A stretch of DNA of 54,519 nucleotides. It comes from Alphaproteobacteria bacterium. Its GTDB lineage: Bacteria > Pseudomonadota > Alphaproteobacteria > Micavibrionales > Micavibrionaceae. Positions 1 through 54,519 of the stretch are shown here, one piece after another. Made by a program: the position numbers and the translations under genes. The stretch spans positions 1 through 54,519 of the forward strand of contig JAJRSA010000023.1 of NCBI GenBank assembly GCA_024279035.1, given 5' to 3'. A model generated the notes under the pieces. That model did no database searches, was not told where the DNA came from, and saw only the letters and a program-made list of their open reading frames with translations. Within the stretch, counting starts at the first letter, position 1. Each line of letters begins with the position of its first letter.

Positions 1-37
1 CTGGTGTCGTAAAATTTATTACTGTATCGTCGGTCAT
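1..37 (-). CDS. 5' end of an unidentified gene (partial)
   Basis: An ATG at 37-35 on the minus strand opens a frame that runs off the left edge, reading MTDDTVINFTTP. A purine-rich Shine-Dalgarno (GAAAGGA) lies about 6 bases upstream of it, which is what supports a real start. Only 12 residues are visible, so no family can be named. It reads away from the tetR gene. Confidence 0.45.
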   Translation of the reverse strand, partial: MTDDTVINFTTP

Positions 38-235
38 GGCGTGTCCTTTCTTTTTTGCTTAAAAAAAGGTGCGCCAACTTCACATCCTCAACAATCCTGA
101 TGAATTAGATCATCCTCATACACCACTTTCGGGCATAGCTCTGTTGCACTTGAGGCTTGAGACTACCACCTAGACTAGAGGATTAATTTTTCCATAATTT
201 ATAATTGACTTTATGGTAATTATATGTGTAAATGT

Positions 236-331
236 ACGTAGAGTTCTGCATATCTATATTTATATAGAGTGCAGAATTTCCCCACATTAAACTTGACCAC
301 CGAGACATCCGTCTTGGTGGTTCTTTTTTTT
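236..331 (+). ncRNA. Possible small RNA of about 95 nt ending at a strong terminator
   Basis: No plus-strand coding frame of useful length precedes the strong terminator at 295-331, so the terminated transcript may itself be the product. A TTGACT hexamer at 205-210 with a weak -10 near 228-233 would start it around 240. The body contains a hairpin with arms TTCTGCA (244-250) and TGCAGAA (270-276), extended inside by CTATA/TATAG, then a short single-stranded stretch, then the terminator. This hairpin, linker and terminator layout is typical of bacterial small RNAs. The call is inferred from structure only, and the -10 is poor. It could instead be the leftover tail of a lost gene. Confidence 0.35.
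295..331 (+). terminator. Rho-independent terminator
   Basis: A 12-bp stem (295-306 with 311-322, two G-T wobbles) closes an ATCC loop and is followed by C and eight T. It lies upstream of the tetR promoter, so it insulates that gene from upstream transcription or ends a small RNA. Confidence 0.8.
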
Positions 332-361
332 GTGAGGTAAAAAATATTTTATTTTTTACTC

Positions 362-389
362 TTGACAATTAAACCAACTGGTCTATTTT
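362..389 (+). promoter_or_regulatory. tetR promoter; transcript probably leaderless
   Basis: A perfect -35 TTGACA (362-367) is followed after 16 bases by TATTTT (384-389). The start codon is at 397, only 7 bases beyond the -10, and no Shine-Dalgarno precedes it. Transcription would begin at or next to the A of the ATG, giving a leaderless mRNA. Confidence 0.6.
370..385 (+). promoter_or_regulatory. NemR-type operator overlapping the tetR promoter
   Basis: TAAACCAACTGGTCTA is an imperfect palindrome differing at two positions from the E. coli NemR box as I recall it (TAGACCGACTGGTCTA). It fills the spacer between -35 and -10, so a bound repressor would block polymerase. This implies autoregulation by the adjacent TetR protein. 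Confidence 0.6.
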
Positions 390-396
390 AGACTTC

Positions 397-975
397 ATGA
401 ACAAGACCACTAAAGATATATTGTTAGAGTCTGGATATGAGATCTTTTTACAAAAAGGGTATCATGGGGCAGGACTCAATGACATTTTAAAACATGCAGG
501 GGTTCCAAAAGGATCGTTCTACCATTACTTTGAGAATAAAGAAGCGTTTCTGATTGAAGTCCTTGATTTCTATTTACATGCTATGTCTGAACAGATTACA
601 CCTTTTTTGAATGACACAACTCAACCTGCTTTGAAAAATTTTGAGACTCTGATGCGGGGCATGATTGAGAAACAAAAATCTGGAGGATGTCAGGGCGGAT
701 GTTTGATGGGAAATATAGCGCAAGAATTATGCGACGACTCTGATCTGATTGCCGATGCCGTTCAGAAAGGATTCCAAGCATGGATTGATGTTATTTCTGA
801 ATTTTTTGAACGCGCTAAAAAGGATGAGTCTCTTGTCACAAATTCTCAAAGCAAAGCCCTCGCAAATATGTTTGCAGATGGGTGGCAAGGGGCGATGCTC
901 CGCATGAAAGTAGAAAAAAGTACAGAACCACTCCATCGTTTTTTGGATGTTTTTTTAGGAATATTGAGCACATGA
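397..975 (+). CDS. TetR-family repressor, NemR-like
   Basis: A 192-residue DNA-binding repressor, probably sensing electrophiles or oxidants and controlling itself and the downstream glutathione S-transferase. The N-terminal helix-turn-helix includes GVPKGSFYHYFENKEAF (about 35-51), the classic TetR recognition helix. The ligand domain carries GCLMGNIAQELCDDSD, which lines up with the NemR segment that holds its redox cysteine. Cys98, Cys102 and Cys112 are the candidate sensors, Cys102 matching the NemR sensor position. NemR-type boxes lie over its own promoter and before gst. The start codon has no Shine-Dalgarno, consistent with leaderless translation. The family is clear; the ligand is inferred. 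Confidence 0.85.
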   Translation: MNKTTKDILLESGYEIFLQKGYHGAGLNDILKHAGVPKGSFYHYFENKEAFLIEVLDFYLHAMSEQITPFLNDTTQPALKNFETLMRGMIEKQKSGGCQGGCLMGNIAQELCDDSDLIADAVQKGFQAWIDVISEFFERAKKDESLVTNSQSKALANMFADGWQGAMLRMKVEKSTEPLHRFLDVFLGILST

Positions 976-1000
976 CCCATTGTTTTTTTGTGCTCTTAAA

Positions 1001-1016
1001 CTATACGACTGGTCTA
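1001..1016 (+). promoter_or_regulatory. Second NemR-type operator, upstream of gst
   Basis: CTATACGACTGGTCTA keeps the right half (GACTGGTCTA) of the NemR box exactly, while the left half is degenerate. It lies 72 bases before the gst start codon, in the only intergenic gap between tetR and gst. A clear -35/-10 pair could not be placed beside it. Confidence 0.5.
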
Positions 1017-1087
1017 ATAGTTAGGCTTGGCGGTGTATGGATACTTATGTGAGTATTCAATTTTAACTTTAAAAAAGGAAAATGATT

Positions 1088-1729
1088 ATGAAACTCTATT
1101 ACTCCTCTGGTGCATGTGGCATTAGCCCCAATATTGCTCTCCACGAATCTGGATTAGATTTTGATGTGGTTGCTGTAGATTTAAAAACCAAGACAACCGA
1201 AGATGGTCGTGATTTTTATACCATTAACAAAAAAGGCTCTATTCCTGTGCTTGAACTTGATAATGGCGAGACTTTGACCGAAGGTCCTGCTGTGTTGCAA
1301 TATATTGCGGATCAAGTCCCTGAGAAAAATCTAGCGCCTAAAAATGGAACAATGGAGCGCTATCATTTTCAAGAACGTCTCAATTTTGTGACCTCTGAAT
1401 TGCATAAGGGGTTTCCAATTTTCTTTGATGTCTATGGCTATCCAGAAGAGGCAAAACCCGTTGCCCGTGACCTTTTAAATCGTAAATTTGCGTATGTGAA
1501 TGAGATTTTAGGAACACAAGACTATCTGATGGGCGATGATTTCACAGTGGTAGATGGATATCTCTATAATGTCACACGCTGGACGCCTGCCGCAAATATT
1601 GACGTCAAAGCAGACCATCCAAATTTATATGCCTTTATGGAACGGATGGAACAGCGCCCTTCTGTACACAATGCACTTAAAATGGAAAAGGTCGAGATGT
1701 TTACAGAGCAGCAATGTTGTGCGGCCTAA
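1088..1729 (+). CDS. gstA: Glutathione S-transferase, beta class
   Basis: Cytosolic 213-residue enzyme that conjugates glutathione to electrophiles. The N-terminal thioredoxin-fold domain starts MKLYYSSGACGISP, with Cys10 in the position typical of beta-class bacterial GSTs, and contains KGSIPVLELDNGETLTEG (residues about 49-66), the glutathione-binding region. The C-terminal domain has DDFTVVDGYLYNVTRW, the conserved N-cap/hydrophobic-staple segment. An ATG six bases earlier (1082) is in frame, but the Shine-Dalgarno AAGGAA (1075-1080) is 7 bases from 1088 and only 1 from 1082, so 1088 is preferred. It is probably induced when the adjacent NemR-like repressor is inactivated. Confidence 0.92.
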   Translation: MKLYYSSGACGISPNIALHESGLDFDVVAVDLKTKTTEDGRDFYTINKKGSIPVLELDNGETLTEGPAVLQYIADQVPEKNLAPKNGTMERYHFQERLNFVTSELHKGFPIFFDVYGYPEEAKPVARDLLNRKFAYVNEILGTQDYLMGDDFTVVDGYLYNVTRWTPAANIDVKADHPNLYAFMERMEQRPSVHNALKMEKVEMFTEQQCCAA

Positions 1730-1757
1730 TATCTGCGTTCAGACGCCACGCAGGCTT

Positions 1758-1796
1758 CGTCCCTATATGGGACGGGGGTGCAGTCGCACCCCTTTT
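1758..1796 (+). terminator. Tandem hairpins ending the gst transcript
   Basis: A first hairpin CGTCCC/GGGACG (1758-1774, TATAT loop) is directly followed by a second, GGGGTGC/GCACCCC (1775-1792, AGTC loop), and TTTT. The second hairpin with its T-run is a good intrinsic terminator; the first is unusually close to it. Confidence 0.75.
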
Positions 1797-1831
1797 AAGC
1801 TGTAAATAAAATCCTGACTATATCTTTCGGC

Positions 1832-1866
1832 AAGGCTCCAGTTAAATGATTGGAGCCTTCTGCTTT
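1832..1866. terminator. Hairpin between convergent genes
   Basis: A 9-bp perfect stem AAGGCTCCA/TGGAGCCTT (1832-1840, 1851-1859) with a 10-base loop lies just past the stop of the minus-strand gene at 1865. T-runs on either side are weak (CTGCTTT on plus), so termination efficiency is uncertain. Confidence 0.5.
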
Positions 1867-2152
1867 AAACACCTATTTGTATAAGGGGAACGGAGAACTG
1901 ATCCGGTTCTTCATTGTCATTGGAGTAGGCCACAACAATTATTCTTCTCGCAAGTATAACTTTACGTACAACATCTTGTGGTAATTCATGATGCATAAGG
2001 TCTCCTTCGTGATTTTCTTTATCGTAGATCAACATCAATAATCGTTGATCTCGATAATATTCAATGCGCAGTGCCTCTGCAGGTAAACGTCGATCCGTGA
2101 CAATCATTAATGTTCCATCGGGAAGTTCGCATAGATCCATCTCTCTACTCAT
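1865..2152 (-). CDS. Conserved-looking hypothetical protein, 95 aa
   Basis: Unrecognised soluble, acidic protein with no signal peptide or membrane segment. It reads as alternating strands with charged loops (for example ELPDGTLMIVTDRR and RRIIVVAYSN). Its ATG overlaps the TGA of the upstream 46-codon frame (ATGA), so the two are translationally coupled and probably work together. It ends just before a hairpin. Function unknown; coding status is supported by the coupling and by a normal length for a small bacterial protein. Confidence 0.65.
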   Translation of the reverse strand: MSREMDLCELPDGTLMIVTDRRLPAEALRIEYYRDQRLLMLIYDKENHEGDLMHHELPQDVVRKVILARRIIVVAYSNDNEEPDQFSVPLIQIGV

Positions 2153-2289
2153 GGCAACACCTCTGGCATGGGCTGGGTTATTTGTGGCGGTGCAACTTGT
2201 GGGGCATGCTGTACCTCAAGGTTTTGTGTAAACCCCTGAGGAAGCCCTTCTAAACACTTCCCTGTTCCCGCTAAACACTTAATACTCAT
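2149..2289 (-). CDS. Small Pro/Gln-rich protein, 46 aa
   Basis: A short frame from ATG at 2289 to TGA at 2149, preceded by AGGAT at 2297-2301 and by a plausible promoter further upstream (TTGTAA, 17 bases, GATAAT, near 2320-2350). The protein begins MSIKCLAGTGKCLEGLPQGF and has a Pro/Gln-rich tail (residues 29-46). The two cysteines at positions 5 and 12 and the loop-like composition could suit a short exported or metal-binding peptide, but this is a guess. The stop overlaps the next gene's start by ATGA, so it may act chiefly as a coupling leader. Confidence 0.5.
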   Translation of the reverse strand: MSIKCLAGTGKCLEGLPQGFTQNLEVQHAPQVAPPQITQPMPEVLP

Positions 2290-2419
2290 AAAAATATCCT
2301 CTTTTTATACGTCCTACTATTATCTTATACAGGGGAATAATTTACAAATTGTTGAGAATAGGTTGCATTTTATCTATTTGTTCTAAAAAGTTACTGCTTT
2401 TCAATAAAAAGGTGTGAAA

Positions 2420-2923
2420 ATGACAAAAATTGACCTTCCCACAACACCAGAGCATATCTTTCAAATATTTAAAGATATTTCAATCTCTTATAAACTCTAT
2501 CATCATGAAGCTGTATTTACTGTCAAAGAAGCTGAAGCAATAGATAGAAAAGTGGGGGGCACGCCATGCAGAAACCTCTTTTTACGGGACAAAAAGAAGA
2601 AGATGTTTTTGGTAACCGCTCAAAATGAAACGCGGATAGACCTTAAAAACCTTGAAAAGCACCTTGCCTGCAAACGCCTTTCTTTTGGCTCTCCTGAAAG
2701 GCTTTTTACACATTTAGGTGTTCATCCAGGGTCGGTGTGTCCTTTTTCCGTGATTAATGATCCTCAACATGAAATCCGAACACTCCTTGAAAAAAACATG
2801 ATGAACCAACCCTTCGTGGCCTATCATCCTCTTTTGAACACCATGACCGTCACCCTAACGCCTCAAAGCCTTATAAAATTCTTTGAGCATATTGATCATC
2901 CCTATGAAATTATTGATTTATAG
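2420..2923 (+). CDS. Prolyl-tRNA editing protein (ProX / YbaK family)
   Basis: A free-standing editing domain of 167 residues that hydrolyses mischarged Ala-tRNA(Pro). The YbaK/ProX fold is visible as [38 protein letters not shown] and [26 protein letters not shown], which contain the KNLFLRD-like and GxxPGxVxPF-like family motifs. The ATG at 2420 is 8 bases from AAAGG (2407-2411) and is preferred over an in-frame GTG at 2414. Its 3' end overlaps the convergent dnaQ stop by 14 bases. Confidence 0.88.
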
Positions 2924-3605
2924 TCGTCTTCCAAATAGCATTGTCTATGTGTTCTACCATTTCAGCGTGAGCCATCTTTTCTTCTTTGGAAACCTCAAAA
3001 GTACGAGGCGCTCTAAATTTCTTTTCAGATTTTGGAACAGAACAACTCTCCGTGAGAGTTTCCTGTGGTACGACTTCAATCGCAAGTCCGTGCTGACGCC
3101 CTCCATTAAGTTCTAAATAAACCTCTGCTAAGAGCTCAGCATCCAAAAGAGCTCCATGAAACTCACGGGCAGTGTTATCAATTTTAAATCGTCGGCAGAG
3201 CGCATCCAGATTCGCAGGAGAGCCCGGAAATTTCTTGCGGGCGATTTTGAGGGTATCAATGGCATTTTTAAGCTTAAACTGTGGAAAGCCGAGCATTTTG
3301 AGCTCTGCATTTAAAAACTTAACATCAAACTCGGCATTGTGAATAACCATGGAGGAATCGCCAATAAAATCGAGAAAAGCGCCCACGATTTCTCCAAAAA
3401 CGGGTTTGTCCTTTAAAAACTCTGTGGTAATACCGTGAACGGCCACAGCCTCTTCAGGAACATCTCGCTCGGGATTGATATATTGCCAGTAGGTTTTTCC
3501 TGTTGGCACATGGTTGAACACTTCCAAACAGCCAATCTCGATAATCCGATCTCCGTTTTCTGGGTCAAAGCCTGTCGTTTCTGTATCAAGAACAATTTCA
3601 CGCAT
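2910..3605 (-). CDS. dnaQ: DNA polymerase III epsilon subunit, 3'-5' proofreading exonuclease
   Basis: Proofreading nuclease of the replicative polymerase, 231 residues. Three DEDDh exonuclease motifs are present: DTETTG (7-12, metal-binding Asp7 and Glu9), [10 protein letters not shown] (89-98, Asp94) and [10 protein letters not shown] (150-159, His150 and Asp155). The C-terminal tail (about 180-231), which in relatives binds the alpha subunit and the clamp, is charged and diverged. It is transcribed alone, convergent with the prolyl-tRNA editing gene. Confidence 0.95.
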
Positions 3606-3642
3606 ACTTATTATTTACCATCAAAGCATAAGTTTTCAACAT

Positions 3643-4617
3643 TTATATAGACCCTTTTAGTTTGTTATGAATAGGGACATTCGGCACAGAGCGAATATCA
3701 TATTGTAAAAAAGAGAGTAAAAACTGGAGTCCTAAAATAACAGGAAGAGCGCCCAGCATGACCGTTCCTGCACTCGCCTCTCTCCCTGCTTCAATAGCAT
3801 TGCCCCACTGACACAAACTGAAAATTATACCAAAGACCAACAAGGGAAACCCTAGAACTAATTCTATAGAGGCGGCATTGAAATCTCGGAGAAAATAATT
3901 ATAAAAAATCCGTTTGATAAAGTTACGCGCATGGCCTCGTAAAAAAGGGAATAGGATTTTAGAAATTTTTAGATTACTTTCCTCCTCCCCATAGAGAGCA
4001 CGCATAGGAATATCTTGTATCACTGCGTGAACAGTATTTAAACGAAAGAGCATATCACTTTCAAAAAAATATCTTTTAGATAATTTTTGTAACGGAATTT
4101 CTTTCAAAATAGACGTATGAATAGCGATGTACCCATTCGTAGGATCAAACAAGTTCCAGTATCCACTCGACATCTTCGTCATAAAGCTCAAGACCGCATT
4201 CCCAAAGAGGCGGAGAGAAGGCATGGCTCTCACATCATCTATCCGATAAAAACGATTCCCCTTTGTATAATCACACTCTCCTTCTATAATTGGTCTTACA
4301 AAAAGAGGGATGAGGGAAGGATCCATTTGCGCGTCCCCATCAATTTTGACCACAATGTCCATCCCCTCTTCTATCGCCAGACGATACCCCGTCACAGTCG
4401 CACTGCCTACGCCTTGATTAGTCTTATGAGATACACTCTTTACACGGGGATCTTTATTTTTTCTGATCACCTCCAGACTTCCGTCAGGACACGCATCATT
4501 CACACAATATATTTGATCAATACATTCAGGAATAGACGATAAAACTGTCTCAATTGTCTGTGCAACTTTATAACAGGGAATAACGACCGCAATCTTTATT
4601 TGCTGTTCTTGTGTCAT
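3643..4617 (-). CDS. Family 2 glycosyltransferase with C-terminal membrane segments
   Basis: A 324-residue inverting glycosyltransferase of the dolichol-phosphate-mannose synthase type. The GT-A domain opens with KIAVVIPCYKVAQTIETVLSS, carries VNDACPDGS near residue 39 for nucleotide-sugar binding and DGDAQMDP (93-100) as the DxD metal site. Two hydrophobic helices, about residues 255-280 and 285-308, anchor it in the inner membrane. It lies 30 bases downstream of a methyltransferase on the same strand, suggesting a small glycan or polyprenyl-sugar locus. Sugar and acceptor cannot be deduced. Confidence 0.85.
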   Translation of the reverse strand: MTQEQQIKIAVVIPCYKVAQTIETVLSSIPECIDQIYCVNDACPDGSLEVIRKNKDPRVKSVSHKTNQGVGSATVTGYRLAIEEGMDIVVKIDGDAQMDPSLIPLFVRPIIEGECDYTKGNRFYRIDDVRAMPSLRLFGNAVLSFMTKMSSGYWNLFDPTNGYIAIHTSILKEIPLQKLSKRYFFESDMLFRLNTVHAVIQDIPMRALYGEEESNLKISKILFPFLRGHARNFIKRIFYNYFLRDFNAASIELVLGFPLLVFGIIFSLCQWGNAIEAGREASAGTVMLGALPVILGLQFLLSFLQYDIRSVPNVPIHNKLKGSI

Positions 4618-4647
4618 TCAAAACCTCAAACCGTAGGCGTTTACATT

Positions 4648-5397
4648 CTACTTACGGATAACATAGGCGAAGCCTTCACACAAATCATTCATGCCGAAGA
4701 GACGCACACTCACCTGATAGAGGCGCCAGAGAATGTGAACGGGGAAGAAAAAGGCAAAGTAATTACTCATCCAATAGAGGGTCTCCTCTTCCATTTTCAG
4801 ACCTGCTTCTTGAATGTTTTCCTTCATTTTGGAAGGGGTGCAACGATCATAAAAAGCTTCAAACCCCATAACATCTGCTTGGTCTCCGTATAATGCGCCA
4901 AGGAGTTTTCTCTTGAGGGATTCTGGGAGCCAATCATTTAGGCGTGTGAACAGGGCATTGCGACAGGGGGCAAAGACAATCAGAATGCCCCCCTCTTTCA
5001 CACAGCTCCCCATATTGGCAATGGTTGATTTTGTATCTTTGACATGTTCCAAGGTTGAACGACTAATCACCGCATGTCCATCTCCTGCGCCTGTATACGC
5101 GGTCATATCTGCAACAATGATTTGATCATAATTGTTTTGAGGGGCTTTTCTAAGCTCTGTTTCGTCAATATCAACGCCAATGAGCGTGATGTTTTTATCC
5201 ACTTTCATCTCTGGAAAAATAAACGGACGTTTTCCTCCTCCAATATCATATATTGTCCAATTATCTTGAATATAAGCAGGTAACAGACGCTCATGGAAAT
5301 CTGTTGTCCCATAAATTGACATAGAACGAGGGAGGAGTTTATCAAATGAGAAAGATATTTTTCTGTTGAGATCAAAAAAGCTTTTAAGAATAGTCAT
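4648..5397 (-). CDS. Class I SAM-dependent methyltransferase
   Basis: A 249-residue methyltransferase of the Methyltransf_11 type. Motif I is YDIGGGKRPFI (50-60), the SAM-ribose acidic residue is in GVDID (74-78), and motif II/III is seen in DQIIVADMTAYTG and HAVISRSTLEHVKD. The C-terminal third has a hydrophobic patch (YWMSNYFAFFFPVHILW), possibly a membrane-proximal helix. It sits upstream of the GT2 glycosyltransferase on the same strand and may modify the same lipid-linked or surface glycan. Substrate not determinable. No strong Shine-Dalgarno precedes the ATG. Confidence 0.82.
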   Translation of the reverse strand: MTILKSFFDLNRKISFSFDKLLPRSMSIYGTTDFHERLLPAYIQDNWTIYDIGGGKRPFIFPEMKVDKNITLIGVDIDETELRKAPQNNYDQIIVADMTAYTGAGDGHAVISRSTLEHVKDTKSTIANMGSCVKEGGILIVFAPCRNALFTRLNDWLPESLKRKLLGALYGDQADVMGFEAFYDRCTPSKMKENIQEAGLKMEEETLYWMSNYFAFFFPVHILWRLYQVSVRLFGMNDLCEGFAYVIRK

Positions 5398-5616
5398 GAC
5401 ATTAAGTCTCTCAAATAGACGCGGGAAAGTCTATGCCTAATGACACTGAAAACACCACGAAAGAGATTCCATAATACATTTTACAGAGTTGTTATGTATA
5501 GAGCAATAGATGGTTTGAGCCTCTCAACAGGTTGAGGATTTCTTTGCTTGTTCTTCGATAATGTGTATATCTATTGTGCCCCTCTATTGCCTTTATACAA
5601 TGTTTGATGATTTTGT
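5398..5616. other. Intergenic gap with no recognisable gene
   Basis: This gap lies between the SDR gene and the methyltransferase gene, both minus strand. It must hold the methyltransferase promoter; a TTGTAT hexamer and an ACAATA hexamer about 17 bases apart near 5560-5595 on the minus strand are weak candidates. A short hairpin-like CTCAAC/GTTGAG sits near 5520-5536. Nothing else was seen. Confidence 0.4.
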
Positions 5617-6378
5617 CTATAAAGCAGCTTTCTGGGGCATTTTAGAATTAATGAACACAGAGAGTTTTGCAGGAAGCATCCCCATCACAACCGAGAGTAA
5701 AAACATGGGGAACGGAAATGCAATGGTCATTTTATTTCGAGCCACCCCCGTTGCAATTTTTTGAGCCGCATAAGAGGCGGACTTAAAAAAAGGCATGGGA
5801 AAGTTGTTTTTTGCGGTAATTCGACTGTCTATAAATCCCGGACAGATCACATTTACTTTTATACCGTAGGGCTTTAATGCACCACGGAGGCTGTACCCTA
5901 AAAAACGCATTGTTGTTTTTGAGCTCGCATAGGCAGGGGCACCGGGCCATGGAGCGTAGGAGGCCATCGAGCTCATCAACGCAATTTGCCCCGTTTTACG
6001 CTTCATCATAGCGGTCACAATGGGGTCTAATGTGTTGAGAACACCTATAATATTCACATCATAGATCAAGCGCATTTGTGCCATAAAACTCTCTTCACTA
6101 AGCGCAGCCGTCCCTCCCGAAATCCCTGCATTGGCAATGAGGAGATCGATAGGCGTCTCGTTGTCTATAGACTCAAGCCACTGTTTTAGAATGTCTCTTT
6201 CACAGACATCTATGATTTTAGAGATCACTGTAGCCCCCAGATTTTTGGCTTGTGTCGTAACTTTATTTAAGCGCTCTTCATTGCGCCCTGTTAAAATGAG
6301 ATGATGTCCTTCTTGCGCATACTGGTAAGCGAGTGCTTCTCCAATTCCGCTTGATGCCCCCGTAATTACAATATTCAT
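5617..6378 (-). CDS. Short-chain dehydrogenase/reductase
   Basis: A 253-residue NAD(P)-dependent oxidoreductase with a Rossmann fold. The cofactor motif TGASSGIG is at 6-13, the NAG motif at 83-85, the catalytic serine in MSSMAS (near 137), and the catalytic pair in YASSK (Tyr150, Lys154). TGR (30-32) after the second strand suggests NADPH preference. The C-terminal 30 residues are hydrophobic (FPFPMFLLSVVMGMLPAKL), a tail found in SDRs acting on lipids or bound to membranes. It is divergent from gmk with a 74-base gap. Substrate unknown. Confidence 0.88.
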   Translation of the reverse strand: MNIVITGASSGIGEALAYQYAQEGHHLILTGRNEERLNKVTTQAKNLGATVISKIIDVCERDILKQWLESIDNETPIDLLIANAGISGGTAALSEESFMAQMRLIYDVNIIGVLNTLDPIVTAMMKRKTGQIALMSSMASYAPWPGAPAYASSKTTMRFLGYSLRGALKPYGIKVNVICPGFIDSRITAKNNFPMPFFKSASYAAQKIATGVARNKMTIAFPFPMFLLSVVMGMLPAKLSVFINSKMPQKAAL

Positions 6379-6452
6379 TTTAAAATCTGGCCTTGTGTCT
6401 CATTCATTCCTGTTTAATATGAAGGAACTAGAAGTGAAAGGCTAGAGGTAGA

Positions 6453-7100
6453 ATGGATCTCTCAAATTTAAAACGACGGGGCTTAATGTATATTTTATCC
6501 TCTCCCTCTGGAGCAGGAAAAACAACAATTACACGCGCGCTTCTCAAAAAAAACGACGAATTAATAGTCTCTATCTCGGCAACAACACGCCCGAAGCGGG
6601 GCGGAGAAACACATGGAGAGGATTACTATTTCGTTGATATTCCAACCTTCAATCAGATGATTGAGAATAAAGAAATGTTAGAATATGCGAAGGTCTTTGA
6701 TAATTACTATGGAACGCCTCGCCAACCTGTCGAAGAGGCACTGTCTCAAGGCAAAGATGTGATCTTTGATATTGACTGGCAAGGCACACAGCAAATGACA
6801 GAAATGGCACGAGAGGATCTCGTCACTGTCTTTATTTTACCCCCTAGCCGTGCAGAACTTGAAAAACGTCTCCGTACTCGCGCCCTAGATACAAAAGAAA
6901 CAGAAGAGCAAATTCAAAACCGTATGGACAAAGCCTCCAGTGAAATGTCTCACTATTCAGAATATGACTATGTCATTATTAACAAAGATGTAGACACCTC
7001 TATTTCCAAAGCCCAAACCATTTTAGATGCAGAACGTATGAAACGCCGTCGCTTGACAGGCACCTCTAATTTTGTCCGCGGCTTAATGGATGGGCTGTGA
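6453..7100 (+). CDS. gmk: Guanylate kinase
   Basis: Phosphorylates GMP to GDP with ATP; 215 residues, normal length. The P-loop is SPSGAGKT (17-24), the GMP-binding region has TTRPKRGGETHGEDYYFV, and the lid region has RLRTRALDTKETEEQIQNRM. A purine-rich AGAGGT precedes the ATG. In many alphaproteobacteria gmk follows surA-pdxA-rsmA; here it faces rsmA convergently, with an inverted repeat between the two stops. Confidence 0.96.
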   Translation: MDLSNLKRRGLMYILSSPSGAGKTTITRALLKKNDELIVSISATTRPKRGGETHGEDYYFVDIPTFNQMIENKEMLEYAKVFDNYYGTPRQPVEEALSQGKDVIFDIDWQGTQQMTEMAREDLVTVFILPPSRAELEKRLRTRALDTKETEEQIQNRMDKASSEMSHYSEYDYVIINKDVDTSISKAQTILDAERMKRRRLTGTSNFVRGLMDGL

Positions 7101-7109
7101 AAGATATCT

Positions 7110-7179
7110 CGTCATCCTGAACTTGTTTCAGGATCTCATGCATATATTCACCAGATCCTGAAACAAGTTCAGGATGACG
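7110..7179. repeat. 27-bp perfect inverted repeat between gmk and rsmA
   Basis: Left arm 7110-7136 and right arm 7153-7179 are exact reverse complements around a 16-base loop. The arms contain GTCATCCTGAACTTG, a dispersed palindrome familiar from alphaproteobacterial intergenic regions. It lies between two convergent stop codons and could form a bidirectional stem, but no T-run follows on either strand. Only this copy occurs in the window. Confidence 0.9.
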
Positions 7180-7214
7180 GGAGGGAAGGTAATGAGTCCA
7201 ATCCTTAACGGAAA

Positions 7215-8066
7215 TTACTTCAATACAGCTTCCTGAGCTATACTTACATAGTCTTCAACGGCTAAGTCCTCCGCTCTCAAAGTCATCTCTATATCACACT
7301 TTTGGCAGGCCTCCGTATAGGGTTTGAGGGTTGATCTAATCATCTTACGACGTTGCGAGAACGCCTCTTTGACAAGATTTTCCATTGTTTTAAAAGGAAT
7401 AGATTGATCTCTGTGTTGGGGCACAAACTGCACAACGCGAGAAGTGACTTTGGGGGGGGGCGAAAAAACACTAGGGGGCAAATCAAATAAAGGCGTACAG
7501 CGACATAGCCATTGCGACATAACGGACAGGCGTCCGTACGTCTTACATTTCGGGTGGGCTGTAATGCGTTCCGCGACCTCTTTTTGGAACATCAAAATCA
7601 TTTGAGAAAAGGCGTTTGACTCCGCGTGGATTTGTTCTAACCATCCAAACAAAAGAGGGGTGGCGATATTGTAAGGGAGATTGGCGACAATGGCGCAGGG
7701 CGTATCTGTGCATAAATCCTTGAGATTAGTTTGGAGTGCATCTGCATGATAGATCTCAAGACGTCCTTCTGCAGCCTCTTTGAGACCCTCCAGCGCCTCT
7801 ATGGCACGAAGATCAAACTCTATCGCTATCACTTTCCGAGCCCCAGCCATTAAGAGGCTACGCGTTAAACCTCCCGGCCCTGGACCAATTTCAAAAACTG
7901 TCGTGTTTTCTATATCGGTGACGTGACGTGCAATTTTATCTGTTACATTTAAATCTAATAGGAAATTTTGTCCTAAAGATTTTTTAGCGCGCAAATCATG
8001 CTTTTCAATGACATGGCGTAGGGAGGGTAATCTTGTGAGCTTAAACACGGTTTTCGATGAAAGCAT
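7215..8066 (-). CDS. rsmA: 16S rRNA A1518/A1519 N6-dimethyltransferase
   Basis: KsgA/RsmA dimethylates two adjacent adenines in helix 45 of 16S rRNA late in 30S assembly. The 283-residue protein has AKKSLGQNFLLDLN (27-40), SAM motif I GPGPGGLT (61-68), and the catalytic NLPY motif (129-132). Its start lies inside the end of surA: the ATG at 8066 gives a 26-base overlap. A GTG at 8048 would give an 8-base overlap and a length nearer to relatives, so the exact start is uncertain. It is translationally coupled to surA, and pdxA, which usually lies between the two genes, is absent. Confidence 0.95.
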   Translation of the reverse strand: MLSSKTVFKLTRLPSLRHVIEKHDLRAKKSLGQNFLLDLNVTDKIARHVTDIENTTVFEIGPGPGGLTRSLLMAGARKVIAIEFDLRAIEALEGLKEAAEGRLEIYHADALQTNLKDLCTDTPCAIVANLPYNIATPLLFGWLEQIHAESNAFSQMILMFQKEVAERITAHPKCKTYGRLSVMSQWLCRCTPLFDLPPSVFSPPPKVTSRVVQFVPQHRDQSIPFKTMENLVKEAFSQRRKMIRSTLKPYTEACQKCDIEMTLRAEDLAVEDYVSIAQEAVLK

Positions 8067-8976
8067 TTGCTTTTAAATCAAGAAGATAGCTTTTAGCGCG
8101 ACGTCCGAGGCGCTGATTTCCAATTTTCGAGAGAATCTCTTCTCGGTTCGGGAGCGCCTCCTTGGTCAGTGCTCTTTTATTTCTGAGTAACAAAATATGA
8201 TAGCCATTCACCGTTCTAATCGGGGCGCTAATCGAACCTTTGGACATTTTAAGGAGCATGTCCTCTATCGCTTCAGCACTTTGTCCTGTTTCAACCCATC
8301 CTATATCCCCTCCCTGGCTTGCTCCTGCAGATTGTGAGAATTGGCGAGCAATGGCAGAAAATGCATGAGGTTCTACTTTGAGTTGTTGATAAATCTTTTC
8401 TGCCGTCTGTTGCACAGAGGACTCACGCGCAGGAACATCAACATGCAGGAAAATTTCTGAGAGGAGATATTGTGCCGTCCCTATATTTTTTTTCAATTGT
8501 GCTAATTCAACATCAACATCTGTGTCTGTCACATCAATCTGAGGGCGTACTTTCTTTGCCACCACAGTCCCCCATGCAATTTCTGCACGGATTTGATCAT
8601 GGAGAGTCTCAGGGTTGATCCCCGCAGACTCTAGCATCCCTATAAATTGTGCAACTGGAATATTATTTTGCTCAGAAATACGCTCCAAACCCTCTTGAAT
8701 CTGTGTCTCTGTTACTTCAATCCCAAGATCATTCGCTTCTTGCAATTTCAGCTGTTCTTCAATCAACATAGAGGTGATCTGAGGTGTTATTTTCTGACGC
8801 ATCTCTACCGTATTGGGCATACCAGAGGACTGCATAATAAGTCGAAGACGGCTTTTAATATCTGAATAGGTAATAACACCATCATTCACAATAACAGCAA
8901 TCCCCTCCTCTGCTGCCTGAACAGGCGTGATCAGGCACATCAAAGACAACACAACACTATACAAAAATATCTTCAT
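8041..8976 (-). CDS. surA: Periplasmic peptidyl-prolyl isomerase / chaperone, SurA-like
   Basis: A 311-residue exported protein that chaperones outer-membrane proteins to the Bam complex. A signal peptide covers residues 1-21, ending VQA. The N-terminal SurA domain (about 25-165) begins with IAVIVNDGVITYSDI and includes the typical LIEEQL segment. A single parvulin domain follows, with QFSQSAGASQGGDIGWV and GYHILLLRNKR; E. coli SurA has two. The ATG at 8976 is chosen because the upstream extension lacks signal-peptide character. bamB and bamE, its functional partners, are elsewhere in the window. Confidence 0.88.
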   Translation of the reverse strand: MKIFLYSVVLSLMCLITPVQAAEEGIAVIVNDGVITYSDIKSRLRLIMQSSGMPNTVEMRQKITPQITSMLIEEQLKLQEANDLGIEVTETQIQEGLERISEQNNIPVAQFIGMLESAGINPETLHDQIRAEIAWGTVVAKKVRPQIDVTDTDVDVELAQLKKNIGTAQYLLSEIFLHVDVPARESSVQQTAEKIYQQLKVEPHAFSAIARQFSQSAGASQGGDIGWVETGQSAEAIEDMLLKMSKGSISAPIRTVNGYHILLLRNKRALTKEALPNREEILSKIGNQRLGRRAKSYLLDLKANAFIENRV

Positions 8977-9074
8977 ATGCCCACTATATAGGGTGAATTT
9001 TACATTGTGCAAGAGAAGAATAGTGTATCCTTTGTTCCCTATAGACCGAATACTAAAATATATAAGGAGAAAAT

Positions 9075-9827
9075 ATGACATTTTTAAAGATTATGTGTGG
9101 TGTTGCCGTTATTGTTTTTATAGCTACTTTTTTGAGTGCACCTCAACAAGGTTTTTCAGAAACAGGTCTGACAGATCTTCCTATTTCTGAAACACCTGTT
9201 GTTCTTGAACTCTTTACATCACAAGGTTGCTCCTCCTGTCCACCCGCAGATCGTTTTGCAGAAATACTTTCCCAAAGGAATAATCTTATTCTTCTCTCCT
9301 GCCATGTTACTTATTGGGATTATATTGGATGGAAAGATACACTGGGAAACAAGAGCTGTGATAATTATCAACAACATATCACACCGTCTTTTTTAGGAAA
9401 AAAGAGAGTCTATACACCACAAATGATTATTAATGGCCACAAAGGAATGGTAGGCAGTCACACTCAAACAATTCTTAATACCATTATACAAGAACAGAAA
9501 AAATCACTGGGAGAGATTACAATCTTCAAAAATGAGAATGAGATTACATTTGATTTACCAGACATGGCACAAGAAGCACCTTATTATCTTCGTGCCTTCT
9601 TCATACAATCCTCTCAAATCACTCCAATCGGGCGTGGAGAAAATCGTAAGAAAACAATCAACTATGTTCAAAATGTAAAATCTATTTATGAAATTGGACA
9701 ATGGGATGGAACAGAAAAGACCAAGAGCTTTATTCTTCTAACTCCCCCCAATACAGATCAGATCATTATTCTTGCTAAAGAAGGGACAGATGGTGCTGTT
9801 CGTGCCGTTGGGCGTATGAAATTCTAA
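9075..9827 (+). CDS. DUF1223 exported thioredoxin-fold protein
   Basis: A 250-residue exported protein of the DUF1223 family. A hydrophobic signal segment spans residues 4-22. The family core is ELFTSQGCSSCPPADR, whose Cys52-x-x-Cys55 pair looks redox-active, followed by SCHVTYWDYIGWKDTLG and YTPQMIINGHKGMVGS. A strong AAGGAGA lies a few bases before the ATG. It is divergent from surA, so the two periplasmic genes share a promoter region. The family's role is not established; envelope disulfide chemistry is an inference from the CxxC. Confidence 0.85.
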   Translation: MTFLKIMCGVAVIVFIATFLSAPQQGFSETGLTDLPISETPVVLELFTSQGCSSCPPADRFAEILSQRNNLILLSCHVTYWDYIGWKDTLGNKSCDNYQQHITPSFLGKKRVYTPQMIINGHKGMVGSHTQTILNTIIQEQKKSLGEITIFKNENEITFDLPDMAQEAPYYLRAFFIQSSQITPIGRGENRKKTINYVQNVKSIYEIGQWDGTEKTKSFILLTPPNTDQIIILAKEGTDGAVRAVGRMKF

Positions 9828-9835
9828 GTACCTTA

Positions 9836-12079
9836 TTACTCTTCAAATTTTTCGACAAAACTTCCTAATACACGTTTCATCTCTCCAGCATCAAACTGGA
9901 TATCCAATTTGTTTCCTTCGACGTGAACAACTGTGCCTTCTCCAAATTTAGGGTGGGTGATACGATTATCCTTTTGAAAGGAGGGACTCGTAGTTTGTGT
10001 TTTTCCCCCACGGCGTTCTTGGATCAACTTATTGATAAGATCATTATTTTTTCCTGAAAAATTATCTCCTGTACGAGGGGTGTATGTCTGTCCATAGGAA
10101 GGAGTTTTATCTTGTGGTTTATAAAGGCCTGTCTCTGTTTCAACTTCAATAGAGGGTGCAGGGAGTTCATCGACAAAACGAGAGGGGATAGAACTGATCC
10201 AACTTCCATACATACGGCGATTAGCAGCGTACGTAATCGTAGATCTCTTACGTGCACGCGTAATACCAACATAGGCGAGACGCCGTTCTTCTTCTAATCC
10301 TTTATTACCCAGCTCATCTAGGGATCGTTGAGAAGGAAAAAGTCCATCTTCCCATCCGGGGAGAAAGACAGCATCAAACTCTAAGCCTTTTGCTCCGTGT
10401 AAAGTCATGATGGTGACTTGGTCTCGGCTTTTATTATCTTGGTTGTCCATAACAAGTGCAATATGCTCCAAAAACTCTGGCAAAGAGTCAAAATCCTGCA
10501 TTGCATTGATGAGTTCTTTCAAATTTTCAACGCGCCCTGCGGAGTCAGGAGATTTATCGTCTTTCCACATTTGAATATAACCAGATTCTTCGAGAATTTG
10601 TGTGGCTAATTCGGCATGGGGTAGTGTCTCCACGAGAGATTTCCAGCGCTCAAAAGAGTCAACAAGAGCCATAAGTGTTGCGTTTACTTTTGCCCGTAAT
10701 TCTCCCCGTTGCGCCATATCTTGAATAGCAACGTACAGACTCATGGAATACGTACGGGCATGGGTTTGGAGGTTTTGAACAGTTGTAGATCCAATACCTC
10801 GTTTAGGAGTGTTGATAATCCGCTCAAGTGCGAGATCATCAGACGGTTGAGCGACTAAGCGAAGATAGGCGAGGGCATCTCTGATTTCCAAACGTTCATA
10901 GAAACGCGCGCCTCCGATCACACGATAAGGGATATTTTGTTTGATAAATTGTTCTTCAAATTCTCGCATCAGAAAACTCGCACGGACAAGGATGGCTATT
11001 TGTGAGAGAGGCCATTGTTGGCGTTGGAGCTGTTCTATTTCTTCTGTGATCCAACGGGCTTCGGCTTGTCCATCCCACAAACCGCGGAGTTTCACTTTCT
11101 CACCTTGTTCTTGCTCTGACCAAAGTGTCTTTCCTAAACGCCCTTGATTGTAGCTAATAATACCGCTGGCGGTGGCTAAAATATGTCCTGTTGAGCGATA
11201 ATTTTGTTCAAGGCGTATAACTTTAGCCCCTACAAAATCCTGCTCAAATTTAAGAATGTTCCCAACTTCTGCGCCACGCCATCCATAGATAGACTGATCG
11301 TCATCCCCCACACAACAAATATTCCCCGTGCCTTGTGCCAAAAGCCTCAGCCACAGATATTGCGCCACATTTGTGTCTTGATACTCATCCACCATAATAT
11401 AGCGAAAACGACGATGATAATCTGCTAAAACTTGATTATCCATGTCTTTAAAAATAGTAATCATATGAAGAAGAAGGTCTCCGAAATCACAAGCATTAAG
11501 CGCTTTCAAACGGTTTTGATACAAGCGATACAGATGGAGCATTTTCCCATTGGCAACATCCCCCACATCATCAAGAGAGACATCATCAGGTACAAGTGCC
11601 CTATCTTTCCAGCGATTAATAATAGAAATCAGCATCTTGGGTGCCCATTTCTTTGTATCAATATTTTCTGCCTCCATAATTTGCTTCAGAAGTCGAATTT
11701 GGTCATCGGGATCAAGGATTGTATAATTGGACTCCAAGCCAACAAGAGGGCAATGATAACGGAGCATCCGTGCCGCAAGTGCATGAAATGTACCTAACCA
11801 CCAGCCTTCAACAGGTTGTCCGAGTGTTTCCGCGACACGCTCTTTCATCTCAAGCGCAGCCTTATTTGTAAACGTCACAGAAAGGATTTGAGATGGAAAA
11901 ACCTGATGGGTCTGAATAAGGTGCACCAGACGAGTTGTTAGAACTCTTGTTTTCCCCGTCCCTGCTCCTGCTAAAACAAGGACAGCTCCCTCTACAGCTT
12001 CCACAGCTTCTCGCTGAGAGGGATTGAGATCATCCAGATAAGAGGGGGGGGGAGGCTGTTGCATATGAGAAGTGTGCAC
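9836..12079 (-). CDS. uvrD: DNA helicase II, UvrD/PcrA type
   Basis: A superfamily 1A 3'-5' helicase of 747 residues used in nucleotide-excision and mismatch repair. Walker A is AGAGTGKT (37-44), motif II is DEYQDTN, motif III is GDDDQSIYGWRGA, motif IV has LEQNYRS, and motif VI is VGITRARKR. The C-terminal region (about 700-745) contains HPKFGEGTVVHVEGNKLDIQFD, the Tudor-like RNA-polymerase-binding domain typical of UvrD/PcrA. Its 3' end converges on the DUF1223 gene. Confidence 0.95.
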   Translation of the reverse strand: MHTSHMQQPPPPSYLDDLNPSQREAVEAVEGAVLVLAGAGTGKTRVLTTRLVHLIQTHQVFPSQILSVTFTNKAALEMKERVAETLGQPVEGWWLGTFHALAARMLRYHCPLVGLESNYTILDPDDQIRLLKQIMEAENIDTKKWAPKMLISIINRWKDRALVPDDVSLDDVGDVANGKMLHLYRLYQNRLKALNACDFGDLLLHMITIFKDMDNQVLADYHRRFRYIMVDEYQDTNVAQYLWLRLLAQGTGNICCVGDDDQSIYGWRGAEVGNILKFEQDFVGAKVIRLEQNYRSTGHILATASGIISYNQGRLGKTLWSEQEQGEKVKLRGLWDGQAEARWITEEIEQLQRQQWPLSQIAILVRASFLMREFEEQFIKQNIPYRVIGGARFYERLEIRDALAYLRLVAQPSDDLALERIINTPKRGIGSTTVQNLQTHARTYSMSLYVAIQDMAQRGELRAKVNATLMALVDSFERWKSLVETLPHAELATQILEESGYIQMWKDDKSPDSAGRVENLKELINAMQDFDSLPEFLEHIALVMDNQDNKSRDQVTIMTLHGAKGLEFDAVFLPGWEDGLFPSQRSLDELGNKGLEEERRLAYVGITRARKRSTITYAANRRMYGSWISSIPSRFVDELPAPSIEVETETGLYKPQDKTPSYGQTYTPRTGDNFSGKNNDLINKLIQERRGGKTQTTSPSFQKDNRITHPKFGEGTVVHVEGNKLDIQFDAGEMKRVLGSFVEKFEE

Positions 12080-12135
12080 AAGTTTTAATCCATTTTTCTA
12101 AAGAGGCACTCTATTGGAATAACACTCATGTCATA

Positions 12136-13035
12136 TTATTCTTCAGAGGCAAAGACTATATTGAAACAGTTTTGGTTCATCAGAATTTTATCTCCTGTAA
12201 TCTTGTGCTCTATCACATTGCCTGTAACAGAAATATCTTTCTTGGAAATTCTTGGATCAAACACAATAAAATGTATAAAATTATAATCCCACGGCACACT
12301 CTTTAAAACCTCTTGAGGATCAACGACTATTTGTGACTCGTCACAGTTCATTTCTATTGTATCTGATCCAAAATTTGGTGAAACATAGATCATAGTTAAT
12401 TCTGGCCCTGCCTGAATTTTATCATCTCCTACGCCCCCATCAATAACGGCATTCCCTCTTACAATCACTTGGTCATTGCCTGGCCCTGAGAGAAAAAATC
12501 GAACGTCTGTTTCTGTTGATGTTTCACACACCAAATTATTATCCCCCGTATCTCCAAAAATAAACCCAGCTTGTTGAGATCCACATATAATGGCAGAGAT
12601 TGTATCTTCACCTGTATTCACGGAAACCTGTAGAGTAGTGCTTGATACAGGTTTCAAAATTTTATATTCCTGTGGAAGAGATATGATCGGGTCTGAATAG
12701 TTTGAAACTGGATAAAACACGGGAAGAACCCCTGTTTTTATAGTCGTCATAAAAATTGAATGAATTGTACCAAGTTGCTCAGGGGCATTTCCCCACGCCC
12801 GCTCAGAGTCTAAAATTCCCTCTTTTAAAACTCTAACCATACGGTCTTTTTTGACCCGATCCTCGGTAGAAAAAATCATCTGGTTTCCTCCTCCAATAGA
12901 ATCAGTGCTCTCTGTAATCTGAACAGTTAGATTGTAGCGTTGTGGAGTCTCTGGTTCAAATGTTAAAATGGAAAATCCTATATATCCAGCACCACATAGT
13001 AAAATCAAAATTGTAAGCAATACCAAGCTTCGCAT
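12136..13035 (-). CDS. Membrane-anchored protein with RTX-like glycine/aspartate repeats
   Basis: A 299-residue protein of unknown role. An N-terminal hydrophobic segment (4-24) is an uncleaved anchor or signal. A roughly 100-residue domain of unknown fold leads to imperfect nonapeptides: GDTGDNNLV (161), GPGNDQVIV (184), GGVGDDKIQ (200) and FGSDTIEMN (222). These resemble the GGxGxDxLx repeats that form calcium-binding beta rolls in RTX exoproteins. Only about four are present and no C-terminal secretion signal is obvious, so it may be a periplasmic or surface calcium-responsive protein rather than a secreted toxin. It is last in a four-gene minus-strand cluster. Confidence 0.6.
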   Translation of the reverse strand: MRSLVLLTILILLCGAGYIGFSILTFEPETPQRYNLTVQITESTDSIGGGNQMIFSTEDRVKKDRMVRVLKEGILDSERAWGNAPEQLGTIHSIFMTTIKTGVLPVFYPVSNYSDPIISLPQEYKILKPVSSTTLQVSVNTGEDTISAIICGSQQAGFIFGDTGDNNLVCETSTETDVRFFLSGPGNDQVIVRGNAVIDGGVGDDKIQAGPELTMIYVSPNFGSDTIEMNCDESQIVVDPQEVLKSVPWDYNFIHFIVFDPRISKKDISVTGNVIEHKITGDKILMNQNCFNIVFASEE

Positions 13036-13076
13036 ATCATATCCTTAAATTATTATTTAACACTTTATCTCTGCTT

Positions 13077-14099
13077 TTACAGGTCTGAAACGACAACTTG
13101 ATCTCGACCGTTATTTTTTGCCTGATACAGGGCTCTATCAGCTCGTTCTATTAACTGCCCAAGATCTTCTTTTGTTTTATACTCTGAGACACCAACAGAA
13201 AGTCTTATCTGTCCTAAAACCTTACCTGTTCCCCTATTGATAATGTCTTTCGAAGAGACATGTTTTCTCAAATGTTCAGCAACTGTTCTCGCCGCACGTT
13301 GTGGCGTATCGGGGAGAATGATCGTAAATTCTTCTCCTCCATAGCGAGAGACAATATCTCCTCCCTTCACCCCCTTCTTGAGGGTGGCAGCCACCAGCTT
13401 TAAAACTTGATCTACAACTTGATGGCCATAGGTATCATTAAAATTTTTAAAATGATCAATATCAATCATTAACAATGAAAACGGGTCTTTGGTTTCACAG
13501 GCCGTTTCAGCTACTTTTAGGAGAGATTCATCAAATGACTTTCGATTAAGAAGGCCTGTCAGGCTATCCGTGGCGGCCTCTTTCTTAATGTTTTCCAGAT
13601 CTTGCTGAAGAACCATCATTTTATTTTTTGATTTATCTAATTCTTGAGCTAATAATGTATTATCTTTTAAGATTTCTTGTGTATCTAACACCACAGTATC
13701 AAGAATTTCTTTTAAATCCCCCGATGTATTCTCTTCTTGTATTTTATCTGTCGCTTTCGAGAGACGCTCTCCCCGTGCCTGATTTGTGGTGTTGATTCTC
13801 TCAATGTGTGTGGAGAGCCCTAAAACAGTGTCATAGACTTGACTCCCTGCTTTTTTAACAGCATGGCCTTTTCGTTTGTCATCAATAAATCCTTTATAAA
13901 TATTGCCAATAGTCTCATCAGATATGGGCTTTTTCCCTTTATGTAACATGTCTATGGCATGTTCAATATCTGGACTTTTTCCTTCGAAATACGCATACAA
14001 GACATGGAAATTCTCAGGAATAGGCAAAAGCCCCTCTGTCTGAATTTTATCCCAAGCCTCTTTTCCTACCTCTTTTATATGGTTCGTACTTTTAGTCAT
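13077..14099 (-). CDS. Diguanylate cyclase (GGDEF domain)
   Basis: Makes cyclic di-GMP from two GTP; 340 residues, cytoplasmic. The GGDEF domain (about 175-340) has DSLTGLLNR (178-186), DIDHFKNFNDTYGH and the active-site RYGGEEF (252-258). The product-inhibition I-site position reads KGGD (245-248) instead of RxxD, so feedback inhibition may be weak. The N-terminal half is helical: a region with LLPIPENFHVLYAYFEG and a coiled coil (about 105-172), likely used for dimerisation and signal input. No membrane segment is present. It lies between the LOG and RTX-like genes on the same strand, with short gaps. Confidence 0.92.
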   Translation of the reverse strand: MTKSTNHIKEVGKEAWDKIQTEGLLPIPENFHVLYAYFEGKSPDIEHAIDMLHKGKKPISDETIGNIYKGFIDDKRKGHAVKKAGSQVYDTVLGLSTHIERINTTNQARGERLSKATDKIQEENTSGDLKEILDTVVLDTQEILKDNTLLAQELDKSKNKMMVLQQDLENIKKEAATDSLTGLLNRKSFDESLLKVAETACETKDPFSLLMIDIDHFKNFNDTYGHQVVDQVLKLVAATLKKGVKGGDIVSRYGGEEFTIILPDTPQRAARTVAEHLRKHVSSKDIINRGTGKVLGQIRLSVGVSEYKTKEDLGQLIERADRALYQAKNNGRDQVVVSDL

Positions 14100-14119
14100 G
14101 ATCTATAAATATCTTTCTT

Positions 14120-14710
14120 TTATTCAACCCATTTTGATTTTATATCGAAATGCTCTGGATGGAAACCATTTAAAGTTTTAATAATATCTTTTGGTGAATC
14201 CATAATTTGAAACATCCTTGTGTGCGCCTCTAGCATGCAATGTTCTTCCACCATTTTATCGAGCATCTTTAACAGAGGAGTCCAATAATCGTTGATGTTC
14301 AACAGAATGATTTGTTTTGTATGAAGTCCTATCTGTCGCCACGTCGCCATTTCGAACATCTCATCCAGTGTCCCTAACCCTCCAGGGAGGATAACAAAAG
14401 CGTCTGATTTTTCAGTCATAATTGCCTTGCGTGTGTGCATTGTCTCTGCAATACACATCTCCGTTAATCCCATATGTTCAAGCTCTAAATTTTGAAGATC
14501 TTGAGAGAGAACACCAATAACTTTTCCTCCTGCTGCCAATGCAGAATCTGCGATAAGGCCCATCAAACCTGACTTGGCCCCTCCATATATAATGGTTTTT
14601 CCAGCCTCCGCCAGAAGTGTTCCCAGTTCAATAGTGGCATCCTTATAAATCTGACCCACTTTATTGCTTGAACTACAATAGACACATACATTTTGAATAG
14701 ATTTAGTCAT
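14120..14710 (-). CDS. LOG-family nucleoside-monophosphate phosphoribohydrolase
   Basis: A 196-residue TIGR00730/LOG protein that cleaves nucleoside 5'-monophosphates at the N-glycosidic bond; family members activate cytokinins or salvage nucleotides. The signature PGGLGTLDE is at 109-117, with VCVYCSSS (8-15) and YGGAKSGLMG (42-51) forming the Rossmann-like nucleotide site and HTRKAIM (92-98) contributing the conserved Arg/Lys. ATG 14710 is chosen because homology begins there and it overlaps the upstream stop by 8 bases. A longer frame upstream is inside the LprI-like gene. Confidence 0.88.
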   Translation of the reverse strand: MTKSIQNVCVYCSSSNKVGQIYKDATIELGTLLAEAGKTIIYGGAKSGLMGLIADSALAAGGKVIGVLSQDLQNLELEHMGLTEMCIAETMHTRKAIMTEKSDAFVILPGGLGTLDEMFEMATWRQIGLHTKQIILLNINDYWTPLLKMLDKMVEEHCMLEAHTRMFQIMDSPKDIIKTLNGFHPEHFDIKSKWVE

Positions 14711-15527
14711 TAACAGCCTTTTTAAGAGAGTATCTACGTATTTCATCGAACGAGAGCGACACTCTTTCGCAGTTTTTTTGTGGGGCAGAAAAATAGATTT
14801 TCTGAGGACATATTTCCTTCTCTTGTAGATTTTCTTCAAGCGCGTAGCGACACATTTCTCCTTGCATAGCTGGAAAATCAAGAATCGTTGAAATGGGTTT
14901 CCCTGTTTCGTCTCCATCTGTAATGGCGATATACATCTTCAAGTCATACTGACCTGTCTTAGCATTACTTTCTTGAAAGGACACCCCTTGAATAATATGC
15001 TCTTCATACGCATCACATGTTAGATCATATGTCTCTTGAGACTTCACATCCCATATCACATCGGGGTGTTTTTTGTACAAAGCATTCAGCCATTTTGGAA
15101 AACTGCCAAATTCAGATACTTTTTCTGGATGATTTTGACTCTCTGTATTTTTAAGCAATCGCACCGCCCTCGTCTCTGTCAGCTTGGTCACACATGATAA
15201 TTCAGTTAGTCTTTCAAGGGCAGGTTGACTTGTTTTCGCTTCCCATGAACATTGACTATTGCGATAGGTAATCCAGTTTTTATGTGCATCTAAAAAATAC
15301 TCTCTTTGTATTTCTGGACTATCCTTATGAATAAATTCAAACGCCTTTTGGAGCTCTTTTTCTGCATTCTCTTTGTGATCGATAATACATTTCAACGCCG
15401 CCGCTGTACTCTCAATATCATCACAATAGCCACTATGAGCGTCTGTCACTGCCCCTACAGAGGAAGAGACACAAAGGTAGGTGATAATCCCTCCTATGAT
15501 CATTCCTAATTTTCTGATACAAATCAT
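14703..15527 (-). CDS. Exported protein with LprI-like (DUF1311) domain
   Basis: A 274-residue exported protein. A signal peptide covers about residues 1-26 (ending SVGA). The next 110 residues match the lysozyme-inhibitor LprI N-terminal domain: cysteines in GYCDDIES and ALKCIIDH, then HKNWITYRNSQCSWEA and ELSCVTKLTETRAVRL. The rest (about 140-274), with four further cysteines, is unrecognised. In the periplasm such domains can protect peptidoglycan from lysozyme. It heads the cluster and overlaps the LOG gene by 8 bases. Lysozyme inhibition is inferred from the family. Confidence 0.72.
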   Translation of the reverse strand: MICIRKLGMIIGGIITYLCVSSSVGAVTDAHSGYCDDIESTAAALKCIIDHKENAEKELQKAFEFIHKDSPEIQREYFLDAHKNWITYRNSQCSWEAKTSQPALERLTELSCVTKLTETRAVRLLKNTESQNHPEKVSEFGSFPKWLNALYKKHPDVIWDVKSQETYDLTCDAYEEHIIQGVSFQESNAKTGQYDLKMYIAITDGDETGKPISTILDFPAMQGEMCRYALEENLQEKEICPQKIYFSAPQKNCERVSLSFDEIRRYSLKKAVND

Positions 15528-15592
15528 CCTTGCGCGCCTTCATCAACAATGGCAATTTTTATAGACTATAAAGAATACAGGAAGAGACACAG

Positions 15593-16357
15593 ATGACAAG
15601 CCACGATCCTCAAAATACTGATCAAGACACAACACATACCTTGAAAGATCTCCTGAAGACAATTTGGTCGACGATGACCTTCCCGATCCATTCTGCAGGG
15701 TGGCCATTTATTCTTGGCTTTGTGGTTGTCACGTTTTTACTTGCCCTTGTCTCATGTATTCTTGGGCTTATAGGGGCTGTTTTAACTCTATGGTGTGTCT
15801 ATTTCTTCCGTAATCCTGTGCGTCATGTCCCCACAAAAGCGGGATTGATTATCTCTCCTGCGGATGGATTGGTGTCGCAAATTAAAAAGAATGTCTCTCT
15901 CCCTGTCGAGTTGGATGTCCCTGAGTCAGAGGCAGACTATACGCAAGTGAGTGTCTTTCTTAATGTGTTTAATGTGCATGTAAACCGCGTTCCTTTTACA
16001 GGGACAGTGAAACAAGTCATCTATCACCCAGGGAAATTTCTCAATGCTGCTCTTGATAAAGCCAGTGAAGAAAATGAGCGGAGTACAACACTCGTTGAGA
16101 CAGAAGACAAAAAGCTCTATGCCTTTGTTCAAATCGCGGGGTTTGTGGCACGTCGTATTCTCAATGATCTCAAAGACGGAGAGACCGTCAAAACAGGGCA
16201 ACATATGGGCATTATCCGTTTTGGAAGCCGTGTTGATATTTACCTCCCCAAAGGTACAAACCCTCTGGTGACTGTGGGGCAAACCATGTTGGGAGGGGAA
16301 ACAGTCATTGCTGATTTTAAATCCCGTGAAAAAGCGAGAGAAAGCATCACTATATAA
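15593..16357 (+). CDS. psd: Phosphatidylserine decarboxylase proenzyme
   Basis: Converts phosphatidylserine to phosphatidylethanolamine at the inner membrane; 254 residues. Two hydrophobic helices (about 37-72) anchor it. SPADG (89-93) holds the conserved Asp, and NVFNVHVNR (124-132) the conserved His. The self-cleavage site is RFGSRVDIYLP, where Gly211-Ser212 splits to give the pyruvoyl cofactor on the small alpha chain. It overlaps pssA by one base (TAATG), so the two steps of PE synthesis are co-translated. Confidence 0.95.
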   Translation: MTSHDPQNTDQDTTHTLKDLLKTIWSTMTFPIHSAGWPFILGFVVVTFLLALVSCILGLIGAVLTLWCVYFFRNPVRHVPTKAGLIISPADGLVSQIKKNVSLPVELDVPESEADYTQVSVFLNVFNVHVNRVPFTGTVKQVIYHPGKFLNAALDKASEENERSTTLVETEDKKLYAFVQIAGFVARRILNDLKDGETVKTGQHMGIIRFGSRVDIYLPKGTNPLVTVGQTMLGGETVIADFKSREKARESITI

Positions 16358-17166
16358 TGTCAAAAGACAAAATTGCGCTCCATAAAATGATTCCTAACAT
16401 GATTACGCTCATGGCGCTCATGTCTGGCTTAACCGCATTGCAGTTTGCAATTAAGGGGAAAATTGAGATGGCCGTCATGCTTATTCTTGTCTCTGCTATT
16501 TTAGATGCTCTTGATGGAGCAATCGCACGCCTTCTCAAAGCAGGAAGCGAACTTGGGGCACAGCTAGATTCTCTGTCTGATTTCTTTTGCTTTGGTGTTG
16601 CTCCTGCCTTTATTCTCTATATGTGGGGATTGGATGAGGCAGGAAAACTGGGCTGGATTGCAACCACAGCCTTTTCTGCCGCATGCGCCCTCCGCCTTGC
16701 ACGTTTTAACGTGACGAAGCCCTCTAAAACAGAAAAATCCGCATGGAATGATGGGTTTTTTCAAGGTATTCCAGCCCCTGCGGGCGCAGGCCTGTGTATG
16801 CTTCCCCTGTTCATCTGGTTTCAAAGCCCCGAGAGCTTCGCCACGCTCTCTTTTGCAAATCCTTTAATTGCTGTGTGGACCATTCTCGTTGCAGCACTTA
16901 TGATTAGCCGTATTCCCACCTATTCCAGCAAACAATTCCATATAGAGCGAAAAATGGCTCTTCCTCTTCTTGCTGGCAGTGCCTTCGCCTTCGCCTCTTT
17001 ACTCCATGCCCCATGGACAACATTGATGATTTTATCTTTTCTCTATTTGATATCCATTCCTCTTGCTTATCGCAAATTTAGAGCTCTGGAAAAAGACTAT
17101 AACAATACAAGTGAAGATCTCGCTGATTTAGCATTTGGTGTTGGACAGGATGAGTGGGGAAAGTAA
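16357..17166 (+). CDS. pssA: CDP-diacylglycerol-serine O-phosphatidyltransferase
   Basis: Makes phosphatidylserine from CDP-diacylglycerol and serine, feeding Psd. The CDP-alcohol phosphotransferase motif is complete: Asp50, Asp53-Gly54, Ala57-Arg58, Gly67, Asp71 and Asp75 within residues 50-75. Several hydrophobic helices follow, as expected for an integral membrane enzyme of this type (269 residues). Directly coupled to psd. Confidence 0.95.
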   Translation: MSKDKIALHKMIPNMITLMALMSGLTALQFAIKGKIEMAVMLILVSAILDALDGAIARLLKAGSELGAQLDSLSDFFCFGVAPAFILYMWGLDEAGKLGWIATTAFSAACALRLARFNVTKPSKTEKSAWNDGFFQGIPAPAGAGLCMLPLFIWFQSPESFATLSFANPLIAVWTILVAALMISRIPTYSSKQFHIERKMALPLLAGSAFAFASLLHAPWTTLMILSFLYLISIPLAYRKFRALEKDYNNTSEDLADLAFGVGQDEWGK

Positions 17167-17173
17167 GGAGGTA

Positions 17174-17839
17174 CTATCCAAGCATTGGCCCTTGAACCTG
17201 CATTTTACTGATGGTCGCTAAATGCTCTTGGTGATGTGCAAATTGTCCCATAAGTTCTTTTTCTTCCAAAGACACATGTGTCATCTGGTCTAGGACCTCA
17301 TCTTCTCCCATGCGGTTTACAACATCATCCATCGCGACATTCAACGCGTTTTGAGGAATCGCTTGTGGCATATTTGTGTTGGGAGAGGGTGTAGGCGATG
17401 ATGATGCGGAAACATGGGCATCTGCATAGGATTGATAGCTCTCCGTATCAATTTCATCTCCCTTTGGATCATATTCTTTAAAAGATGTGGCCGCTTTTCC
17501 CATTGTACTAAGCGTACTCGCAGCAGTGATCGCAATACCGATTGGAGCCATCCCTACAGCTGTAAATCCTGCAGCTACTATACCTGAGGCTACATTTTGT
17601 TTTAATGCATCTGCCCAACTTGCATTGGCAGAGGTGGCTGTTGCACCTGCGTTATTACCTAAAGATTGCCCCACAGATTCTCGTATTTGAGACGTCATGT
17701 TCAGAGCTTTCTTAGATTCTTGTACAGCCCCGACATGCATTTTAACATTGGTGATGTCAGGGGCCGCCGTCGGCGAAAAACTCGCCTTCAAACTAAATCC
17801 TGCACTATTTGCAATTTCTCTGACAGCATGTACAGCCAT
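17174..17839 (-). CDS. Unknown protein P1 with central hydrophobic Gly/Ala segment
   Basis: Unrecognised 221-residue protein. It has no N-terminal signal peptide. A Ser/Ala/Asn-rich stretch leads to a hydrophobic helix (about residues 86-115, with VASGIVAAGFTAVGMAPIG), then a Ser/Pro/Asn-rich low-complexity linker (about 145-163) and an acidic, Met-rich helical tail. ATG 17839 is preferred to an in-frame TTG at 17848 because AAAGGG is too close to the latter. An exact TTAA-N7-TTAA site lies 130 bases upstream. Architecture resembles the neighbour at 18006 and the gene at 38477, although sequences are not alignable by eye. Confidence 0.6.
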   Translation of the reverse strand: MAVHAVREIANSAGFSLKASFSPTAAPDITNVKMHVGAVQESKKALNMTSQIRESVGQSLGNNAGATATSANASWADALKQNVASGIVAAGFTAVGMAPIGIAITAASTLSTMGKAATSFKEYDPKGDEIDTESYQSYADAHVSASSSPTPSPNTNMPQAIPQNALNVAMDDVVNRMGEDEVLDQMTHVSLEEKELMGQFAHHQEHLATISKMQVQGPMLG

Positions 17840-17899
17840 AAAACACAATACCCTTTCCCTATTTATGTTGCCATAAAGGCATTAATAAAGTGTAAATAT

Positions 17900-17945
17900 T
17901 TGAAAAATATATTTTATAACAATGTGTTATTAATTGTTAAATTTC
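17900..17945 (-). promoter_or_regulatory. Candidate sigma-70 promoter of the P1 gene
   Basis: Reading the minus strand, TTAACA and TATAAA are separated by 16 bases in an otherwise very AT-rich gap, placing the start of transcription roughly 60-70 bases before the ATG at 17839. The CtrA-type site is just upstream of the -35. Confidence 0.4.
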
Positions 17946-17968
17946 AGATCTCATTAAAACAAAAAACC

Positions 17969-17983
17969 TTAACAGGCTCTTAA
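17969..17983. promoter_or_regulatory. CtrA-type box TTAA-N7-TTAA before P1
   Basis: TTAACAGGCTCTTAA matches the alphaproteobacterial CtrA full-site consensus exactly at all eight fixed positions. It lies in the intergenic gap between the P2 stop and the P1 start, upstream of the likely P1 -35. Confidence 0.5.
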
Positions 17984-18005
17984 TATTCTCTTTTTATGTG
18001 TGGGA

Positions 18006-18590
18006 TTAGGCGACTAGCTTTAGAACAGGGTGGGAAGGGATATGGCCTAGATACTCTAAGCTTTCCTTTCGAACTTGAAGGGTTTTGCCATTATTATGAG
18101 ACAATTGTCCTTTGAGAGCATGCTCAGCTTGGTAGAGAAGCCCTTTCATCTTTAAATGAGGCGTTGAAGCTTTTTCTCCCACAGGAGAGATTTCTTCTGC
18201 AAAGGAAAGAGGGGGTGTTTTAGATGCGCTATCTTGTACAAATACAGGGTCATTTTTTGCGTTTAAAGTTTTGCGCATCTCATTGCCTGTATGGAGCCCA
18301 GATACAAGTTTTGAGAGGGGTAGAAATGCTGGGTTTATAAGGGATACACCAGCATTCAAAGCCAGTCCTTGCGCAAAGCTTATCACAACATTTGCATTTG
18401 AAGAAGGAGAGGATGTCTCTGTATTTTCTAATACAGGCCTCATTTTTTTCTTCTTTTCAAAGATCGTAGAGAGTTGTTTCTTGGCTAGTCCTGCGGCAAC
18501 ACCATGCTTAGCAGGATTGTTATAATCAACAGGGCCTCCTCCAATTTTCTTGATTGGAAAATCTAAAATTTGCGCTGCATGTGAAATCAT
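18006..18590 (-). CDS. Unknown protein P2, 194 aa
   Basis: Unrecognised basic protein with no signal peptide. Features: a short N-terminal segment (FPIKKIGGGPVDYNNP), a lysine-rich helix (about 35-50, EKKKKM), a Ser/Asn linker, a hydrophobic Gly/Ala/Leu region (about 68-95, FAQGLALNAGVSLINPAFLPL), then a Ser/Pro-rich linker and a helical tail. The order of hydrophobic segment, low-complexity linker and helical tail parallels P1, its downstream neighbour. A near-CtrA site lies 15 bases before its ATG. Function unknown. Confidence 0.6.
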   Translation of the reverse strand: MISHAAQILDFPIKKIGGGPVDYNNPAKHGVAAGLAKKQLSTIFEKKKKMRPVLENTETSSPSSNANVVISFAQGLALNAGVSLINPAFLPLSKLVSGLHTGNEMRKTLNAKNDPVFVQDSASKTPPLSFAEEISPVGEKASTPHLKMKGLLYQAEHALKGQLSHNNGKTLQVRKESLEYLGHIPSHPVLKLVA

Positions 18591-18604
18591 AAAAATAAAA
18601 CCTC

Positions 18605-18619
18605 TTAACCTCTGTTTAT
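18605..18619. promoter_or_regulatory. Near-match to a CtrA box before P2
   Basis: TTAACCTCTGTTTAT matches TTAA-N7-TTAA at seven of eight fixed positions and sits immediately upstream of the P2 start codon. Alone it would not be called; it is listed because P1 and P3 have exact sites. Confidence 0.3.
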
Positions 18620-18678
18620 GCCATAGATATCACAAGATTGTCTATACAAATATGCATCCCACTCACATACAACACTTT

Positions 18679-20199
18679 TTACCCCTTTAACACCAATTTT
18701 CGATAGCTCAAAGCTTCGGCAATATGGGGTTTTGAGAGATAATCAGGGGCAGAGTCTAAATCCGCGATGGTGCGCGCCAAGCGTAAAACACGGTGATAGG
18801 CGCGCGCAGAGAGTTTCATGCTCTGGGTGGCCTGTGCGAGTAATTTTTTAGCAAGATCATCCATGGGAGCAATTTGTTCTAGAATATCTCCATTGGCATG
18901 CGCATTAATTTCAATGTCAGAGTTAAAAGACTCAAAGCGTGTCTTTTGGATAAGACGAGCGTTTAAAACGCGTTGAGCTACCTGTGCTGAACTTTCCGCA
19001 GGGACATCAGATTGAAGATCTGCAATTTGGACAGCGGGAACATCCACTGTTAAGTCAATACGGTCAAACATAGGCCCTGAGATTTTATTCTGATAGTCTC
19101 CACCACAGCGAGGGGCTTTGGTACATTCCATGTCAGGGTCTCCCATATAGCCACACCGACAGGGATTCATGGCCGCAATCAGTTGAAAGCGGGCAGGATA
19201 GGTGACATGGTAATTCACTCGGGAAACCAAAACACGCCCTGTTTCTAACGGTTGACGAAGGGCTTCCAAGGTTGAGCGTTGAAACTCGGGAAACTCATCG
19301 AGAAACAAGATCCCATGATGCGCCAAAGAAATTTCCCCCGGTTTGGCTTTGCTGCCTCCCCCAATCAAAGAAGGTTGCGAGGCAGAATGGTGAGGATCTC
19401 GAAAAGGGCGACGAGAGAGGAGACCGCCCTCAGGCAAAGATCCAGAAAGAGAATGAATCATAGATACATCCAAGGCCTCTTTCGGAGATAATTTTGGTAA
19501 AATAGACGGCAGACACGAGGCGAGCATTGATTTCCCAGACCCGGGCGGTCCAATCATGAGCATATTATGCCCTCCTGCCGCAGCAATCTCGAGCGCACGC
19601 TTTGCCGTTTCCTGCCCTTTAACCTCTGAGAGATCGGGGGTAGAGAGAGGAGGCTCTTCTTTGAGTTTCGCCGTTGGTTTTGCCAGAACCTGTGTCCCTT
19701 TCATGTGATTGATGAATTGGAGAAGATTTTGAGGGGCGAGGAGATCAATATCTCCTGCCCATGCTGCCTCTCCTCCACAGGCATAGGGCACAATCAAGCC
19801 TTTTCCTGTTTCCGCCGCATGCATTGCCGCAGGGAGCACTCCATTCACAGAACGAATGCTTGAATCAAGTGATAATTCTCCCAGAGCAATATAGTCTTTC
19901 ATCTCCTCTGCAGGAATGACATTCATCACGGCCAAAACGCCCAACGCAATAGGAAGGTCAAAATGACTCCCTTCTTTGGCCAAATCAGCAGGGGCAAGAT
20001 TGATGGTTAAACGTTTCGCAGGGAGAGAAATTCCGAGCGCATGAAGCGCCGCGCGCACGCGTTCTCGACTTTCTGCCACCGCCTTATCAGGCAATCCCAC
20101 AATTGAAAAGGCAGGCATGCCACTGGCCAATTGCACTTGCACGTCAACGTCAAGAACATCAACCCCTTGGAACGAAACTGTTTTGATGGTGGCACTCAT
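18679..20199 (-). CDS. comM: ComM/YifB-family Mg-chelatase-like AAA+ ATPase
   Basis: A 506-residue AAA+ protein; ComM is a branch-migration helicase that helps integrate DNA during natural transformation. An N-terminal Lon-protease-like domain (about 1-170, with VGLPDKAVAESRERVRAAL and LAPADLAKEGSHFDLPIALG) precedes the AAA+ module with GPPGSGKSM (Walker A) and FLDEFPEF (Walker B). A four-cysteine cluster (CRCGYMGDPDMECTKAPRC) lies in the ATPase domain, as in YifB. The C-terminal Mg_chelatase_C part has SARAYHRVLRLARTIADLD. Start 20199 is chosen by family alignment; a 12-codon upstream extension looks spurious. Confidence 0.92.
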   Translation of the reverse strand: MSATIKTVSFQGVDVLDVDVQVQLASGMPAFSIVGLPDKAVAESRERVRAALHALGISLPAKRLTINLAPADLAKEGSHFDLPIALGVLAVMNVIPAEEMKDYIALGELSLDSSIRSVNGVLPAAMHAAETGKGLIVPYACGGEAAWAGDIDLLAPQNLLQFINHMKGTQVLAKPTAKLKEEPPLSTPDLSEVKGQETAKRALEIAAAGGHNMLMIGPPGSGKSMLASCLPSILPKLSPKEALDVSMIHSLSGSLPEGGLLSRRPFRDPHHSASQPSLIGGGSKAKPGEISLAHHGILFLDEFPEFQRSTLEALRQPLETGRVLVSRVNYHVTYPARFQLIAAMNPCRCGYMGDPDMECTKAPRCGGDYQNKISGPMFDRIDLTVDVPAVQIADLQSDVPAESSAQVAQRVLNARLIQKTRFESFNSDIEINAHANGDILEQIAPMDDLAKKLLAQATQSMKLSARAYHRVLRLARTIADLDSAPDYLSKPHIAEALSYRKLVLKG

Positions 20200-20248
20200 A
20201 TCATTGTCTATAGCATGAGAACAAAAGGGAAACAAGAGGGAGGGGGAT

Positions 20249-20743
20249 TTATTTTGAAATGAGCTTCAATATCATCTCTGCACTTTCATTTTCCGTTAAA
20301 ATGGTTGTATCTACCTCAAGATCATAGTCTATATTTTGATAGACATCTAGAAATTGAGAGTGTGCAAGACCGATCTTCCGATCTCCACGTTGTTTTTCAC
20401 GTGATTCAAGGCACTCTAGAGAGGCTTTGACAGCAATAAGCGTAACATGAAACGCTTTAAAGCTCTCTTGCATCTCCTGAATCTGATTTGGAAGCCCAAC
20501 ACAATCAATAATTAAATTATGGTGATGTTTGAGAAGCGCATGGGCAGAGTCTTTAATCGCCGATTTTATATGAGGGAAATTCTGGGTATTGGCCTCTACA
20601 TGAGAGGGCACCATGTCCCAAAAAACATCCATTTGGAAATGTAAATAGCATCCCTCAAGCTTGTCTTGCAAGGCACGTGCAATACTCGATTTTCCAGCGC
20701 TTGACGTTCCATTAAGAATAATCGCATGAGGCAGGGTGCTCAT
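20249..20743 (-). CDS. CPT-like P-loop phosphotransferase
   Basis: A 164-residue P-loop kinase resembling chloramphenicol phosphotransferase. NGTSSAGKSSIARAL (about 10-24) is the Walker A region with the SSAGKSS variant common to that family. DVFWDMVPSH and NLIIDCVG supply acidic residues, and RGDRKIGLAHSQ is a lid-like segment. It starts just after the HIT stop (GAGTGACATG context) and is third in the nrdA-HIT-CPT run. The real substrate is unlikely to be the drug; another small molecule is probable but cannot be named. Confidence 0.72.
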   Translation of the reverse strand: MSTLPHAIILNGTSSAGKSSIARALQDKLEGCYLHFQMDVFWDMVPSHVEANTQNFPHIKSAIKDSAHALLKHHHNLIIDCVGLPNQIQEMQESFKAFHVTLIAVKASLECLESREKQRGDRKIGLAHSQFLDVYQNIDYDLEVDTTILTENESAEMILKLISK

Positions 20744-20744
20744 G

Positions 20745-21107
20745 TCACTCTGCTCCACGCAAAGATGCAATCTTTTCACCGCCAAGGAGATGAAGATGAA
20801 AATGAGGAACTTCTTGTCTGCCATACTCTCCCCTGTTCGCAACAGAACGAAATCCATGTTCCGTCAGGTTTTGGTCTTTGGCAATACTGGACACAGAGTC
20901 AAAGAAATCCATTTTCTCTTCCAGAGGCGCATGATCAATAAAATCAATAAGATCTATATAGGCCCTTTTAGGAATTACAATAATATGGATTTTTGCCAAA
21001 GGGGCAATATCAGTGAAAGCAAGAGTATGTTCGCTTTCAAATATTTTATGACACGGAATTTCTTTGCGTAGAATTTTTGCGAAGATGTTATTGGGATCAT
21101 AGGTCAC
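20745..21107 (-). CDS. HIT-family nucleotide-binding protein
   Basis: A 120-residue histidine-triad hydrolase (HinT/PKCI type) acting on nucleoside phosphoramidates or dinucleotides. NNIFAKILRKEIPC (6-19) is the typical N-terminal segment, and HFHLHLLGG near the C terminus is the HxHxH active site. The start is a GTG at 21107 that overlaps the nrdA TGA (GTGA), so translation is coupled to nrdA. The open frame extends 91 codons upstream but is antisense-shaped sequence inside nrdA. Linkage to a ribonucleotide reductase fits a nucleotide-metabolism role. Confidence 0.88.
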   Translation of the reverse strand: MTYDPNNIFAKILRKEIPCHKIFESEHTLAFTDIAPLAKIHIIVIPKRAYIDLIDFIDHAPLEEKMDFFDSVSSIAKDQNLTEHGFRSVANRGEYGRQEVPHFHLHLLGGEKIASLRGAE

Positions 21108-22927
21108 TGACACGCCAAGCACTCTTCGTATTGATCTGACTCCCCTAGAGAGGCTTGAGGGCTTGGGGTTTCGCCTTTTGTGCGTTGCCATGAGGCATTG
21201 GACTCGGCGCGTTGGATGGATTTTGAGCGACAATAATAGAGGGATTTCACGCCTTTTTGCCATGCTTCCCAGTGAATGCGATGCAGGTCTCTCTTGTTGA
21301 CATTCGCGGGGAGAAACACATTGACCGATTGCGCCTGACAAATGAAGGGCGCACGATCGCCTGCAAGATCCACAATCCATCTTTGATCAATTTCAAAAGC
21401 GGTTTTAAATACCTCTTTTTCATCTTGCGAGAGGAAATCAAGATGTTGGACAGAGCCTTCATTAGTAAAAATGGATGACCAAATATCTTCTGTATTGTGA
21501 CCTTTTTCCTCAAGAATAGCTTCAATATATTTATTTTTAACGGGAAATGATCCAGATAGCGTTTTATGCGTGTACGCATTGGCAGCAATAGGTTCAATCC
21601 CAGGAGAAGCCCCTCCGCAGATGATAGAAATAGACGCGGTTGGAGCAATGGCTATCTTATTAGAAAAACGCTCTTCTATCCCGTAATCCGCAGCATCTGG
21701 ACAAGCTCCGCGCTCTTTGGCAAGAACACTAGAGGCATCATCGGCCTGACGTTTAATATGTTGGAACATACGACGATTCCAAACTTTTGCCATCACCGAT
21801 TCCATCGGGATCATTTTTTGCTGAAGGAAAGAATGTAACCCCATCACACCTAACCCGACAGAGCGCTCGCGCATGGCAGAATATTTGGCGCGTTTCATCG
21901 AATCAGGGGCTTTATTGATAAAATCTGTAAGCACATTATCTAAAAAGCGCATAATATCTTCAACGATGGTCGGATGATCCTGCCACTCATCAAATTTTTC
22001 TAAATTCAAAGACGACAGACAACACACGGCCGTCCTGTCATTTCCAAGATGATCTAGTCCTGTGGGTAATGTGATTTCTGAACAGAGATTGGACATTTTA
22101 ACGTTCAACCCGGCCATTTTATGATGATCAGGAATATGGTCATTCACATGGTCAATATAGATAATGTAGGGCTCTCCTGTTTCAATCCGCGCCGTTAACA
22201 AACGAATCCAAAGATCACGGGCACTCACTTTATCAACGATAGCATTATCTTTTGGCGAGCGCAGTGGCCATTCTTCGTTACGTTCAACCGCCAGCATAAA
22301 GGCATTGGGAACAAGAACACCATGATGCAAATTAAGAGCTTTACGATTGGGGTCTCCCCCTGTTGGACGACGAATCTCAATAAATTCTTCAATTTCTGGA
22401 TGCCAGATAGGAAGATAAATCGCCGCAGATCCCCGTCGGAGTGATCCTTGAGAGATAGCCAATGTCAAAGAATCCATCACATGAATAAAAGGTACAATCC
22501 CAGATGTCTTACCGTTGCGCCCTACTTTTTCTCCGATAGAGCGAACATTGCCCCAATAAGAGCCAATCCCGCCCCCAAGAGAGGCCAGTGCTACATTTTC
22601 ATTCCACAAATCAACAATATCATCCAAAGAATCCTTTGTTTCATTCAAGAAACAGGAAATAGGCAACCCTCTGCTTGTGCCTCCGTTGGAAAGAATAGGA
22701 GTCGAAGGCATAAACCATAATTTCGACATATAGTCATAGAGGCGCTGAGAATGTGCAGAATCATCTCCATAATGCATAGAGACCCGCGCAAAGAGATCTT
22801 GAGGATGCTCTTCAGGAAGAAGATAGCGATCATAGAGCGTTTCAATCCCAAATTTGGTCAAAAAAGAATCCCGTGAGCGATCAATTTTAACGCGATTTCC
22901 TCGTTCTATGTGTGCGACGTCGTACAT
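21104..22927 (-). CDS. nrdA: Ribonucleoside-diphosphate reductase, class I alpha subunit
   Basis: Reduces ribonucleotides to deoxyribonucleotides. The 607-residue chain lacks an N-terminal ATP cone, consistent with reduced allosteric control. Active-site features include STPILSNGGTSRGLPISCF (redox Cys), NLCSEITLPT (the N-x-C-x-E radical residues) and the second redox Cys in AVCCLSSLNLEKF. The tail ends YEECLACQ, the CxxC that accepts electrons from thioredoxin or glutaredoxin. The beta subunit gene is not in this window. Two NrdR-like boxes precede it. It is translated with a HIT protein and a CPT-like kinase. Confidence 0.92.
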   Translation of the reverse strand: MYDVAHIERGNRVKIDRSRDSFLTKFGIETLYDRYLLPEEHPQDLFARVSMHYGDDSAHSQRLYDYMSKLWFMPSTPILSNGGTSRGLPISCFLNETKDSLDDIVDLWNENVALASLGGGIGSYWGNVRSIGEKVGRNGKTSGIVPFIHVMDSLTLAISQGSLRRGSAAIYLPIWHPEIEEFIEIRRPTGGDPNRKALNLHHGVLVPNAFMLAVERNEEWPLRSPKDNAIVDKVSARDLWIRLLTARIETGEPYIIYIDHVNDHIPDHHKMAGLNVKMSNLCSEITLPTGLDHLGNDRTAVCCLSSLNLEKFDEWQDHPTIVEDIMRFLDNVLTDFINKAPDSMKRAKYSAMRERSVGLGVMGLHSFLQQKMIPMESVMAKVWNRRMFQHIKRQADDASSVLAKERGACPDAADYGIEERFSNKIAIAPTASISIICGGASPGIEPIAANAYTHKTLSGSFPVKNKYIEAILEEKGHNTEDIWSSIFTNEGSVQHLDFLSQDEKEVFKTAFEIDQRWIVDLAGDRAPFICQAQSVNVFLPANVNKRDLHRIHWEAWQKGVKSLYYCRSKSIQRAESNASWQRTKGETPSPQASLGESDQYEECLACQ

Positions 22928-23014
22928 ACAATTCTCCCTTTTAAGGCGCTCCTGCTGAAAGGCCTTATATTGCTAAATAATTCTATTGTGTCAGTGATGA
23001 CAGATATGTGTGAA

Positions 23015-23030
23015 ACACAATCCATAGTGT
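23015..23030. promoter_or_regulatory. NrdR box 1
   Basis: ACACAATCCATAGTGT matches the NrdR palindrome acaCwAtATaTwGtgt at 14 of 16 positions, the misses being the two central bases. It lies 88 bases upstream of the nrdA start codon. Confidence 0.7.
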
Positions 23031-23046
23031 CTTAACTTTTAATATC

Positions 23047-23062
23047 CTACTATATATCGTAG
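23047..23062. promoter_or_regulatory. NrdR box 2
   Basis: CTACTATATATCGTAG matches the same palindrome at 11 of 16 positions, including the core. Its centre is exactly 32 bp from box 1, about three helical turns, which is the spacing expected for cooperative NrdR binding. A weak promoter (TTGGCG, 17 bases, TAGGAT on the minus strand) would overlap it. Confidence 0.6.
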
Positions 23063-23203
23063 GTATCGCCAATCAGAACATTTTCCTATTTCATTCTTTT
23101 TTGTGTCTCTCACTCTAAAAAAACAGATTCTAATGCCCGTGAATAGAGGCTTTCGACTCTTCTCCACAATTTGTAATTTTTTTTTAGTGTTGTCTCTCTA
23201 TTC

Positions 23204-24637
23204 ATGCTAGAAGAGGGCATGATTATACGCAATAGAAATACGAAAATCCTTGCCACACTTGGCCCCGCCTCTAGCACACAAGAGTCGATAGAAAATTTAT
23301 TCAAAGCAGGCGTTGATGTGTTCCGTTTGAACTTTAGTCACGGCACAGCAGACGACCATAAAGCGCGTCTTGAGATTATTCGAGCCTTAGAGAAAAAATA
23401 TGATCGACCTATTGGAGTGATCGCTGATTTACAAGGCCCAAAGCTCCGCATAGGAAAATTTAAAGAAGATTCTATTGCCGTTCAAAAAGGAGATATCATT
23501 CGCTTTGATCTTGATCCTGCACATGGGGATTCGTCGCGCGTGAACTTGCCTCACCCTGAAGTCATAGAGGCTTTGGACACAGGCTCTCATATTCTCATTG
23601 ATGATGGAAAAGTGCGTATTGAGATTACTGAAAAAGGGGCAGACTATCTTGTAGGAAAAATTATTGCAGGAAAAAAACTTTCGAATCATAAAGGATTTAA
23701 TATTCCTGATGTGATTCTTCCTATTCCTGCCTTAACGGACAAAGACAAAAAAGATCTAGTCTGCGCCTTAGATATGGGTGTGGATTGGGTCGCGCAATCC
23801 TTTGTCCAAAAACCAGAGGATGTAAAAGAAGCACAAGCCCTGATTGCAGGACGTGCGGCACTCATGGTTAAAATTGAAAAACCTTCTGCGATTGAGTATT
23901 TCACTGAAATTCTTGCGTTGGCCGATGGAGTCATGCTGGCACGCGGCGATTTGGGGGTTGAGATTCCACCTGAAAACGTTCCTGCCACCCAACAACATGT
24001 TATTCGTGAAGTACGTGCCAGTGGAAAGCCTATTGTTGTTGCAACGCAGATGCTCGAATCGATGATTGAAAGCCCAACACCTACACGCGCAGAAGCTTCT
24101 GATGTTGCAAATGCTGTGTATGATGGTACAGATGCTGTGATGCTGTCTGCAGAAACAGCCGCAGGGGATTATCCCATGGAATCGGTAACCATTATGAGCC
24201 GTATTCTAGAAAAAGTAGAAAGTGATTCTCTCTATCGTCAACAAATGGATGATCGTCATTTGGGCGCTGAGCCAGATCCTTCTGATGCCATCACTGTGGC
24301 GGCGGATCAAATTACGCAAGATATTGGTGCCGCATGCATTGTCAATTATACAACCTCAGGATCGACGGCACTTAGAACGGCACGGCATCGTCCTTATATT
24401 CCTATTTTGTGCCTCACTCAAAATCTCTCTGTTGCCCGACGCCTCAGTATTTCTTATGGCGTACGCAGTGTGCACATCACGGATGTAGGCTCATTCTCAG
24501 AAACTGTTGAAAAAGCGCTGTCCATTGCCTATGAGAAAAAGCTAGCCAAAACTGGGGATGCCATCGTTCTGACGGCGGGTGTGCCCTTTGGAAAAGTGGG
24601 ATCTACGAATGTATTAAGAGTAGAATGGGTTCAATAA
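23204..24637 (+). CDS. pyk: Pyruvate kinase
   Basis: Transfers phosphate from phosphoenolpyruvate to ADP. Conserved elements: TKILATLGPASS near the N terminus, FRLNFSHG (substrate and K+ site), MVKIEKPSAIEYF with the catalytic Lys, LARGDLGVEIP, and VATQMLESMIESPTPTRAEASDVANAV. It is a standard-length enzyme (477 residues) without the C-terminal PEP-utiliser extension. The start is uncertain: ATG 23204 lacks a Shine-Dalgarno, while ATG 23219 follows AGAGGG too closely. Homologues begin near 23219. Confidence 0.95.
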   Translation: MLEEGMIIRNRNTKILATLGPASSTQESIENLFKAGVDVFRLNFSHGTADDHKARLEIIRALEKKYDRPIGVIADLQGPKLRIGKFKEDSIAVQKGDIIRFDLDPAHGDSSRVNLPHPEVIEALDTGSHILIDDGKVRIEITEKGADYLVGKIIAGKKLSNHKGFNIPDVILPIPALTDKDKKDLVCALDMGVDWVAQSFVQKPEDVKEAQALIAGRAALMVKIEKPSAIEYFTEILALADGVMLARGDLGVEIPPENVPATQQHVIREVRASGKPIVVATQMLESMIESPTPTRAEASDVANAVYDGTDAVMLSAETAAGDYPMESVTIMSRILEKVESDSLYRQQMDDRHLGAEPDPSDAITVAADQITQDIGAACIVNYTTSGSTALRTARHRPYIPILCLTQNLSVARRLSISYGVRSVHITDVGSFSETVEKALSIAYEKKLAKTGDAIVLTAGVPFGKVGSTNVLRVEWVQ

Positions 24638-24646
24638 AAGACCCCT

Positions 24647-25711
24647 TCACGGTTTTTTAAACTGAGGAGACACCACTTGTCCATCAGAGACAAATTCTTG
24701 ACCTTGAATAATGAGCACCATCTTTTGATCCAATCCAGAAATCCAATTATACCCTCCCTCTGACGCTAAAATCTTGATGGGGTTAAACATAACCTTCTTT
24801 TGATCATCGATAGAACGGACTCCCACCAGCCCTTGGTCATTTAAAACCAAGAGAGAAGAGGGAATTTTGTGTGCTTTTTTGGAAGGGAGAGGAATTTTTA
24901 GTTCAACTGTCATTCCTTCTTTGAGTTTAAAATCTTTATTTTCTACAGAAATTTCAACAGGAAATGTTCGAGAAGTATCGTCTGCGCTAACCGATACATA
25001 AGAGATCAAACCCTCCAATTGAGATCCATCTATCAGAAAAACGGTTGCAGATTGTCCTTGTTTGATCTCTTGAATATCATGCTCACTGACGAACACTTCA
25101 AATTCAATTGGATCAAGATCAACTATCTTTAATAGATCTTGTCCAACGCCTAGAAAATCTCCGATTTCAACATATTGACGATCAATGATCCCCTCAAAAG
25201 GGGCTTTAATATGGATGTGATCCAAATCAAGCTTTGTGCGCTCTAAAGTAGCGCGCGCAGATTCCAACTCTGCACGAGATTCGGCAACCCGTACTTTTGA
25301 ATTAAAACCTTCTTTTTTTAATTTCAGCGCCGCCTCATATTCAATCTGCCTCTGATGAACACGTTGAATTGCTTCTTGAACACGAAATTCTCGATCATCT
25401 TTCTTAAACCGAACAAGAATTTCCTCACGCTCAACAACAGCACCTTTTTCTCTTACAATAGTCTCAATCTGAGCAGAAATTTCAGCTTTCAGAACCACAG
25501 ATCGAGAGGCTTTTGAACGCCCATTCACACCCAGATAATTAACAAACTCTTCTGCTAAAAACTCTTGAACAAGGACAGATTGGGGTATTTTTTCTGTTTT
25601 TTGGTTTGAGTCACTGATAATTTCATCTGTCTCGGAAAAACGTCCCGACATAATCCATAGCGTAGAGACGACAAGGATCAATAGTGCAATGAGATAAGAT
25701 GATTTCTTCAT
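24647..25711 (-). CDS. RND-type membrane fusion protein
   Basis: A periplasmic adaptor of 354 residues joining an inner-membrane RND pump to an outer-membrane channel. An N-terminal hydrophobic anchor (about 6-25) is followed by two lipoyl halves (LKAEISAQIETIVREKGAVV and IHIKAPFEGIIDRQYVEIGD) flanking a coiled-coil hairpin (about 100-165), then a beta-barrel region (FEVFVSEHDIQEIKQGQSATVF). ATG 25711 has AGGA about 7 bases upstream, unlike the longer frame. No RND pump lies next to it; the only one in the window is at 42279. Confidence 0.88.
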   Translation of the reverse strand: MKKSSYLIALLILVVSTLWIMSGRFSETDEIISDSNQKTEKIPQSVLVQEFLAEEFVNYLGVNGRSKASRSVVLKAEISAQIETIVREKGAVVEREEILVRFKKDDREFRVQEAIQRVHQRQIEYEAALKLKKEGFNSKVRVAESRAELESARATLERTKLDLDHIHIKAPFEGIIDRQYVEIGDFLGVGQDLLKIVDLDPIEFEVFVSEHDIQEIKQGQSATVFLIDGSQLEGLISYVSVSADDTSRTFPVEISVENKDFKLKEGMTVELKIPLPSKKAHKIPSSLLVLNDQGLVGVRSIDDQKKVMFNPIKILASEGGYNWISGLDQKMVLIIQGQEFVSDGQVVSPQFKKP

Positions 25712-25805
25712 AAGCGTTCCTAGACGTTGATACACAGTAAAACAACTATAGATGTTCTATCATGATACCCACACAGGGTCACTTCATAAATGCGAAAGAT
25801 CTGCC

Positions 25806-26405
25806 TTAAGCATTCGCAACATTAGCGAGCATTTCATCGGCTTCTTCACGACGAGACGCCCCTGCAGACTCATCAACATCCGCAATCTTCCGGCTACGCA
25901 CATTGATATTATATGCAGCCTTTGCATGCCCTTCACAATACGGAGAAGATTGTCCCCCGTCTTTATCTGCACCACAAAAATGAAAGCCAGACTCTTGGGG
26001 ATCACCAAGAGGCCATTTACACATTGAATCTTTTAAATCAATTAGGTTAACACCCGCCCCAAACGTTTTATCAGCAATTTCTGACATTTCATGACGGGAG
26101 ACTTTTTCAGGTTTCGCCTGTGTATTTTGAGAAAGAACTTTCTTTTTTAAAACAGCCTTGGAAACGCGCTTAGCATCAATCAATTTTCCAATTCTTTTAG
26201 CCTTATCTTCAAGCCCTTTTTGCTTCGGACTCTTATTCTGTTGAATGGGAGACACACGTCCAGAAAGTTTCAGACGATGGGCTTTTCCAATGACTGCGTT
26301 ACGCGTCACCCCATCCCCTAAAACACCCGCAATCTCTTTTGCCGTCTTTCCTTCACACCATAATTTAGTTAATAACTCAACGCGCTCATCCGTCCATTTG
26401 CTCAT
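25806..26405 (-). CDS. gcrA: GcrA cell-cycle regulator
   Basis: A 199-residue transcription regulator specific to Alphaproteobacteria. In Caulobacter it binds sigma-70 RNA polymerase and activates promoters carrying CcrM-methylated GANTC sites. The N-terminal helix-turn-helix is diagnostic: MSKWTDERVELLTKLWCEGK, then SAxxIA-like TAKEIAGVLG and TRNAVIGKAHRLKLSGR. A Lys-rich linker leads to the C-terminal polymerase-binding part with DSMCKWPLGDPQESGFHFCG and SPYCEGHAKAAY, including the conserved cysteines. It stands alone between era and the membrane fusion protein. Two GANTC sites sit in its promoter gap. Confidence 0.96.
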   Translation of the reverse strand: MSKWTDERVELLTKLWCEGKTAKEIAGVLGDGVTRNAVIGKAHRLKLSGRVSPIQQNKSPKQKGLEDKAKRIGKLIDAKRVSKAVLKKKVLSQNTQAKPEKVSRHEMSEIADKTFGAGVNLIDLKDSMCKWPLGDPQESGFHFCGADKDGGQSSPYCEGHAKAAYNINVRSRKIADVDESAGASRREEADEMLANVANA

Positions 26406-26472
26406 GGTGGTGGTCTCCCCTTTGTGTGAAAGATTGATAAATTTTGAAACTAAAATGACCTTAGCAAACCAA

Positions 26473-26491
26473 GACTCCTCTGGCTAGAATC
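26473..26491. promoter_or_regulatory. Two GANTC sites upstream of gcrA
   Basis: GACTC (26473-26477) and GAATC (26487-26491) lie 14 bp apart within the 128-base gap upstream of gcrA. GANTC is the CcrM methylation site through which GcrA acts in other alphaproteobacteria, so autoregulation or cell-cycle control is possible. Confidence 0.4.
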
Positions 26492-26533
26492 ACACCAAGC
26501 GTTATCCACACAAGAAGGTAACTTTTTATTTGG

Positions 26534-27433
26534 TTATGTATTTAGCCCCCAGCTATTGAGCACTTGAGCGCTGTGATCCCAGCCTTTTTTGACTTTGACA
26601 AACAGGGAGAGATGAATGGAACGTTCCATATCTTCTTCCATGGCCAAACGTGCTGTCATACCAATCTCTTTAATTGTTCGCCCTTTATGACCTAGAATAA
26701 TAGGCTTATGACGCTCTTCTCGAATATAGATTACCTGCTTAATAATTAGCGTTTTTCCCTTATCTTCTATAGTTTCCGTCTCTACCATTAATCCATAGGG
26801 CACTTCTTTATTAAGGCGCTCAAACGCAGCTTCTCTGGTGCGCTCAGCCGCATAGAGTTTCATGGGAAGGTCACTAATTTGATCTTCTGGAAAGAGAAAT
26901 GGGCCCTGTGGCATCGCCTCAGCCAACTTTTTCGTTAAGCGATCAAGCCCTTGTTTCTTCGTGGCACTAACCATAAAGGTTTCTTCAAACGCATAGCGCG
27001 CATTAATGTCTTGTGCCAAATCAAGCAAGACTGGTTTGTCCACACGATCCACTTTATTGAGAATAAGGCTAACACGCTTGCCCTTTAAATCCAGCATCGG
27101 AGGCAAACATTTGTCTATGGATTTTGAGGCAAAAGCCACATCAATGATTAACAACACCATGTCTGCGTCAGCGGCACTTTGAAGCGCAGATTGTACCATC
27201 GCGCTATTCAAAACATAGCTTCCACCTTCTTCTTTAGGGCGAAAAATACCAGGGGTATCTACCAAAATAACTTGTGATTGTCCTTCAATAAAAATCCCTT
27301 TCACAGGAAAGCGCGTCGTTTGGACTTTTGAGGAGACGATAGAAACATGTTGCCCAACCAAAGCATTGGTCAATGTAGATTTCCCTGCATTCGGTGCGCC
27401 AACGATGGCTACAAATCCACATTGTGTGCTCAT
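26534..27433 (-). CDS. era: GTPase Era
   Basis: A 299-residue GTPase that binds 16S rRNA during 30S maturation. The G domain has GAPNAGKST (G1), DTPG (G3), NKVD (G4) and SATK (G5). The C-terminal KH domain carries the GHKGRTIKEIG loop. It is last in the acpS-lepB-rnc-era run and overlaps rnc by 4 bases. recO, often found after era, is absent here. Confidence 0.97.
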   Translation of the reverse strand: MSTQCGFVAIVGAPNAGKSTLTNALVGQHVSIVSSKVQTTRFPVKGIFIEGQSQVILVDTPGIFRPKEEGGSYVLNSAMVQSALQSAADADMVLLIIDVAFASKSIDKCLPPMLDLKGKRVSLILNKVDRVDKPVLLDLAQDINARYAFEETFMVSATKKQGLDRLTKKLAEAMPQGPFLFPEDQISDLPMKLYAAERTREAAFERLNKEVPYGLMVETETIEDKGKTLIIKQVIYIREERHKPIILGHKGRTIKEIGMTARLAMEEDMERSIHLSLFVKVKKGWDHSAQVLNSWGLNT

Positions 27434-28074
27434 AAAAGTGTCTCCAATAGCTTTTGTGCTGCTTGTTTTTCAGCCATCCGACGACTTGATCCCTTCGCCT
27501 CTTGAGGAGGAGTTCCTTGAATAGTCACACGAATTGTAAATTCTGGGGCATGATCAGGGCCTTCTCTCTTGACAATACCATAGTCTGGAACGCCTAATCC
27601 TCGTCCCTGTGCCCATTCCTGAAGGGCGGTCTTTGGATCTTGTGGGGGCTCTATCATTGTCTCTATATGTGTGGCCCAATATTTTTCAACCATCGCCTGA
27701 CACGGTGCAAACCCTCCGTCTATATACATAGCCCCCAATAAAGCCTCCATCACATCCGCGATGACATTCTCATTATTCTGCTCTGTAAAGAGAATATAAG
27801 ACTCAATTCCAATCTCCTTACCAATTATGGCCAATTTTTCTCCACACACAAGGACAGAAAAACGACGCGCAAGCTGCCCCTCTTTCTCTTGAGGGTATTT
27901 TTTAAAGATAAGCTCAGATATCACCAATCCCAACACACGATCTCCAAGAAACTCTAAGCGTTCATAGTTTTCATCTCTCACACTAGAATGTGTTAAAGCC
28001 TTCTCTAGCCATGTTCGCTCTTTAAACTGATAGCCTAAGATTAATTCAATATCTGGAAAAGAGATAGCTGTCAT
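27430..28074 (-). CDS. rnc: Ribonuclease III
   Basis: Cleaves double-stranded RNA, including rRNA precursors; 214 residues. The signature NYERLEFLGDRVLGLV holds the catalytic Glu and Asp residues, and DVMEALLGAMYIDGG holds the second acidic pair. The C-terminal dsRNA-binding domain (about 145-214) ends GSSRRMAEKQAAQKLLE. It overlaps lepB and era by 4 bases each, a tightly coupled operon. Confidence 0.97.
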   Translation of the reverse strand: MTAISFPDIELILGYQFKERTWLEKALTHSSVRDENYERLEFLGDRVLGLVISELIFKKYPQEKEGQLARRFSVLVCGEKLAIIGKEIGIESYILFTEQNNENVIADVMEALLGAMYIDGGFAPCQAMVEKYWATHIETMIEPPQDPKTALQEWAQGRGLGVPDYGIVKREGPDHAPEFTIRVTIQGTPPQEAKGSSRRMAEKQAAQKLLETLL

Positions 28075-28850
28075 ACTATTTTCTGAAATAAACGATCATA
28101 GCGAATTGTCCATGGCCATTTCCAGAGTTCATAGATGCGGGCGGTGCCGTTGGTGGAAAAGAAGATGAATTTAGCTTGTCCGACGAAATTTTCGAGCGGG
28201 ACGAAACCAACATTTTGCATGACACGGCTGTCTTGTGAGTTATCTCGATTATCCCCCATCATGAAGTAATGCCCGTCTGGGACTTTGAATTCTTCTGTGT
28301 TGTCGAGCACTTGATTGTCATCAAGCTCATAGATGAGGTGGAGGACATCATTGGGGAGTGTCTCCATATACTCCACCACTTCTGAAGACATTTTAAAATC
28401 ATTGGTGTAATCTTTAAGCCCTAATAACTCACGAGGAACAGGCTTTTTATTGATATAAAGCTGTCCACCAATCATTTGAAGTGTGTCCCCAGGAAGCCCT
28501 ATGACGCGCTTGATGTAGTCAATGGAAGGGTTAGTAGGGAGTTTAAAAACAGCAACATCTCCACGTTCAGGCAGATGATCGTTTGCAACGCGTCCTTCAA
28601 AGCCTCCTGCGCTAAAAGGGAAAGAATGTTTGCTGTACCCGTAGGAATATTTTGAAACAAATAAATAATCTCCAATCAGGAGATTAGGCACCATTGAGCC
28701 TGAGGGAATGTTAAAGGGCTCAAATAGAAATGTGCGGATGACCATCGCTAGAAGAAGAGCTAGAAACGCTGTTTTAGCGAGATCTCCTATGCTTTCTTCT
28801 TTCTTTTCTTTCGAAACATGCTCTGCTGTCTGCTCTGTGGGTGTATTCAT
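28071..28850 (-). CDS. lepB: Signal peptidase I
   Basis: Inner-membrane protease that removes signal peptides from exported proteins; 259 residues. A membrane helix lies at about 25-46. PSGSMVPNLLIGDYLFV carries the catalytic Ser, and SIDYIKRVIGLPGD the catalytic Lys. GDNRDNSQDSR is the conserved C-terminal box E. Tightly linked to acpS, rnc and era. Confidence 0.96.
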   Translation of the reverse strand: MNTPTEQTAEHVSKEKKEESIGDLAKTAFLALLLAMVIRTFLFEPFNIPSGSMVPNLLIGDYLFVSKYSYGYSKHSFPFSAGGFEGRVANDHLPERGDVAVFKLPTNPSIDYIKRVIGLPGDTLQMIGGQLYINKKPVPRELLGLKDYTNDFKMSSEVVEYMETLPNDVLHLIYELDDNQVLDNTEEFKVPDGHYFMMGDNRDNSQDSRVMQNVGFVPLENFVGQAKFIFFSTNGTARIYELWKWPWTIRYDRLFQKIV

Positions 28851-28874
28851 GGTTCGTGTCCTTTTCTTCTTCGC

Positions 28875-29297
28875 TTATAGGTCAGAAATGGGTGCAGGTA
28901 AAGCCTCAATAATGACCATCGCATCCGCCATGGGTGGCTCATCTGTCAAAGTGAGGTGGAGATGTGCCTGAAATCCTTTGGGTGTGAGGCTATCGAGCTT
29001 CTCACGTGCTCCATTTGTGAGGGTGAGAAATGGTTGTCCTGACTTATTATTGTCCACCCCTATGTCTTTCATGAAAACACCTTGCGAAAATCCAGTGCCG
29101 AGGGCTTTCGAGACGGCCTCTTTTGCTGCAAAACGTTTGGCATAGACAGAGACATGTCGCCTTACATCGCGCAACCGTTCTGCGCGCTTTATTTCTGTTG
29201 GTGTGAAGCATCTTTGAATAAAGCGCTCTCCTTGTGTATCAAGAAGTTTTTCAATACGGCTGATATCCGTTGTATCATGTCCAATCCCTATGATCAT
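28875..29297 (-). CDS. acpS: Holo-[acyl-carrier-protein] synthase
   Basis: Transfers phosphopantetheine from CoA to acyl carrier protein; 140 residues. MIIGIGHDTTDISRIE carries the Mg-binding Asp8, and RFAAKEAVSKALGTG the Glu and Lys residues. ATG 29297 is one base beyond the rsh stop and follows AGGGCGG. pdxJ, which commonly adjoins acpS, is not present. Confidence 0.95.
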   Translation of the reverse strand: MIIGIGHDTTDISRIEKLLDTQGERFIQRCFTPTEIKRAERLRDVRRHVSVYAKRFAAKEAVSKALGTGFSQGVFMKDIGVDNNKSGQPFLTLTNGAREKLDSLTPKGFQAHLHLTLTDEPPMADAMVIIEALPAPISDL

Positions 29298-29298
29298 T

Positions 29299-31458
29299 TT
29301 ACCGCCCTTTTGCGCGTTCAACTTCAACAATTTCTGGCGTCGCGCGTAGGGCAGCAATAACATTGTTTAAATGTTTGGTATCGCTGACATCAATGTCTAA
29401 TAACATATCGTAAAAATCATGCGAACGATTTGTGATTTTAAGATTTGTGATATTTCCACCATTTTTTCCAACAACGATAGACAAAACACCTAAGGCTCCA
29501 GGAGAATTGGTAATCACAATTTCTAAACGCCCGACATGTCCCTCTTCACTGTCATTCTCACCCCAAGATACATCAAGCCATCGTTCAGGGGTATCTGCAA
29601 ATCTTTCTAATGTTTCACAGTCAATTGTATGAACAGTCACCCCTTTTCCTGTTGTAACAATCCCCACGATACGATCTCCCGGAAGAGCATGACAGCATCG
29701 TGCAAAATGAACGGCCATCCCCGGGATTAAGCCAACAATTGGCATAGAGGCACTGGGTTTTTTCTTTGTGGGTTTAAACTCTTGAGTTTCGTCGCCTAAA
29801 ACGGGGCCTGCAGGCTCCGCTTTATGAGAGGGGAAGATTACCTTAAAGATATCCCGCGCCACAATGTTTCCTGATCCTATCCCTGTGTAAAGATCATCGA
29901 GCGTGTCCATGTTTTGAAATTGCGACACAACATTAGAAACGGCTTTATCAGAGAACTCGTATTCCTCTGTTTTAAAGATCTTTTGAAGCATGGCTTTGCC
30001 AAGAATAATATATTCATCCCGTTGCTGTTGACGTACAAAGCGACGGATATGGGATTTTGCTTTCCCGCTCACAACAAAGCGTTCCCATGCAGGAGAGGGT
30101 TGTTGGTTTTTAGCCGTGATCACCTCGACCTGATCGCCATTTTTCATTTTTGTACTCAGAGGCACAATACGCCCATTGAGTTTTGCGCCCACACATCGGC
30201 TTCCAACGTCGGAATGCACGGCATAGCCAAAATCAACAGGTGTTGATCCAACAGGGAGTTCCATCAGATCTCCTTTAGGGGAAAACACATAGACTTGATC
30301 TTGGAACAGTTCTAATTTTGTATTCTCAAGAAAATCTTCGGGTTGTTGTTCTTGGTCTATGATATCGACCAGTTCACGCAACCATCTGTATTTTTTTGCA
30401 TTTTTCAGGGTTTCTTGCATATCTCCTTGTTTGTACGCCCAGTGGGCGGCAACTCCGAGATCTGCCTCTTCGTGCATCTCTTGCGTTCGAATTTGAACTT
30501 CAATGCGCTGGCTGTGAGGCCCAAGGATGGTTGTATGAATGGAACGATATCCATTGGCTTTTGGTGTAGAAATAAAATCTTTAAATCGTCCAGGAACAGT
30601 GGGGTATTCGGAATGGATCACCCCAAGAACATGATAACATTCCTCCATACTCTCCACGACAATACGAAAGGCCATAATGTCAGAGAGCTGTTCAAAAGAC
30701 ACATTCTTTCTTTGCATCTTTTTCCAGATGGAATAACGTGTTTTTTCACGCCCTGTGATCTGAGCTTCTATCCCTGCTTTTGAAGTCTTATCTGTAAGGG
30801 CTGTGATGATGTTCTCAACAAGATCGCTCTCCTCTTTGCGTAGATAAGAAAGACGGTTAACAATAGATTCGCGCGCCTCTGGATTGAGGTGAGAAAAAGA
30901 AATATCTTCCAATTCTTCTTTAATCTTGTGGATTCCAATCCGCTCCGCAAGAGGTGCATAGATGTCTAATGTCTCTCGGGCAATGCGCTTACGTTTTTCA
31001 GGTTTGGAAATATGGTGCAATGTTCTTATATTGTGGGTACGGTCTGCCAGCTTTACCAATAAAACACGAATGTCTTCTGACATCGCCAAAACAAGTTTTC
31101 TGAAGTTTTCGGCTTGCTTCCCTTCGACGGTTTGACTTTCAATCCGTGTCAGCTTACTTACGCCGTTCACCAGATTGGCAACTTCTGCGCCAAAAAGGTC
31201 TGTAATTTCTTCTTTTGTTGCGTCTGTGTCTTCAATCGTATCATGCAAAATAGCAGTGATCACCGTATCGGGATCCATACGCATATCGGCCAGAATAGCG
31301 GCAACTTCCATAGGGTGCGTGTAATATGGCTCTCCAGAAGAACGTGTTTGCCCCTCATGCTTTTCTTTTGCAAACTCATATGCTGCCTCAATACGAGACA
31401 TATCTGCCTCTGGATTATAGACTCTAACTTTCTCTATGAGGGACGTGCATTCTGACAT
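29299..31458 (-). CDS. rsh: Bifunctional (p)ppGpp synthetase/hydrolase (RSH)
   Basis: The single long RSH enzyme typical of Alphaproteobacteria (719 residues). The hydrolase domain retains its metal motif in HPMEVAAILADM and ILHDTIEDTD, so degradation of (p)ppGpp is expected. The synthetase domain has SIWKKMQRKN, DIMAFRIVV and FKDFISTPKANGYRSIHTT. TGS and helical regions follow, and a C-terminal ACT domain (about 645-719). It is followed one base later by acpS. A terminator separates it from rpoZ upstream. Confidence 0.95.
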   Translation of the reverse strand: MSECTSLIEKVRVYNPEADMSRIEAAYEFAKEKHEGQTRSSGEPYYTHPMEVAAILADMRMDPDTVITAILHDTIEDTDATKEEITDLFGAEVANLVNGVSKLTRIESQTVEGKQAENFRKLVLAMSEDIRVLLVKLADRTHNIRTLHHISKPEKRKRIARETLDIYAPLAERIGIHKIKEELEDISFSHLNPEARESIVNRLSYLRKEESDLVENIITALTDKTSKAGIEAQITGREKTRYSIWKKMQRKNVSFEQLSDIMAFRIVVESMEECYHVLGVIHSEYPTVPGRFKDFISTPKANGYRSIHTTILGPHSQRIEVQIRTQEMHEEADLGVAAHWAYKQGDMQETLKNAKKYRWLRELVDIIDQEQQPEDFLENTKLELFQDQVYVFSPKGDLMELPVGSTPVDFGYAVHSDVGSRCVGAKLNGRIVPLSTKMKNGDQVEVITAKNQQPSPAWERFVVSGKAKSHIRRFVRQQQRDEYIILGKAMLQKIFKTEEYEFSDKAVSNVVSQFQNMDTLDDLYTGIGSGNIVARDIFKVIFPSHKAEPAGPVLGDETQEFKPTKKKPSASMPIVGLIPGMAVHFARCCHALPGDRIVGIVTTGKGVTVHTIDCETLERFADTPERWLDVSWGENDSEEGHVGRLEIVITNSPGALGVLSIVVGKNGGNITNLKITNRSHDFYDMLLDIDVSDTKHLNNVIAALRATPEIVEVERAKGR

Positions 31459-31491
31459 AAACTGTGAGTATATCCTGTATTATACCAATAA

Positions 31492-31520
31492 AAAAGGGTC
31501 ATTAAAGACCCTTTTAAAAA
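31492..31520. terminator. Hairpin terminator between rpoZ and rsh
   Basis: A 9-bp perfect stem AAAAGGGTC/GACCCTTTT (31492-31500, 31507-31515) with an ATTAAA loop has A-runs and T-runs on both sides. It would end rpoZ transcription, so rsh probably has its own promoter or depends on readthrough. Confidence 0.7.
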
Positions 31521-31542
31521 CTCTAAGACAGTTAGTCTAATA

Positions 31543-31899
31543 TTATTCCGTTAAACCTGCAAGATTTTCAAGGCTTGGCTCTGGATTTTCTTCTGCAGTT
31601 TGTGTCAATGCGCCCCATTCTGCTTCGCCTTCCATAAGATCTATAGCGGGCTCTTCCTCTGCTTCTTCTGTGAAGAGGATACGTTGATGAGATTGGATAA
31701 GATCTTCTTTCAGATCTTCAGGAAGAACAAGATCCTCTGATAATTCTCTCAAAGACACAACCGTATTTTTGTCATTATCCCGCTCAACCAAAAGAGGGCT
31801 TCCGGTCCCAATTTTACGGGCGCGCTGTGAGGCTAACATCACAAGCTCAAAACGCGTTTCTACTTTATCAACACAATCTTCGATGGTTACACGGGCCAT
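31543..31899 (-). CDS. rpoZ: RNA polymerase omega subunit
   Basis: A 118-residue polymerase assembly subunit that in other proteobacteria also forms a ppGpp site with beta-prime. MARVTIEDCVDKVETRFELVML and SQRARKI are the conserved core (1-35). The C-terminal half is an acidic extension rich in Glu. A TTGCTCC context (GGAGCAA on the minus strand) precedes the ATG. Adjacency to rsh is a conserved alphaproteobacterial pairing of the alarmone maker with its polymerase partner. Confidence 0.95.
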   Translation of the reverse strand: MARVTIEDCVDKVETRFELVMLASQRARKIGTGSPLLVERDNDKNTVVSLRELSEDLVLPEDLKEDLIQSHQRILFTEEAEEEPAIDLMEGEAEWGALTQTAEENPEPSLENLAGLTE

Positions 31900-32041
31900 T
31901 CTTTGCTCCTTATTTCAAATATGAGATCGGTTTATAGAAGCTTTTACTCATAAAAGCAAGTCTTCAATAATCAATCTTGCGAGAGAATGCATTTCATCAT
32001 AGTCTAGTCTTTAATTTTAACAATCTCACAAGGTAGTTTAA

Positions 32042-35000
32042 ATGACTATGCCATCTACACAATCTTCTAAAAAATTATCTAAAGCAGAAAACCTCTTTAA
32101 AAATGAGTTTCTACACCACAGCGTCCAATCAGAGATTAAAAAACTGCCCATTAGGGACCTAGAAAAAACGATTGCACTTCATTATTCTAAAATTAACACG
32201 CTCAAAAAAGATCCTTTTTCTGTCTCCGTATCAACGGTGACACACGGGCAACATGCACATGAAATTATAGGACAGACTCAAATTGATGTCATTGCTCATG
32301 ACATGGCCTTTATTGTTGACTCTGTAACAGCGAAGCTTGTCTCTCAAGGGTTAAACATAGTCTTTTTAGTTCACCCCTTGATAGAAAAAGTAAAACCAAC
32401 AAAAACACACACCCACCGTGCACATCTCCATATCCGTATCAGCAATCTATTGCCGCGTGAAGAATGTCAAAAGCTCAAAGAGGCGCTCGAGATAGTTCTG
32501 GATGATATTGTTTTAGCAACAAATGATTGGGAAATCATGAAAGACAGGGTTCGCACCTGCCAAAAAGGCTTAAATAATGCCCCAAACACTGTGTATGCTG
32601 AAGATCTCATTGAAGATAATCTTGAGTTCCTAGAGTATTTATACCGCAGTAACTTTACTCTCTTAGGGTATCGTGAATATAAATTTACACCTCAACAAGA
32701 TGGCTCTCTCAAGAGTGTGTTGGTTAGAAAATCAAGCTTAGGGCTTTTAAGAAATGAACGTCTTCCTATTTTTCTCAACCACAAGGAAATATCTCTTCCT
32801 GCACATTTACAAAAATTGCGCGCAGACCTGCCTCCTGTTTATGTCTCCAAAATCAATAAATTGTCCACTGTTCATCGTCAAGTTCCACTGGATTGCATCA
32901 ATATTAAATTATTTGATGAAGAGGGTCAGATTTCAGGAGAAGGGTGCTTTATTGGTTTATTTACCTCAATGACATACAATCAAAGCCTGCAAGCCGTTCC
33001 CTTTCTACGGTACAAAGCAGCACAAGTCATGCAGAAATCAGGGTTTGTGCATGGATCTCATAATTACCGCGTTTTACAGCATGTTCTGGAGAAGTATCCT
33101 CGAGATGAACTTTTTCAAATTCAAATTGATCAATTGTGTGCGTTTAGTCGTGAGCTTGTAAAGCTTCAAGATTATAAGCGCCTCACGCTCTTTATGCGCA
33201 ATGATCCTTTTGAGCGTTTTGTCTCCTGTTTAATCTATGTCCCTAAGGAACGATGGGATACACGTCTCCGTCTTAAATTCAAGAATATTCTTGAGCATAC
33301 ACTTCAAGGAGAGACCATTGATTACACCCTCTCGATTGATGATTCCCCCTTGGCGCGCCTCTCTTTTGTAATCTCTGTAGAGCCTTTTCATCTTGTACAC
33401 TATAATCATGATGCGATAGAGCAGGATTTAAGAGTCGCGGCACAAAGCTGGGTTGATCAGCTTCAAAACACTATTTACGAGGAAACAGGGAGTGATAAAA
33501 CAGCCTATACTCTTGTTCAAAAATACGGCGAAGCCTTCTCTGGTCGTTACCAAGATCGTTATACAACTCTGGAGTCCTTCAAAGATATCCTAAAAATTGA
33601 AGAGGTTTTTGACCATAATTCTTTGTCTCTTGATCTCACACGAGAAGAGAATACATGCGATGAATCAGGTCAGACCTGTCATTTGCATCTCAAATTTTAC
33701 AATGCGGATACCCCCATTGATCTCTCCGCTCTCTTTCCAATCATTGAAACAATGGGCTTTTATGTGACCTCCGAGATTCCCTCTGATGCACGACTGGATA
33801 AGGACACAACAGTTTGGATTCATGATTTTCAATTGCAGACCACAGGGATAATGCTTGATAAAACAAATTTTGAGACAAAGAAAAAGCTCTTTGAAGAGAC
33901 GTTTCTGGATATCTATACAGGAAAATCTGAAAATGACTTTTTAAACCAGCTCTCTTTGAAAGAAGGATTATCTGGGCGTGACATTGTTATCTTAAGAACA
34001 GCTCTCCGCTATCTACGGCAAACAATTTACACCTATTCTAAAAGCTTTACAGAGCAAGTTGTCGTTCAAAACTCAAAAATTGCAGCATTACTGGTCGCAC
34101 TCTTTAAAACCCATCATGACCCTGATTTTGCAGGCGATCGTCTCAAGAGTGCACAAAAAATTACAAACAAAATCAAAAAGGAATTTTGGGCTGTCAAATC
34201 CATTGACCATGATCAGATTATGCGCTTGTTCTGGAATGTCATTGAAGCCACCCTACGGACGAATTTCTTCCAAAAAGACGAAAATGGAGTGGATAAAGAG
34301 TATATCTCTATTAAACTCAAGAGCGCCGATATCCCTTCTTTGCCCGACCCAAAGCCCTATCGTGAAATCTTTGTGTATTCTCGGCGTATTGAAGGTGTGC
34401 ATTTACGGGGAGGGGCAATTTCTCGTGGAGGGCTACGCTGGTCGGATCGTCATGAAGATTTTCGAACGGAAGTGCTTGGCTTAATGAAAGCACAAATGGT
34501 TAAAAACGCCGTGATTGTGCCTATGGGAGCTAAAGGAGGCTTTATCGTCAAAAGCCCTCCCCCGTCAGGAGACCGACAAGAAATTCTCAATGAAGGAATT
34601 GCCTGCTATAAAATTTTTATTCAAGCCTTACTGGATATTACAGATAATATGGACACCCAAAAAGTCATTCCTCCACGCGATGTTGTCCGTCGAGATGATA
34701 ATGATCCTTATTTGGTCGTGGCTGCGGATAAGGGGACGGCAACATTTTCAGATATAGCCAATGGCCTTTCCCAAGCCCATGGATTCTGGCTTGATGATGC
34801 ATTTGCCTCAGGGGGATCCGCAGGTTACGACCATAAAATCATGGGAATCACAGCACGTGGCGCATGGGAGTCTGTAAAGCGTCACTTTCGGGAGCTTGAC
34901 CATGATACACAATCCCAAGACTTTGATGTCATCGGGATAGGAGATATGGGGGGCGACGTCTTTGGAAACGGCATGCTTCTCTCCAAACATATCCGTTTGA

Positions 35001-36829
35001 TCGGCGCATTTAACCATCTCCACATCTTTTGTGATCCTGATCCCGATCCGGCCCAAAGCTGGACAGAGAGAAACCGTTTATTCAAGGGTGTTAAAGGCTG
35101 GGATCATTACAATACAAAACTCTTATCAAAGGGGGGGCGCATTTATAGCCGAGAAGATAAAACGCTCAAACTTACGCCTCAGATTAAAGCGCGTTTTGGG
35201 ATTGAAAGTAATGACCTCTCTCCCTTTGAGCTCATGAAATATATTTTAAAAAGTCAAACAGATCTGCTCTGGTTCGGAGGCATTGGAACTTACATTAAAG
35301 CCAGTTCCGAAACGCATGCAGACGCCAGTGACAAAGCCAATAATGTCATTCGCATTAATGCCAATGAGGTACAAGCCCGTGTGATTGGAGAAGGCGCTAA
35401 TCTGGGAGTCACACAATGTGCCCGCATCGAATATGCGCAATTAGACGGCAAGGTGAATGCCGATTTCATTGATAATGCAGGCGGTGTTGATTCATCTGAC
35501 CATGAAGTCAATATTAAAATTCTCTTAAACCCGCTCACAAAGGGCAAAAAGCCACGGCTTACTTTAAAAGCAAGAAACAAGCTCTTAGAGGAGATGACTC
35601 AGGATGTCGAAAGGCTTGTCTTGCGTAATAATTACCAACAATCACAAGCCATCAGCCTGATGAGATCACAAGCTCCAATGACATTGCTCAGTCATGCTGA
35701 TTATATGTGTAGCCTTGAAAACAAAAATATTTTGGATCGTACACTCGAATTTTTACCTCATGATGAAGACATTAACGAGCGCCTTAAAGATGGAGAAGGG
35801 TTATATTCCCCTGAACTGTGTGTCTTACAATGCTACGCAAAAAATACAATGACCAAAGAGATGCTCACTACATCTATTCCAGACCATCCTGTTGTCCAAG
35901 ATGTTCTCTTGAATTATTTTCCTGATATTTTGATCAAAAAATATGAAAAAGAAATCCTTGCCCATCCATTACGCAGAGAAATTATTGCAACGCAATTATC
36001 CAATATTCTTGTAAACCGTTTTGGACCAAGCTTTATTGCGGATATTATGGCGCAAACAGGAACATCTTTTGAAACGGTTTTAAAGGCTTATCTGGTTATT
36101 ACCAAAGGCTTTGATTTACGCACATTATGGCGCAAAATTGAATTGTTAGACACAAAAATTAACCCTCATGTACAAATTAAAGCTCTTGGCGATATTAGCA
36201 AAATCATTGAACGACAAGTCACGTGGCTCGCCAAACGGTTGGGTACACGCATTGATGTCACACGAAAAATCCCTATCTTCAAAAAAGCAGTTAAAAATCT
36301 ACGAAAAGATTTGATCCCAATATTACCAGATTCTCGTTTGACCCGTTTAAATGATTCTATTGCAAGTTATGTAGAAGGGGGAATCCCAGAAGATATTGCG
36401 CGCGATATTGCCTATATGTCTCCAATGAGTGCTATTGGTAATATTATCATGATTGCTGAAAATCGTAAAATCCCAATTCAAGACATGGCGCATGTTTATT
36501 ACGCCGTAGGTGAGTATTTTCATATCTATTGGTTGCGCCTTCAGAGTCGTCATCTTTTTGCCCCAGGTATTTGGTCAGGACAGGCGCTCCGAGAAATAAG
36601 GAATAAACTCTATATCTGTCAGGCAAAGATTGCAGAGCGCTATATCACAGATTTTTCAGGGAAACACATTCAAATCACACCCGCTCTGATTGATGAGTGG
36701 TGCAATACTCACGCTCTCCGCTCTAAGCAATTTCTCTCAACTATCCGCACCATGCGCGATTCACAACAAATCGACCTCTCCATGCTTATTGTCGCAGAGC
36801 AAATGTTGGGGGGATTGTATGAAGGGTAA
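32042..36829 (+). CDS. gdhB: NAD-specific glutamate dehydrogenase, large (180 kDa) type
   Basis: Deaminates glutamate to 2-oxoglutarate with NAD; the 1595-residue length marks the large class found in Alphaproteobacteria and Pseudomonas. A long regulatory N-terminal half (about 1-700, with ACT-like parts) precedes the catalytic core, which contains GGAISRGGLRWSDRHEDFRT, GLMKAQMVKNAVIVPMGAKGG (catalytic Lys region) and GIGDMGGDVFGNGM (NAD-binding). AAGGT lies about 8 bases before the ATG. It is a single-gene unit, consistent with amino acids being used as a carbon source. Confidence 0.96.
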   Translation: MTMPSTQSSKKLSKAENLFKNEFLHHSVQSEIKKLPIRDLEKTIALHYSKINTLKKDPFSVSVSTVTHGQHAHEIIGQTQIDVIAHDMAFIVDSVTAKLVSQGLNIVFLVHPLIEKVKPTKTHTHRAHLHIRISNLLPREECQKLKEALEIVLDDIVLATNDWEIMKDRVRTCQKGLNNAPNTVYAEDLIEDNLEFLEYLYRSNFTLLGYREYKFTPQQDGSLKSVLVRKSSLGLLRNERLPIFLNHKEISLPAHLQKLRADLPPVYVSKINKLSTVHRQVPLDCINIKLFDEEGQISGEGCFIGLFTSMTYNQSLQAVPFLRYKAAQVMQKSGFVHGSHNYRVLQHVLEKYPRDELFQIQIDQLCAFSRELVKLQDYKRLTLFMRNDPFERFVSCLIYVPKERWDTRLRLKFKNILEHTLQGETIDYTLSIDDSPLARLSFVISVEPFHLVHYNHDAIEQDLRVAAQSWVDQLQNTIYEETGSDKTAYTLVQKYGEAFSGRYQDRYTTLESFKDILKIEEVFDHNSLSLDLTREENTCDESGQTCHLHLKFYNADTPIDLSALFPIIETMGFYVTSEIPSDARLDKDTTVWIHDFQLQTTGIMLDKTNFETKKKLFEETFLDIYTGKSENDFLNQLSLKEGLSGRDIVILRTALRYLRQTIYTYSKSFTEQVVVQNSKIAALLVALFKTHHDPDFAGDRLKSAQKITNKIKKEFWAVKSIDHDQIMRLFWNVIEATLRTNFFQKDENGVDKEYISIKLKSADIPSLPDPKPYREIFVYSRRIEGVHLRGGAISRGGLRWSDRHEDFRTEVLGLMKAQMVKNAVIVPMGAKGGFIVKSPPPSGDRQEILNEGIACYKIFIQALLDITDNMDTQKVIPPRDVVRRDDNDPYLVVAADKGTATFSDIANGLSQAHGFWLDDAFASGGSAGYDHKIMGITARGAWESVKRHFRELDHDTQSQDFDVIGIGDMGGDVFGNGMLLSKHIRLIGAFNHLHIFCDPDPDPAQSWTERNRLFKGVKGWDHYNTKLLSKGGRIYSREDKTLKLTPQIKARFGIESNDLSPFELMKYILKSQTDLLWFGGIGTYIKASSETHADASDKANNVIRINANEVQARVIGEGANLGVTQCARIEYAQLDGKVNADFIDNAGGVDSSDHEVNIKILLNPLTKGKKPRLTLKARNKLLEEMTQDVERLVLRNNYQQSQAISLMRSQAPMTLLSHADYMCSLENKNILDRTLEFLPHDEDINERLKDGEGLYSPELCVLQCYAKNTMTKEMLTTSIPDHPVVQDVLLNYFPDILIKKYEKEILAHPLRREIIATQLSNILVNRFGPSFIADIMAQTGTSFETVLKAYLVITKGFDLRTLWRKIELLDTKINPHVQIKALGDISKIIERQVTWLAKRLGTRIDVTRKIPIFKKAVKNLRKDLIPILPDSRLTRLNDSIASYVEGGIPEDIARDIAYMSPMSAIGNIIMIAENRKIPIQDMAHVYYAVGEYFHIYWLRLQSRHLFAPGIWSGQALREIRNKLYICQAKIAERYITDFSGKHIQITPALIDEWCNTHALRSKQFLSTIRTMRDSQQIDLSMLIVAEQMLGGLYEG

Positions 36830-36841
36830 GCAGCAGGCGTG

Positions 36842-37615
36842 TTAAGCCACTATATCAGAATTATTTGTGATAGGCCCTTCAGCACGTCCATGAATGAATT
36901 GCTCTATATAGAGATTGTCCGTATTATCCATCTCTTCCACTGTTCCACTCCAGATGATTTGCCCATCATGGATCATGGCTATTTTATCCGCTATTTTACG
37001 CGCCGAGGCCATATCGTGTGTGATGGTCATGGCTGTGGCGCCTAAATCTTTTACACATTGTCGAATGAGATTATTAATAACATCCGCCATAATAGGATCA
37101 AGCCCTGTTGTGGGTTCATCAAAGAAGATGACATCTGGTGTTGTGGCAATGGCACGGGCGAGGCTAATTCGCTTTTGCATGCCCCCTGAAAGCTCTGCAG
37201 GATAAAGGTCGGCTACACTTTCATCCATTCCAACGGCTTTAATTTTTTTAAGGGCAATCGTACGGGCAGAAATTTTGTCCATTTTCTGTCCGTGGATAAG
37301 TCCAAAGGCCACATTTTCCCAAACAGGCAAAGAGTCAAACAAAGCGCCCCCTTGAAACAGCATTCCAAACTGCCTCATAAGAATGTCATGTTCGTGTGTC
37401 TCTAGAGTAGTTATTTCCTGTCCATCAATTTTAATTGAGCCTGAGTCAGGCTTTATCAAGCCCAAAACACATTTGAGTGTAACTGATTTCCCTGTCCCTG
37501 ATCCGCCAATAATGACAAGAGATTCTCCTTTTTCAATGGACAGATTAATACCCTTTAGTACCTCTTTTGATCCAAAAGATTTGACAACATTATTCATTTC
37601 TATTTTGGCTGTCAT
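36842..37615 (-). CDS. mlaF: Phospholipid transport ATPase MlaF
   Basis: ABC ATPase of the Mla system, which moves phospholipids between the membranes and keeps outer-membrane asymmetry. The 257-residue protein has Walker A GGSGTGKS, the signature LSGGMQKRISLARA and Walker B VIFFDEPTTGLDP. It overlaps mlaE by 4 bases. mlaD and the periplasmic component are not in the window, since the downstream neighbour is the convergent glutamate dehydrogenase. Confidence 0.92.
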   Translation of the reverse strand: MTAKIEMNNVVKSFGSKEVLKGINLSIEKGESLVIIGGSGTGKSVTLKCVLGLIKPDSGSIKIDGQEITTLETHEHDILMRQFGMLFQGGALFDSLPVWENVAFGLIHGQKMDKISARTIALKKIKAVGMDESVADLYPAELSGGMQKRISLARAIATTPDVIFFDEPTTGLDPIMADVINNLIRQCVKDLGATAMTITHDMASARKIADKIAMIHDGQIIWSGTVEEMDNTDNLYIEQFIHGRAEGPITNNSDIVA

Positions 37616-38397
37616 GAGAAAAAAACCTGTGTGATCACATAGTTAAAAACAAGAATAAGAATAGAAGAGGATACTACTGCGTTTGTTGTCGCCGCGCCGA
37701 CCCCTTGCGCCCCTCGCCCAGAGTTGAAACCGTGGTAACATCCCATCAGAGAGACAAGAAACCCAAAGACAGCCGCTTTCGTTAATCCAGAGACAACATC
37801 AATCGTCTCTAAAGTATCCCAGCTTTGAGAAAGATAGCTCCCCACGCCAAAATCAAGAACATGGATACTCACAAGATAGCCTCCAAAAACGCCGATCAGG
37901 TCACCGATAAGGACTAAAATAGGGAGCATCAATGTTCCTGCCAAAATACGAGGAACAATCAAGTATTTGTAAGGATTAACGGAGAGTGTCGAGAGCGCAT
38001 CAATTTGCTCTGTGACGCGCATCGTTCCAATCTCTGCGGCAATGGAAGCCCCGACACGTCCTGCGACCATCAGCCCTGCCAAAACAGGGGCAAGCTCACG
38101 CGTGATGGATAAAATAACAACGGCGGCGACGGCCCCTTCTGCATTAAACCGAGAAAAGCCTGTATAGCTTTGAAGTGCTAAAACCATCCCTGTAAACAAC
38201 GCCGTCAACCCAACCACAGGTAGAGAATAATACCCAATATCCATAAACTGGCGGAGTAAATTGCGCACAAAGAACGGCCCTTTAAAAATATGCCCCACAG
38301 ATTGCCCGGCAAAAAAAGCAACACGTCCAATAGAGGCTAAAAAACCAAGAAGGGTTGCACCAATATTTTGACAAGAGTTTAGAAGAAGAGTCATCAC
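37612..38397 (-). CDS. mlaE: Phospholipid transport permease MlaE
   Basis: Integral membrane permease of the Mla transporter, 261 residues with about five hydrophobic helices. Family hallmarks include ALQSYTGFSRFNAEG, ELAPVLAGLMVAGRVGASIAAEIGTMRVTEQIDAL and GCYHGFNSGRGAQGVGAATTNAVV. Cotranscribed with mlaF (4-base overlap). Confidence 0.93.
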   Translation of the reverse strand: MMTLLLNSCQNIGATLLGFLASIGRVAFFAGQSVGHIFKGPFFVRNLLRQFMDIGYYSLPVVGLTALFTGMVLALQSYTGFSRFNAEGAVAAVVILSITRELAPVLAGLMVAGRVGASIAAEIGTMRVTEQIDALSTLSVNPYKYLIVPRILAGTLMLPILVLIGDLIGVFGGYLVSIHVLDFGVGSYLSQSWDTLETIDVVSGLTKAAVFGFLVSLMGCYHGFNSGRGAQGVGAATTNAVVSSSILILVFNYVITQVFFS

Positions 38398-38476
38398 ATA
38401 CTATCGCGTTGTTTAAAATTTAACCGTCAACAGATAGCATGACTAAGAGGAATAAAAAAGAGTTAGATGTTATATA

Positions 38477-39067
38477 TTAGGGTTCATAAGCGAAAGTCTG
38501 AATAACACCATTATCGACAACAGGAGCTTGTGCAACGTTCGTCTCTATTTCTGAATTTTCTGTAGAGGCACTAAACATATCCTTAAGACTCTTCCCGCCG
38601 AACAAATTCATTTTCCCAGAGAAGATGTTTGAAAAAAAGCTCATAGCTTCATCAAGTACATTTTCAAAAAAATCACTTATTCCAGATCCAGAGAAAGGGT
38701 TACTACTAGACACATTTCCTTCTTCAATGGATTGAGAAAAAGATGCATATCTTTCCTCTATATTTTCCCACCCTGCTTTTACAGTATGGTTAGAAGATGT
38801 ATGGCCTTGAAGGGTAGCATTGGGAGAAGGAACAGTATCAACACGTTGTTGATTTGGTTGAGGAGAATCAGTGGCCGAATCACTAAATAGTCCTTTTACG
38901 CCATTTACTATAGAGTTCCCAATAGACAGCCCAACCCCAAATCCAGTTCCAAATCCAGCCTGAGACAAATACGAATTTGCACCATAATGGCGGTGACCTC
39001 CCCATCCGCGATGGTGACCTCCAAAACGTCCAGGAGGATAGTATCTTATAGAAAATCCATGTCCCAC
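38477..39067 (-). CDS. Unknown protein P3 with Gly/His-rich N terminus
   Basis: Unrecognised 196-residue protein. The start is a GTG at 39067 with an ideal AAGGAG about 9 bases upstream; the longer ATG frame has none. Residues 13-28 are Gly/His/Arg-rich (GRFGGHHRGWGGHRHY), a possible metal-binding stretch. A hydrophobic Gly-rich helix follows (about 35-58, GFGTGFGVGLSIGNSIV), then a Ser/Pro/Asn/Gln linker (about 63-92) and amphipathic helices with Phe and Met (DFFENVLDEAMSFFSNIFSG). There is no signal peptide. The layout is like P1 and P2. An exact CtrA-type site lies 76 bases upstream. Confidence 0.6.
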   Translation of the reverse strand: MGHGFSIRYYPPGRFGGHHRGWGGHRHYGANSYLSQAGFGTGFGVGLSIGNSIVNGVKGLFSDSATDSPQPNQQRVDTVPSPNATLQGHTSSNHTVKAGWENIEERYASFSQSIEEGNVSSSNPFSGSGISDFFENVLDEAMSFFSNIFSGKMNLFGGKSLKDMFSASTENSEIETNVAQAPVVDNGVIQTFAYEP

Positions 39068-39142
39068 GATATATTTCTCCTTTGTTTTTCTATTTCCATA
39101 CCTATTATATAGGAAGCATGCGCTATCATACAATAAATTATG

Positions 39143-39157
39143 TTAATATGTTGTTAA
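39143..39157. promoter_or_regulatory. CtrA-type box TTAA-N7-TTAA before P3
   Basis: TTAATATGTTGTTAA matches the CtrA consensus at all eight fixed positions. It lies in the short gap between DUF1150 and P3, upstream of P3. Confidence 0.5.
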
Positions 39158-39178
39158 CAAAGGGTTTATTAGGAGGAT

Positions 39179-39400
39179 TTAGTGAACCGTAACAGGCTTA
39201 AGATCTTGCTCTTGAGTGGCATTCATCGCGCGTTCAAGCGTTGAAAATGTTGCAAGAATATGCCCATCTGCGCCTCGGAGTTCATAACGGCTATCTCCTG
39301 TCTCAGCTTTAATATAGGCAAGTTGGTCAAGTCCCAACACTTTAAACGCTGAGGGAGAGAGATCCCTCAGAAAATCTTTAAACGATTTTTCTTGGTTCAT
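39179..39400 (-). CDS. DUF1150 family protein
   Basis: A 73-residue protein of the alphaproteobacterial DUF1150 family, recognised by LGLDQLAYIKA, YELRGADGHILATFSTLERAM and its constant position after a small heat-shock gene. It starts one base past the hsp20 stop, so it is in the same heat-shock transcript. Role unknown; perhaps a partner of Hsp20. Confidence 0.85.
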   Translation of the reverse strand: MNQEKSFKDFLRDLSPSAFKVLGLDQLAYIKAETGDSRYELRGADGHILATFSTLERAMNATQEQDLKPVTVH

Positions 39401-39401
39401 A

Positions 39402-39890
39402 TTATTGATCTTTCTTTTGGTTTAATTCAATGGCTTCCAGCTTTTTAATAGAGCCTGTCACGGGCGCTTTGCCCTTAATTTTGATCTGGCGGGCTGTTGA
39501 TTCAGGGACAATGCGTTGCATATCAATATGCAAGAGGCCGTTATCCAAAGACGCGTCCACCACTTCAATCCCATCAGCCAGAACAAAGCTACGTTGGAAC
39601 TGGCGTGCCGCTATGCCACGATGGAGATAAACACGATCAGAATTGAGGTCGTCTTCCTCCCCCTGACGACCACGAATTGTCAGTTGGTTCTGGTCAATTT
39701 CAACGCCGAGATTATCCATACTAAATCCTGCGACGGCGAGTGTGATCCGTAAACCAGTTTCACCTATTTGTTCTATGTTATAAGGGGGATACCCCTCAGA
39801 CGCATGTTTTTTTAAGCGATCAAAAGTTTGTTCAAAATGGTCAAATCCCAAGAACAAGGGACTATCGAAGAGAGAAAGGCGTGGTGTCAT
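39402..39890 (-). CDS. ibpA: Small heat-shock protein, Hsp20/IbpA type
   Basis: A holdase chaperone of 162 residues that keeps unfolded proteins soluble. The N terminus LFDSPLFLGFDHFEQTFDRL is the typical alphaproteobacterial class A opening. The alpha-crystallin domain (about 30-135) includes LAVAGFSMDNLGVEIDQNQLTIRG and FQRSFVLADGIEVVDASLDNGLLHI. The ATG at 39890 has AGGAG 7 bases upstream, whereas the in-frame ATG at 39896 is 1 base from it. A ROSE-like hairpin masks this Shine-Dalgarno. Confidence 0.93.
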   Translation of the reverse strand: MTPRLSLFDSPLFLGFDHFEQTFDRLKKHASEGYPPYNIEQIGETGLRITLAVAGFSMDNLGVEIDQNQLTIRGRQGEEDDLNSDRVYLHRGIAARQFQRSFVLADGIEVVDASLDNGLLHIDMQRIVPESTARQIKIKGKAPVTGSIKKLEAIELNQKKDQ

Positions 39891-39896
39891 TGTCAT

Positions 39897-39958
39897 GCTC
39901 CTTTTAATTTAGCAAGCGGTTCAATATAAATTTGTGACCCTTCAATAGGCATCACATG
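39897..39958 (-). promoter_or_regulatory. ROSE-like RNA thermometer in the hsp20 5' leader
   Basis: On the minus strand the sequence GCUUGCU (39917-39911) pairs with AGGAGC (39902-39897), leaving one bulged G (39913) and an 8-base loop. It thereby hides the Shine-Dalgarno. This copies the hallmark of ROSE thermometers, a U-U-G-C-U motif with an extra G opposite the Shine-Dalgarno, found before alphaproteobacterial small heat-shock genes. An upstream imperfect stem (GGGUC with GAACC) may complete the leader, which would be about 68 nt from the promoter at 39965. Confidence 0.5.
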
Positions 39959-39964
39959 GGAAGT

Positions 39965-39992
39965 ATTATAGTGTTTTTTTCAAAAAAATCAA
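39965..39992 (-). promoter_or_regulatory. Candidate hsp20 promoter
   Basis: A perfect TATAAT occupies 39965-39970 on the minus strand, with TTGATT 16 bases upstream. Transcription would start near 39958. A heat-shock sigma-32 element with proper spacing was not found. Confidence 0.5.
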
Positions 39993-40033
39993 ATTTCTTA
40001 GCTATATGGGTTAGAATCCCTTATACACAGAGG

Positions 40034-40648
40034 ATGAATGTAACTCGTTTTTTCCTTTTATTTCTGTGTGTGTGCTGTACAGCCTTCACCGCGAAGGCAT
40101 CTTGCCCTGTTATTCATCCTGCCTTAAAATTTACAGTGACGTCAGAGCCTGTAAAATATGATTATACGCTCGATAAAGCACAAATTCGGGTTAAATCAAA
40201 TGCATCTGGTCTTATCAGTGGACATGTTCAAGGACATGTAAATGTTGAGTTTTTTCCAAAAACACAGATAATTCAAAATGGTAAATGTCTTTTATTACCT
40301 CATGTTGAGGTGGTGATTACAAATAAACCTATTTTACGCATTGCTAAAAACTATTCAAAAGGGAGCTGTGAGTATCAAACCATCAAATCTCACGAAGAAA
40401 AACACATTCGCTTGATGAATAATTTTTTTAAAACACTGCCTCAAAATTATAGATCCTATTTACAGTCTGAATTCAAGGGGAAGGGGTCTGTCTCACTTAA
40501 AAATAAAGAAAAGTTAAAAAGACAATTACGCATGACTGCAGAAAAATTTGTTACAAAACTGACTCGAGATCAAAAAGAAATGCATAATAGAAACATCGAT
40601 CATCCAGACAAAATCGCTGTGGAATATGCTCTTTGCTCAGATTGGTAG
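40034..40648 (+). CDS. Exported protein with HExxH motif (DUF922-like predicted Zn protease)
   Basis: A 204-residue exported protein. A signal peptide covers residues 1-22 (FFLLFLCVCCTAFTAKA). A beta-rich region follows, then CEYQTIKSHEEKHIRLMNNF, in which HEEKH (120-124) is an HExxH zinc-metalloprotease motif. The arrangement (Cys, then HExxH and a helical basic tail) resembles the secreted DUF922 family. The ATG at 40034 is chosen because the signal peptide begins there, although its AGAGG is unusually close; a longer frame starts at 39956. It is divergent from hsp20. Protease activity is inferred from the motif. Confidence 0.65.
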   Translation: MNVTRFFLLFLCVCCTAFTAKASCPVIHPALKFTVTSEPVKYDYTLDKAQIRVKSNASGLISGHVQGHVNVEFFPKTQIIQNGKCLLLPHVEVVITNKPILRIAKNYSKGSCEYQTIKSHEEKHIRLMNNFFKTLPQNYRSYLQSEFKGKGSVSLKNKEKLKRQLRMTAEKFVTKLTRDQKEMHNRNIDHPDKIAVEYALCSDW

Positions 40649-40658
40649 GCCCATATTT

Positions 40659-41099
40659 TTACTGTTCGCCTGCTCTATTAAACCGCCCAAGATTACCCAA
40701 TAATTGTTGAATAGCACCAATCTCATTCCCACCTGTGTGCGTTTTATCTTCGTTGAGTGGAATGTCGATGCGCTCTTGGTCTATTTCTCTAATCGAGCTT
40801 GCGACGCCGTCTTCATCAAATTGAACAAGAACGATGCGCTCTTGCTCAACTTTGGCATCAAAAATCCCTTTTTTGAGTGTTTTTTGCCCCAAATAATACC
40901 ACTTTTTGTCGTCGAAAGGCGCTATGGTTGTCGGGGATCCAAGCTTTTGAACAATCTCCACACGGGTATCAACGCCTATTTTTACCGACTGTATGTCGTG
41001 TGTTTTTAAGAAATTGCCATGTGTATCTCGCATCGGCGCACATGCGTTCACCCCTAATATACAGGAGAGGATGGACAGAAGGAGTGTTTTTTTAATCAT
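40659..41099 (-). CDS. bamE: Outer-membrane assembly lipoprotein BamE (SmpA/OmlA)
   Basis: A 146-residue lipoprotein of the Bam complex that inserts outer-membrane proteins. The signal peptide ends in a lipobox around GVNAC (Cys20). The SmpA/OmlA domain (about 35-110) contains VKIGVDTRVEIVQKLGSPTTIAPFDDKKWYYLG. It is divergent from the CBP3-like gene, a common alphaproteobacterial arrangement. Confidence 0.9.
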   Translation of the reverse strand: MIKKTLLLSILSCILGVNACAPMRDTHGNFLKTHDIQSVKIGVDTRVEIVQKLGSPTTIAPFDDKKWYYLGQKTLKKGIFDAKVEQERIVLVQFDEDGVASSIREIDQERIDIPLNEDKTHTGGNEIGAIQQLLGNLGRFNRAGEQ

Positions 41100-41162
41100 G
41101 ATCTTGAATTCTCTCTTATTATCGTTTCTATAAGAGTGTTAATCTTATTGAGGAGAAAATCA

Positions 41163-41696
41163 ATGTTTGGATGGCTGAAAACAAAAAAAAACCAGAGAGA
41201 AATGGCTATGACTCTCTATACAGCATGTGTTAAGCAGGCACGCTTGCCCATATTTTATAGGAATTTAGATATTGAAGATACGATGGAAGGACGTTTTGAG
41301 ATGATTTGTCTCCATGTGTCTCTCTTGATGGATTGGTTGTATACGACCAATCAGCACACCCTCGCTCAGGCTGTTTTTGATGTCATGTTTAAAGATATTG
41401 ATCAAAATCTACGAGAGGAAGGTGTGGGGGATTTGGCTATTCCTAAACGCATTAAAAAGATGATGAAATCATTAAAAGGACGTGCTCTGGCCTATCAAAC
41501 AGGACGGATTTCTGGAGATCTTCCCGCCACCATTGAAAAAAATATAGGTGCAACAGATCCTCGTCTTATAACCATCTTTGTGCGCTACATCGAACAAAGC
41601 ACCCTCCACATAAAGCAATCCAATCTTGAAACCCCCGAAACCTTATTTCTTTCTTCGCAAGATATTTTAAATGTTATAGAGTGCCCTCATGAGTAA
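41163..41696 (+). CDS. Ubiquinol-cytochrome c chaperone (CBP3-like)
   Basis: A 177-residue helical protein of the CBP3 family, which in mitochondria helps make and assemble cytochrome b of complex III. Family features include ACVKQARLPIFYRNLDIEDTMEGRFEMICLHVSLLMD and LAIPKRIKKMMKSLKGRALAY. The ATG at 41163 follows GAGGAGAAA by a proper spacing; an in-frame start at 41136 does not. Its end overlaps the DUF177 gene by 8 bases. Confidence 0.88.
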   Translation: MFGWLKTKKNQREMAMTLYTACVKQARLPIFYRNLDIEDTMEGRFEMICLHVSLLMDWLYTTNQHTLAQAVFDVMFKDIDQNLREEGVGDLAIPKRIKKMMKSLKGRALAYQTGRISGDLPATIEKNIGATDPRLITIFVRYIEQSTLHIKQSNLETPETLFLSSQDILNVIECPHE

Positions 41697-42282
41697 ACAG
41701 AAAACTCCGCATAAAGTACCCCCTGTTCCATGGCGTTATTCATGGTCAGTTGCCCAGCTAGGGCATGGGAAAACAAGATTAACAGTGTCTCCCGATAAAA
41801 ATGTACGCTCTGAGCTTGCCACATTTTTGAATCTTGTGTCTTTGCCCTCTTTGGTCTGTGATTTAGAAATGCATCGCCGAAAGGGATGTCATACACTCCA
41901 TATTCATGGATGCATCCGTGCAGATATTGAGCAAATATGTGTCCATTCTTTGACCCCTATTCAAACACACATCGAAGAAGAGTTTGACAGCTACTTTGCA
42001 GACAGAGCCGATGCGGTTCCCTTTTCACATGCAAAAAAAGAGCTTTTTTCTAAATATGGAATGGACGATACACCCATTTTAGAAGAAGCCGAAGATCCTG
42101 AACCTATAGAGAATAGACACATTGATTTCGGCGCTCTTATCGTAGAATTTTTGTCTTTGTCTATCGATCCCTATCCTCATATAGAAGGCGCAGACTGTTC
42201 TTCACAAACGCCCTCTTCATCGCCCCCCTTAGAACGTAAAAATCCCTTTGAAGCGCTCAAGGACTGGAAGAAAAATAAATGA
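41689..42282 (+). CDS. DUF177 (YceD) protein
   Basis: A 197-residue member of the YceD/DUF177 family, linked in bacteria and chloroplasts to 23S rRNA accumulation. The family core is in LVSLPSLVCDLEMHRRKG and the acidic DFGALIVEFLSLSIDPYPH segment (about 143-161). Relatives are normally followed by rpmF and plsX; here an RND pump follows with a 4-base overlap, so the usual context has been lost. Confidence 0.8.
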   Translation: MSKQKTPHKVPPVPWRYSWSVAQLGHGKTRLTVSPDKNVRSELATFLNLVSLPSLVCDLEMHRRKGCHTLHIHGCIRADIEQICVHSLTPIQTHIEEEFDSYFADRADAVPFSHAKKELFSKYGMDDTPILEEAEDPEPIENRHIDFGALIVEFLSLSIDPYPHIEGADCSSQTPSSSPPLERKNPFEALKDWKKNK

Positions 42283-45200
42283 TTAACGCCATTGTTTCAG
42301 CGTCCTTTGTACGAACACGAACAATCTTACTGTTGCTTGTCCTTATTCTGATCACGGGTCTCTATGCATACAATGCCATTCCAAAGGAATCCTCCCCTGA
42401 TATAGACATTCCAAATTTATACGTCTCTATGGTACTAGAAGGCATTTCTCCAACAGATAGTGAACGCCTCCTCATTCGTCCAATGGAGCAAGAACTCACT
42501 ACCATTGAGGGCGTTAAGGAGATGAAATCCACAGCCTATCAGGGGGGTGGGTTTATTCTTTTAGAATTTCAGGCAGGATTTAATAAAGAGAAAGCGATTG
42601 AAGATGTCCAACGTGCTGTTGATCAGGCACGTGTCAATTTACCCGCAAGCATGGATTCAGATCCCAAAGTCACGGAAGTTAATTTTAGTCTCTTCCCTGT
42701 CTTAGCCGTCATGCTCTCAGGGGATGTTGATCAGCGGGTTCTCCTTAAAGTGGCGAGAGACATTCAGGACAAGATAGAGGCCTTGCCTTCTGTGTTAGAG
42801 GTAAACATTGCAGGAGACAGAGAAGAGCTTGTCGAAATTATTCTTAAACCTGCTTTGATTGAGAGTTATGGTTTACGAGGCAATGATCTCTTAAATTTCT
42901 TTGCCGCCTCTAACCGCCTTGTCGCTGCAGGCAACATGGATTCAGGTGTTGGACGTTTTGCCATTGAGGTTCCAGGATTATTTGAATCCGTCACAGATGT
43001 CATGGATATGCCTGTACGTGTTTCAGGAGATTCCGTCGTTAAACTGCGTGACATTGCAACGATCAGACGTAGCTTCAAAGATCCAGAGACCTATGCACGA
43101 ATCAATGGTACATCTGCTATTGGCTTGAACGTTGTGAAACGAACAGGCGAGAATGTAATTGATACCATCGAACAGATTAAAAAACTGGTTCAAGCAGAGC
43201 AAGAGTTATGGCCTGACTCTTTACATGTTGATTTCATTTTAGACAATTCTAAAAGCATTCGTACTATGCTCAAAGATCTGCAAAACAATATGATTAGTGC
43301 CGTCTTGCTTGTGATGATTGTAATTGTGGCTGCCCTTGGGATGCGTTCTGCACTCTTGGTGGGCATTGCTATTCCGGGGGCTTTTTTAAGCGGTGTTCTC
43401 TTCTTGTACATTACTGGATTAACAGTGAATGTGGTCGTCCTTTTTGCCCTCATTATGTCCGTTGGAATGCTGGTAGACGGCGCCGTTGTAGTCATAGAAT
43501 ATGCGGATCGCAAGCTGGCCGAAGGTATGGACAAAAAAAGAGCCTATCAGGCAGCGGCGACACGGATGGCATGGCCGATTATTGCCTCAACACTTACAAC
43601 ATTGGCGGCCTTTGCTCCTCTCTTATTTTGGCCTGACATGGTTGGAGAGTTTATGAAATACATGCCTCTTACACTCATTGCCGTCTTGCTCTCCTCTCTG
43701 TTTATGGCCTTAATCTTTGTTCCTGTTTTAGGAGGAGTTATAGGCAAAGCAGGAGCTATAAATAATGAGACTTTAGAAAAAATTAAAACCTCTGAAACAG
43801 GAGATATAGAAACGTTGAGAGGTTTCACAGGAGGATATGTTCGTCTTTTAAAAAGGCTTCTCCACAAAGCATGGCTGGTTATTCCTGCAACTATACTCTT
43901 GCTCGTTGTTGTTATGGTCACATACGGTAAAATTGGAAAAGGTGTTGAGTTTTTCCCTAATATTGAACCAGAGATCGCCTCTATTCTTGTCCATGCACGG
44001 GGCAATCTCTCTATTGATGAGAAAGATATCATTCTCAAACAAGTTGAATCCCGTGTTTTAGATATAGAAGGCATCGATGTTTTTTACACGAGTGTCGGAA
44101 AAAACGATCAAAACAATCAAGACAGCGCCGAAGATGTGATTGGTCAGATTCAAATAGAATTTTCTGATTGGGATACGCGCAAGAGTGCACGTGCTATTTT
44201 ATCGCTCATCCGAGAAAAAACAAGCGACATCGCAGGTATACACATAGAGGCGCGAGAACAAGAAGAAGGTCCTCCTACAGGGAAAGCCGTACAAATAGAA
44301 CTCTCCTCTCGCTTTCCTGAAAAGATAGGACCTATGGTAGATCTCACCTATCAAGCTTTAGAAAACATTGGAGGCTTTATTGATCTGGAAGACAGCCGTC
44401 CACTCCCCGGCATTCAGTGGGATGTGCGCGTAGACAGGCCACAAGCAGCCAAGTTCGATGTGGATTTGTCTCTAGTTGGACAATATGTACGCCTTGTCAC
44501 GTACGGCCTCAAAGTTACAGACTATCGCCCAGATGACAGTGATAACGAGATTGACATTGTCATTCGTTATCCTGCACAAGAACGAACACTTGATCAGTTG
44601 GATCAACTCCGTATTGAGACGAATGCAGGATTAATTCCTATTTCCAATTTTGTAACACGTCTTCCAAAACCTGCAACAGGAACCATCAATCGAAGCAATC
44701 AAAGACGAATTATTACAATTAAGGCCGACCTTCCTCCAGATGTTAATATTGCAGAAAAAGTTAAAGAGCTTAAATATTGGCTCAAAGACCATAAACAAGA
44801 CATTGATCCACACGTTGCTATTAATTTTAAAGGTGAAGATGAAGATCAAAAAAACTCTCAAAAGTTTCTGATGAAGGCCTTTGCCATTGCACTTTTTGTC
44901 ATGGCTCTTATTCTTATTACACAATTTAATAGCTTCTATTATAGCCTCCTCATTTTGAGTGCCGTTATTTTGTCAACAATTGGTGTCATGCTCGGTCTTC
45001 TGATCATGGGACAACCCTTTGGAATTGTTATGAGTGGGGTGGGTGTAATTGCTCTTGCAGGGATTGTCGTCAATAATAATATTGTGCTCATTGATACCTT
45101 CCAACAGCTTAGAAAAGACACAACAAGTGATATTTTTCAAACGATTTTAAGAACAGGTGCTCAGAGATTACGCCCCGTTCTTTTAACAACCATCACAACG

Positions 45201-45413
45201 ATTCTCGGCCTATTGCCCATGGTTTTACAAATTAATATTGATTTTATAGGACGGGATATATCGATTGGAGCCCCCTCGACCCAATGGTGGGTACAGCTCT
45301 CTTCTGCGATTGTATTCGGGTTATCATTTTCTACCTTGTTAACGCTTGTTGTGACCCCCTGTGCGCTTTATTTACCCCATCAAATAAGGGGGTTTTTGCG
45401 GACACGCACTTAA
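42279..45413 (+). CDS. RND efflux permease (AcrB/HAE1 type)
   Basis: A 1044-residue proton-driven exporter with the RND layout: helix 1 at about 12-32, a large periplasmic loop, helices 2-7 (about 335-490), a second loop and helices 8-12 (about 870-1030). SVGMLVDGAVVVIEYADR is the helix 4 motif with the proton-relay Asp, and GIVVNNNIVLIDTF is its counterpart in the second half. It is translationally coupled to DUF177 (ATGA). There is no membrane fusion protein beside it; the one at 24647 may be its partner. Its stop overlaps that of def by 4 bases. Confidence 0.93.
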   Translation: MINAIVSASFVRTRTILLLLVLILITGLYAYNAIPKESSPDIDIPNLYVSMVLEGISPTDSERLLIRPMEQELTTIEGVKEMKSTAYQGGGFILLEFQAGFNKEKAIEDVQRAVDQARVNLPASMDSDPKVTEVNFSLFPVLAVMLSGDVDQRVLLKVARDIQDKIEALPSVLEVNIAGDREELVEIILKPALIESYGLRGNDLLNFFAASNRLVAAGNMDSGVGRFAIEVPGLFESVTDVMDMPVRVSGDSVVKLRDIATIRRSFKDPETYARINGTSAIGLNVVKRTGENVIDTIEQIKKLVQAEQELWPDSLHVDFILDNSKSIRTMLKDLQNNMISAVLLVMIVIVAALGMRSALLVGIAIPGAFLSGVLFLYITGLTVNVVVLFALIMSVGMLVDGAVVVIEYADRKLAEGMDKKRAYQAAATRMAWPIIASTLTTLAAFAPLLFWPDMVGEFMKYMPLTLIAVLLSSLFMALIFVPVLGGVIGKAGAINNETLEKIKTSETGDIETLRGFTGGYVRLLKRLLHKAWLVIPATILLLVVVMVTYGKIGKGVEFFPNIEPEIASILVHARGNLSIDEKDIILKQVESRVLDIEGIDVFYTSVGKNDQNNQDSAEDVIGQIQIEFSDWDTRKSARAILSLIREKTSDIAGIHIEAREQEEGPPTGKAVQIELSSRFPEKIGPMVDLTYQALENIGGFIDLEDSRPLPGIQWDVRVDRPQAAKFDVDLSLVGQYVRLVTYGLKVTDYRPDDSDNEIDIVIRYPAQERTLDQLDQLRIETNAGLIPISNFVTRLPKPATGTINRSNQRRIITIKADLPPDVNIAEKVKELKYWLKDHKQDIDPHVAINFKGEDEDQKNSQKFLMKAFAIALFVMALILITQFNSFYYSLLILSAVILSTIGVMLGLLIMGQPFGIVMSGVGVIALAGIVVNNNIVLIDTFQQLRKDTTSDIFQTILRTGAQRLRPVLLTTITTILGLLPMVLQINIDFIGRDISIGAPSTQWWVQLSSAIVFGLSFSTLLTLVVTPCALYLPHQIRGFLRTRT

Positions 45414-45934
45414 AGTACATCCATCCCTTTTTTAATCTTTTCCACTTTGCGAATAATCATGCTTTTCTTGAGACGAGAGAGATAGTCAACAAAGACAATT
45501 CCGTTTAAATGATCCATCTCATGTTGGACACAATGAGAAGACAGCCCTTCAAACTCGGCCTCTTGGATTTGATTATTCTCATCAATATATTGAACGCGGA
45601 CACGCGCAGGACGTTCTATTTCTGCAAAATTTTCGGGGAAAGAGAGGCATCCTTCATCCCAGACACTATACTCTTCTGATTCCCAAATAATGTCTGGATT
45701 AGCCATACAAAAGGGCGTTTTGTCTTCGCCTGCGCGATGATCTGCACAATCCATGACCAACACCCGATTAAGAACATTCACCTGATTAGCAGCAAGCCCC
45801 ACCCCTGGCGCCATATACATGGTTTCCAGCATATCCTGCATCTGCTTTTGTACGATAGAATCGACTTGGCTAATAGGAGATGAGACAGTTTTTAACGCAG
45901 AATCAGGGGCAACAAGGATAGGCAAGAGCGCCAT
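45410..45934 (-). CDS. def: Peptide deformylase
   Basis: Removes the formyl group from nascent proteins; 174 residues. All three metal motifs are present: GVGLAANQVN (motif I), EGCLSFPE (motif II, metal-ligand Cys) and QHEMDHLNGIVFVDYL (motif III, HExxH). Its ATG overlaps the stop of the upstream unknown gene by one base (TAATG). It is not followed by fmt in this window. Confidence 0.95.
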   Translation of the reverse strand: MALLPILVAPDSALKTVSSPISQVDSIVQKQMQDMLETMYMAPGVGLAANQVNVLNRVLVMDCADHRAGEDKTPFCMANPDIIWESEEYSVWDEGCLSFPENFAEIERPARVRVQYIDENNQIQEAEFEGLSSHCVQHEMDHLNGIVFVDYLSRLKKSMIIRKVEKIKKGMDVL

Positions 45935-46443
45935 TAGAAGCCTCCCCCCCCTCGTTTCATATCGAGAAGTTTAGCTGGTTTTATTTTAGGAGCTTTTCCA
46001 CCGCCTTGTCCTGTACTTCCTCCAAACTTAGAATCTTCTTTAAAGAATTCCTTCACAAGAGCATCAAAATCAGGCATTTCCTCTGCCATCATTTTTTTGG
46101 TGCATTCCCGATACAGGCGGCAAGCTTTTTGTTGCCATCCAGAAATAGCATCGACTTTACTCTCATTTTTAATTTTAAGGGTTTTGATTTCCCATTGTCC
46201 ATCAGAGTGCTTTTTTCCAACAAAATACATCAATTGCTCTAGAGGCTTAAGTCCTTCTGGAGGCGTGTCATACATCATCTGAAGTTCAATCTCGAGCTCA
46301 TCTTCCTCAGGCCCCATCCGCACCTCACCACTACAAGTCTGCCCCTTGTCATGGTTCATGTAAGAACAGGGATGCGTTTGGTATCCCCCAAGGATGTAAT
46401 TGACGCCCAGTCGTTCCAATAATACTTTAAGATCTTCTCTCAT
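45934..46443 (-). CDS. Unknown protein coupled to peptide deformylase
   Basis: Unrecognised 169-residue cytoplasmic protein. Four cysteines (26, 37, 108, 114) with His24 and His31 could bind a metal: THPCSYMNHDKGQTCSGEV and KACRLYRECTKK. The middle has alternating acidic strands (EEDELEIELQMMYDT), and the tail (about 147-169) is Gly/Lys-rich (GGSTGQGGGKAPKI, ending RGGGGF), which suits RNA or ribosome contact. TAATG coupling to def implies a shared role, perhaps at the ribosome exit; that is inference. Confidence 0.65.
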   Translation of the reverse strand: MREDLKVLLERLGVNYILGGYQTHPCSYMNHDKGQTCSGEVRMGPEEDELEIELQMMYDTPPEGLKPLEQLMYFVGKKHSDGQWEIKTLKIKNESKVDAISGWQQKACRLYRECTKKMMAEEMPDFDALVKEFFKEDSKFGGSTGQGGGKAPKIKPAKLLDMKRGGGGF

Positions 46444-46481
46444 GATTGCTTCTTATACTATATACACATAAAAAGAAAGGA

Positions 46482-47861
46482 TTAGCTGTCATTGGCGTGA
46501 ACAGATATATGAATATTATCTTTATATTCCAAACTCAAAGCCATCCCTTTTGTAATCTCTTTGGGGTCTGTGATAGGTTTATTGGTTTGATCCCGTACAA
46601 CAATGAAACCTCTCTCCAGCGTTGATTTAAACGAGAGAGACTCGAGCATACGACTCACATGCTCTAAGTTTCTTTGAGGACTGTCTCCTATTTTTTCACC
46701 TCGACGTTTTAACTGATCAGACATCATCGCCAGAACGCGCCCTTTTTCAGAGAGAAGATCTTTAGGGTGACGAAGTCCAGAGGACACTTCAATCAAATGT
46801 TTTTGTCGTTGCACAACTACGCGCTCAAAAACACGTACGAGTGTCTCTGAGATATGATCTATTTTTTGAGTTTTCGTATCAAGAAGAAGCGCTGGTGTTC
46901 CAAGTTGTGCTGTACGTGTCTCCAAACGATTTTTTGTATCACTCAGAATACGTCGGATAGATTTATGAAGGCGGAGGGCATCATCTTCAATCTGATACAA
47001 AAGCCCCGCACGCTCTGGCACAGCTATTTCTGCGGCTCCCGTTGGAGTCGGTGCACGTTTATCTGCCACATAATCAATGAGGGTTGTATCTGTCTCGTGC
47101 CCCACAGCTGAAATCACAGGAATGTTGCTTTCCGCGACTGCTCGGACAACGATCTCCTCATTAAATGCCATGAGATCTTCAAGAGATCCACCTCCACGCG
47201 CGACAATCATCGTGTCAGGCCTATGGCCTTCCATCCTGTTAAATCCTCGAATAGCCTCGGCAATTTTGTTTTCTGCGCCTTTTCCTTGCACCGCAACAGG
47301 CCATAAAATCACATGGCAGGGAAATCGATCTCGAATACGATGGAGAATATCTTGAAAGACAGCGCCTGTTTCCGAGGTCACAACGCCTATGATTTTAGGC
47401 ATAAAGGGGAGTGGTTTTTTACGCTCAGGGGCAAATAGGCCTTCCGCAGCAAGCTTTTTCTTGCGCTCTTCTAACATTTTCAGGAGTGCTCCTTCTCCTG
47501 CCAGCTCCATAGATTCAATCATAATCTGGTAATTTGAACGGGCGGGATAGGTTGTGATCCGTCCCGTGCAAATCACATCTAGCCCCTCTTCTGGACGGAT
47601 AGAGAGCTTGGCCAGTTGCCCCCGCCAGCACACCGCATTGATCACAGATTTATCATCTTTTAAATCAGAATACATATGCCCCGACGTATGGATTTTAACG
47701 CGAGACAACTCGCCTCGGACACGTACACGTCCAAATGCGTCTTCTACTGTGCGTTTCAACGACAAAGCCAAATCAGACACGCTCATCTCTGGCGCGTTGC
47801 TTTTTGGCGCAGGAGGCGTATAGTCTTTTTTATCAGCAACGGAAAATAAATCATCGGACAT
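46482..47861 (-). CDS. xseA: Exodeoxyribonuclease VII large subunit
   Basis: Single-strand-specific exonuclease subunit, 459 residues. An N-terminal OB fold (about 25-125, VRVRGELSRVKIHTSGHMYSD) is followed by the catalytic domain with VTSETGAVFQDILHRIRDRFP, ARGGGSLEDLMAFNEE and SAVGHETDTTLIDYVADKRAPTPT-type motifs. The C-terminal half is a long coiled coil (about 285-415). ATG 47861 matches family starts; the 42-codon extension upstream is not conserved in character. xseB is not in the window. Confidence 0.94.
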   Translation of the reverse strand: MSDDLFSVADKKDYTPPAPKSNAPEMSVSDLALSLKRTVEDAFGRVRVRGELSRVKIHTSGHMYSDLKDDKSVINAVCWRGQLAKLSIRPEEGLDVICTGRITTYPARSNYQIMIESMELAGEGALLKMLEERKKKLAAEGLFAPERKKPLPFMPKIIGVVTSETGAVFQDILHRIRDRFPCHVILWPVAVQGKGAENKIAEAIRGFNRMEGHRPDTMIVARGGGSLEDLMAFNEEIVVRAVAESNIPVISAVGHETDTTLIDYVADKRAPTPTGAAEIAVPERAGLLYQIEDDALRLHKSIRRILSDTKNRLETRTAQLGTPALLLDTKTQKIDHISETLVRVFERVVVQRQKHLIEVSSGLRHPKDLLSEKGRVLAMMSDQLKRRGEKIGDSPQRNLEHVSRMLESLSFKSTLERGFIVVRDQTNKPITDPKEITKGMALSLEYKDNIHISVHANDS

Positions 47862-47891
47862 AGTCCCGATAATAAGGAATGTGAGATCTAA

Positions 47892-48215
47892 ATGATACAA
47901 AAAATTTCCCCTACTCAAGCCTATGACTGGCTCAAAAATGATGAAGCTATTCTGATAGATGTGCGTGAAGTTGATGAATTCGAGCAAGAGCGCATCTCAT
48001 ACGCCAAGCTCTCTCCGATCAGTCGTTTCAAAGAAAACTATGAAACACTAGAAATCCCAGACAACAAAAAAATAATTTTTCAATGTCTCGGCGGAGGACG
48101 CAGCATGAAAGCCGCTAAATTCTTTGCAAAAAAGACATCTTTTACAAATGAGCTATATAACATGACAGGGGGAATCAGAGACTGGAAAGAGTCTGGTTTG
48201 CCCGAGTTATTGTAG
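47892..48215 (+). CDS. Single-domain rhodanese-like protein
   Basis: A 107-residue sulfurtransferase-fold protein. LIDVREVDEFEQERI is the conserved N-terminal rhodanese signature, and FQCLGGGRS carries the active-site Cys and its loop. NMTGGIRDWKESGLP is the C-terminal signature. It is divergent from xseA with a 30-base gap. The same frame stays open for about 70 codons beyond its TAG stop (see 48231). Confidence 0.9.
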   Translation: MIQKISPTQAYDWLKNDEAILIDVREVDEFEQERISYAKLSPISRFKENYETLEIPDNKKIIFQCLGGGRSMKAAKFFAKKTSFTNELYNMTGGIRDWKESGLPELL

Positions 48216-48230
48216 CCACATCATCTTTGC

Positions 48231-48428
48231 GTGTTACGTCGTTTTGGTATTCTTTTATATGTGTCATGTGGTCTTAATTCTGATAGAGGCGCTGAGGGCT
48301 TTTCTGATTTAGAAAAACTTAAAATTCAAATCCAAAAATGGGGGGGAATAGATCCCAGAAGTGATGCTCTAAAATTATGGTGTATTGGACACCATTGCTC
48401 ACTCCTTTATGTTGTTATTAAACAGTAG
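48231..48428 (+). CDS. Possible small protein after rhodanese, 65 aa
   Basis: A GTG-started frame 16 bases past the rhodanese stop and in the same reading frame. It begins with a short hydrophobic stretch (FGILLYVSCGLN), which could be a minimal lipoprotein signal, then a helical, charged region. No Shine-Dalgarno is visible. It may be a real short lipoprotein, a remnant of a longer rhodanese fusion, or chance. Confidence 0.25.
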   Translation: MLRRFGILLYVSCGLNSDRGAEGFSDLEKLKIQIQKWGGIDPRSDALKLWCIGHHCSLLYVVIKQ

Positions 48429-48441
48429 TATGACAATGTTT

Positions 48442-48789
48442 TTACAGCACTTTTGTCTCTTTTTTCTGTTCACTTCTCAACAGCGTGATTGCTTGGCGGA
48501 GTTGGAGGATAAAAGACTCGATCTTTTCACTGCGGGCGATTTGGCGAATTGTGCCTTTGGGAGCAGGAGTTGTAGCAATAAAGAGGGTTTTGTCGGCGAT
48601 TATCTTTTGTTTTTCTATGGTGATGAGAGGCTTTTGGCCAGCCTCCGCACGAAACGAGATGAAAAAGCGGTCTTTCCCCTCTGAGAATGAGAAATCCTTG
48701 AATAATCCTTCGAAGACACCATGGGCGTAAACTTGAAAGATCTGTTGAAACTCTCGGCGTGTATATCCAATTTTCTGATCTATAGACAT
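48442..48789 (-). CDS. DUF2794-like protein
   Basis: A 115-residue protein resembling the alphaproteobacterial DUF2794 family by YTRREFQQIFQVYAHGV, KDRFFISFRAEAGQKPLITIEKQ and a C-terminal helix. It is small, soluble and without a signal. It is divergent from yfgM. Function unknown. Confidence 0.65.
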   Translation of the reverse strand: MSIDQKIGYTRREFQQIFQVYAHGVFEGLFKDFSFSEGKDRFFISFRAEAGQKPLITIEKQKIIADKTLFIATTPAPKGTIRQIARSEKIESFILQLRQAITLLRSEQKKETKVL

Positions 48790-48842
48790 TTGTTATCTTA
48801 TAGTTTAACACAATCACAAGCATTTTTGAAAGAATTATAGAT

Positions 48843-49523
48843 ATGAGAAACACACGCAAGAAACCCCCTATGGATCCTGCTCAACAGCAAAATGATGCGA
48901 TGATCCGAGATGTAGATGATTCTTTGCGCCAAGATCAGCTCCGAAAACTATGGGGTTCGTACGGATCTCCTTTGATTACACTTGTTGTCGGTATTATTCT
49001 TGTGACGGCCATACTCTCTGGGTGGGAGAGCTGGACTCAGCGTAAAAACGAAAAATATACAGATGCTTTGATCGACGCGCGCGAAAGCAACAATATCATC
49101 AAAAGCATGACAGACTATAGTAACTCCCATACGGGATCTCATCAGATGATCGCACAGTTTCACCTCGCAGGAGAATACAGGCAGAAAAATCAGATGGAAG
49201 AGGCGCGCCAAATCTATAAAACGCTTTCTGAGAATAGAAATATAGAGCCTTTATATCGTGATCTGGGCACATTGCTTTATGCCTCAACAAGCACAGAGGA
49301 CTCTACAAAAGAGGTGCTTGAGACATTGTCCAAGAAGGCAGAAAGCCCGTGGCAGTCCCATGCAGGACTGGAATGGGCCTTATTTCTAGCTTCTCAGGGC
49401 AACTACACAGAAGCACTTGAGGCATTAGAGAGAGTGACTGCACTCGACACAACTCCCACAGGCATTCGCCAAAAGGCAGAGTCTCTTATGGTGCTCTATA
49501 AATTAAAAGGAGACGCCTCGTGA
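48843..49523 (+). CDS. yfgM: YfgM-like membrane-anchored TPR protein
   Basis: A 226-residue inner-membrane protein: a cytoplasmic N terminus (1-38), one membrane helix (about 41-62, ITLVVGIILVTAILSGW) and a periplasmic TPR-like domain. YfgM in E. coli associates with the Sec translocon and periplasmic chaperones. The order yfgM-bamB-der is the same as in E. coli, and its stop overlaps the bamB start region, which supports the assignment. Confidence 0.85.
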   Translation: MRNTRKKPPMDPAQQQNDAMIRDVDDSLRQDQLRKLWGSYGSPLITLVVGIILVTAILSGWESWTQRKNEKYTDALIDARESNNIIKSMTDYSNSHTGSHQMIAQFHLAGEYRQKNQMEEARQIYKTLSENRNIEPLYRDLGTLLYASTSTEDSTKEVLETLSKKAESPWQSHAGLEWALFLASQGNYTEALEALERVTALDTTPTGIRQKAESLMVLYKLKGDAS

Positions 49524-50854
49524 TGAGAAAAACGGCAATCTTCCTAACCCTTACAATTTTGTCTGGATGCTCAATGAGTGCTCTCAATCCTTTTGGAGGA
49601 GAGAAAAAACAAGAGAGTCTTGAGGGGGAGCGCATTTCTGTGATTGAGCTCCAAAAAACTCTAGAACCTGATGATCTCGTGCTTGAGACTCTTGGGTTTG
49701 TTCCGCCGAATGCATGGCAAAATCAATATTGGCCACAAGCGGGCGGTTATCCCAATCATGCCATGCAAAATTTAGAACTCTCTTCTGGAGAGCTTACAAA
49801 AATGTGGAGCACCAAAATCGGTGCGGGGCAAAAGGATAACCTCCCTCTTACGGCACAACCCATTGTGTTTGAAGGTAAAATATTTGTCATGGATGCAAAA
49901 TCCCGTGTGACATGCGTGGATAGTGAGTCTGGTAAAAAGCTATGGGAGAAAAAGCTCAAACCAAAAGAAGAAGATGAATATGTGATCTCTGGAGGTGTGG
50001 CCTACTCTGCAGGAACGGTGTATGCAACGTCTGGCTTTAACAATCTCTTTGCGCTTGATCCAGAAAATGGAGAGGTAAAGTGGAGCAAAACATTAATGTC
50101 TCCTTCACGTGCTGCGCCAACCATCATCGATAATCGTATTTTTGTAGTCACCATTGATAACCATATTTATGCGTTCAATGCCGAAGATGGAGAGCAAATT
50201 TGGAGCTATCAAGGATTAAGTAGCGAGGCGGGGCTTGTTGGGATGGCGTCCCCTGCGGCTAATCGAGATATTGTTGTGCCTGCCTTTTCCTCAGGAGAGC
50301 TTTATGCTCTACGCGTTGAAAATGGCTCTGTCGCATGGGTCGAAAATTTGGCCTCTCTCCGTCATGGGAATGGATTGTCGTCGATTGCTGATATTCGTGC
50401 GCTTCCTGTCATGGATAAAGGCGCGGTGATTGCAGTCAGCTTTGGAGGTAAGATTGTAGCGTTGGATGAACGCACAGGGGCGCGATTATGGCAGCGAGAA
50501 ATAGGAGGGTCACAAACGCCATGGGTTGCAGGCAATCACCTGTTTATGCTCACCTCCAATAATGAGCTCGCCGCCCTCGGACGCGATCAAGGGAAAGTTG
50601 TCTGGGTCTCTCAACTCCAAAAACATGAAAATGAAAAAACTAAAAAAGGCGCCATTGCACTTAAGGGGCCTGTCTTAGCAGGTGGACGTTTAATCGTCGC
50701 AGGCAGTGACGGTGTGATCACTGAAATAGACCCCACCAACGGAAAAATAATCCGCGATTGGTCTCTCCGCCATGAAATCGTTGTTGCCCCTATTGTGGCA
50801 GGTGGTGTGATGTATATATTAACCGCGAATGGGTACCTTCACGCTTATCGGTAA
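49520..50854 (+). CDS. bamB: Outer-membrane assembly lipoprotein BamB
   Basis: A 444-residue PQQ-type beta-propeller lipoprotein of the Bam complex. The signal peptide ends in LSGC (Cys17). Repeated propeller blades show as the Ala/Thr-Gly-x-x-x-W motif: DSESGKKLWEKKL, DPENGEVKWSKTL, NAEDGEQIWSYQG, DERTGARLWQREI and DPTNGKIIRDWSL. Start GTG 49520 (7 bases after GGAG) or ATG 49523 (10 bases) are both possible. It sits between yfgM and der. Confidence 0.93.
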   Translation: MMRKTAIFLTLTILSGCSMSALNPFGGEKKQESLEGERISVIELQKTLEPDDLVLETLGFVPPNAWQNQYWPQAGGYPNHAMQNLELSSGELTKMWSTKIGAGQKDNLPLTAQPIVFEGKIFVMDAKSRVTCVDSESGKKLWEKKLKPKEEDEYVISGGVAYSAGTVYATSGFNNLFALDPENGEVKWSKTLMSPSRAAPTIIDNRIFVVTIDNHIYAFNAEDGEQIWSYQGLSSEAGLVGMASPAANRDIVVPAFSSGELYALRVENGSVAWVENLASLRHGNGLSSIADIRALPVMDKGAVIAVSFGGKIVALDERTGARLWQREIGGSQTPWVAGNHLFMLTSNNELAALGRDQGKVVWVSQLQKHENEKTKKGAIALKGPVLAGGRLIVAGSDGVITEIDPTNGKIIRDWSLRHEIVVAPIVAGGVMYILTANGYLHAYR

Positions 50855-50868
50855 AGAAAGATAAAACC

Positions 50869-52293
50869 ATGTTCACTCTTGCCATTTGTGGTCGCCCTAA
50901 TGTTGGAAAATCGACGATTTTTAACCGTTTGACGGGGAAGATGCTTGCGATCGTGCATAATACGCCTGGCGTGACACGAGATTGGAAGGAGTATCCGGCA
51001 CGTCTTCATGGGCGAGATTTGAATGTGATTGATACGGCAGGGCTTGAAGATATTTTAAATGAGTCTCTAGAGTCTCGAATGAATAGTAAAACCGAGGATG
51101 CTCTCAAAAAAGCACATGCAATCTTGTTTGTGATTGATGGGCGAGAGGGCGTTATGCCTCTGGATAAGCATTTTGCAAAATGGCTAAGAAAGCAAAACAA
51201 ACCTGTCATTCTCGCCGCCAATAAATGTGAAAATGATTCCAATGTCTTCGCAGGGTTAGCCGAAGCCTATCAGCTTGGATTGGGAGACCCTATTCCTTTG
51301 TCTGCGGCACATGGACATGGCTTTAGTGATTTGTATGATTATCTTGAACCTCACTGGGTTGATGAAGAGAAAGAAGAAGATATAAAAGAGAATAGCGGAG
51401 TCTCTGTCAAAGATATTGATGCGCTGGAAGGCGATGATGATTTTGATTTTGTGTTGTTAGATACAAAGGAAGAAGAGGACGATAAAAAACCCATAAAAAT
51501 AGCCATTGTAGGACGTCCTAATGCGGGGAAATCAACGCTTTTGAATGCATTAATTGGCGAAGAACGGATGATTACAGGGCCTGAGGCTGGGATTACACGC
51601 GACTCGATTACAGTAGAATGGGAGCATGAAGGGCGAGCTCTTAAATTAGTTGATACGGCAGGCATGCGCCGTAAAGCTAAAGTTCAAAATGTGTTGGAGA
51701 GAATGTCTGTGAATGAGAGCCTGCGCGCTATTCGTTTAGCACAGATTGTTATTCTCGTCATTGATGCGCAACAGCCTCTTGATAAGCAGGATCTTACCAT
51801 TGCACAACATGTTGAGAGAGAGGGGCGGACTTTGATCTTAGCTATGAACAAATGGGATATTGCAGAGCATAAAAAGGAGCTTTTGGAGAATATAAAACAC
51901 AAGCTTGGACACACGCTCTCACAAATTCCAGATGTCCCCATTGTGACACTCTCTGCGTTGAACCAAACAAACTTTGAGAAGCTCTTCTACAAAATATTTA
52001 CAAGCTATGATACATGGAATACCCGTGTTTCAACGGGGCGTATGAATAGATGGCTCTATGGGATGGAGTCTCACCATCCCGCCCCTCTCACACAAGGACG
52101 CCCCAATAGACTGCGCTTTATCACCCAAATCAAAACCCGTCCGCCCACATTTGCGATGTGGGTGTCAAAGCCAAAAGATCTTCCAGACAGCTATCGGCGC
52201 TATATCGTTAATGGGATACGAGAGACATTTGATATCAAAGGCGTCCCTATCCGTCTTCTTGTAAGAACCTCCAAAAACCCTTACAAAGATTAG
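50869..52293 (+). CDS. der: Ribosome biogenesis GTPase Der (EngA)
   Basis: A 474-residue double GTPase needed for 50S assembly. The first G domain has GRPNVGKST (G1), DTAG and NKCE; the second has GRPNAGKST, DTAGMRRKAKV and NKWD. A strongly acidic linker of about 45 residues (about 162-207) joins them, longer than in enterobacteria. The C-terminal KH-like domain ends FDIKGVPIRLLVRTSKNPY. Last gene of the yfgM-bamB-der operon. Confidence 0.97.
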   Translation: MFTLAICGRPNVGKSTIFNRLTGKMLAIVHNTPGVTRDWKEYPARLHGRDLNVIDTAGLEDILNESLESRMNSKTEDALKKAHAILFVIDGREGVMPLDKHFAKWLRKQNKPVILAANKCENDSNVFAGLAEAYQLGLGDPIPLSAAHGHGFSDLYDYLEPHWVDEEKEEDIKENSGVSVKDIDALEGDDDFDFVLLDTKEEEDDKKPIKIAIVGRPNAGKSTLLNALIGEERMITGPEAGITRDSITVEWEHEGRALKLVDTAGMRRKAKVQNVLERMSVNESLRAIRLAQIVILVIDAQQPLDKQDLTIAQHVEREGRTLILAMNKWDIAEHKKELLENIKHKLGHTLSQIPDVPIVTLSALNQTNFEKLFYKIFTSYDTWNTRVSTGRMNRWLYGMESHHPAPLTQGRPNRLRFITQIKTRPPTFAMWVSKPKDLPDSYRRYIVNGIRETFDIKGVPIRLLVRTSKNPYKD

Positions 52294-52315
52294 ACCAATA
52301 TCTTGGAGACAAAAG

Positions 52316-53353
52316 ATGAAAAATAATACGCCATTACTCAATATGATGTTAGAAGATCAACTGAAGGAACAGGATGTATATAGACCATGTGCTTATTGGA
52401 AAGAATATTCCTCAAGAACAGCCAATGCCATTCGTTCCGATGGCATAGAAAATTTTAGATCAAATAGCCGTATTGGAAAAGGCTATGCCGATACGGCTTT
52501 AATGGATCCTTTTGATCTTTTGTCCAATATGTCTTGGAAACATAAAATTCACAAGCGGGTAAGAACGTCATCACCCGTTAAAAAATACTTGATAGATCCT
52601 TACATAAAACAAAATAAAAGGTATTTTCAAGAAGCTCAAAAGTATAGAGATTTGTACTATACTAATATACTGGGAGAGTGGTTTGCTCAGTTTTCTACAG
52701 AACATGATTTACCAGATACGCTTATTGGTAATCCACAAAATGTTGTATCCATTGATGGTCAAAAAATTGGTTTGGTTTATTTAACCTCTTTTCTACGTAT
52801 TCATAATTACTCAAAATCTATTGATTTTAGTAAGGTTAAATCTGTTTTTGAAATCGGAGGAGGATTTGGAGCCTTTGCCCATACCTTATTACATCTTTAC
52901 CCCAATATAAAAAAATATGCCTATTTGGATATTCCCCCTATTGTTTATGTTGGGACACAGTATCTCAAACATTTTTATCCGAACAATGTTATAGATTATA
53001 CGCAGACAAGAGGGATGAAAAAAATTAGATTTTCTCCTGATGATAAAAGAGAAATAATTTCTCTTTGCCCTTGGCAGATTCAAAATTTAGAGGCTGACAT
53101 TGATCTATTCTGGAATAGCGCATCTTTTCAGGAAATGACTAGAGATGTTGTAAGAAATTATGCATCTCATATTGGGCGTTTACTCAACAAAGAGTCAAAG
53201 ATATGTTTAATGGTCTATAAAAAAGGAAATCCTGATAAAACAATTATACCAAAAGATATTTTGGAAATTGTTGAAAATGAGACCTCCTTTTCATTTGAGG
53301 AATATGAAATAGAAATGAATATTAACGATGACCTTCATTTTATAGGTGTTTAG
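52316..53353 (+). CDS. Putative sugar O-methyltransferase (NanM-like)
   Basis: A 345-residue methyltransferase. VKSVFEIGGGFGAFAHTLLHLYP (about 180-202) is the SAM motif I of the putative sugar O-methyltransferase family, and KYAYLDIPPIVYVGTQYLKHF supplies the second acidic residue. Such enzymes decorate surface polysaccharides. The gene is visibly more AT-rich than der upstream and abuts transposase genes, suggesting acquisition by transfer. Its ATG follows GGAGAC by about 6 bases. Confidence 0.75.
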   Translation: MKNNTPLLNMMLEDQLKEQDVYRPCAYWKEYSSRTANAIRSDGIENFRSNSRIGKGYADTALMDPFDLLSNMSWKHKIHKRVRTSSPVKKYLIDPYIKQNKRYFQEAQKYRDLYYTNILGEWFAQFSTEHDLPDTLIGNPQNVVSIDGQKIGLVYLTSFLRIHNYSKSIDFSKVKSVFEIGGGFGAFAHTLLHLYPNIKKYAYLDIPPIVYVGTQYLKHFYPNNVIDYTQTRGMKKIRFSPDDKREIISLCPWQIQNLEADIDLFWNSASFQEMTRDVVRNYASHIGRLLNKESKICLMVYKKGNPDKTIIPKDILEIVENETSFSFEEYEIEMNINDDLHFIGV

Positions 53354-53402
53354 TCCCTAATTCATCTGGTGTATCTTATAAAAAACCAGAGGAGATAGAC
53401 TT

Positions 53403-54373
53403 ATGGGTAATTTACATCACGCTAATGCCAAGACAACGGTTAGAATCAGAGCAGAAATACAAAACTCTGACGAGACAATCGCTGCGCTAGCGTAGCGATT
53501 GTCTTTGAACCCGAAAACGGTTCTTTACTGGAAGCATGCTGGGCGTGTTACTGACAAAAAAAGCGGGCCGATAAACCCACGCTCAAAGGTTCTTACGCCG
53601 TCTGAAGAGGAAGTAATCTGTGAGTTCAGACGACTCACAAAATTTGCATTGGATGATGTCTATATTTCCCTTAAACCCCAGATTCCTGCGCTTTCAAGAT
53701 CAAATCTCTATCGCTGTTTAAAGCGCAACGGATTAAACCGTTTACCCCGGGAGGATGAAAACACCACAAAACCCACGAAGAAAAAGGTCAAAGAACATGA
53801 CATCGGTTATTGCCATATAGACATCACGGGCATCCGCCTTGGCAAGCAGAAACTCTCTCTTTTTGTGGGCATTGATCGCGTGTGCAAATATGCCTATGTG
53901 GAGTTGCATACCCGCATGACACAAGAGATTGCACGAGATTTTCTTGAAAACTTTATCAAAGATTGTCCGTTTAAAATCCACACAATCTTGACCGATAACG
54001 GCGCACAGTTCACATACGCTCTTCTTGTCGCGCATTTAAAACCAAAAAATAAAACGCATATATTTGACGAAACTTGTGCTAGACATGGCATTGAGCACCG
54101 CTTAACGAAATTTAGACATCCGTGGACAAATGGACAAGTTGAGATTATGAACAAGAAAATCAAGGCGCATACCACGAAAAAATACCACTATGACAGCCCT
54201 GAGATCCTCAAAAAACACCTCATGGGGCTTATATGCTGGCCTATAATTTCCAGCGCCCACTGAAGGCCTTGAAATACAAGTCACCCTATGACAAAATAAT
54301 AGAAATTTATGAACAACAATCAGAATTGTTCCATTTTAACCCATCCCAGAAGACTGTAGGGCTTAACATTTAG
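53403..54373 (+). pseudogene. Broken IS481-type transposase
   Basis: The frame starts at ATG 53403 behind a GAGGAG, with MGNLHHANAKTTVRIRAEIQ typical of IS481 helix-turn-helix regions. A TAG at 53493-53495 stops it after 30 codons; relatives have Lys or Arg there, and the next codons (LSLNPKTVLYWK) continue in the same frame. The DDE core is intact: CHIDITG, LTDNGAQF and HPWTNGQVEIMN. A second lesion, a net one-base loss near the G-run at 54223-54226, moves the end (AYMLAYNFQRPLKALKYKSP, stop 54371-54373) into another frame. Two lesions make the element inactive by itself. Confidence 0.85.
53474..53503. repeat. 30-base quasi-palindrome at the transposase stop codon
   Basis: Arms GACAATCGCT (53474-53483) and AGCGATTGTC (53494-53503) are exact reverse complements, with an inner CGCTAGCG that is also self-complementary. 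The only non-matching pair is G-T, so the RNA would fold without mismatches. The in-frame TAG lies inside it. Confidence 0.9.
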
Positions 54374-54377
54374 ACAA

Positions 54378-54519
54378 CTATAGTAATTTAAATGAACAAT
54401 TGGACGTTACGATCATGTCTATTATTGTGTTTGGAAGGGCGTTTTTCCAGTTTGTTTTCATGGCTCCGAATGTGTTTTCGATTGGGTTAAAATCAGAGGA
54501 ATATTTAGGCAGGCACAAG
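54378..54519 (-). CDS. C-terminal end of an IS630-type transposase (partial)
   Basis: The last 46 codons of a minus-strand frame entering from the right edge, with stop TAG at 54380-54378. The sequence LPKYSSDFNPIENTFGAMK is the final DDE motif of IS630/Tc1-mariner-like transposases (normally YSPDLNPIE), followed by a short tail. It ends five bases from the IS481-type stop, so two insertion sequences lie tail to tail. The 5' part and the left terminal repeat are outside the window. Confidence 0.75.
   Translation of the reverse strand, partial: LCLPKYSSDFNPIENTFGAMKTNWKNALPNTIIDMIVTSNCSFKLL

Follow-up and report, generated by a model that had tools for sequence, protein, structure and literature searches.

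A two-hairpin, ROSE-like leader on alphaproteobacterial hsp20 and the same element on dnaK: a probable RNA thermometer

The window, i.e. the whole 54,519-nucleotide stretch of DNA that was analysed, encodes an IbpA-like small heat-shock protein, hsp20, and a DUF1150 protein (Table 1). IbpA is also the best NCBIfam match of the hsp20 product, at 109 bits and hence under the cut-off of 212. Considering that the DUF1150 gene adjoins hsp20 here, and that a DUF1150 relative lies 380-1100 nt past the hsp20 start in 90 of the 104 loci examined, the arrangement fits one shared messenger. On the 3' side of DUF1150 is a 218-aa open frame (38477-39133, minus strand), glycine- and histidine-rich near its start, for which searches of Pfam and NCBIfam returned no match. 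An RND-type efflux permease-like protein is encoded at 42279-45413 (plus strand), with NCBIfam matches below their cut-offs.

The promoter-like pair upstream of hsp20 is among the two best of nine such matches in 39100-40200, where shuffled sequence yields a mean of 2.6, and a TTGA-spacer-TATA-like pattern recurs in 18 of 30 hsp20 leaders of the order against 1.8 expected. From this match a transcript start near 39958 may be placed; the leader would then measure about 62 nt if translation starts at the first ATG (39896) and 68 nt if it starts at the second (39890). Although in frame, the first ATG (39896-39894) lies 1 nt from the Shine-Dalgarno sequence (SD), which is too close, whereas the second is properly spaced. 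An earlier reading of this DNA, made from sequence only, had derived a leader of about 68 nt from the TATAAT; the motif is indeed present, and the length fits the second ATG, with the promoter-like match as the one source for any leader length of 62-68 nt. On the minus strand, the leader reads GUGAUGCCUAUUGAAGGGUCAC from the TATAAT (39970-39965), then CCGCUUGCUAAAUUAAAAGGAGCAUGACAAUG.

Table 1. Features of the hsp20 locus in the window; bulged Gs are given in square brackets.
Feature	Position	Strand	Basis
hsp20, IbpA-like small heat-shock protein	39402..39896	-	Pfam PF00011, E 3.3e-15
DUF1150 gene, directly 3' of the hsp20 stop	39179..39400	-	Pfam PF06620, E 6.7e-7
Promoter-like pair TTGATT - 16 nt - TATAAT (TATAAT 39970-39965)	39965..39992	-	10/12 consensus matches
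Hairpin I: UGUGAU[G]CCU-AUUGA-AGGGUCACA, bulged G39950	39933..39956	-	MFE fold -8.4 kcal/mol, z -2.82
Hairpin II: anti-SD GCUU[G]CU (39917-39911) and SD AGGAGC (39902-39897), bulged G39913	39897..39917	-	sequence, MFE fold, relatives
Outer helix of hairpin II: UAUUG 39926-39922 and CAAUG 39892-39888, pairs the second start codon	39888..39926	-	MFE fold of the window's leader only
Second ATG, probable hsp20 start codon	39888..39890	-	spacing from AGGAG, read from sequence

The sequence-only reading had further proposed that the hsp20 SD is masked by an anti-SD strand with one bulged G. Indeed, G39917 C U U [G39913] C U39911 pairs with A39902 G G A G C39897 through six pairs that leave a single G bulged, and the minimum free energy (MFE) fold of the leader contains precisely this pairing and in addition pairs the second AUG. 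Upstream is another hairpin, hairpin I, absent from the earlier reading and equipped with a bulged G of its own; among 200 shuffles, one was as good. The remainder is not distinguished by its folding energy: the whole 72-nt leader is no better than its shuffles (z -0.69), the 27-nt SD stretch alone gives z -0.02 and an 87-nt stretch z +0.29. With the scores of leader and SD stretch near zero, the single sequence proves nothing. Computed opening of the SD increases from 0.0009 at 20 °C to 0.011 at 47 °C, with a 13.6-fold rise between 20 and 45 °C (range computed 15 to 52 °C). For 18 other frames of the window (at least 150 aa with an SD; leaders assumed to be 68 nt; some may not be genes), the opening rises more in 8 and less in 10, hence the hsp20 leader is not singled out and we dropped this quantity as evidence for a thermometer.

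Relatives are more informative. Orthologues of hsp20 were gathered from the best 80 named contigs listed and from 57 genomes including the organism's own (51 of 57 matched, 30 loci taken). This gave 110 leaders, with start codons assigned by SD score, of which 105 were distinct after five duplicates had been dropped. UYGCU is found ahead of the SD in 92 of the 105 (among the matches listed) against 4.2% in shuffles, where the part upstream of the SD was shuffled and relatedness ignored; chance pairing is therefore unlikely. Azospirillum is among the relatives whose hsp20 leaders have the motif, in L017, L020 and L025. Hairpin I, with its bulged G and at least four outer pairs, was recovered in 71 of the 105 leaders (again among the matches listed) and in 25 of 30 within the order, against 2.0% shuffled. 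Among these listed matches, the anti-SD motif is missing in 13 of 105 leaders and the hairpin I pattern in 34 of 105. In the same-genus hsp20 leader L082 (1403-1512), hairpin I and the anti-SD hairpin seem to be separated by an additional, third hairpin.

The pairs next to the anti-SD motif were left free in the search and can be assessed for covariation. Directly beside it, a standard pair is formed in 33 of 87 stricter-motif leaders against 22.6 in shuffles (C-G 12, A-U 9, U-G 5, G-C 3, rest others), the commonest combination being an unpaired A with G in 29 of the 87, all counted among the matches listed. The second and third positions past the motif pair in 39 and 44 of the same 87 listed leaders, against 28.2 and 35.6. 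Within 27 leaders of the order, the first of the three positions alone exceeds shuffles (13 vs 9.2), and the second and third are without covariation (p 0.24 and 0.68). The pair beside the motif is G-C in the window and A-U in L082.

These frequencies bear on another view, namely that the leader has no role beyond stabilising the messenger or keeping basal translation low, with the SD masked constitutively and heat induction being purely transcriptional. Such a role would be congruent with the promoter-like TTGA-spacer-TATA pattern upstream of many hsp20 leaders, with a computed SD opening that rises no more than in many other leaders, and with the suggestion that a 5' hairpin stabilises the Pseudomonas ibpA messenger (PMC3669281). 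However, a bulged-G anti-SD kept in 92 of the 105 listed leaders speaks against it, as does the temperature response of the same geometry in the Pseudomonas ibpA leader (PMC3669281), and we find constitutive masking improbable.

Rfam offers a comparison that is independent of our own alignments. At the gathering cut-off nothing matches in the window. When the threshold is relaxed, the whole ROSE_3 model (RF02523) can be aligned to 39885-39958, with both hairpins, the bulge in each and the AUG positions in register. The match scores 18.7 bits, where 43 is required at gathering, and its E-value is 1.6 for the 4001 bases scanned, within which unrelated families produce four other matches of similar E-value; the score alone is thus uninformative, its place is informative. 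The ROSE covariance comparison proposed with the sequence-only reading therefore hits the exact place at a score under the cut-off: Rfam points to the right spot, and the element does not qualify as a ROSE_3 member. In 15 loci of relatives, six matches were obtained at E <=2, every one of them to ROSE_3 on the hsp20 leader (6 of 15 loci), and 20 relatives' loci at gathering gave two tRNAs and no ROSE match. ROSE_3 above cut-off was obtained in 0 of 57 relatives (9 of 57 at E <=0.1) and in 0 of 289 genomes of the class (6 of 289 at E <=0.01), figures that say little since both scans passed a lossy filter and none of 14 control genomes exceeded the cut-off either. Fourteen loci from these scans of relatives and class comprise six hsp20 leaders, one dnaK leader and seven places with neither gene.

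As MAFFT alignments of the leaders partly misplace the SD and hairpin I, we seeded a covariance model, R1, from four well-aligning hsp20 leaders (window, L002, L008 and L091). Two further models, R2 from hsp20 and dnaK leaders and R3 from the dnaK alignment alone, derive from alignments (A4-A6) that were fitted to R1's structure. Over 100 sources, R1 yields 39 matches: 36 end at an hsp20 start, two are located slightly 5' of it, still in the leader (L082, L037), and one is elsewhere, at 22941-23002 of the window. Over the organism's own 1.8-Mb genome it returns three: the window, which is a seed, the dnaK leader, and one at E 0.84 that was taken as chance. Matches at tuf and rne (names from translations; E 3.2 and 8) and a terminator-like match at L127 were likewise taken as chance. 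Extended to the 57 genomes, the model gives 47 matches in 31 genomes, at 26 hsp20 starts (three of them paralogues), 15 dnaK starts, one rpoH start and five places that are none of these, one inside a gene reading like malate dehydrogenase.

The dnaK leader is thus the sole other strong R1 site in the own genome (G000:C19:216500-216568, minus strand, L126; 40.1 bits, E 6.6e-6), and the gene behind it is dnaK (NCBIfam DnaK, E 9.7e-279). Its MFE fold reproduces the hairpin pair of the hsp20 leader, each hairpin with its bulged G, and the second places UCUU[G]CUUA over UAAGGAGA and hence over the dnaK SD, as in ROSE-type leaders. With extra flanking and coding sequence another fold wins at 37 °C and above. 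In the order, the cut-off used brought up dnaK in 48 of 57 genomes, and 44 leaders were read (30 plus 14 further loci; in L202 and L203 the start was taken 3 nt off). A model-free search detects hairpin I in 32 of the 44 against 1.1% shuffled, and in 26 of the 44 the SD is engaged in a stem with a bulged G, against 6.9%, with relatedness ignored in these shuffles as well; both hairpins are present in 20 and neither in 6. In several of these leaders UUUGCC against GGAAA or GGAGA replaces CUUGCU/AAGGAG, with the bulged G kept. A relative's small dnaK contig also carries a SAM-I/IV riboswitch match (L200 365-483, plus strand; 54.7 bits vs a cut-off of 41.1).

A model built from the leaders of one gene also finds those of the other. 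In the dnaK-only alignment (31 matches from the 44 loci at E <=2, fitted to R1), 91.0% of pair cells are standard and 85 double-change cells are observed against 24.4 shuffled, with slid versions pairing 45-59%. The best and sole window match of R3 at E <=0.5 is the hsp20 leader (47.3 bits, E 3.4e-6), and R3 matches 23 of 30 hsp20 sources, all at the hsp20 start. ROSE_3, which is independent of R1-R3, touches dnaK leaders below its cut-off in 1 of the 8 loci from the scan of the 57 relatives, the dnaK leader already counted above, and in 3 of 20 loci. A joint alignment of 49 leaders (31 hsp20 and 18 dnaK, drawn for the latter from 22 of 44 loci) has 93.9% of pair cells standard and 161 double changes against 45.5 shuffled, slid versions pairing 43-58%; in 21 of 48 sequences the outermost bases of hairpin II do not pair. 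Together with the pairs beside the anti-SD motif, these double changes indicate that the pairing is kept in relatives with compensatory changes, which was a check proposed with the sequence-only reading. The two hairpins, their bulged Gs, their conservation and the compensatory change are hence features of the hsp20 leader as read from its sequence and from comparison.

The same alignment informs on the level at which the element acts. Hairpin I is an inverted repeat near a promoter, and in the same set several groES genes are preceded by inverted repeats that we take to be CIRCE-like; a DNA-level palindrome, operator or attenuator, might accordingly be considered instead of an RNA fold. A U-G beside the hairpin I bulge in 31 of 49 sequences nevertheless argues for an RNA rather than a DNA element, since this pair and the G-U found elsewhere in the stem hold in the sense RNA only. 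Hairpin II, moreover, pairs with the SD, and we regard a DNA palindrome as very improbable.

Conservation of hairpin I, which does not itself cover the SD, raises another alternative: the leader as a translational operator bound by a protein, e.g. the small heat-shock protein repressing its own and the dnaK messenger until aggregates titrate it. There is a precedent in E. coli IbpA, which represses its own translation by binding the ibpA 5' UTR (PMC10474464). However, the loop of hairpin I, considered as a protein signal, is not conserved in sequence, and in hsp20 as well as dnaK the SD is directly covered by pairing. A protein operator and RNA melting can also coexist. As the explanation of the leader, an operator appears unlikely to us, if less so than constitutive masking.

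Beyond the order, dnaK was found in 144 of 153 genomes of the class, and 89 of the 144 other dnaK places listed were read. The same strict finder detects hairpin I in 23 of these 89 leaders against 2.1% shuffled, and UYGCY precedes an SD-like stretch in 18 of 89, a count without a shuffle baseline. R2 gives 16 matches at E <=1 on the 89 stretches, all on the dnaK leader; 60 of the stretches are only about 190 nt long, so the place of a match means little there. On 29 longer loci R3 gives 17 matches at E <=2, of which 16 are on the dnaK start. Thus, it is likely that versions of the element are present on dnaK across the class, weaker than those in the order. Inspected by eye, the class leaders (L281-L369) often have three features in common: a stretch like GGGGA, a hairpin GGUGCC...GGGCC and, ahead of the SD, UCUGCC or CCUGCC.

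Other heat-shock genes were inspected analogously. One rpoH leader (G033:C5:90623-90701, minus strand, L188/L207) carries both hairpins at 20.9 bits (E 0.2), and it is alone in this among the 37 rpoH leaders that could be placed, out of 41 stretches with G001 among the four unplaced. As hairpin I is present in 2 of these 37 and the own rpoH has neither hairpin part, rpoH was rejected as a shared bearer. At groES, the own leader (G000:C38:8079-8163, minus strand, L248/L251) is the third-best R2 match in the own genome (21.9 bits, E 0.37), and in 9 of 30 loci an R2 match at E <=5 falls on the groES start or no more than 23 nt away from it (five at E <=1); these nine belong to 12 R2 matches in 62 groES and rpoH loci, whose scores are low, 12.4-21.9 bits. 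The hairpin I test is passed by 12 of 30 groES leaders, part of them CIRCE-like palindromes. We consider groES a lead and make no claim for it. By eye, CUUGCU in the own groES leader can pair with AGAGG, and two same-genus relatives (L252, L253) keep YYU[G]CU. The region preceding groES in L254-L280 has an inverted repeat of CIRCE-like appearance, and the groES leaders of several relatives additionally contain a stretch resembling GCCUGCUUGUUUAACC.

In published descriptions, a ROSE-type thermometer has a leader of some 60-120 nt or more that folds into two to four stem-loops and sets an anti-SD U(U/C)GCU, its G unpaired, against the SD (PMC13104619, PMC3669281). The hsp20 leader carries UUGCU with G39913 bulged. 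The closest likeness is to the ROSE-like leader of Pseudomonas ibpA, where according to excerpts of PMC3669281 hairpin II melts while hairpin I stays, permitting translation after a temperature upshift: two hairpins, a stable hairpin I, U(U/C)GCU on the SD in hairpin II, a leader that is probably short here and an IbpA-type gene are common to both. Our element differs in belonging to an alphaproteobacterium, in a start codon that is predicted to be paired, and in being known from sequence and comparison; its hairpin I also carries a bulged G. Classical ROSE elements of rhizobia and Caulobacter share the small heat-shock gene and the anti-SD on the SD but have three to four hairpins, as against two here (PMC3669281, PMC4166951, PMC3989490, as excerpted).

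In geometry, position, probable leader length and conservation, the hsp20 leader thus agrees with the ROSE-like thermometer that was read from the sequence. We assign a probability of roughly 85% to the hsp20 leader being a two-hairpin ROSE-like RNA thermometer with the same element on dnaK, a shared design that probably tunes both chaperones. The messenger would begin with the stable 5' hairpin I, followed by the looser hairpin II, whose CUUGCU strand, with one unpaired G inside, would cover the hsp20 SD, the start codon of the own species being predicted as paired too. By analogy with Pseudomonas ibpA (PMC3669281), hairpin II is the expected sensor. On warming, hairpin II would melt and ribosomes would start on hsp20 and the adjoining DUF1150 gene; melting within the growth range and an effect on hsp20 translation are suggested by this analogy, and DUF1150 may be released together with hsp20. 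With the same element before dnaK in the own genome and in much of the order, translation of both chaperones would be temperature-tuned. Evenly balanced, in our judgement, is the broader proposition that one thermometer design serves the small heat-shock protein and DnaK in the order (perhaps also groES), with a diverged form on dnaK across Alphaproteobacteria, sensing heat in the messenger beside transcriptional control.

Taken alone, the hsp20 leader adds one more member to a known kind, one that the public Rfam model misses in the relatives scanned, all of which scored under its cut-off. The dnaK copy is the new part, as a thermometer of this kind is not expected on dnaK: a 2014 review, as excerpted, holds ROSE to be 'always associated' with small heat-shock genes, and a 2026 review adds Pseudomonas rhlA (ROSE) and lasI (ROSE-like) as others (PMC13104619). 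We found no report of a ROSE-like element on dnaK in the open-access papers covered by our search, including excerpts of PMC3669281, PMC4166951, PMC3989490, PMC13104619, PMC11109978 and PMC8155344. The dnaK motif PBC-38-1 of Enterobacteriaceae is likewise a structured element upstream of dnaK, yet it occurs in other bacteria, lies between dnaK and satP, and is in the excerpted text a protein-binding candidate, perhaps as ssDNA, and not described as a thermometer (PMC11109978).

The altered anti-SD of several dnaK leaders, UUUGCC against GGAAA, would show the bulged-G design adapting to another ribosome-binding site. Should dnaK be translated via this kind of element, its own messenger could in part read the set point of the heat-shock response, an idea that is directly testable in cultured Alphaproteobacteria.
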